From a virus: a stretch of 30,697 bases of DNA. Where the stretch lies: positions 1 through 30,697 of the IMG/VR virus record IMGVR_UViG_3300025305_000087. The stretch is one strand, 5' to 3'. The notes below the pieces were generated by a model, which saw only the letters and a list, made by a program, of their open reading frames with translations, had not been told where the DNA came from and searched no databases. Made by a program: the position numbers and the translations under genes. Below, piece by piece: positions 1 to 30,697 of the stretch (positions are counted from its first letter, which is position 1; every line of letters begins with the position of its first letter).

Positions 1-2151
1 GTTGGGGATACCATTTATTTTGGTATGGATGAACCCTTTACGTCCATACGACTAAATGTGTCGGATGTTCTTAGTTCTTCTTCTGCAGGACAATCGGGTA
101 TTACATATGAATATTTCCTTGGTGGGAGTACTGATAACTGGTCTACTCTAACTAATTTTGATGAAACTGGTGATTTTACTACTAGTGGTACTAATGAAAT
201 AACGTTTGATAAACCCGCACATTGGAAGACTTGTCAGCCTGGAATTAAAGAAGCTAATGCAACTGATCAAAGTTTTGGACGGACAGCTTATTATGTGAGA
301 GCGCGAATTAGTGCGATTACCAGTAGTCCTGCCACTTCCGCAGCTAAACTTATTCAAGGATGGGTTGGGCCTAATTTTTGGAATCCAGGGATGGAAGTAG
401 GTACTCTCGATGGAGTGGCTTCCGTTAGACATTCCGATCCAGCAACGTATGGGGTTACGTTAATTGAAGAGGAAGTTCAGTCAAATCAAAATATTCCGAT
501 TGCCGAATATGCATTAAATGAAAAACCTATAGATTTTATCAATAAAGTAAGTGTTCGTGGACGGTCAGGAGCATATGGTGTAGCTCAAGACGATACAAGC
601 ATAGCTGCATATGGATTAGTTAAAGAACGTACTATTGATGATTCAACTTTAACCAATTCATTACAATGTGAAACTAGAGCAAGATCAATTTTAGAACAAT
701 TAAAACCAGAAAATAATTCTTTCTTTAGAGAATGTAAGATTCGCACGCTTTATCCTCCGATATATACACATTTAAGTCGCCCTCAGATAGTACGTGCAGG
801 GGATCGAGTAAATGTAAACATAGCATCAGCTGATATTACTAATGAGAAATGGTTAGTTTATTCCATTTTATGTAGTTATACAGAAGGTGGAAGTTGGGCT
901 TGTGAATTTACCTTATTTAGAGACATGACTTCTGTTTTTGAACCAGGCACAGCAGAACGTCGTCTACTTAGAGATTTAGCTACACGGACTAGAGAAACGG
1001 CAAATGCTGTATTTCAGCCTTTGGATAAAGCTGTTGTTGCTGGATTAGATTTCTTACCTGAAGGGCCAGGACGGTTTGTAGGTAGGGAAGAATATGGTCC
1101 TGTAGGAACAGAATTAGGTATTTACCCTACAAGTAGCGGAACATTAGGTAACTACACCAGTGAGTTTCGTTGGACTAAGAAATTATATTCAAATCATAAT
1201 ACTAAAGAGACACTTGATACGGATTTGATGCGGATAGACCATCTAGGTATCAATCCTGAAGAAGATGGTGTGGCTCAAGGGGGTGCTGGGTTAGGTTTTA
1301 TCGCTAGAGACAAACGTGGTAGTGGTACTCCTGATTTCCACCCTGGAACCGATGAAGCAACTCTATATCTGCGTAATTCTGCTACTGTTACTGAAGGTTC
1401 AGGGTTATATCTAGCTCATAGAGATATCTTTAATAGTGGGGCTACTTACGATGAGTGGGTAACTGATACACCCAAGATAAATGCAGAGGTTATGACTGGG
1501 TTTACTGGGTTTGTTAGTCATAACGATATATCATCTACTGGACGTTTCACTATTAATTTACCTGCATTAGACTCTGCTCCATTAGTCTTTGCTAATATTT
1601 GCGGAGCGGAAGGGGGTAGTAGTAATTTAACATATGAAAATGCAATATGTGTTGTTCAAGATTGGACGGTTGCAAATAGTAAATATACTGCGGTAGAAAT
1701 GGCAGTGCTTGGATTGCCTAATGATAATTGGACTGCTAACGCTTACTATTCGATAACAGCTATTTCAGCCGCTAACCCCACTGTAATTACTACTACAGGT
1801 AGTATGCCTAATGGTAGGGCTATATGGATCGGGGAATCTAACTCTACACCAGTAATTGATGGGCTATATACTGTCTCTAATAAGGCTGGAAGCAGTCCTT
1901 ATACTTATACATTGACTGCTGTTGCTAATTCTTCTTTTTCAGTGAATGTTACAAGTGCTGGAACGGCTGGAAAGATTATGTCTATGGGTCATCTTCATAG
2001 TCAAGAAGATACTGCTCAATACTATGATACTTCAGTGATGAATCCTGCGGGATATGGTATTGGTGTTATGTATATGGTAGTGTTTAACTCTGGTAAGAAT
2101 ACCACTGGACTTAATAGCCACTTTAGTCAAAATCATGTGAGTCATCCATAA
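1..2151 (+). CDS. Tail baseplate/hub-like structural protein, 5' partial
   Basis: This reading frame is open from base 1. An ATG lies at base 25, but the in-frame residues before it (VGDTIYFG) continue the same protein style, so I read the gene as cut by the left edge. The first ~330 residues resemble phage tail hub or gp27-like proteins: a segment around SIAAYGLVKERTIDDS is followed by an RAGDRVNV strand and a WACEFTLFRD strand, as in tail proteins that sit at the tail tip. The last ~350 residues are rich in Gly, Ser, Thr and Asn, with predicted beta strands (for example GRAIWIGESNSTPVIDGLYT), which suits a fibre-like or receptor-facing extension. No catalytic motif was seen. Its stop overlaps the next start by one base (TAATG). 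The exact tail role is inferred; a virion structural role is fairly safe. Confidence 0.7.
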   Translation, partial: VGDTIYFGMDEPFTSIRLNVSDVLSSSSAGQSGITYEYFLGGSTDNWSTLTNFDETGDFTTSGTNEITFDKPAHWKTCQPGIKEANATDQSFGRTAYYVRARISAITSSPATSAAKLIQGWVGPNFWNPGMEVGTLDGVASVRHSDPATYGVTLIEEEVQSNQNIPIAEYALNEKPIDFINKVSVRGRSGAYGVAQDDTSIAAYGLVKERTIDDSTLTNSLQCETRARSILEQLKPENNSFFRECKIRTLYPPIYTHLSRPQIVRAGDRVNVNIASADITNEKWLVYSILCSYTEGGSWACEFTLFRDMTSVFEPGTAERRLLRDLATRTRETANAVFQPLDKAVVAGLDFLPEGPGRFVGREEYGPVGTELGIYPTSSGTLGNYTSEFRWTKKLYSNHNTKETLDTDLMRIDHLGINPEEDGVAQGGAGLGFIARDKRGSGTPDFHPGTDEATLYLRNSATVTEGSGLYLAHRDIFNSGATYDEWVTDTPKINAEVMTGFTGFVSHNDISSTGRFTINLPALDSAPLVFANICGAEGGSSNLTYENAICVVQDWTVANSKYTAVEMAVLGLPNDNWTANAYYSITAISAANPTVITTTGSMPNGRAIWIGESNSTPVIDGLYTVSNKAGSSPYTYTLTAVANSSFSVNVTSAGTAGKIMSMGHLHSQEDTAQYYDTSVMNPAGYGIGVMYMVVFNSGKNTTGLNSHFSQNHVSHP

Positions 2152-2357
2152 TGGGCAGACTTCCTTTTATAAAAAATCCTGAATATGATTTTATGTCTCC
2201 TACGCTTAAAGGTAGTGACACCTCTAATTTAAAGGTTTTTTATGTCACCAATGATGCTAAGAAGTACACCATTGTTGCCACTACTTATGAAGAGGCTCTA
2301 ACGGCTGCAGGGTTCGAAGCAGAAGAGACTACTAAGGATTCTGAAAGCTCATATTAG
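2151..2357 (+). CDS. Small unknown protein downstream of tail gene
   Basis: This 68-residue protein is not recognised. The start ATG overlaps the stop of the tail gene by one base, so translation is probably coupled, and it likely belongs to the tail transcript. The middle reads KVFYVTNDAKKYTIVATTYEEAL, split here between a short strand (LKVFYVTND), a second strand (YTIVATT) and a helix (EEALTAAGF), which suggests a small alpha/beta fold. The C-terminus is acidic and ends SESSY. There is no signal peptide or membrane segment. It is the last gene before a ~90-base gap that holds a promoter, so it closes the left gene block. Confidence 0.6.
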   Translation: MGRLPFIKNPEYDFMSPTLKGSDTSNLKVFYVTNDAKKYTIVATTYEEALTAAGFEAEETTKDSESSY

Positions 2358-2372
2358 GCATGAAATTGCCTA
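2355..2372. promoter_or_regulatory. Inverted repeat abutting promoter (possible operator or weak hairpin)
   Basis: TAGGCA and TGCCTA form a perfect 6-bp inverted repeat around the six bases tgaaat. It begins in the stop codon of the preceding gene and ends one base before the -35 box of the promoter at 2373. No U-run follows, so it is a poor intrinsic terminator. A repressor-binding operator is a possible reading, but only one copy was noticed. Confidence 0.35.
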
Positions 2373-2402
2373 TTGACGGGGTCAGGTCCAATGTGGTAGA
2401 CT
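2373..2402 (+). promoter_or_regulatory. Sigma70-like promoter for the replication cluster
   Basis: TTGACG (2373-2378) is separated by 18 bases from TAGACT (2397-2402), and TGG directly precedes the -10, giving an extended -10. It lies in the only sizeable gap before the helicase gene. The expected start of transcription is near 2409, leaving a leader of about 39 bases that contains the AGAGG ribosome site (2438-2442), five bases before the ATG at 2448. Confidence 0.55.
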
Positions 2403-2447
2403 CTAGTTCCGATCAAAAGGTTGGGAGGTCACAAATAAGAGGATAGA

Positions 2448-3719
2448 ATGGAACCAGAAGAAATAGAACGTATACTTATTAGTTCATTAAAAACACCAGA
2501 ACACTTAAACATACTAAGACAAAAATATAAGATAAGTCCTCGGCACTTCCCCTATTTCCCCGAACCAGCGACCTTCATTTGGGACTTCATTGTTCAGTGG
2601 GGTAAAGCACCTGATCTTAATCTAATCAGTGCGCAGTTCCCTGAATTTCGCTATGCTCCCACCGATGACTTTGATGCTATTGCTGAACAATTTCGAAAAG
2701 AAGTTGTTCGACGCAATATCTATATGGCAATGGATGGGCATAAGGTAGCTATTCAGAAGGATGCGGAAACTGCTCTTGTGGGGCTTATTAATCAATTACA
2801 AGGGTTTCAGCGTCAAGATGATCGTAGCCAAGTGGTTGTTGATTCAGATCCTATTAAAAGGTTAGAGGAATATAAATTGAGAGCAGATGGAATATCAGAG
2901 CAACGCATGTGGTGGGGTATTGAGCCGTTTGATGATTTCCCAGTGATGTTACTGCATGGTCAATTTGTCGGCATAATAGCTGATACCAAAATTGGTAAAA
3001 GTTGGTTAGGGTTAAAGATTGCACTCGCGAACTATTTACGTGGGTCACGAGTTGTAATCATATCGCCAGAATTAAATAAGTTGAACATGGACGCTAGAAT
3101 AGATACTATTTTAGCTTATGAGAAGGGATATCCTATTTCTCATGAAAAACTTCTTTATGGTGTCCCTGGAATTGAAGATAATCTACAAAAGCTTCTTGAA
3201 TCTGAGGATTTGAAGCGTAACGACTTAGAATATTATTTGCATACCCCATCGGATAGATTTACCGTGTCTAGTGTTGCTAGTGTGGTGAAGTCCAAGAAGC
3301 CTGATTTAGTGCTGGTAGATGGGATTTATCTTATGCAGGATGAAGAACATGGCAGTCAGAGTTGGGAGCAGATTAGAAATATCTGTCGCGGTCTAAAAAC
3401 ACTATCTACAGAAGCCAACATTGCATTATTAGTTACAAATCAATCAGGTAGAGAAAGGGGCGGTAATGAGAGTTCTTCAACGCCTGCGTCAGCGTCTAAC
3501 GTTGCCTACGGTTACGATTTCAACAGATTTGTTGATATATTGGTTTCAATCGGCGGGTCTAAGGATAGTCCTAATGTTAGAGAGGTCGCTATACCTCTTA
3601 TCCGTAGTGGTCGCGCAGTGCCGGGATCTTATCCGATTACTTTTGACACCGATACGGGTAATATTGGCCGTTCCTTTAGTGAAGTCCCTACAATGTCTCT
3701 GGCTAGTCTCGACTTTTAG
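2448..3719 (+). CDS. DnaB-like replicative helicase (RecA-fold ATPase)
   Basis: This 423-residue protein is probably the replicative helicase that unwinds DNA ahead of the phage polymerase. The first ~130 residues are helical, like the DnaB N-terminal domain. The RecA-like core follows: a Walker A-like loop at residues 178-185 (ADTKIGKS), a Walker B strand ending at D291 (LVLVDG), then LLVTNQSGRERGG and a late arginine-rich segment typical of DnaB/RepA-type ATPases. The Walker A loop starts with Ala where Gly is usual, while the GKS is intact. The ATG at 2448 has AGAGG five bases upstream. The primase gene is the next replication gene, which supports a helicase-primase pairing. A generic RecA-superfamily ATPase with another role is possible but less likely. 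Confidence 0.75.
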   Translation: MEPEEIERILISSLKTPEHLNILRQKYKISPRHFPYFPEPATFIWDFIVQWGKAPDLNLISAQFPEFRYAPTDDFDAIAEQFRKEVVRRNIYMAMDGHKVAIQKDAETALVGLINQLQGFQRQDDRSQVVVDSDPIKRLEEYKLRADGISEQRMWWGIEPFDDFPVMLLHGQFVGIIADTKIGKSWLGLKIALANYLRGSRVVIISPELNKLNMDARIDTILAYEKGYPISHEKLLYGVPGIEDNLQKLLESEDLKRNDLEYYLHTPSDRFTVSSVASVVKSKKPDLVLVDGIYLMQDEEHGSQSWEQIRNICRGLKTLSTEANIALLVTNQSGRERGGNESSSTPASASNVAYGYDFNRFVDILVSIGGSKDSPNVREVAIPLIRSGRAVPGSYPITFDTDTGNIGRSFSEVPTMSLASLDF

Positions 3720-3879
3720 CCTGTACATAGCAGTTAATGCTGGATTTGCTTATGGTGGGTATCGTATAGCTGAATATTCAATGTATCTAGGAGTCTGGTC
3801 AGGTGCGATAGCCTGGGCATTGTTTACAACAATAGTTTTATATCTCTCATTGCAAGTAGCACAACAAATTAAAAGATAA
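3679..3879 (+). CDS. Small two-helix membrane protein, overlaps helicase end
   Basis: A 66-residue product is read from a GTG at 3679 in a different frame from the helicase, overlapping its last 41 bases. The frame stays open further upstream (to 3466), but that part runs inside the helicase gene and is probably not used. The product has two hydrophobic segments: residues 4-24 (including LWLVSTFSLYIAVNAGFAY) and 36-58 (including VWSGAIAWALFTTIVLYLSL). It ends QVAQQIKR, a basic tail. This is a holin-like or accessory membrane protein shape, but no family is recognised and no lysis gene is adjacent. An alternative start is the ATG at 3781, which would leave one helix. No clear ribosome site precedes either start. 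Its stop abuts the primase ATG. Confidence 0.5.
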   Translation: MKSLQCLWLVSTFSLYIAVNAGFAYGGYRIAEYSMYLGVWSGAIAWALFTTIVLYLSLQVAQQIKR

Positions 3880-4794
3880 ATGAATATGACAATAGTAGAA
3901 TTTTTAGAAGATGCTGGTTTAATCTTCACCAAAAAGACTGGTGAGGAAGTTGTAGCCTATTGTCCCTGGCATGACGACAGGAATGCTTCTCTAGCTATCA
4001 ATATCCGTAAAGGTGCCTATCATTGTTTTAATGGTTGTATTAAGGGCCGTGATGGGATGAAGCGGTTGCTAGAGAAGCTAGAACCTAATCGTAATCTTTA
4101 TCAAGTATTGATTGATAAATTTCCAGAGTTATATATCCATCAATATGAATCGAAACTAAAGACTATAGGTGACGATGATATTAGATATGATGTGACTCAA
4201 TTACCCTCGGCTGTAGATAATCCATATCTTATGCAGCGCGGGATTACAAATCAGACTATCAAGGATTTTGACATACGGTACCATGTGGCTTTTGATAGCA
4301 TCATAGTACCGATCTATCAGAATGGTGAATTATTGGGTAGTGTACAGCGTAATATTTCTCGTAATCCTAAATACGTTAATAGTAAAGGGATGGATAGAGA
4401 TAAAGCCGTATTTCCACTTGATAAGGTTCAGCCACGTGATGATAAGGTTATCGTGGTTGAAGGGTTATTCGATTCGATAAATGCTCATCAACAGGGGGTG
4501 ACAAATACATTATGTACATTTGGCGGTAATGTGTCTCATGAACAGGCGAAGATTCTTGGTTCTTTAGCTAGCACCATAGTGATCTGCCCTGACAAGGACT
4601 CCAGTGGCCTTAAAATGGCTTACAAGACCACTGATATATTAATGAAACTAGGTTTGAGTGTGGAGTATACATTTCCACCTGGAAAGGCCAAAGATTTTGG
4701 CGATATGCAAGATTTCTCAGGTCTAGAATATCACTCATATTGGAAACTTATGGCACTAAAAAAAGATATAAATTATATGATGGAGCGTTCTTAA
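3880..4794 (+). CDS. DnaG-like DNA primase with CHC2 zinc finger and TOPRIM
   Basis: This 304-residue primase would make RNA primers for the phage polymerase. The zinc finger is at C28, H31, C49 and C53 (CPWH, then HCFNGC), as in CHC2-type DnaG fingers. The TOPRIM core shows E194-x3-D198 (VVEGLFDS) and D238-x-D240 (CPDKDSSG), the metal-binding acids of the family. It is shorter than bacterial DnaG (about 580-600 residues) and lacks a DnaB-binding C-terminal domain, which is common in phages. Two ATGs (3880 and 3886) could start it. The next gene starts two bases after the stop. The helicase lies upstream. Confidence 0.85.
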   Translation: MNMTIVEFLEDAGLIFTKKTGEEVVAYCPWHDDRNASLAINIRKGAYHCFNGCIKGRDGMKRLLEKLEPNRNLYQVLIDKFPELYIHQYESKLKTIGDDDIRYDVTQLPSAVDNPYLMQRGITNQTIKDFDIRYHVAFDSIIVPIYQNGELLGSVQRNISRNPKYVNSKGMDRDKAVFPLDKVQPRDDKVIVVEGLFDSINAHQQGVTNTLCTFGGNVSHEQAKILGSLASTIVICPDKDSSGLKMAYKTTDILMKLGLSVEYTFPPGKAKDFGDMQDFSGLEYHSYWKLMALKKDINYMMERS

Positions 4795-4795
4795 A

Positions 4796-5596
4796 ATGCC
4801 ACTAATTAGTAAGGGTATGTACACAAACACAGGTTCTGGCTCTGGTGACGGAGTCAATAATGACTTTAGAAATCCCAATTCAATTTGGCGTAATACGGTT
4901 CGTATCAGGCCAGGAGAGCATGCGGTTATTAGGTTTATAACGGAATTTACCAATGGTGACATGAGTAGATTTCATGGTATCCCTGGTATGACTGCTAAGG
5001 GTCAGCAGTTTACTAGTTATGAATACTGCAATCGGGTGAATGTTAATGAGAGTGGGCCAGTAATCTCTACTCCGTGTGAACATTGCGTTTCAGGCGATGA
5101 GCGTATTGCTAAGGCTACGAGTCGTTATCTCACTTGGGTGTTCCACTATGGTACATTCCATGCGGAACAGAATCCGTTTCTTGATCGTGAGGGTCAAGAA
5201 CCTTGGGATTTAGTACCGAAAGGTAATCGACAGTTTTATCGTGAAACTGTGAAAAAGCCCCAGTTGCTTAATACGTCCTTTACTTTATTCAAAAATATTG
5301 AAGAAAAGTATGAAGTCTATAGTAGTCTGTTGACTCGGACATTTGATTATCGTTCTAGTCGTCCGTCGAACATGACTCAATATGCATTAGAGTTGTCTGA
5401 TACTCAAGTGCAAAACGATTATGCTCAAGAGATTCTGGATATGGAAAATAATTTGCCAGATTTAGAGTTGATTGCGGCAAAATTAACTACTGAAGTAGAT
5501 TTGCCGACGTTTAATACGGTAACTGCTGCTACTCCTGAGGAAAAAGAAGCAACCGAAACTGCTTATACGAATATGGCTAATATAGAGGAACTATAA
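4796..5596 (+). CDS. Probable single-stranded DNA-binding protein
   Basis: This 266-residue protein has a Gly/Ser-rich N-terminus, a core with many aromatic residues, a CEHC motif (near residues 99-102) that could bind zinc with a nearby Cys, and an acidic C-terminus (EEKEATETAYTNMANIEEL). This layout resembles phage gp32-like ssDNA-binding proteins, in which an acidic tail contacts replication partners. The position between primase and clamp/polymerase supports the call. The match is by architecture and context only, since no OB-fold motif can be proven by eye. It could instead be another replication accessory protein. Confidence 0.5.
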   Translation: MPLISKGMYTNTGSGSGDGVNNDFRNPNSIWRNTVRIRPGEHAVIRFITEFTNGDMSRFHGIPGMTAKGQQFTSYEYCNRVNVNESGPVISTPCEHCVSGDERIAKATSRYLTWVFHYGTFHAEQNPFLDREGQEPWDLVPKGNRQFYRETVKKPQLLNTSFTLFKNIEEKYEVYSSLLTRTFDYRSSRPSNMTQYALELSDTQVQNDYAQEILDMENNLPDLELIAAKLTTEVDLPTFNTVTAATPEEKEATETAYTNMANIEEL

Positions 5597-5597
5597 A

Positions 5598-5906
5598 ATG
5601 TCTAAAGTCAGCGTGGAACTAGGTCTAACATTAAAAATGGCAACAGGCGGGGGCTACAACTTCTTTAGGCCGTCTATAACCATCGCAGATATTGATACCG
5701 AACAAGAAGCTAAGCCCCAGATTGATCGAGCATTAGAAGTAGTTAAAGAAGCATGGGCGGAACTAGAGGAACACATGGGTGAGGTTATAACTACTACTGA
5801 TGTGACAGAGAATGAATCGCTATTGGTTGAACTTGGTAGGCGTATGGCCTCAATGGAAGATCAACTTGCCAAGGTAGCAAATGGGAAATCTAAAGCCAGC
5901 TTCTAG
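5598..5906 (+). CDS. Small unknown protein in replication cluster
   Basis: This 102-residue protein is not recognised. The first half reads as beta strands with an aromatic/glycine motif (GGGYNFFRPSI) and the second half as an acidic helical region (EVVKEAWAELEEHMGE, then ESLLVELGRRMASMEDQLAKV), which may form a short coiled coil. It starts two bases after the previous stop, and its TAG overlaps the GTG start of the clamp gene. The tight coupling places it in the replication operon. A role as a partner of the ssDNA-binding protein or clamp is only a guess. Confidence 0.6.
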   Translation: MSKVSVELGLTLKMATGGGYNFFRPSITIADIDTEQEAKPQIDRALEVVKEAWAELEEHMGEVITTTDVTENESLLVELGRRMASMEDQLAKVANGKSKASF

Positions 5907-7003
5907 TGGTTACGGTTAATCGTAGTGAAGTAGAGCGGAAGTTGACCACCATCACTTCCGCTCTACGGTCTAATTCTTCATTTCCTTTACTTGGTTCTAA
6001 TATTGGTGGGCAGTTAAGTTTTTGGCAGGACAGTTATATGCCTATATGGGATGGGTTAGAGTCCCAAGGAGAGGATGAATTTACATTTTCAGTTGATTCT
6101 ACAGTATTACGAAATATAGTGAATGGATTTAAAACTGAATATATAGATATTAGTGTTAATGCTAAGAAAGCTGTCGTCATAAAATCCAATCAATCTACGG
6201 TGACTGTACCTTGTCTTGATGGGCCTTATGATGAAATACCAGAAAAACCTTCGATGCAAATCAGTTGTACTGTAGAGAGAGACTTTCTTCGGGCATTGAT
6301 GAAATCCAAGGATTTTGTTTCTAAAACTTATGAAAATATGGGATTAACGTATTCGTATCTAGGTAATAAAGATGGACAATTCTTTATCTCAGGGGCTGGT
6401 TCTATATATCAATATGCAACTAGTATTCCATTTTCAGGAGAGACATTACCTGAGATAATTATGCCTCCTGAATATGCTGCCGTAGTCGGTAGATTGTTTT
6501 CTAATACGAATCTTCAAGTGGGTGTATCAGACCGCCAACAGATTGTTATGTCGGATGGGCCTACATTAATCGCTACACGGACGGTAAATGAGAAATATCC
6601 TAATACTGTCTATGCTATGGCCGATGCTGATGGCGAATTGTTGTTCACCGCTAATAGACAGAAATTGTTGGAGTCGTTTAGATTAGCGTTACAGACTACT
6701 AAAGATGATATGGTGGGACTTAGTAGCCGTATTCACGATTATGGAACAGTGGGTTTAGCAGGATTAGATGTCTACGTACCTAATGCTGTGATTGAAGCAG
6801 AGTTATTCGTTGAAGCAGATATCGTAAAAGACTTCTCTCGCACGTATTTCTCACTTCCTTTTTTAATTAAGTGTATATCGGCTTTTGAAGATGACACGGT
6901 GTACGTAGAGCGTTTAGATAAATTTAATGGAGCATTTAGAATTGGTACAGGTAAAGAAGAAATTACCGTCTTACAGCCTATTCGATACGACGAACCTAGA
7001 TGA
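5906..7003 (+). CDS. Beta sliding-clamp-like protein (DnaN-type)
   Basis: This 365-residue protein is close to the usual length of bacterial beta clamps (~366). Its C-terminal third resembles DnaN: a segment YFSLPFLIKCISAF followed by DDTVYVERLD, an FRIGTG strand and a terminal strand VLQPIRYDE, comparable to the 'MPMRL' end of DnaN. The N-terminus shows the helix-strand pattern of the first clamp domain (SEVERKLTTITSAL, residues 7-20). A clamp would tether the phage DNA polymerase, which is encoded directly downstream with a 77-base overlap. The start is GTG at 5906 within TAGTG. Phages more often borrow the host clamp, so a phage-encoded one is notable. Sequence identity is low by eye, so a structural check is needed. 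Confidence 0.65.
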   Translation: MVTVNRSEVERKLTTITSALRSNSSFPLLGSNIGGQLSFWQDSYMPIWDGLESQGEDEFTFSVDSTVLRNIVNGFKTEYIDISVNAKKAVVIKSNQSTVTVPCLDGPYDEIPEKPSMQISCTVERDFLRALMKSKDFVSKTYENMGLTYSYLGNKDGQFFISGAGSIYQYATSIPFSGETLPEIIMPPEYAAVVGRLFSNTNLQVGVSDRQQIVMSDGPTLIATRTVNEKYPNTVYAMADADGELLFTANRQKLLESFRLALQTTKDDMVGLSSRIHDYGTVGLAGLDVYVPNAVIEAELFVEADIVKDFSRTYFSLPFLIKCISAFEDDTVYVERLDKFNGAFRIGTGKEEITVLQPIRYDEPR

Positions 7004-8714
7004 TGTCAAAGATTCGATCCTGAGTAGTAAAGACAACTTTGTTGCTGTCGATACGGAAACAACAGGATTAGATTGGACTACTAATCAGGCATTTGGAGTA
7101 TCGTTAGCGTGGGATGATAAAGGAATTTTCATCCGTAATACCGATTATGGTACGAATAACATCGGTATGTTGATGAATGCATTATTTGCAGCGGAACATA
7201 AGACTTATGTTTTCCACAATGCAGAATTTGATTTGCATATGTTGCGGGAAACATATGGCACAGGTATGCCTACGAAGATAGTAGATACACTTAGATTAGC
7301 CTATCTTAAGAATCCAGCTATGCCTCATGGCTTAAAAGATTTAGGAGAAGCAGAATTTGGCTCTGTTGCAGGGACGGCTGAGGATACTATTAAAGAGTAT
7401 ATAAAGCAGTATCATTTGAAAGGCTACCACCAAGTCCCCTCAGAGTTTATGGATCCATATGCAGTATTAGATACTATTCTAACTAAAGCTTTGGCACATC
7501 TATATATAGATGATGTGATAGCTGATTGTGAATATTTATTTAAAGTGGAGCATAAGTTAATACCGATTATTGTAAAAATGGAAATGGAAGGGCTTCGCGT
7601 TGATACAGAATATATTAATCAACTTTTAAAAGAATTCCGTGTGGAACAACGAGTTATCCAAGATTCTCTCTATGAGATTATTGGTAAACCAGTGGAAATT
7701 GCTTCCACTAAACAACTTCAGGAATATTTTTATGATCGTCTACGCATTACTCCTCCTGCGGAAACAGAGACAGGTCAACGTAGTGTTGATAAGCCTGCTT
7801 TAGAGCTTATTAATCATCCAGTTGGTACGAAGGTTGCTGAGTTGGTACTGAGGTGGCGTGAATTAGGTAAATTAACTTCAACTTATTTGGAACCATATAA
7901 AGACTTAGAAGGTAGAGTCCATCCTCATTGGAATGCGACAGGAACACGTACTGGTAGATTTTCTAGTAGTAAGCCTAATCAACAAAATATACCCAAGCAT
8001 GGTCAAATTAGACGCATGTTTGTGCCTGATAATGAGTTCTTTGATTTTGACTACTCTCAGATTGAGTTACGTATAGCTGCTGATATATCTAAACAACGGA
8101 ATATGATTGATGCATTTAAAAACGATATGGATATGCATAGTTTTGTGTCTTCATTAGCTTTTAATAAAGACATCAATGACGTAAGTAAAGAGGAACGTCA
8201 AATCGGGAAACATTTGAATTTTAGTGTATTATATGGGTCAGGTTCGAAGGGTATTCAACAGAAACTTGGAATGAATAAGACTCAAGCGGATACAGTATTA
8301 AATTATTTTCATTCAAGTTTCCCTCAACTTCGTGCAAATTCTAAATCCCTTACTAATGAAGCAGAACGTAATGGTTACGTTAGAAGTAAATTTGGGCGTA
8401 AATTAATAGTAGATAAGCCGTTTACTGCTAATAACTATGTGATTCAAGGCACAGCTGCCGATATCATAAAGATTGCCTTGCTTAAAACTGCCAAATACGT
8501 AGAATCGGTGGGTGGGAAAATTAGAAATACGGTTCATGACCAGATTCTTTTTGATAATATCACTGAGAAGGATGGTGAAGAGTTACGTAGTATTATGCAG
8601 GAGTTTCCTATGCCAACAGGTGTTCCTCTTAAAGTTGATCTACAACGATCAACGGTATCATGGGGTGATTTGGTACATGTAGATGATGAAGATGAAACAG
8701 AGGCGGAAGAATGA
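6927..8714 (+). CDS. polA: Family A DNA polymerase with 3'-5' exonuclease
   Basis: This 595-residue replicative polymerase has an N-terminal proofreading exonuclease: D42-x-E44 (VAVDTETTGLD), then HNAEFDLHMLRE, then YAVLDT. The polymerase domain has TGRFSSSKPNQQNIP, motif A at D375 (FDYSQIELR), motif B R428-x3-K432-x3-F436-x3-Y440-G, and motif C with HDQ at 537-539. The catalytic Asp residues of motifs A and C are present; motif C has Gln where most family A enzymes have Glu. Residue F436 matches E. coli F762. No 5'-3' exonuclease domain exists, as usual for phages. The ATG at 6927 overlaps the clamp gene by 77 bases; a TTG at 6942 is the only close alternative. The stop overlaps the RecA start (ATGA). 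Confidence 0.93.
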   Translation: MEHLELVQVKKKLPSYSLFDTTNLDDVKDSILSSKDNFVAVDTETTGLDWTTNQAFGVSLAWDDKGIFIRNTDYGTNNIGMLMNALFAAEHKTYVFHNAEFDLHMLRETYGTGMPTKIVDTLRLAYLKNPAMPHGLKDLGEAEFGSVAGTAEDTIKEYIKQYHLKGYHQVPSEFMDPYAVLDTILTKALAHLYIDDVIADCEYLFKVEHKLIPIIVKMEMEGLRVDTEYINQLLKEFRVEQRVIQDSLYEIIGKPVEIASTKQLQEYFYDRLRITPPAETETGQRSVDKPALELINHPVGTKVAELVLRWRELGKLTSTYLEPYKDLEGRVHPHWNATGTRTGRFSSSKPNQQNIPKHGQIRRMFVPDNEFFDFDYSQIELRIAADISKQRNMIDAFKNDMDMHSFVSSLAFNKDINDVSKEERQIGKHLNFSVLYGSGSKGIQQKLGMNKTQADTVLNYFHSSFPQLRANSKSLTNEAERNGYVRSKFGRKLIVDKPFTANNYVIQGTAADIIKIALLKTAKYVESVGGKIRNTVHDQILFDNITEKDGEELRSIMQEFPMPTGVPLKVDLQRSTVSWGDLVHVDDEDETEAEE

Positions 8715-9673
8715 CCAATATCGATAGAATTGTTGCTAGTATAAATAAGGAACTTAAGACTAATTTGGTTGTCGGTGATGATGAGGCATTAGATACGTTA
8801 CGAATACCTACAGGTATGCCAGCATTAGACCAGATGCTTGGTGGTGGTGTTCCTAGACAGGCTGTGACTGAGTTGTTTGGGTATCAGTCTTCAGGTAAGA
8901 CGTATATCAGTCAACGTATAATTGCCCATGCTCAGACATTAGGGTACACTTGTGGTTTCATAGATGCTGAGTTCTCTTATGATCCAGAATGGTCGTCTAA
9001 TGTAGGCATCAATACGCACGATTTAATCGTCTCTCGTCCTGATACCGGAGAAGTAGCCTTAGACGTTTTGCTGAAGTTATGTGAGCAAGGGGTAGATATT
9101 GTTGTTCTAGACTCGATAGCCGCTTTATTGCCTACGGCAGAGGCCAAAGAGGGTATGGATCATCTATCTATTGGTTTACAAGCTAGATTGATGAATCAAT
9201 TATTTAGAAAGTTAGCTCCCTCTAATGAGAAGACTGCCGTGATATTAATTAATCAGATTAGGGCTGGTATCGGCGGTTATATTACTCGTGATGCTCTTCC
9301 TGGTGGTAAAGGGCAGGAATTTTTCTCTCGTATTATGGTACGTGTGCGCAAGGGAGAAACCATCGGTGACCAAAAAAGTCCTCAAGGATTTTTTATAGAA
9401 ATGAAGGCTGAGAAAAATAAGACCCATACACCCTTATTAACGTCTAGTGTGCCTTTTTACTATACAGGTTTACCTGATCCCATCTATGAAGCATTCATGA
9501 TGGCCTCAGATTTAGGAATCGTTGTTCGTAGTGGGCCTCAATATGCTTACCCTGATAAAGAAACTGGTGAAGTGGTATATAAAGCACTTGGGCGAGAGAA
9601 GTTTTTACAATTGATGAAAGATAATGAAGGATTACGGACATCCATTGAAGCAGAGATAAGGAGTATGGAGTAA
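8711..9673 (+). CDS. recA: RecA-like recombinase
   Basis: This 320-residue recombinase binds ssDNA and exchanges strands in repair and recombination-dependent replication. Walker A is at residues 57-64 (GYQSSGKT), Walker B is IVVLDSIAALLP, and the Q-loop/L1-L2 region has LINQIRAGIGG followed by LPGGKGQEFFS. Bacterial RecA proteins have SSAALVP and NQIRMKIG at the same places. It is slightly shorter than host RecA (about 350) and lacks the long acidic C-terminal tail. Its ATG overlaps the polymerase stop (ATGA), and its own TAA overlaps the next ATG, so expression is probably coupled to the polymerase. Confidence 0.88.
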   Translation: MTNIDRIVASINKELKTNLVVGDDEALDTLRIPTGMPALDQMLGGGVPRQAVTELFGYQSSGKTYISQRIIAHAQTLGYTCGFIDAEFSYDPEWSSNVGINTHDLIVSRPDTGEVALDVLLKLCEQGVDIVVLDSIAALLPTAEAKEGMDHLSIGLQARLMNQLFRKLAPSNEKTAVILINQIRAGIGGYITRDALPGGKGQEFFSRIMVRVRKGETIGDQKSPQGFFIEMKAEKNKTHTPLLTSSVPFYYTGLPDPIYEAFMMASDLGIVVRSGPQYAYPDKETGEVVYKALGREKFLQLMKDNEGLRTSIEAEIRSME

Positions 9674-10137
9674 TGACTACACAATCTTCAGTAGGTACAT
9701 TAGCTGGTGATTTAGATAGTATTCTTCGCAGTTTTGCTAGTATGCTTGAAGGTATTTATCATATAGACGAAGAATTGGCTGCGGAAATGGCAGAGAAGTT
9801 TTCTAATAAGTTACGTGAGAATGCTAGGGGTATATATGCAGAAATGACTGCAGAGATTAGTGAAGGGTTGAAGAAGCCTGCTAAAAAACCTCGTAAGCGT
9901 CGGATGAAACCAGAGGTAATGGATTCGCCAGACTTTGCTGATGAGCCAGACCGTGCTATTGGGCAAGAAGAATTGCCTGCGAATGAAAATACATTACTAC
10001 ATGCCGAAGATCCCGGTGATGTTGATTTACTCGCTGAAAAGCTACTAAGCAATACTCGTGTCACTGACCGTGCTGGTGGGCCTAGTACTTCTAGTTGGGA
10101 TACGAATAATCCTACTATGCGTCGGATTGGCAAATGA
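9673..10137 (+). CDS. Unknown protein with basic patch
   Basis: This 154-residue protein is not recognised. Residues 1-65 are predicted helical (LDSILRSFASMLEGIY, then EELAAEMAEKFSNKL). A very basic stretch follows near residues 67-79 (KKPAKKPRKRRMK), which may bind nucleic acid. The rest is acidic and likely disordered, ending WDTNNPTMRRIGK. It lies between RecA and a nuclease gene, overlapping both by one to four bases. A recombination accessory role is plausible from position only. Confidence 0.6.
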   Translation: MTTQSSVGTLAGDLDSILRSFASMLEGIYHIDEELAAEMAEKFSNKLRENARGIYAEMTAEISEGLKKPAKKPRKRRMKPEVMDSPDFADEPDRAIGQEELPANENTLLHAEDPGDVDLLAEKLLSNTRVTDRAGGPSTSSWDTNNPTMRRIGK

Positions 10138-10454
10138 GGCCAGAACCACGTAAGAAAGATACTCCAGAACAGTTCTTAATGGCTTCTTGGGTTAAAGAAG
10201 CTGGCTTTGGTAGTATCTTAGAACAAGATTTTGAACCATATGTAGTGGATATATACATCCCTGATTTGCTTTTAGCGTTAGAGATTGATGGCCCATACCA
10301 TATGACTCGTAGGGATGAATATCGGGATGCATATATTAGAACTAATTATAATATTGAAATATGGAGGTATCCGCTAAAGATTGTTAAATCGTCTTTTAAA
10401 GCCGAATTTGTTGATAATTTATTAAAATATGCACAGGAGCAAATAAATGCCTAA
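10134..10454 (+). CDS. DUF559/Vsr-like PD-(D/E)XK endonuclease
   Basis: This 106-residue protein fits the compact restriction-endonuclease fold of Vsr and DUF559 proteins. The pattern is D39 (YVVDIYIPD), E50-x-D52-G (LEIDGPYH), H56, then RRDEYRDAYI and a strand IEIWRYP. In this family the acids bind metal and the protein cuts DNA, often at mismatches or junctions. It is preceded by an ATGA overlap and runs eight bases into the next nuclease gene. The local cluster of three nuclease-type genes next to RecA suggests processing of recombination intermediates. Substrate specificity cannot be read from the sequence. Confidence 0.7.
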   Translation: MRPEPRKKDTPEQFLMASWVKEAGFGSILEQDFEPYVVDIYIPDLLLALEIDGPYHMTRRDEYRDAYIRTNYNIEIWRYPLKIVKSSFKAEFVDNLLKYAQEQINA

Positions 10455-11139
10455 GCTAAGTCAAGTATTACAAGAACGAGAAAAACATTGGATAGAATCA
10501 GCGTTTGATAAGTATGATTTAACGCAACAACGAGCATCATATAAACGAACTCATTTTAGTCCATCACAAGCTCATTTATGCCCACGAGCATTGTATTATT
10601 ACATGTTAGGGCATGACCAAGATCCCATAGCTTCCCAGAATCTTCGGCGTATGGGTATTGGTACTGTATTCCATGAATTCATAGAGAAGAAACTGGTAGA
10701 AACTGGATTAATGGTATCGTCTGAACAAGAGATTACGTATGAAGATCCACCTATTAGAGGATTCTATGATGCAGTCATTAAGCGTCCATCAGATGATAAA
10801 GAGATTCTTTTAGAGTTGAAGAGTATGGCTGAACCAAAGAATCCTAAGTTTGCCGATTATCTTCCTCGACATGATCATTTGATTCAATGGAATTTGTATT
10901 CGTTGATGACGGGTATTGATGAAGGAATTATTTTTTATATCAATAAGAATAATCAACAATACATCATCTGTGAAACAGAACGTAATGAATCTATTATTTC
11001 GACTACTTTAGAGAAGTTTAAACAAGTACAAGAATATTTAGATAATGGTGAACATTTTCCATATCAACCCGAATGGAAACATGATTGGTGTAATTATCGA
11101 GCGACTTGCGAAAAAGATTATTTTATAAAAGGAATTTAA
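10447..11139 (+). CDS. Cas4/RecB-like PD-(D/E)XK nuclease
   Basis: This 230-residue protein looks like a Cas4 or AddB-type exonuclease. Visible motifs are C45 in LCPRALYYY, H76 (GTVFHEFIE), D108 (RGFYDAV), E123-x-K125 (LLELKSM), Q147-x3-Y151 (QWNLY), and a C-terminal cluster H212-x2-C215-x5-C221. In Cas4 proteins four Cys hold an iron-sulfur cluster (C, then CxxC, x5, C); here the second ligand position is His, so the cluster may be altered, or zinc may be bound. No CRISPR genes are nearby, so a role in phage recombination or end resection is more likely than spacer acquisition. Confidence 0.75.
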   Translation: MPKLSQVLQEREKHWIESAFDKYDLTQQRASYKRTHFSPSQAHLCPRALYYYMLGHDQDPIASQNLRRMGIGTVFHEFIEKKLVETGLMVSSEQEITYEDPPIRGFYDAVIKRPSDDKEILLELKSMAEPKNPKFADYLPRHDHLIQWNLYSLMTGIDEGIIFYINKNNQQYIICETERNESIISTTLEKFKQVQEYLDNGEHFPYQPEWKHDWCNYRATCEKDYFIKGI

Positions 11140-11140
11140 T

Positions 11141-11620
11141 ATGGTTAAAGTATCTACATTTTTAAATAAAGCGGCGGAATTACATAACGTTGATATTCAA
11201 TATCCAGTACCTGAACGGCCTGAGGGGAATCATCATTATACTTTTCCCATCAATGCAGACCGTTTAACCGATGTTGAGATTGATAATTGGCTTTTATTCC
11301 TAGGAGCATGGCGAAGCTATCTGAATTATCAGATATCTCGTTTAGATGGAGAGCATTCTGTCCTTTCTGAAGGATATGACTTGCTCCTATCATCTAAAGT
11401 TGCCGTTCTAGAAAAAGAATCAGAAAAACGTCTTCTTAAGGATTCCCTAAAAGGGCAGGCTCTTGCGGAAGATGATCAACTACAACAGCTTAAAATTCGT
11501 ACTATTGGACTCAATGGTGAATTAAAATTACTGAAAGGTCGTTTGAGTCTTTATGATTCTCAATTTGACACTATTAGCCGTGTGGTTACACGGCGTGGAC
11601 AAGAACGTTTCAAAATATGA
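11141..11620 (+). CDS. Coiled-coil protein in recombination cluster
   Basis: This 159-residue protein is not assigned to a family. The N-terminal third contains an HHYTFPINADRL segment. Residues ~50-150 are almost all helical with heptad-like spacing of Leu/Ile (for example KVAVLEKESEKRLLKD, then LNGELKLLKGRLSLYD), which predicts a coiled coil, and it ends VVTRRGQERFKI. The position between a Cas4-like nuclease and a RuvC-like resolvase makes a recombination mediator or scaffold (UvsY-type job) a reasonable guess, but nothing in the sequence proves it. The stop overlaps the next start (ATGA). Confidence 0.55.
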   Translation: MVKVSTFLNKAAELHNVDIQYPVPERPEGNHHYTFPINADRLTDVEIDNWLLFLGAWRSYLNYQISRLDGEHSVLSEGYDLLLSSKVAVLEKESEKRLLKDSLKGQALAEDDQLQQLKIRTIGLNGELKLLKGRLSLYDSQFDTISRVVTRRGQERFKI

Positions 11621-12078
11621 GTGTCTTGGGCCTGGACATCAGCACTTCTAAAATTGCCATCGCAACCCTTTCCTTAGATGGTTACGCTGTGGTAGAATTG
11701 ATCTCTAAATCGCGGTCATGGGAAACCCGACTTAAAGAATTGTACTTACAGTTTCTTCCGTGGGTAGCCTCAAATGTTTCCCCAGATGATTTAGTTTGTA
11801 TCGAGGATATTCCTTTAGTTCAGAACCGTCAGTCCTTGATTAAGTTGGTTCACGTATTAGCTATGTGTCGTGTTGTGTTTATGGAGCATGATATGGATGT
11901 TTTCACCGTCAATGTGAAGACGTGGAAAAAGGATGTTATTGGTCACGGCGGAGCCGATAAGGATAAAATAAGGGCAATGGCTATTAAAATTTTAGGACAA
12001 GATGTTAGTAAGTTATCGCAAGATGCTATCGATGCGTTAATGATAGCTAAATGGGGCGAATTACGTGTATCTCCTTAG
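11617..12078 (+). CDS. RuvC-like Holliday junction resolvase
   Basis: This 153-residue protein has the RNase H-like fold pattern of RuvC: D7 in LGLDISTS, E63 in CIEDIP, then NVKTWKKDVIGHGGADK (the RuvC 'K..v.G.G.a.K' segment), and D136/D139 in QDAIDALMIAKWG. These acids match the catalytic tetrad that cuts four-way junctions with two metal ions. The length is close to bacterial RuvC (~170). It would resolve branched replication DNA before packaging. It is the last gene before a strong terminator at 12109-12155, so it closes the replication transcript. Confidence 0.85.
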   Translation: MSVLGLDISTSKIAIATLSLDGYAVVELISKSRSWETRLKELYLQFLPWVASNVSPDDLVCIEDIPLVQNRQSLIKLVHVLAMCRVVFMEHDMDVFTVNVKTWKKDVIGHGGADKDKIRAMAIKILGQDVSKLSQDAIDALMIAKWGELRVSP

Positions 12079-12108
12079 GGACATCATAATATATAGATCC
12101 TGGTAATT

Positions 12109-12155
12109 AAACGGCTTCTGGTTAGTATCTGAGGCACAGAAGCCGTTTTTATTTT
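12109..12155 (+). terminator. Intrinsic (Rho-independent) terminator
   Basis: The arms AAACGGCTTCTG (12109-12120) and CAGAAGCCGTTT (12137-12148) are perfect reverse complements and give a 12-bp stem with a 16-base loop. A T-rich tail (12146-12155, TTTTTATTTT) follows. This is a textbook terminator for the replication operon on the + strand. The A-rich 5' side is too short and mixed for a strong bidirectional terminator. Confidence 0.9.
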
Positions 12156-12176
12156 GTAAAAAGTGGAGTGAGGAAA

Positions 12177-14435
12177 GTGAAAGCAGCTACATATAACCTA
12201 ACGGATAATGCTTCTAAAATTTTAGAGAAGCGGTATTATCTAAAGGGCGAGGATGGTACTCCTATCGAAGATGCCAAAGGCATGTTTGATAGAGTGGCCC
12301 GTACTATGGCAGAAGTAGAATACAAGTATGGGGCTACCGAAGATCAAGTCGCAGAATTAGAACAGTCTTTCTTTGATTTGATGTGGAACTTAGATTTTGT
12401 TCCCAATAGTCCTACTCTTATGAATGCGGGTACTGGACAAGGAACTATGTCTGCCTGCTACGTCATGGATATTCCCGATAGTATGGAAGATATCATGCGT
12501 GTTGCGCATGACCAAGCAATGATAGAAAAATTTGGTGGAGGCATCGGATTTAGTCTATCTGCGTTACGGCCTAAGGGTCAGGGCATCTCTACTACTCAGG
12601 GTAAGGCTTGTGGCCCCATTCATGTGTTGAGAGTGCTTTCTCAAGTAGGCACTATGATTACACAAGGTGGGAAACGTGATGGCGCACACATGGCTATCAT
12701 GGAAATCTATCATCCTGATATTGAAGAATTTATTCATTGTAAAAATACTGAAGGTTACATTACTAACTTCAATATTTCTATAGGTGCAGATAGTAATTTC
12801 ATGGAAGCGGTTAGGCAAGATAAATATATACGCTTAGCATGGCCTCTTGACCATCAGTTTTATGAAGCACCTGATGCGACTATGGATGGCCGTTTCGTAA
12901 AGGCAATTGAACTATATAGTGAAATTATTAAAGGTGCGTGGATGAACGGTGAGCCTGGAATGGTATGGCTTGACCGTATCAATCAGGATAACACTACTCC
13001 TACGCTAGGCCAGATTAATGCTACTAACCCTTGTGGGGAGCAACCATTACTCTCAGGAGAGTCTTGTAATCTAGGTAGTATCAATGTTGGGAATTTTATT
13101 AAACATAATTATTTTGACGAAGAACGTTTTGCTAAAGTTATAGCTACATGTACTCGTTTCTTAGATAACGTTGTTGATGCGAATAAGCATCCTACTGAAT
13201 ACACTACTGCTATGAACCAATCTACTCGTAAGATTGGTTTAGGGATAATGGGATTTGCTGATCTATTGGTACGTCTTAATATCCCTTATGATAGCAATAA
13301 CGCATTAAAGTTAGCCGATACGATAGGTTCGATTCTTAAAGCTGAAGCTGATAAGACTTCATCTGTGATAGCTCAACATAAAGGTAGTTTCCCTGCTTTT
13401 GAGAAGTCACCACTTAACAAGATTAATGGTGGTGAATGGGACACTATGCGTAATGCATGGCGACTATCTATTGCGCCTACAGGCACGATTAGTATGATTG
13501 CTAACTGTTCTAGCGGTATTGAGCCTCTATTTGCATTAGCATATAAGAAGCATAATATGTCTGCTGCATTAGAAAATATGGAACTTTTCTATATAAATGA
13601 TGATTTAAAGAAGAGTCTTGGCATGTCCTACAGCGATATTGAAGAGTATCTTGAAGATGGACACAGTATTGATGGGTTAATGGATCCACAACTTCGTGAA
13701 ACATTCACAGTTAGTGATGAAATCGGGCATGAAAACCATATCAAGATGCAAGCAGCTTTCCAAAAATATGTTGATTCCGGTATCTCTAAAACTATTAACC
13801 TTCCTAATGAATCAACTGAACATGATATCGCTATGGCATATAGTCAGGCGTGGGAAGCGGGATGCAAAGGCATCACTGTATATAGGCGTGGGTCTAGAGA
13901 GCGTGAAGTTCTAGTTTCTATTGCTAATAACACATCCGAAGCGGTATCTACTGCGCCACGTGTTAAAGATAGACCTACCACATTACTTGGTCCTACTACT
14001 TCGGTGAATACTGGGCATGGAAAAATGTATGTCACTGTTAACTATGATAACGACCAAGTCTATGAAGTTTTGGCACAAACAGGCAAAACGGGCAAGTGCC
14101 AGGCAGCCGATACCGAAGCAATGGGGCGTTTGATATCTACAGCTGTTCAGTATGGTGTGCCAGTAGATGTTATTACAAAACAATTGTTAGGAATTACTTG
14201 CTGTCCGGTATGGAATAACGGTAAAATGGTGTTGTCACTTGCTGACGGTATAGGACAGGTGCTATCAGGCTCTGTGGGCGTTTCTAGCCATTCTAATGGT
14301 CATGGAGATGTCACCGCGTTAGAGACTTTTAGCGAAATAGCGGGGGGGTCACGGTGTCTAGAGTGTGATGGACCGCTCTCTATGTCTGAAGGATGTATGT
14401 CCTGTATGGAGTGTGGTTACTCTAAATGCGGGTAG
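12177..14435 (+). CDS. nrdJ: Class II (B12-dependent) ribonucleotide reductase
   Basis: This enzyme makes deoxyribonucleotides with adenosylcobalamin, without oxygen or a small subunit. Key marks (numbered from the upstream GTG at 12168): NSPTLMNAG near residue 80, active-site C97 (SACYVMD), FGGGIGFSLS, radical-site N287, C289 and E291 (NPCGEQ), and SIAPTGTISM. The C-terminus carries extra Cys (CCPVWNNGK, then CLEC...CMSCMECGYSKCG), as in NrdJ zinc-ribbon ends that reduce the active site. I chose GTG 12177 because GGAG (12165-12168) lies eight bases ahead; GTG 12168 has no good ribosome site. The product is 752 residues. No NrdB is encoded nearby. It follows the terminator by only ~20 bases, with no clear promoter of its own. 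Confidence 0.93.
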   Translation: MKAATYNLTDNASKILEKRYYLKGEDGTPIEDAKGMFDRVARTMAEVEYKYGATEDQVAELEQSFFDLMWNLDFVPNSPTLMNAGTGQGTMSACYVMDIPDSMEDIMRVAHDQAMIEKFGGGIGFSLSALRPKGQGISTTQGKACGPIHVLRVLSQVGTMITQGGKRDGAHMAIMEIYHPDIEEFIHCKNTEGYITNFNISIGADSNFMEAVRQDKYIRLAWPLDHQFYEAPDATMDGRFVKAIELYSEIIKGAWMNGEPGMVWLDRINQDNTTPTLGQINATNPCGEQPLLSGESCNLGSINVGNFIKHNYFDEERFAKVIATCTRFLDNVVDANKHPTEYTTAMNQSTRKIGLGIMGFADLLVRLNIPYDSNNALKLADTIGSILKAEADKTSSVIAQHKGSFPAFEKSPLNKINGGEWDTMRNAWRLSIAPTGTISMIANCSSGIEPLFALAYKKHNMSAALENMELFYINDDLKKSLGMSYSDIEEYLEDGHSIDGLMDPQLRETFTVSDEIGHENHIKMQAAFQKYVDSGISKTINLPNESTEHDIAMAYSQAWEAGCKGITVYRRGSREREVLVSIANNTSEAVSTAPRVKDRPTTLLGPTTSVNTGHGKMYVTVNYDNDQVYEVLAQTGKTGKCQAADTEAMGRLISTAVQYGVPVDVITKQLLGITCCPVWNNGKMVLSLADGIGQVLSGSVGVSSHSNGHGDVTALETFSEIAGGSRCLECDGPLSMSEGCMSCMECGYSKCG

Positions 14436-14442
14436 AGTGGCG

Positions 14443-14541
14443 ATGCATGAGAAAGTCTTAGTTTATGGAATGATTGTAGCAGCGGTAGCCGATGTGCTTA
14501 CCGCTGTCGCTTGTTGGTTTATAGTTTTCCTCTTGATGTAA
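14443..14541 (+). CDS. Tiny one-helix membrane peptide
   Basis: This 32-codon frame lies in the gap between the reductase and the giant gene. The peptide begins MHEKVLVYG and then has about 20 hydrophobic residues (IVAAVADVLTAVACWFIVFL) up to its end LM. The short charged N-terminus and single long helix suggest a membrane peptide, perhaps a holin accessory or other small host-membrane factor. A GTG at 14437 could add two residues. Support is the open frame that fills the gap (14436-14550) and the strongly hydrophobic composition. No clear ribosome site is seen, so the gene is tentative. Confidence 0.4.
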   Translation: MHEKVLVYGMIVAAVADVLTAVACWFIVFLLM

Positions 14542-14550
14542 AATTGTAAT

Positions 14551-17500
14551 ATGTCTACCGATTTAATCAAACATACTACTACGTCTACCGTCCTCATCGA
14601 TGATGTAGAGATTCCAGTGGAATTCGCTAATGACCCCGTTGAAGGACTTTCAGGGCGGGATGATTTAGCAGTAAATACTGGAATGCTTTTTGATTTGGAT
14701 GGACATCCTGTCATCACTATGCGGGGAATGAAATTCTCCTTAGATATCATCTGGATTGGTGAGGATAAGAAAGTCGTTGATATCTCTAGAAATACTCTCA
14801 TATCTGTTTTAGGCAACGATACTCTTTACAGTCCTGAAAAGCCTGCTAAGTATGCATTGGAAATTAATGCCGGAGAGGCTCAAAAACGGGGTATTAAGGT
14901 TGGGAATGAGGTCGAGATCAATCTACTTCCAAATAGTGATCTAACTCGACTATTAGTACTGGAAAAAGCTTTAGAACACTTAGTTAAAGTTAATCCAGGC
15001 GAAAGACTTGAATATGTTAAGCATGCCGGAGAAGTGCCTGCCAATACTAGAGTTGTACATACTGAGCGTGGCGCGATGGGTTATTACCCATCAGAGACTG
15101 GACAACATCAGCAAGAACGCATACAAGAGGACATAGGTGAGCCAGTCGAAGTAGTTCAAGCTCCTGAAACTGAGGCTTATGAGATGCCTCAGTATGATTT
15201 TAGTTTTGATGCGTATCTTGATTCCGATAAAGATAGAAATGCTCTCCTTCTCCGTAAGGAGCATTATTCTGACGAAGATTGGGAAAAAGCGATTGGTCGT
15301 TATCGTCAGTTTATAGATGATGATGATAATTTAGTTCTAATGGTTGTTACGTCTATCAGTGGTCGTGAGTTTATTGGGGCTAAGGATGAAGAAGAGTTAG
15401 AAGAAAAGAAAAAAGCGTTTGTATGGAATCAATATTTTTATAAGATTGAGAAAAAAGATGATGGCTCTATAGTTAATGCTTATACCCCTCCACGTACTGA
15501 AGAACCTCCATCTTGGGTAACGGATACGGATAACGCACTGCCTGATATTCCAACGGATACGATACATATTGATGATGTTCCTGGTTGGACTCAAGCATAT
15601 AATTATCGTGGAGCCTTAAAGGTCAATGTGGGAGGAAGGGCTGGCGATATAATCGCGGAAGCTAATAATGTTTCAGGTGTTGTAACTCGCGTATTTACGC
15701 CATCGGTACTTAAGAAATTAAAGCTGATTGATGAGTTACCTGAGGGTGGAGATTCTGATTTTAGAGCCACACAATTTGGACAAACGTCTAGAACTTTAAG
15801 CACAATTGATGATACGACTAAATTGCGGGTAGCTAAACAACTTAGAAAAGCAACGCAGAAGTCTTTAGAACATAGAAAATTACCAGAAAAGTTTTATGTT
15901 TATAGAGGTGGGGCTATTCATAAAGGACTTCTTACCAGAGGTAAAGAAGAACAGGAACGAATAACTAATACTTCGCAAGAACTTTTAGATATTATTCCAA
16001 CGTCGGTATCTTTTGATGTTAATCTAGCAGCTGCTCCAGAGTATACAGGGACTGCTCCTGATTACTATAAAGAGGGTGTTGGGGAAGAAGAAGCTGTTCT
16101 TACGATGTATGAAGTATCTAGAGATGACGTTTTACTTGATATGCCTGCCCTTTTTCATGGTCAAACAGAACAAGAATTAATAGTACTGCCTAAGCACCTA
16201 AAGAATCCACGGAAAGTAGTTCTTCCAAAGATACCTAAATATTATCCAGCTGAATTAGGCGAAGAGGAACTACAAAGACGAGATGAAAAGGCTAAAAAAG
16301 AAGGTAAAGTCGCACGAGCATTAGCTGGAGGAATACACAAATCTAATCTTTCTAAACTCTTGGCATTAACTACGGGTTTAGAGTACTTAATTAAAGCTGT
16401 ACCTGGAGAGAAGCTTGAGTATCTCAAGCCAGGTGAAAATCCCCCTGAAGGCATTCAGATTCAACGTGGAGCTAGAGGGGGTCGTGGTTATTATCCCTCA
16501 GAAGTTACAAGGACTGAAGAAGAATCTACTTTAGAACCTACTGAAGAACGGGAAGTATCTGCCGTTCAGGCTCCTGAAGCTGAATCGACAGAACTTAATT
16601 TAACTGAAAAACTTCCTCCAACTAACCAGACTCCGCCAGAAGATGTTCCTAATTGGATTGAAACACCCGATGGTGCAAGAGCAATGGGAGGATCTATACC
16701 AAGATATTGGTATCATCGACCACCAGGTCATGTTGCTGAAGGAACATCTTCTGGTGGATTACAAGCCTATAATATGGATCCCAAAGAAATAGAGGTAACA
16801 AGTGGCTTTTATTCCGATAAACTTGGGCATCCACATCCTACTGAGCCTGAACAATTTCTTTGGATGTCTCCCGTTTCTAGGATGGCAGAGGGCGAATTTG
16901 TCATCGATATTACAAAGTTAAACAATGCTGATATGCGGTTCACGGGACAGGCTGAGGGTAATTTACTGCATAGAGGCGACATATCTCCAGATGGCATAGC
17001 TCGCCGTCCTAAACCTAAACATCCCCCAACGTCAACATTAGTCGAAGTTTCTGTCAGTGCGGAGCAATTAGGAACACGTTATGGACGAATCGTTCCACGT
17101 ACTCCTTCAGGTGAAGCCCCAACTCATCTATATCGTGTTATGGATAAGAGACAATATGATATTGCTGTAAGGGACAAGGTACTTGCACCAGCAATTGTCG
17201 GAGACAGAATCTATGCTGCTGGTGAACCTAGACTTCGCTATGCAGAGCCATCACCTACTGTTCTAGTTGCAATTGAGTATTCGGATGATGATGGTTGGGC
17301 AGCTAGAGGGGCAAATACTGGTCCTCAGGGTGAATGGGAGATATCCGCAGCAACTTATAATCCTATTCCTATATCTAAAGTAACAGTACTAGCTGAAGGA
17401 GCTAATGGTAGAGAATTAAGAGATAACTATGAATTAATGTCTGGTAATCTTTCTCCTGAAGTTGAAGCTGAGACTTCAAAAATTCATGAACAGAAGAAGG

Positions 17501-20500
17501 GGATAGATTCAAGATGGGCTGATAGTTTCTATTCAGAGGAGATATTTGATCCTAAAATTAGTTCATTTGAGAACGAAATTAATAATGATATTTATACTAA
17601 AACAATAGAAATATTTGAAAATGGAAATTTGCCTGAATTTCTTCAAAATCGGTTAACTACTTTAAAAGATACGTATCCGCACTCAGATTCAGTTGATAAC
17701 TTAGAATCTTGGACAACAAATCCTTCAGCCCTATATGAGGCTGATAATGATCCAAGACATCAATATCTTGATAAAAGGGATAAGGATTTAACACAACTTC
17801 AATTTGATATTGCAGATAATTTAGGTTTACGAGAGTTGGCGATTCGTTCTCCTTTAATAACTTTTCAAGATAGTCCCAAACTTTCAACTAGGCAGGCTTT
17901 TCATTATTTGACAACTGGTAAGTTTAACGATGATTTAGATGAAACTACTAAAGATAAGCTAATTAAAGAGAGTGAAAGTATTAAAGAGGTAATGGATAAA
18001 GAGCAGGAGATATGGAAGAAATATCTTATTGGAGAGGGATCCCTTAGAGTCTATCGGGGAATAGATTTACAAGCGGAGAAACGTAGGAATCCAGAGGTAG
18101 AGTTTCCAGATATAGGTAGTAAGAAACTTAGTAAGGATAGAATACTAAGTTCATGGACTGTCTCTCCTACGAGGGCTGCCGGATTTGGTAATACCATATT
18201 TGCTAGAACAATTACAGCCGATGATATTGTAGCGTCATTTCTTTCTTTAAATCTACACGGTATAAAGAACGAAGGTGAAATTCTTTTACATAATCCTGAA
18301 GACGAGCCTATAGAAGTAGAAGTTGTTCGTACAGTTTCTCAACCACCTGAAAAGAGTGAGGATGAAAGAAACATTCATGCACCAATATATAAACACGATG
18401 TAGATGATGATAATTTATCTAAACTTCTAACTCTTGAGACTGCTTTAGAGTATCTAGCTAAAGCTATACCTGGCGAGAAACTAGAATACTTAAAACCAGG
18501 AGAACAGCCTCCTAAAGGTATTCAGGTTCAACGGGGAGCTAGAGGAGGACGAGGATACTATCCTTCAGAAGTTACTGCTGTTGAAGAAGAAGAGGATGTC
18601 TTAGAGGCTCCAGAAGAGCGTGAGATAGAAGCTGTTCAGGCTCCTGCCATTGAGGAAGACGAAGAATGGAAGAAGTGGCAGGAAGGTGAATATGACGATG
18701 AAGAGTTAGATACTGAAGAACAAAGAGAAGCTGATGAAGAATATGATGAAGATTTTATCAATAAACTTCTTGGATTAGAAGATGAAGATTCTGCTGAAGT
18801 ACAGTCGGTATTAGATGAGTTATGGCCGGATACAGATTGGGATGATATTAATGATTTAGCTGATATTGATGTCGAAGGGATGGATGATTGGAGAGAATTT
18901 TTAGAAGGTATTAAAGTTTCTAAAGAATTTACAGATGAAGAAGCTGAAGCAATTGCCTTTGAAGAAGAAAAGGATGCTCTACGAGCGAAAAAAACTCTTT
19001 CGAATGTAGGACTAGCAACTAGTGAAACGGGTACTCCTAGAAGATTAGCTCTCGCTGATGTATTGGACGGGTCTGATGTTGCTGATGATGTCGATAGTCG
19101 ATTGAAATATAATACGCCCGTTATTCATAGGGGACGTACTAAAAAACAGCAACAATATGATGATAAGCAAGAAGAATATATCGATTTATATAGTGGGGAT
19201 AAGGTTGCAGTTGAAAAAGGGGCGATGGTTAAAAAGGGCGATGTTCTTGTTTCTTCAGCTGACGGGCAATTTCCATACCTCGTAGCAAAAACGGATGGTA
19301 AAGTTACATTTCGTGAATGGTCCTCACATGAGACTCGTAGAATAACGGTTCGTTATATGGACACAAGCGGATCGATAACTGAAACAACTGTTAGAGCGAC
19401 AGATTGGAAAGATGCTGTAAAACGATTTACACAACAATTATCTTGGGATGATTTTAATGATGAGATAGTGCATCAGATTAATCAAGATGACATTAATGAC
19501 GATATGAGTCATTTTCATTTTAAAAATGAAGGAGATGATGACTTTTATCAATCTGATGCTGCTCCACGAGTGCCGGAGAGGAGAATTCGTATGGAAGTTC
19601 TTCCTCCAATAGGTAATTATAAGCAAGAACCTAGCGTTAAAGGGAATCAGCCTAATAAAGAAGATTTAGCAGAGTTTAAACAAGTTCTAGCTCAGGCTTT
19701 TGATGGCTTAAATACTAATACGTTATTTCCTAATGGACGACGATATTTATCTAAACATATATTTAAATTACTATCCAATGTGGAAGAAATATCAGGCGAT
19801 TGGAAAAGACATCCTATTAATATTTCTCCACGACGGGACTCACTGATGGAGGAATTCTCTCCAGAGGGGCGTGCTGAGAAAGAATGGGCCGATAAGCATG
19901 ACATTCCACACAGCTTAATGCCTCAATACACGGCTGCATATTATTCTCCTTCCGACGAAGCTATAACGTATCTTGGAATTAATCCTGATTCAACGGGAAT
20001 GGATTTCAATTTCTTCAGAAAATTATCAAATTGGTATGGATTTGATTTTCTACAAGCGAAGGATTTAGGAGATGGCAAGGCGGAGGTATTGTTCGCTGAG
20101 CCTCAATATGAGGGACATAACGATATTCCAACAGCAGTGGTACCCGATGCAAGAGCCGAATGGGATGTGCGTAATCGTGCGTATAAATCGGTTATTAATT
20201 ATAAAGAATTGTTAACTCGGCATCATGGGATGATTATGATGCATGAATTTGGACATCGTATCGATGCAATGATTAGCAAAGTTGATGCTCCTCATATTGA
20301 AGACATAGATTTTGATACTGACGCTTATCAATACCAACATGAAGAGGACAAGGGTATTGCATTTAAAGCACGTAAAGATGGATTAGGAGGAGTGCTTAGT
20401 CTATTATTTGATCCTGATACCCGGCCTATACACCTTCAGGGAACTAAGCAATCTGCAGAGTTATCAAACTATGCAACAACCAATACTGCAGAATATTTTG

Positions 20501-20844
20501 CTGAAGCCTGGAATGCCTATATAACGGATACTTTTTATCTAAAAGCACGTAATCCTGAAGCATTTGAATTCTTTGAGGCATTAAATACACATGATGTAGT
20601 TACAGATGACGGTAAGCAAAAGTTTTTTGAGACTTTACGTGAGAAGTTTCCGTGGGACGGGCGATTTGCACCTTATCAGGATAGACCTCAAATTGGGAAA
20701 TTAGCTAGGTATCTTGATGAAATTGTAGTTAGCAAAGAAGATGCAGTAAAACGGGGCAAGACCGATCTTGCTGAGCAGTGGGATGCTGTAGCTGAGCGTT
20801 CCGATTATTGGTACAAACGTGGCTCTGCTCGTGGGCGTAAATAA
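14551..20844 (+). CDS. Giant polyvalent protein: DUF192, ADP-ribosyltransferases, barrel, zincin
   Basis: This 2097-residue multidomain protein reads as: DUF192-like domain (~12-115; GLSGRDDLAVNTGMLFD, LDIIWIG, ALEINAG); module 1 (131-210); ADP-ribosyltransferase with R452 (YVYRGG), S485/S487 and E540-x-E542; module 2 (600-678); two ART-like stretches, one from ~716 (YWYHRPPG) and one around R862 (HLYRVMDKRQYD); a second R-S-E ART with R1169 (VYRGI), S1200/S1201 and E1241-x-E1243; module 3 (1289-1368); an acidic linker; an RNA-polymerase beta'-like barrel (~1540-1600); and a zincin with H1898-E-x2-H1902 and acids at 1981/1985. Such fusions are known in phages as polyvalent proteins, often delivered to the host. 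No signal peptide or membrane segment is seen. Cleavage into units is likely but unproven. The start has no clear ribosome site. Confidence 0.85.
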   Translation: MSTDLIKHTTTSTVLIDDVEIPVEFANDPVEGLSGRDDLAVNTGMLFDLDGHPVITMRGMKFSLDIIWIGEDKKVVDISRNTLISVLGNDTLYSPEKPAKYALEINAGEAQKRGIKVGNEVEINLLPNSDLTRLLVLEKALEHLVKVNPGERLEYVKHAGEVPANTRVVHTERGAMGYYPSETGQHQQERIQEDIGEPVEVVQAPETEAYEMPQYDFSFDAYLDSDKDRNALLLRKEHYSDEDWEKAIGRYRQFIDDDDNLVLMVVTSISGREFIGAKDEEELEEKKKAFVWNQYFYKIEKKDDGSIVNAYTPPRTEEPPSWVTDTDNALPDIPTDTIHIDDVPGWTQAYNYRGALKVNVGGRAGDIIAEANNVSGVVTRVFTPSVLKKLKLIDELPEGGDSDFRATQFGQTSRTLSTIDDTTKLRVAKQLRKATQKSLEHRKLPEKFYVYRGGAIHKGLLTRGKEEQERITNTSQELLDIIPTSVSFDVNLAAAPEYTGTAPDYYKEGVGEEEAVLTMYEVSRDDVLLDMPALFHGQTEQELIVLPKHLKNPRKVVLPKIPKYYPAELGEEELQRRDEKAKKEGKVARALAGGIHKSNLSKLLALTTGLEYLIKAVPGEKLEYLKPGENPPEGIQIQRGARGGRGYYPSEVTRTEEESTLEPTEEREVSAVQAPEAESTELNLTEKLPPTNQTPPEDVPNWIETPDGARAMGGSIPRYWYHRPPGHVAEGTSSGGLQAYNMDPKEIEVTSGFYSDKLGHPHPTEPEQFLWMSPVSRMAEGEFVIDITKLNNADMRFTGQAEGNLLHRGDISPDGIARRPKPKHPPTSTLVEVSVSAEQLGTRYGRIVPRTPSGEAPTHLYRVMDKRQYDIAVRDKVLAPAIVGDRIYAAGEPRLRYAEPSPTVLVAIEYSDDDGWAARGANTGPQGEWEISAATYNPIPISKVTVLAEGANGRELRDNYELMSGNLSPEVEAETSKIHEQKKGIDSRWADSFYSEEIFDPKISSFENEINNDIYTKTIEIFENGNLPEFLQNRLTTLKDTYPHSDSVDNLESWTTNPSALYEADNDPRHQYLDKRDKDLTQLQFDIADNLGLRELAIRSPLITFQDSPKLSTRQAFHYLTTGKFNDDLDETTKDKLIKESESIKEVMDKEQEIWKKYLIGEGSLRVYRGIDLQAEKRRNPEVEFPDIGSKKLSKDRILSSWTVSPTRAAGFGNTIFARTITADDIVASFLSLNLHGIKNEGEILLHNPEDEPIEVEVVRTVSQPPEKSEDERNIHAPIYKHDVDDDNLSKLLTLETALEYLAKAIPGEKLEYLKPGEQPPKGIQVQRGARGGRGYYPSEVTAVEEEEDVLEAPEEREIEAVQAPAIEEDEEWKKWQEGEYDDEELDTEEQREADEEYDEDFINKLLGLEDEDSAEVQSVLDELWPDTDWDDINDLADIDVEGMDDWREFLEGIKVSKEFTDEEAEAIAFEEEKDALRAKKTLSNVGLATSETGTPRRLALADVLDGSDVADDVDSRLKYNTPVIHRGRTKKQQQYDDKQEEYIDLYSGDKVAVEKGAMVKKGDVLVSSADGQFPYLVAKTDGKVTFREWSSHETRRITVRYMDTSGSITETTVRATDWKDAVKRFTQQLSWDDFNDEIVHQINQDDINDDMSHFHFKNEGDDDFYQSDAAPRVPERRIRMEVLPPIGNYKQEPSVKGNQPNKEDLAEFKQVLAQAFDGLNTNTLFPNGRRYLSKHIFKLLSNVEEISGDWKRHPINISPRRDSLMEEFSPEGRAEKEWADKHDIPHSLMPQYTAAYYSPSDEAITYLGINPDSTGMDFNFFRKLSNWYGFDFLQAKDLGDGKAEVLFAEPQYEGHNDIPTAVVPDARAEWDVRNRAYKSVINYKELLTRHHGMIMMHEFGHRIDAMISKVDAPHIEDIDFDTDAYQYQHEEDKGIAFKARKDGLGGVLSLLFDPDTRPIHLQGTKQSAELSNYATTNTAEYFAEAWNAYITDTFYLKARNPEAFEFFEALNTHDVVTDDGKQKFFETLREKFPWDGRFAPYQDRPQIGKLARYLDEIVVSKEDAVKRGKTDLAEQWDAVAERSDYWYKRGSARGRK
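14941..15180 (+). repeat. Shared module copy 1 (most diverged)
   Basis: Residues 131-210 of the giant protein. The helix is LTRLLVLEKALEHLVKV, followed by PGERLEYVKHAGEVP, a turn ERGAMGYYPSE and the tail VEVVQAPETE. It differs from copies 2 and 3 by GAMG in place of GARGGRG. It stands between the DUF192 domain and the first ADP-ribosyltransferase. Confidence 0.75.
16348..16584 (+). repeat. Shared module copy 2
   Basis: Residues 600-678 of the giant protein. The helix is LSKLLALTTGLEYLIKA, then PGEKLEYLKPGE, then QRGARGGRGYYPSE, an acidic stretch and the tail EREVSAVQAPEAE. It precedes the middle ART-like domains. It is nearly identical in layout to copy 3. Confidence 0.88.
18415..18654 (+). 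repeat. Shared module copy 3
   Basis: Residues 1289-1368 of the giant protein. The helix is LSKLLTLETALEYLAKA, then PGEKLEYLKPGE, then QRGARGGRGYYPSE, an acidic stretch and the tail EREIEAVQAPAIE. It precedes the acidic linker, the barrel and the zincin domain. Confidence 0.88.
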
Positions 20845-22553
20845 TGGATGGTTTAGATGCGAAACGACAATATATAAAGAATCGAGTACGTCGTGCGTTA
20901 TTAGCTCGTAAAGGTATTATTGAAGACCCGTCTATAATTGGCGTGCCTTTTAGAGGAGGCGTAGAGGATTTTATTGAAAAGTCCAGTAGTACCTCTATTA
21001 CTAAGTCTAGTGATTATAATTTATCTAAACTTTTAGCATTAAGTACTGGCTTAGAATATTTAATTAAATGGAAAATGCCGTGGCAACAGTCTCCTAAACG
21101 AGAATATCTAGCACCTGGCGAAGAAGCTCCAGAGGGTGTCCAAGTAGAACGTGGGCAGCGAGGTGGTCGCTACTATACTCCAGGGGTAGCTAGTTCTGAG
21201 ATTGATAGGGCATTAGCCGATATAGAGACACCTGAAGAAGAACGAGAAATAGACGTAGTTGCTCCTTCAGAACAGGAAGTAGATGTTTCTACTGATGAGG
21301 TAATGTTATCTCGTTCCGGTGTTAATAATTATTTTGCTAAAGTTGCTGCTAAGTTGGAAGATACTTTGGGCGCAATTCGGGCTGATAATGAGGATTATTA
21401 TGTTCCACATAAACCGTTCTTAGGCGAAGGGGTATCTCCATCAGATTTAATATCTGAGAATATAGAAGCAGCTAAGTATACTAATGGAACTAAAGAAGGA
21501 GCGGATGAACCGTCAGGCATGGGGATTCATAGTCGCTATAATTTCACGGTTACTATTCAAAATCAACCATTTATTTTTAAACATGTTACGGGGGAGAATC
21601 GTGGGGAATTACTAGCGTATTCTATAGATAGAGCGTTAGGGTTTAATATTGTTCCTTTTACTAAACAGTATTCTATTGACGTAGAGGCATTAAGCGCACA
21701 TATTCCGAAGTTGGGGGAAAAACTTGACCCATATTCTCCTAGTTCTGCCGAAATAATGACTGAGTCTGCTGTAGGAACGAGGGCTGCGGGACATTTTCAG
21801 GAATTTTGTGGTAATTGTGTGAGTAGAGATGAACAGCCTAAAGTCATGGCTGAGATGTTGGCTACTTCTACGGGTCGTGAAGAAATTTTTAAAATAATGT
21901 TCTTAGATTATCTTACAGGTAATAGCGATAGACATACAGGTAATTATTTAATTACTGAAGATGGTAAGATGGTAGCCATCGATAATGGAATGGTAGGTGG
22001 TGTCCATACTCCTCATCAGGATCAAGCGTCACTAGTATATAATCCCAGTTCATTTGGCTATTTAAGTTTTCCATATGGACTTGCCGCCGAAATGAATAAG
22101 AAATTTACAGAAGGTGGGCAGCCTACTAAGGACGAACTTATTAATGAAGCAGAAACGTTCTTTGATAAGAATTTTGATCAAGATAAATTAGACCCGGCAT
22201 TAGCTTCTATTAATTGGAAAAGTTTCTTTGTCGAAGGGCACAATGCACGTCCTATTGACGGTACTCCTGAGACGATAGAACATTTTAAAAAACGTTTTGT
22301 TGAACGTGCTGTTGTAAATTTTGAAGATGCTTTTAATGTTGGATGGGAGGATGTCGATTCATGGGATCGACGCATGTCCTTTGGCTCAAGCCCACAAGGA
22401 TTATCTCTGCTCTTTGCTCCGAATCTTAAACAAGATTTAGCAGATGAGGGTATCAATATTGAAGTTATCCATTCTTTAAATTTTGATGCTCATGATCTTG
22501 ATGAAATAGATTTGGAGGAACCTGATATCTACGAAGAGGATGAATTCAATTAG
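20844..22553 (+). CDS. Module-tagged PI3/4-kinase/HipA-like kinase
   Basis: This 569-residue protein has a basic N-terminus (KRQYIKNRVRRALLARK), module copy 4 (residues 60-145) and a kinase-like domain. The kinase marks are a candidate ATP-binding K246 (FIFKH), the catalytic loop GNSDRHTGN with D362 and N367, and the metal-binding D380 (VAIDNG). This D-R-H-x2-N plus I-D-N-G pattern is shared by phosphatidylinositol 3/4-kinases, actin-fragmin kinase and HipA-type Ser/Thr kinases. Whether it acts on protein or lipid cannot be told. The C-terminus is very acidic. Its ATG overlaps the stop of the giant gene (TAATG), so the two are translated together. Together with ART domains it may modify host proteins after infection. 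Confidence 0.75.
   Translation: MDGLDAKRQYIKNRVRRALLARKGIIEDPSIIGVPFRGGVEDFIEKSSSTSITKSSDYNLSKLLALSTGLEYLIKWKMPWQQSPKREYLAPGEEAPEGVQVERGQRGGRYYTPGVASSEIDRALADIETPEEEREIDVVAPSEQEVDVSTDEVMLSRSGVNNYFAKVAAKLEDTLGAIRADNEDYYVPHKPFLGEGVSPSDLISENIEAAKYTNGTKEGADEPSGMGIHSRYNFTVTIQNQPFIFKHVTGENRGELLAYSIDRALGFNIVPFTKQYSIDVEALSAHIPKLGEKLDPYSPSSAEIMTESAVGTRAAGHFQEFCGNCVSRDEQPKVMAEMLATSTGREEIFKIMFLDYLTGNSDRHTGNYLITEDGKMVAIDNGMVGGVHTPHQDQASLVYNPSSFGYLSFPYGLAAEMNKKFTEGGQPTKDELINEAETFFDKNFDQDKLDPALASINWKSFFVEGHNARPIDGTPETIEHFKKRFVERAVVNFEDAFNVGWEDVDSWDRRMSFGSSPQGLSLLFAPNLKQDLADEGINIEVIHSLNFDAHDLDEIDLEEPDIYEEDEFN
21021..21278 (+). repeat. Shared module copy 4
   Basis: Residues 60-145 of the kinase protein. The helix is LSKLLALSTGLEYLIKW; a six-residue-type insertion (MPWQQSPK) precedes REYLAPGEEAPEG. 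The turn is ERGQRGGRYYTPG and the tail EREIDVVAPSEQE, which lacks the Q of the other copies. Confidence 0.82.
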
Positions 22554-22561
22554 GATTACCT

Positions 22562-24694
22562 ATGCCAGCTGTTCTTATTTATAGTCAAAAAAATCTAGAA
22601 TATATAGTTCTATCTAATCGTCGTATCTTTAGTAAGGAGAAAGATTTAGTTAGACCTATTGCTAATGCTGATAGGCATGCGTACTGGACAGATTTAGAGA
22701 ATAGAAAGCATATTCAGAAAGAAGGAGAGCGTTTCTTCAAGGAACATGAAGAGTATTTAGGGACTCCGCCTAGTATGGATGATGTTGACGGTAAGATGTC
22801 GCCTGGATTCTTTTTATATCTTACATTCCTGCGTTTCCAGGGTCAGGTCTATCAAGCTTCTATAGTACGAAATTCAGATATCAATAAATTAACCAAAGAA
22901 AAGTCTGAATTTAATGATAATTTAGCTAAATTATTAACTCTTCAGACCGCTATAGAACATTTAGTCAAAGCACGTGAATATGTAGGTAGGAGAGAGGATG
23001 CCCCTGAAGGTGCAGATGTCCAGACGGGGTCTAGGGGAGGACTCTGGTATGATCCTGATAAGGTTAAACAACAAGGCGACATGCCTACTGAGATACAAGA
23101 AGTAAAGGTTGTACAGGCTGAAGAAGCGGATGATGATAAGGAAGAGAGCAGCGAAGCAGATGAAGGTTTTGTTCCTGATGCGGTATTCATGAAGCAGATG
23201 GAGGAGCAAGGCTTTATCGCTGTTAATCCTGACGATAAGGGTACAAAAGATTATCTTGGCTCTTTAAATAAAACAATTACTCTTGATGAAAAAACAGCGA
23301 TGATTGAAGAAGAAGCTATTAAGCTTAAAGTTCCTGCTACTGAATTAGTAGCGATTGAACCTAATCTTAAGATTGTGGATAAAGAAGGTAATGTCGTTCA
23401 GATCACTACTACAGATGGGCAGCTTCTTGCGGTTCAGAAGATTGATACAAGTGCAGAGAATATAAAGAAAGATGATAAGGGGAATATAGTTCTTACCAAG
23501 AATGGTGACCCAAAGTTTAAAAACCCAAGGGGTAAGCTCCATTTACATGTGAATCCTAACGCTCCTAATGACGATCCTCTCAATCCTGATGATAATCACA
23601 TTCAGTATTCTTATCACGATGGATTAAGAAATAAGAAGTCGGGGTATAGTTTAAAGTACGCTGCTTCACAGGATGCTGCTAAATTTGGCAAGATTGTTAA
23701 ATTAGTGCCAAAGATTTCATTGATTCAAAAAGCCGTTAAAGCAGATTTTGCTGATCCTACGAGAAACAATAAGAAATATGGAATGAGGGTTAAGTCTGTT
23801 ACGGAGGCTTCCTTAGCTTTAGCTTTAATTCTTGATACTGCTCGTCGTATTGGTGGCCCCACCAGTGGGTCAACTGTTACTGCGGATGGTAAAGAGGGAC
23901 GGCCTGGGCCTACGAAAGATGACGACGGTAATTTTATTAGAGTGGAAGTACCTACATATGGTGTTACTACTATAAAACCTAGGCATATTAAAGTTAAGGG
24001 TGGGAACGTTTCCTTAGAGTTTATTGGTAAGTCTGGTAAGACCAATTACGTAGCGATCAACGATAAGATGGTTGCTAAGGAACTTGCGAAGCGTAGGAAG
24101 ACGTTCAAAAAAAACCAAGATATTATTGGAATTGGTGCGGGTCCTGTAAGTAAATATTTGAAAGCTATAGCGGGGGATGACTTCAGTCCTAAGAATTTTC
24201 GTACTTATCAAGGTACATTATCGGCTGCAGAAATTTTAGATACTATCAAGGAAATTCCTTCACATTTTGGGAAATATCCAATGATTCATTATGGCACAAA
24301 GACTGTTGATGGTATAAAAATTCCCGTAGAAACGAAGAGCACGTGGGGTGCAGAGTTTCATAATTATATGACCAAGCAGATGAAGGAAGGCGGCATTACT
24401 AATGCGGATGAATACCAACGATTAGGACTCTTGTGGCTTCTTAAGTCTCAGTATATATCTAAACGAGATTTTGTAGGTCGTCCTGTTTCTGAGAAGCTTA
24501 GTAATACTCCTGATATGTCATTAACTAAGTATATTAATCCGGTAGTTTTTGATGACGCTGGATGGAATGCGGCATTTCATATAGAACAGGAAAAATTCAT
24601 GAAGAGCGGTACTCCAAGTAATTTAGCTGCCCTAATCAAAAAAGCACAAAAACCGAAAAAACGTAAGAAACGTAAGAAGGCGGGAACGAAATAA
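22562..24694 (+). CDS. Module-tagged type IB DNA topoisomerase
   Basis: This 710-residue protein has an unknown N-terminal domain (1-120), module copy 5 (121-190), an acidic linker and a C-terminal topoisomerase IB domain (~370-690). Topoisomerase marks are ALILDTARRIGG, YGVTTIKPRHIKV followed by LEFIGKSGK, R547 in NFRTYQGT (the 'K.FRTW.GT' element) and the probable catalytic Y657 in TKYINPVV, preceded by LSNTP. Such enzymes nick one strand through a 3'-phosphotyrosine link and relax supercoils. An insertion rich in Gly and Asp (around GSTVTADGKEGRPGPTKDD) interrupts the core. The tail (KKAQKPKKRKKRKK) is highly basic and likely binds DNA. A tyrosine recombinase is less likely because the GKSGK and FRTYQGT elements are topoisomerase-specific. 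It starts eight bases after the kinase gene. Confidence 0.82.
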   Translation: MPAVLIYSQKNLEYIVLSNRRIFSKEKDLVRPIANADRHAYWTDLENRKHIQKEGERFFKEHEEYLGTPPSMDDVDGKMSPGFFLYLTFLRFQGQVYQASIVRNSDINKLTKEKSEFNDNLAKLLTLQTAIEHLVKAREYVGRREDAPEGADVQTGSRGGLWYDPDKVKQQGDMPTEIQEVKVVQAEEADDDKEESSEADEGFVPDAVFMKQMEEQGFIAVNPDDKGTKDYLGSLNKTITLDEKTAMIEEEAIKLKVPATELVAIEPNLKIVDKEGNVVQITTTDGQLLAVQKIDTSAENIKKDDKGNIVLTKNGDPKFKNPRGKLHLHVNPNAPNDDPLNPDDNHIQYSYHDGLRNKKSGYSLKYAASQDAAKFGKIVKLVPKISLIQKAVKADFADPTRNNKKYGMRVKSVTEASLALALILDTARRIGGPTSGSTVTADGKEGRPGPTKDDDGNFIRVEVPTYGVTTIKPRHIKVKGGNVSLEFIGKSGKTNYVAINDKMVAKELAKRRKTFKKNQDIIGIGAGPVSKYLKAIAGDDFSPKNFRTYQGTLSAAEILDTIKEIPSHFGKYPMIHYGTKTVDGIKIPVETKSTWGAEFHNYMTKQMKEGGITNADEYQRLGLLWLLKSQYISKRDFVGRPVSEKLSNTPDMSLTKYINPVVFDDAGWNAAFHIEQEKFMKSGTPSNLAALIKKAQKPKKRKKRKKAGTK
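22922..23131 (+). repeat. Shared module copy 5
   Basis: Residues 121-190 of the topoisomerase protein. The helix is LAKLLTLQTAIEHLVKA, then REDAPEGADVQTGSRGG, LWYDPDK in place of YYPSE, and the tail IQEVKVVQAEEAD. It is the shortest copy because the PGExLEYLKPGE part is reduced. Confidence 0.8.
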
Positions 24695-24837
24695 TGTCTC
24701 CGACAAGTTGGAAGCAGTGTCAGAAGTGTGGGCGTAAGCAGCCGAAGCGATATTTACCTGCATTGTGTGGTCCCTGTGATGCAGATAAGCGTAGAAAAGA
24801 ACGACGTGCAGCTAGAAAAGCCTTGACTGATGCATGA
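24694..24837 (+). CDS. Small zinc-ribbon protein
   Basis: This 47-residue protein starts at the ATG that overlaps the topoisomerase stop (TAATG) and is too short for usual gene tables. Two Cys pairs, C9-x2-C12 (QCQKCGRKQ) and C25-x2-C28 (LCGPCDAD), form a four-Cys zinc ribbon. The C-terminus is strongly basic (KRRKERRAARKA), which suits binding to DNA or RNA. The coupled start and the four-Cys pattern support it as real. Its last codons contain the -35 box of the next promoter. Confidence 0.72.
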   Translation: MSPTSWKQCQKCGRKQPKRYLPALCGPCDADKRRKERRAARKALTDA

Positions 24838-24852
24838 TGTTTTTGGTATAAT
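24823..24852 (+). promoter_or_regulatory. Strong sigma70-like promoter
   Basis: TTGACT (24823-24828) is 18 bases from a perfect TATAAT (24847-24852), with TGG before the -10. Transcription should begin near 24859, just before GAGGTGG (24861-24867) and the ATG at 24873. The -35 lies inside the end of the zinc-ribbon gene. Confidence 0.75.
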
Positions 24853-24872
24853 ACTGTCACGAGGTGGTTATA

Positions 24873-25118
24873 ATGCCAACGGAAAAAGAATCTAAAAGTG
24901 AAGGGGATGATTCTGCGCTTCGTAGAGTTATAAATAATACTTATATTAATCCATTGTACATCGATGAAAGTTTAGTCGATAACGATGACGACGATGACGA
25001 CGATGATGAGAATTATGAACCGTCTGAACTTGAGAAATTAGCCATGATGGATGAAGATGAGTATGTAGAATACATGGCTGAATATATGAAACGGCATAGA
25101 GAAAGCAATAATAAATGA
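24873..25118 (+). CDS. Small acidic unknown protein
   Basis: This 81-residue protein is not recognised. The GTG at 24864 is in frame, but the ATG at 24873 is preceded by GAGGTGG with five bases of spacing, so I prefer it. A run of Asp near the middle (DNDDDDDDDDEN) is followed by a Glu-rich helix (SELEKLAMMDEDEYVEYMAEYMKRH). It may mimic nucleic acid charge or bind basic proteins, but this is only a guess. It is the first gene of a transcript that also carries thyX, which it overlaps by ATGA. Confidence 0.65.
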   Translation: MPTEKESKSEGDDSALRRVINNTYINPLYIDESLVDNDDDDDDDDENYEPSELEKLAMMDEDEYVEYMAEYMKRHRESNNK

Positions 25119-25894
25119 TAGTAGAACCCCAGGTTTTTTTAATAGGTGAGTCTACAGTTAATAAGGAAGGTCTTAGTGCCTTCCTTACTCATTTAGGAGC
25201 ACCTGAGTGGTCGTCTAATGCGCCAACTGATATAGAGCTTTTAACTGAGGTATACGGTAGAGCTTGTTATAAGTCTTTTGGTACTGAATTGAATCCCAAT
25301 CTGACACGAGTCCGTGGTTCTAATGAAACCTATATTTCTAATGTTATAGAAAAAGGTGATGGATCTGTTTTAGAACATGGAGTGGTGAATTTCTTTTTCT
25401 GTGATGTCAGTCGAGTATTTACCCACGAATTAGTACGTCATCGTGTGGGAACAGCTATGTCCCAAGAGTCTTTACGGTATGTACGTTTGACTGATTTAGA
25501 TTGGTATGCTCCTATATGTATCCAAGAGAATGCTGCCGCTATGACTATCTTTGAGAAGACTATGGATGGACTTTCTAATCTTCAAAAAGACTTGTCAGAG
25601 TTGTATGAATTAGATACGACAAATGATTTTAATTTTAAGAAGCAAATAACTTCAGCTATGCGTCGTATAGCTCCTATAGGATTAGCTACGAATATTGGTT
25701 GGAGTTGTAATATGCGTACTTTACGTCATGTTATTGAGATGCGTACTGATCCAGGGGCGGAAGAGGAGATACGTATTGTTTTCTCCAAAGTAGCAGACAT
25801 AGCTATTGAGCGGTGGCCTAATCTATTTGCAGACTATGAGGTGGATATTATTGACGATCTGCCTTCTTATAAGACTGTGAATAAAAAAGTTTAG
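25115..25894 (+). CDS. thyX: Flavin-dependent thymidylate synthase ThyX
   Basis: This 259-residue enzyme makes dTMP from dUMP using FAD, NADPH and methylenetetrahydrofolate. The signature begins RHR (108-110) and reads RHRVGTAMSQESLRY. Between RHR and S119 there are eight residues, the longer of the two known spacings (RHR-x7/8-S). The start of the fold (VLEHGVVNFFF, THELVRH) and the late segment NMRTLRHVIEMRTDPGAEEEI also match ThyX. With the class II reductase it gives the phage its own thymidine nucleotide supply. It overlaps the preceding gene by ATGA. Confidence 0.93.
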   Translation: MIVEPQVFLIGESTVNKEGLSAFLTHLGAPEWSSNAPTDIELLTEVYGRACYKSFGTELNPNLTRVRGSNETYISNVIEKGDGSVLEHGVVNFFFCDVSRVFTHELVRHRVGTAMSQESLRYVRLTDLDWYAPICIQENAAAMTIFEKTMDGLSNLQKDLSELYELDTTNDFNFKKQITSAMRRIAPIGLATNIGWSCNMRTLRHVIEMRTDPGAEEEIRIVFSKVADIAIERWPNLFADYEVDIIDDLPSYKTVNKKV

Positions 25895-25905
25895 TATGCT
25901 ATAGT
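25882..25905 (+). promoter_or_regulatory. Possible extended -10 promoter
   Basis: TATAGT (25900-25905) has TGC directly before it, an extended -10. No good -35 is found 17-18 bases upstream. It is placed in the short gap after thyX and could start transcription near 25912 for the small genes that follow. Confidence 0.35.
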
Positions 25906-25937
25906 ATTGGCACATTTTGGTGGGTAATGGGGGGGCT

Positions 25938-26243
25938 GTGCCTCGCAGTATTAAGGAAATCGAGCTAACTACAACAGACATTGAAAATGTTCTGTGCCAT
26001 GTCTTAGAGACAATCACGGTCTATGAGTATCCAACTCCTTCTGTATTCTCTGCGTTAACTAGATTAAGTATTGTTTCTTTTCTTAGAGGACGGGGTATTC
26101 ATAAAGATATTGAACTCATTGCGATTGATGTGTTCAGACAGTTCAGTGAATTTTCTAATAAACATAAAAATTATATGTGGTTTACGGATTGGTCGAGAAA
26201 ATTAGTGGAAACGGTAAAAGAAAAGAAGGTAGAAAAGGAATGA
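25938..26243 (+). CDS. Small unknown protein after ThyX
   Basis: This 101-residue protein from GTG 25938 is not recognised; in-frame TTG 25917 and GTG 25920 would add seven or six residues. It looks like a helical protein (EIELTTTDIENVLCHVLE, then FSALTRLSIVSFLRGRG) with a basic C-terminus (KLVETVKEKKVEKE). The start is doubtful: an ATG at 25927 with GGTGGG ahead would read into this frame if the run of seven G at 25929-25935 had one more base. The stop overlaps the next ATG (ATGA), supporting coexpression with the Cys-rich gene. Confidence 0.55.
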   Translation: MPRSIKEIELTTTDIENVLCHVLETITVYEYPTPSVFSALTRLSIVSFLRGRGIHKDIELIAIDVFRQFSEFSNKHKNYMWFTDWSRKLVETVKEKKVEKE

Positions 26244-26674
26244 CGATTTTTTGTAATATTACAGACTGTAAAAACTGGATGCCATTAAACGAAGTTCATC
26301 ATATGAAACACAAGCCTGGATTTACGCCTATGGGAAAAACTGATGAATATACAGGTCAGTGTAGGAATAAATCTATTAAAATTGAATCGACTACGGCTCA
26401 TAGTCAGCACACTAAACAAGTTATAGCTACCTGTGGCAGCTATAATTTAGACGAAGTTAGATATGATAATTTTCAATGTTTAGAAGAGCGTTGTCAGTAT
26501 TTTTTAGACCCTACAACGTGTTCCAAGATTAAATATGATGAAGATTTATATGTAGGTTGGACAGTGGTTTTCGATGGTTTAGAGAGGAAGGATGTTCCTC
26601 GGTGTAAATCCTTTGCACATCGTAAACGGGAAAATGCGTTTAATTGGGGGAACGCCGCTCAAGGAATATTTTAA
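26240..26674 (+). CDS. Cys-rich protein, DUF1540-like pattern
   Basis: This 144-residue protein starts at ATG 26240, which has AAAAGGA ahead and overlaps the previous stop (ATGA); a longer frame from 26177 has no such site. The N-terminal part reads FCNITDCKNWM, GQCRNKSIKI and IATC, and the second half reads FQCLEERCQYF, TTCSKIKY and RCKSFA. Two Cys-rich halves with this spacing resemble DUF1540-type zinc-binding repeats (C-x4-C, then C-x-x-x-x-I-x-I, then C). The function of that family is unknown. The duplicate layout suggests an internal repeat. No membrane segment or signal peptide is seen. Confidence 0.6.
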   Translation: MTIFCNITDCKNWMPLNEVHHMKHKPGFTPMGKTDEYTGQCRNKSIKIESTTAHSQHTKQVIATCGSYNLDEVRYDNFQCLEERCQYFLDPTTCSKIKYDEDLYVGWTVVFDGLERKDVPRCKSFAHRKRENAFNWGNAAQGIF

Positions 26675-26675
26675 T

Positions 26676-26705
26676 TTTACATAAATAGTGTATTTTTGTT
26701 ATAAT
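26676..26705 (+). promoter_or_regulatory. Sigma70-like promoter before packaging genes
   Basis: TTTACA (26676-26681), 18 bases, then a perfect TATAAT (26700-26705), with TGT before the -10. Spacing and the TGn match the promoters at 2373 and 24823. The predicted start near 26712 is only about three bases before the ATG at 26715, so GGAGA (26706-26710) would lie outside the RNA. Confidence 0.6.
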
Positions 26706-26714
26706 GGAGATAAT

Positions 26715-27062
26715 ATGCCTCGATACCCTGAATATGGCGATGATGATTTTTCATTAATGGTGGATCCATTTACTGGTCGTGTAGCTCTAGTCTGTCCTGC
26801 ACCGATTATTGCTTTTGATAATATTGGTGAATTCAATGACTGGGTTACTGGATTATTAGATGCGGTGCCACAGATTACTCGTTCTTTGCACGCTAATGAT
26901 TCTACAGATGAGCCTCCCATCAATAAAGATTATGCTTCGGCGGTGATAGAAACATGGCAGGAACAAATAATGGAAAGTCTAGCGGCAGCCCAAAAGATGA
27001 CTGGACAGAAAAAATCCGTGAAGAAGCACAAAAACTCTATGAACGAGGATCCGAACTTCTAG
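26715..27062 (+). CDS. Unknown small protein before terminase
   Basis: This 115-residue protein is not recognised. ATG 26715 has GGAGA five bases upstream, better than any start further up. The first half is a beta-rich segment (FSLMVDPFTGRVALVCPAP), and the second half is helical (GEFNDWVTGLLDAV, then AVIETWQEQIMESLAAAQKM) with a basic tail (KKSVKKHKNSMNEDPNF). It overlaps the small terminase gene by 109 bases in another frame. Its place at the head of the packaging genes suggests a packaging accessory, without proof. Confidence 0.6.
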   Translation: MPRYPEYGDDDFSLMVDPFTGRVALVCPAPIIAFDNIGEFNDWVTGLLDAVPQITRSLHANDSTDEPPINKDYASAVIETWQEQIMESLAAAQKMTGQKKSVKKHKNSMNEDPNF

Positions 27063-27526
27063 CAATCAGTGAGCAACTTGGCGTGCCTCTGGAATTGCTC
27101 ACTACGTGGTCATTTACGGGACAGTGGGATGTTTTACCTGATACTTTAGTAATTGGTGATGCCGCATTTCCTAGTGCTATAGAGAAAACAGGGAAAAAAG
27201 ATTCCATCTATGACATAACTACAGCGGATATCACACAAGAAGCAAATGATAAGCTTTTAGACGGTTATAGATTAGTCGGTAATGTAGCTCAAGAAGCATT
27301 ACTTAACGACAATATAAAATTTAAAGATAAGAAACAAGCTTCAGATGCTTTGATTGAGAGTTTAAAAGGACAGGTTTCACTTCTAGGGACTGATTTATCT
27401 CAGCAATTTTTACTAGATGTGGCAAAGATAATACGTGAAGAAGTCACAGACCAAGAAATCCTCCAAAGACTCGGTGTTAAACTCACAGCCCTCGGTAGAC
27501 TTTACAATACTAGGATCTCTGCTTAA
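26954..27526 (+). CDS. Probable terminase small subunit
   Basis: This 190-residue protein sits directly before the large terminase, the usual place of TerS. After a Ser/Gly-rich N-terminus, residues ~18-55 (EKIREEAQKLYERGSELL, then ISEQLGVPLELLTTW) look like a helix-turn-helix that would recognise the packaging site. The rest is helical (KDKKQASDALIESLKGQVS, then QQFLLDVAKIIREEV) and suits ring assembly and TerL contact. The ATG at 26954 lies inside the previous gene, and no later ATG precedes the helix-turn-helix, so it is the best start. Its end overlaps TerL by 92 bases. The subunit is assigned by position and fold pattern, since TerS sequences are poorly conserved. Confidence 0.65.
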   Translation: MAGTNNGKSSGSPKDDWTEKIREEAQKLYERGSELLAISEQLGVPLELLTTWSFTGQWDVLPDTLVIGDAAFPSAIEKTGKKDSIYDITTADITQEANDKLLDGYRLVGNVAQEALLNDNIKFKDKKQASDALIESLKGQVSLLGTDLSQQFLLDVAKIIREEVTDQEILQRLGVKLTALGRLYNTRISA

Positions 27527-29402
27527 TGATCCTAGTATTGACTCTACTACAGATATTGTAGAGTTAGAGTCTGACGACATTTGGAGATTTACTCCAGTTG
27601 ATTTAGAAACTTTTCTTTACGGAGAAGAGTATCTAAATCTTACTATGCGACTGTCGGCTCCCCAGCTTGAGTTTGTTAACAATACCTCTAATATCTTTGA
27701 CCCACCGTTTTTCACAGAAAGTGTATTAATGGCGGGGCAGGGTTCTGGTAAAGATACGTGTTCTATATTAATAGGTTTACGTATCGTTTATTTATTGCAT
27801 TGTCTGAAGAGTCCGCAAGAATATTTTGGGATGGATACTAATGGATTCATCGATTCAATTAATGTGGCTCAGAACGCAGACATCGCACGCAACATCTACT
27901 TTAGCACTTTGTCTAATATTCTACGTAGTTCTCCTTTATTCATTGACGATTCTTTACCTCATTTTATTTCCCCTCGTATTACTCAACAGACTGTTACGTT
28001 TCCTAAAAATATACGACTTATTTCGGGTAACTCTGAAAATGAGTCTTGGCAGGGTTACACACCTATTCTGATTATTCTTGATGAGATTGATGCATTCAAG
28101 AGTGAACAGGAACTACAGCGTAGTCATTCTTTACGTAGTGAGGGAGCCGAAGGCGTATATAACACCGCGAAGGCTTTGATTCAGTCTCGTTTTCCTGGGG
28201 TGGGTAAAGTTATTTGTTTGTCTTGGCCTAGATTTAAAGGTTCATTTATACAAAGACGATTCACTAATGGTAAATTAGAGGATCGTACGTTTGTTTCGTG
28301 TAAAGAAGGAGGGCTTCCTTACACTACGTGGGAGTTTAATCCTTCTAAAAAAGAATCTGACTTTATAGATTTTTATGAAACAGATCCTGTATTAGCTCGT
28401 GCTCGTTTTGAGTGTGATCCACCGTTTGCTCGTGATGCCTATATCAAAGACCCACTTCCTATTTTACGTGCCTTTGATGCTGAGATAGATGAAGTTGGAC
28501 AGATAACTTGGGGACGACTTAAAGAGCATAGAGATGAATCAGGATTGCATATTGGAACCAAATATTATATTCATGTGGATTTAGGATTACGACATGCTAA
28601 TGCTGCCGTATGTGTAGCACATCAGGGAGATGAGCATGTTGTCATTGATGTGCTTAAGATTTGGGAACCTGAACCTGACTATGATGTAGATTTTGCCGAT
28701 ATTGAGAATTTTATACTAGGATTACGCGATAAAGGGCATCGTATCGTTAGTGTGACGTATGATAATTATCAATCTGTTAGTTCATTACAAAAATTAGCTA
28801 AATTTGGTATTCCTGCTAAGTATAAATCTATAGGTAGAAGTAGTAGAGAAGCTTACGATACGTTTAAAGATTTACTTTATCAAGAAAAATTAGATGGTTT
28901 TTACGATAAAGCGACGGTAGAAGAGATTTTAGCATTAGATGTAGTATATGGAGATAAAATTGAAGCTCGTCCTGGTATGAAAAAGGATAGAGCGGATGCT
29001 GTAGTCGGTGCAGTACATGGAGTTTTAAAAGAATATAGTACATTAACTGGTATGCGGAATATGGGCGGAATTAACACACTTTTTGAAAATCCGAACAATA
29101 CACAGACAACTGAGAACGAAAAAGCTAGAAATCCTTTAAAAACTCCTACTAATTCGGGCTGGGGGCGAGATGCAGTTCAAGAACGCGTCGTTAGTAGTAG
29201 TTCTGATATATGTGTTGTGTGTAACCGTGTTGGTGGTATAGAATATACTGATGGATTAAGGAATAGAGTATTTGATGGCGATGGGGCATATTGGCGAATA
29301 TGTTTAGTCTGTGCGTCTAAATGGGTAAAAGAAGGCACAGATTGGACTATTTGTAGAGCACCGGATGATTATTCGATGAAAGAAATACTAGGTACGATTT
29401 AA
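27435..29402 (+). CDS. terL: Terminase large subunit with C-terminal zinc ribbon
   Basis: This 655-residue packaging motor cuts and pumps DNA into the capsid. The ATPase has a Walker A at residues 101-108 (GQGSGKDT), unusual in having Asp after GK, and a Walker B with D216-E217 (ILIILDEIDAF). The RNase H-like nuclease has D382 (IHVDLGLRH), D443 (VTYDNYQS) and D518/D521 (KKDRADAVVGA). The last ~75 residues add a four-Cys zinc ribbon, C593-x2-C596 and C623-x2-C626, beyond the usual end. The start is GTG 27435 inside terS; an alternative is GTG 27474. No ribosome site is obvious, so coupling to terS is likely. The stop overlaps the portal ATG. Confidence 0.9.
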   Translation: MKKSQTKKSSKDSVLNSQPSVDFTILGSLLNDPSIDSTTDIVELESDDIWRFTPVDLETFLYGEEYLNLTMRLSAPQLEFVNNTSNIFDPPFFTESVLMAGQGSGKDTCSILIGLRIVYLLHCLKSPQEYFGMDTNGFIDSINVAQNADIARNIYFSTLSNILRSSPLFIDDSLPHFISPRITQQTVTFPKNIRLISGNSENESWQGYTPILIILDEIDAFKSEQELQRSHSLRSEGAEGVYNTAKALIQSRFPGVGKVICLSWPRFKGSFIQRRFTNGKLEDRTFVSCKEGGLPYTTWEFNPSKKESDFIDFYETDPVLARARFECDPPFARDAYIKDPLPILRAFDAEIDEVGQITWGRLKEHRDESGLHIGTKYYIHVDLGLRHANAAVCVAHQGDEHVVIDVLKIWEPEPDYDVDFADIENFILGLRDKGHRIVSVTYDNYQSVSSLQKLAKFGIPAKYKSIGRSSREAYDTFKDLLYQEKLDGFYDKATVEEILALDVVYGDKIEARPGMKKDRADAVVGAVHGVLKEYSTLTGMRNMGGINTLFENPNNTQTTENEKARNPLKTPTNSGWGRDAVQERVVSSSSDICVVCNRVGGIEYTDGLRNRVFDGDGAYWRICLVCASKWVKEGTDWTICRAPDDYSMKEILGTI

Positions 29403-30697
29403 TGGGATTAGTTGATTCACTAGCTAATGTATTTGGAGGACCAGAAGTTCCTGGTTCTCCTGCATCATTGGCTAGCCGTAATATAGCTGGTGGTGAGGCT
29501 CCTACTAATCTTGATCAGTATGGACGCGTTAATGGTCTATTAGGTACATTAGACTCACTCGTTAAGGCTGCTGAAACGGCACAAGGTGCAAATGGTGCTA
29601 CGGGACGTATGTCTCCGTTGGGACTTGATGCAATCATTCAAGACTGGGTCCGTCAGCAATTCATCTATCGACGTAGTATCTTACAAGACTTATATGTTCT
29701 AGCGTATCAAGTCACAGAGATTAGGTCGGTAGTCTTAGCAATCTTACGTGAAGTCTTTAGAAAAGGCTTTTCTACGTGGACACAGAAATATGTTCGTAAA
29801 TGTATTCAATGTGGCAAAGAGTTTGATGAGGAAGAAGACGAACATTGTGATGACTGTTTTGCATTTGAGATCGTAGAGCAAGACGTATTTGATTCTGAAT
29901 ATGATGAGATTGTTACTAAAAAGGTACGTAAATATAAAAGAGACAGTAATGGCGAAAAAATACCTGTCGGAACATCTGTTCCTGATTTTACTCAACAGAA
30001 AGCATTTGATGATTTAATAATTAATGGAAATAGCTTCCATCAATCTCTAGAATCTGTTCTTCATGAATTTATGACGGACATCTTGATTGCTGATGATGGT
30101 TTCTTATTACTTAATAAAGAGTATGAAATAGATCCCGTATCGGGGAAAATCAGTAAATCAAAGATTTTTGAAGTTACTCGATTACATCCTGCATTAACTG
30201 AATATGACATAGATAGGAAGGATGGATTACCAGAACGTTCTCATTTCTTATGTCCGATTCATAGAGAACAACAGACTCATACATCGCCTGGTAGATGTGA
30301 CGTAATAGCTACAGAAGGGTTTAGATGTAATGCTAGATTACTACCCGCTATGTATCGATACTATTGGCGTGGACGTTATCGTTATTATCTAGCGGATGAG
30401 ATATGTCACGCCTCTTTCTTTAATCCGTCTAAAACTTATGGCTATTCTCCTGTTCTTACAGTCTTTGAGAAAGTTCTGTCTATCGTAGGGGCAGACAGGA
30501 CGCTCTATAGATACTGGTATGAACGGCGAATTCCACCGGGGTTATTAATCACCTATACCGATGATCCTGAATCCTTGGAAACAGAAATTGAACGGGTTAA
30601 GACGCAAATGCTTAATGACCCGAACACGTTCCCGTGGGTTGCAGCATCGGCTAGAAATAATCGTGGTAAGACTGACTTTGTTAAGTTAGCGTATACC
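29402..30697 (+). CDS. Portal protein, 3' partial, with inserted Cys motifs
   Basis: The frame runs off the right edge; 432 residues are visible. The ATG overlaps the terL stop (TAATG). Portal marks are the segment EIRSVVLAILREVFRKGF, then YWRGRYRYYLADEICH, and GYSPVLTVFEKVLSI followed by YRYWYERRIPPGLL, all typical of portal proteins, which form the dodecameric ring through which DNA enters. Two Cys-rich insertions are seen: C134-x2-C137 with C149-x2-C152, and C284-x2-H287 with C299 and C309. Zinc sites in a portal are uncommon, and they echo the zinc ribbon of the neighbouring terminase. A missing C-terminus prevents comparing length. Confidence 0.85.
   Translation, partial: MGLVDSLANVFGGPEVPGSPASLASRNIAGGEAPTNLDQYGRVNGLLGTLDSLVKAAETAQGANGATGRMSPLGLDAIIQDWVRQQFIYRRSILQDLYVLAYQVTEIRSVVLAILREVFRKGFSTWTQKYVRKCIQCGKEFDEEEDEHCDDCFAFEIVEQDVFDSEYDEIVTKKVRKYKRDSNGEKIPVGTSVPDFTQQKAFDDLIINGNSFHQSLESVLHEFMTDILIADDGFLLLNKEYEIDPVSGKISKSKIFEVTRLHPALTEYDIDRKDGLPERSHFLCPIHREQQTHTSPGRCDVIATEGFRCNARLLPAMYRYYWRGRYRYYLADEICHASFFNPSKTYGYSPVLTVFEKVLSIVGADRTLYRYWYERRIPPGLLITYTDDPESLETEIERVKTQMLNDPNTFPWVAASARNNRGKTDFVKLAYT

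Follow-up and report, generated by a model that had tools for sequence, protein, structure and literature searches.

Three neighbouring genes of this virus carry five homologous copies of one protein module of ~80 residues, set among unrelated enzymatic units, and we suggest, at a probability of about 60%, that this module serves as a portable tag by which effector polyproteins, to be delivered by the virion, are localised to the head. Since proteins that build the head in related viruses contain its core too, the tag probably destines these enzymes for the virus particle; we infer packaging itself from gene position and gene fusions.

Results

The window (the whole stretch of DNA analysed, 30,697 nucleotides) holds the tagged genes P1, P2 and P3 in direct succession, flanked by nrdJ and thyX. 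The terminase and portal genes follow on the same strand, 5-13 kb downstream, with synteny in 13 loci, the tagged locus being outside the head cluster itself, upstream of the portal by about that distance. Within the window family, the tagged genes adjoin replication and nucleotide genes (nrdJ, thyX, recA, polA). MuF is absent from P1-P3. The genes and module copies are as follows.

14551-20844, plus strand: P1, a 2097-aa polyprotein (ORF, Pfam, segment comparison with relatives)
14935-15168, plus strand: M1 in P1, divergent, reading RGAMGYY (leave-one-out HMM i-E 6.4e-15)
16342-16578, plus strand: M2 in P1 (i-E 3.5e-34)
18409-18645, plus strand: M3 in P1, core motif at 18484-18567 (i-E 4.6e-33; core alignment A3)
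20844-22553: P2, ORF of 569 aa carrying M4 and a kinase
21015-21272, plus strand: M4 in P2 (i-E 1.2e-20)
22562-24694: P3, ORF of 710 aa carrying M5 and a topoisomerase IB
22913-23125, plus strand: M5 in P3, a short form lacking the PGE piece (i-E 3.4e-14)
27435-29402, plus strand: large terminase, downstream context (PHROG phrog_9, E 2.7e-7)
29402-30697, plus strand: portal protein, downstream context, truncated by the contig end (PHROG portal, E 1.4e-28)

Profile searches confirm the five copies as genuine homologues. When a profile of four copies was searched for the fifth among all ORFs of the window, each copy was recovered (1e-14 to 1e-34) and nothing significant was found beyond the five; a whole-record search likewise gave exactly M1-M5. 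The first-pass annotation had placed five copies in these three genes, with starts that agree with ours within a few bases; of the shared features it described, M1 has no RGG and M5 no PGE piece. Its proviso that such a profile might match only generic low-complexity linkers did not hold: Ka/Ks between copies is 0.14-0.44, which indicates purifying selection. Therefore, the module is no idle low-complexity linker, a candidate that the leave-one-out profiles and Ka/Ks together rule out.

The module consists of a helix, a core of ~28 residues and an acidic tail ending in VVQAPE, and it is mostly internal in the window proteins and N-terminal in several relatives. Searches of Pfam, PHROG and the PDB assigned it to no known family, the sole match being phrog_24083 (residues ~7-53 of a 1233-aa unknown family). 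Its structure was modelled with moderate confidence (pLDDT 75), and no solved structure matched the predicted fold. By eye, the N-terminal helix had seemed common to other head proteins as well; in the relative G001, a helix profile scored no higher than shuffled controls outside the two tagged genes, and the suspicion was dropped.

P1 runs DUF192, M1, ART-like unit B, M2, units C, D and E (E being ART-like), M3, and an unknown region with a zincin. The units of the three proteins are listed here.

14638-14919, plus strand: cargo unit A, DUF192 domain (Pfam PF02643, E 7.5e-18)
15169-16341, plus strand: cargo unit B, ART-like, with a YRGG / TS / ExE motif (alignment A4 with L006, L009, L010)
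16609-17016, plus strand: cargo unit C, the YWYHRPPG unit, possibly ART-like (alignment A6 with L006, L008, L009)
17029-17466, plus strand: cargo unit D, the LYRVMDKRQYD unit (alignment A7 with L009, L014)
17467-18408, plus strand: cargo unit E, ART-like, with VYRG / SSWTVS / EGE (motif read from sequence; DRAT E 0.12)
20239-20580, plus strand: zincin metallopeptidase domain, HEFGH (Pfam ATLF, E 2.4e-5, slightly under the curated cut-off)
21267-22550, plus strand: kinase of PI3/PI4K-HipA type, NSDRHTGN...AIDNG (Pfam PI3_PI4_kinase, E 1e-6; motif)
22562-22912, plus strand: N-terminal domain of P3, ~115 aa, conserved in all relatives
23945-24250, plus strand: topoisomerase IB catalytic core, FRTYQGT, with SLTKYINP further on (Pfam PF01028, E 1.3e-13)

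The proposal that each copy stands ahead of a different catalytic unit was borne out by Pfam and motifs for the zincin (HEFGH at P1 frame residue 1901), the kinase (profile A5 against the PI4K2A structure, E 0.001) and topoisomerase IB (core against PDB 2f4q, E 2.5e-7), the last having both the FRTxxxT and the Tyr motif of its class, as FRTYQGT and SLTKYINP. The units after M1 and M2 can be called ART-like only by their R-S-ExE-type motifs, no Pfam match to units B and E being significant. The motif of unit B in A4 has K in place of R in L006, and its model (pLDDT 49) gave a Foldseek list rich in ART folds, all non-significant (best E 0.46); the fold was set aside as too low in confidence. The proposed 'barrel' in P1 was not detected, the only hint being a weak biotinyl-lipoyl match (E 0.024). 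DUF192, which precedes M1 at the start of P1, was missing from the earlier cargo list; it also occupies other positions in L008, L009, L012 and L014. The N-terminal domain of P3 shows weak similarity to a small protein of the head cluster (E 0.003-0.012, three orthologues near the portal).

In 13 related contigs the locus is built as an array whose cargo units (DUF192, ART-like, GNAT, PI4K/HipA-like kinase, topoisomerase IB) are interchangeable, with the module or only its tail as the joint; tail-only and helix fragments also stand by themselves between units. The relatives combine GNAT, ParB-like and kinase units. Two loci carry DNA chimeras with a crossover within the module, and whole cargo units were gained or lost: module 1 of L007 matches module 1 of L006 at its 5' end and module 2 of L006 at its 3' end, the cargo after it being 99.5% identical, and module 1 of L006 is itself a chimera of window M1 and M2. 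The first polyproteins of L008, L009, L010 and L012-L017 open with the module, with no domain ahead of it, and therefore it is more than a linker. A zincin as general processor of these proteins was ruled out, since the tagged proteins of all 13 relatives lack the HExxH motif that P1 has.

We defined the core as ~28 residues of the form xYLxPGExxPxGVxVxxGxRGGxYY. It is fused to portals (L033, L045, L046, L073) and to prohead proteases (L038, L042, L072), and in the portal-ART fusion L033 and the portal-MuF fusion L073 it lies between the structural and effector parts. The first-pass statement that other phage head proteins have similar RGG-YY motifs was correct, because the core occurs in exactly such proteins; the core does not always stand ahead of an enzyme, for it comes after the structural domain in portals and proteases. 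NUDIX/PAP2/ART and HNH/HD/DRAT polyproteins carry the core too. In every contig examined (13/13), core genes lie within a portal-MuF-protease-MCP neighbourhood, and core sites are concentrated in long records (8 sites within 12 kb of 100 kb). A partial core is present in the gene directly after the portal in the window family.

Among haloarchaeal tailed viruses, profile A2 matched proteins of HVTV-1 and HCTV-16 (E 7e-6, 4e-6, 6e-5). The haloarchaeal zeta-toxin protein carries the core N-terminally and is encoded between the portal and the protease/MCP, and the short HVTV-1 protein gp116 contains two cores. The window family and these viruses have portal, protease and MCP in common, the orthologue of the window's portal in G001 being homologous to the haloarchaeal portals. 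The core alone does not warrant the conclusion of an archaeal host, since the window replisome is bacterial-type (DnaB, DnaG, DnaN, PolA, RecA). In tblastn, where such short queries have low power, core peptides matched only 8 of 50,697 virus records, all haloarchaeal, and gave one chance match among plasmids. The 18 pattern matches in cellular genome contigs, none covering the YLxPGE half, were judged chance, and a literature search on the motif letters found nothing relevant.

Discussion

We suggest that, during assembly, the tagged polyprotein would be drawn into the prohead, most likely through its core, a predicted short hairpin, which would dock on a partner such as the scaffold, portal, protease or capsid. 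It would then remain in the head alongside the DNA for delivery, and once in a new host its DUF192, ART-like, kinase, zincin and topoisomerase IB units could act in the early phase of infection. The VVQAPE tail, acidic and flexible, would separate the cargo units and, more speculatively, serve as a protease release site, and the module repeats would double as recombination homology by which cargo is swapped. Docking, packaging and delivery are all inferred steps; cleavage at the tail is speculation. The first-pass annotation had proposed common handling of the tagged enzymes, and in its packaging form this is strongly favoured by context: the core in portals and proteases, the fusions and the head neighbourhood. 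Counted against the tag were the position of the locus between nrdJ and thyX, the variable tail, the helix unshared in G001 and the moderate fold. To our knowledge, DUF192 and topoisomerase IB are not typical among injected effectors, and this also speaks against it.

The module could instead be mainly a cleavage cassette, cut at its VVQAPE tails by the prohead protease or the P1 zincin to yield single enzymes, the remainder being propeptide. We think this improbable, though some points favour it: tails recur between units even without other module parts, most end in A-x-E or S-x-E, which resembles the AXE protease motif of SPN3US, a giant phage with long N-terminal propeptides on its head proteins (PMC10052503, PMC5694885), and the tail is probably flexible because it has low confidence in the module model. 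Polyvalent proteins, too, have been proposed to be processed by zincins (PMC5512222). However, the final residues of the tail vary (VVAPSE, VVAAK, VQADP, VVTPD), no VVQAPE site common to the MCP, scaffold-like protein or protease was found in G001, cores in other virus groups lack a tail of this type, and the tagged proteins of the 13 related loci have no such zincin.

Still less probable, in our judgement, is a mere inter-domain linker and recombination joint, which would serve cargo exchange with no particle role of its own. The two chimeric loci and the isolated tail and helix fragments fit such a joint, but at the extreme N-terminus of many polyproteins the module has nothing to join, it is under purifying selection, and distant viruses with different cargo conserve the core in single-copy portals and proteases. 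Least credible of the three is a role inside the cell, in which the module would be an interaction domain that tethers early-expressed enzymes to one another or to viral DNA, and its occurrence in head clusters would reflect shared neighbourhood only; the adjoining nrdJ, thyX, recA and polA genes and the DNA-directed activity of topoisomerase IB agree with this, whereas the direct fusion of the core to two proteins of head assembly, the portal and the prohead protease, does not.

Effector selection for head packaging is understood in few phages only. If the head-localisation tag is correct, its occurrence in portals, proteases and effectors would allow the virion-delivered effectors of many uncultured viruses to be predicted from their sequences alone, and a simple packaging assay would be possible in cultivable haloarchaeal viruses; shuffled cassettes with crossovers inside the tag show how effector arsenals diversify. 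We would extend this, at somewhat less than even odds, to a tailed-virus lineage of archaeal viruses and others in which one portable docking motif of ~28 residues, shared by portals, prohead proteases and effector polyproteins, plugs arbitrary enzymes into the head, and in which repeat recombination reshuffles the injected enzyme set.

The closest class is perhaps the polyvalent proteins, described as large polypeptides that combine unrelated activities (ART, kinase, GNAT, zincin, ParB-like) and are encoded near late or virion genes, sometimes fused to MuF, and predicted to be packaged and injected, with a zincin common but not required (Iyer et al. 2017, PMC5512222). P1 similarly joins disparate activities (DUF192, ART-like units, zincin) in one polypeptide, the virus is of portal-terminase type with tagged genes near virion genes, and P1 has a HEFGH zincin, which the tagged proteins of the 13 relatives lack. 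Here, by contrast, the tag is repeated within a protein and across genes and is common to portals and proteases; the portion of the paper considered here mentions no inter-domain shared tag, RGG, linker or DUF192, and topoisomerase in the reference list only (PMC5512222). Our kinase is PI4K/HipA-like by sequence.

In proposed role, the module may be likened to the capsid-targeting sequences of T4 (Alt, IPI-III) and the head propeptides of SPN3US, N-terminal segments predicted to guide effector proteins or internal proteins to the prohead and possibly removed by the prohead protease. The T4 sequences are 10-20 residues long and N-terminal only (PMC5694885), whereas the module has ~80 residues, is repeated internally and contains a conserved hairpin-like core; its tail resembles AXE sites and was not found in other head proteins of G001. 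In the haloarchaeal siphoviruses HVTV-1, HCTV-1 and HCTV-5 (Druskaviridae), the zeta-toxin/ParB-nuclease protein is a 1200-1300-aa multidomain protein with a homologous N-terminal core, encoded between portal/MuF and protease/MCP, and the portal, protease and MCP are homologous to those of the window's relatives; however, it shares only the ~28-aa core, has neither the long helix nor the VVQAPE tail, and bears other cargo. MuF and portal-ART/MuF fusions of phages also join a head-morphogenesis protein to a diverse effector, but here a defined core motif separates the structural and effector parts.

Results

The window is a linear IMG/VR record of 30.7 kb from a tailed virus, with a bacterial-type replisome (DnaB-like helicase, DnaG-type primase, beta clamp, PolA and RecA). 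The genes P1, P2 and P3, which share the module of about 80 residues (copies M1 to M5), lie between nrdJ and thyX.

Gene positions in the window
12168 (start), nrdJ
14551-24694, P1, P2 and P3 (three genes)
25115 (start), thyX
27435 (start), terminase
29402 (start), portal

The five module copies described in the first-pass annotation are confirmed as real, since each is retrieved by a profile built from the other four (E 3e-14 to 4e-34), and no further sequence in the window scored with these leave-one-out profiles. Common to the copies are an amphipathic helix (NLSKLLxLxTALEYLxK), a core (EYLKPGExxPxGxQVxRGxRGGxYYP), an acidic stretch and a tail (EREIxVVQAPE), and the module is under purifying selection. 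An AlphaFold model with 31 copies as input (mean pLDDT 75) predicts a helix at 3-18, short strands at about 26-50, a helix at 52-64 and a low-confidence tail. Its best, non-significant matches in a library of predicted viral structures were proteins of haloarchaeal and uncultured archaeal viruses, one of the latter a protease.

P1 consists of DUF192, M1, ART-like unit B, M2, units C, D and E, M3 and a zincin-ending region, P2 of M4 and a PI3/PI4K-HipA-like kinase, and P3 of a domain of about 115 aa, M5 and Topo IB. Motifs are kept in the zincin, kinase and Topo IB, and a motif tentatively marks the ART units. The P3 N-terminal domain (window:22562-22912) has weak similarity (E 0.003-0.012) to a 97-111-aa protein encoded near the portal in other viral contigs (for instance L020:10418-10711). 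A second portal-near gene (L020:7615-10353) has a PI3/PI4K-like kinase domain (Pfam E 2.8e-7), and a similar motif was seen by eye in portal-near genes L027:10488-12746 and L029:10775-12928; kinase cargo therefore also occurs inside the head cluster.

Scanning viral contigs, which are fragments possibly related to one another and come from collections that may omit records near the window, gave 13 loci with 37 module copies, the window included, the tagged genes coming after nrdJ. The cargo units of these loci are interchangeable. By segment comparison, DUF192 lies at the N-terminus in the window, L006 and L007 and internally in L012 and L014, and the order of units B, C and D, a 250-aa YHMTTNAPA unit, a GNAT unit, a ParB-like insert and a 600-aa unit varies, with kinase and Topo IB units last. 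The module begins within the first residues of the first tagged protein in L008-L010 and L012-L017, and the tail alone stands between some units (SEVEVVQAPE, PAEEREIEAVQAPE in L009). The insert of about 107 aa, with a YAGNHRV motif and a doubtful ParB identity (Pfam ParB_N E 0.17 only), splits the module between core and tail (L009:6693-7040, L012:5826-6173).

In a relative (L029:13872-16214), a tRNA nucleotidyltransferase/HD gene is itself extended by a core-like piece, a VEIVQAPE tail and one further domain of about 240 aa; its orthologues in G002 and in G001, the record of a relative, stop before the added part (511 aa). The terminase ORF of L027 (2459-5572) exceeds its orthologues by about 380 aa and contains a putative intein-like insert, and the thyX ORF of that contig (2-904) has an insert with putative HNH-like and intein-like stretches.

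The 5' end of L007 module 1 is like that of L006 module 1, and its 3' end is like that of L006 module 2: over the final 32 codons compared, identity is 1.00 to module 2 and 0.29-0.58 to module 1. The preceding DUF192 unit is 93% identical between the two loci and the following unit 99.5%, and the units between the two L006 modules are absent from L007. L006 module 1 likewise has the 5' end of window M1 and the 3' end of M2, the comparison giving no direction of change among these chimeras. From such chimeric modules, with units missing, it follows that crossovers inside the module exchange cargo.

Haloarchaeal siphoviruses have a zeta-toxin protein whose N-terminus is matched by the module profile, as is a short neighbouring protein with two cores. 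In HVTV-1 the short protein (gp116, L031:28036-28497) is a mostly acidic region, then two tandem cores. Searching 2.9 million viral contigs with a DNA pattern for GVxVxxGxRGGxY(Y/F), a kind of query that favours exact matches, gave 14 stretches, and the full core is present in nearly all of them. Two more patterns added further stretches. In cellular genomes the core pattern gave chance matches only, and tblastn of core peptides against 50,697 phage records matched only haloarchaeal viruses. G001 (141 kb) encodes a portal, a protease and an MCP that are homologous to haloarchaeal siphovirus counterparts. The core points to viruses of archaea, in contrast to the window's replisome.

Examples of proteins bearing the core
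Portal proteins: L033 (plus DRAT-type ART), L045, L046, L073 (plus MuF)
Prohead proteases: L038, L042, L072
Polyproteins: NUDIX-PAP2-ART; HNH/HD/DRAT

Every core-bearing gene group lies among portal, MuF, protease or MCP genes in 13/13 contigs with fetched flanks. In long records the core sites are all confined to a small span; in one of 100 kb, for example, 8 sites lie within 12 kb (P about 3e-6, with sites of one gene not independent). In G001 and G002 the gene that follows the portal contains a partial core. L038 also encodes a core-bearing protein of 357 aa (5613-6683) with a zincin-type HEVGH motif (Pfam M90 match below cut-off); beside it is an HNH/DRAT/kinase-like polyprotein of 1873 aa that has three cores. 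The G001 prohead protease domain forms the C-terminus of a protein of 970 aa (L065:483-3395) that has long stretches rich in glycine or acidic residues; a separate scaffold-like protein, also acidic, and the MCP come next.

Discussion

The homology, modularity, crossovers, fusions, gene position and purifying selection of the module are directly supported, and it is most simply read as a head-localisation tag. Portal and prohead protease act at or in the prohead; that effector polyproteins carry this core too suggests recruitment to the same place. Tagged proteins would dock at the head and be packaged, and the effectors might then be delivered. The VVQAPE tail is a plausible cut site: most copies fit A/S-x-E, and a similar site is known from SPN3US (PMC10052503). 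The tail end is not conserved among module copies, and the other head proteins of G001 gave no support for VVQAPE as a cut site.

Short N-terminal propeptides target T4 Alt and internal proteins to the prohead (PMC5694885), and the proposed tag resembles this targeting; the module differs from T4-type CTS in size and position, so it is not a member of that class. Phage polyvalent proteins are proposed to be packaged and injected (PMC5512222). Head localisation of the module fits that proposal, and P1, judged by its architecture, has the sequence-level features of a polyvalent protein.
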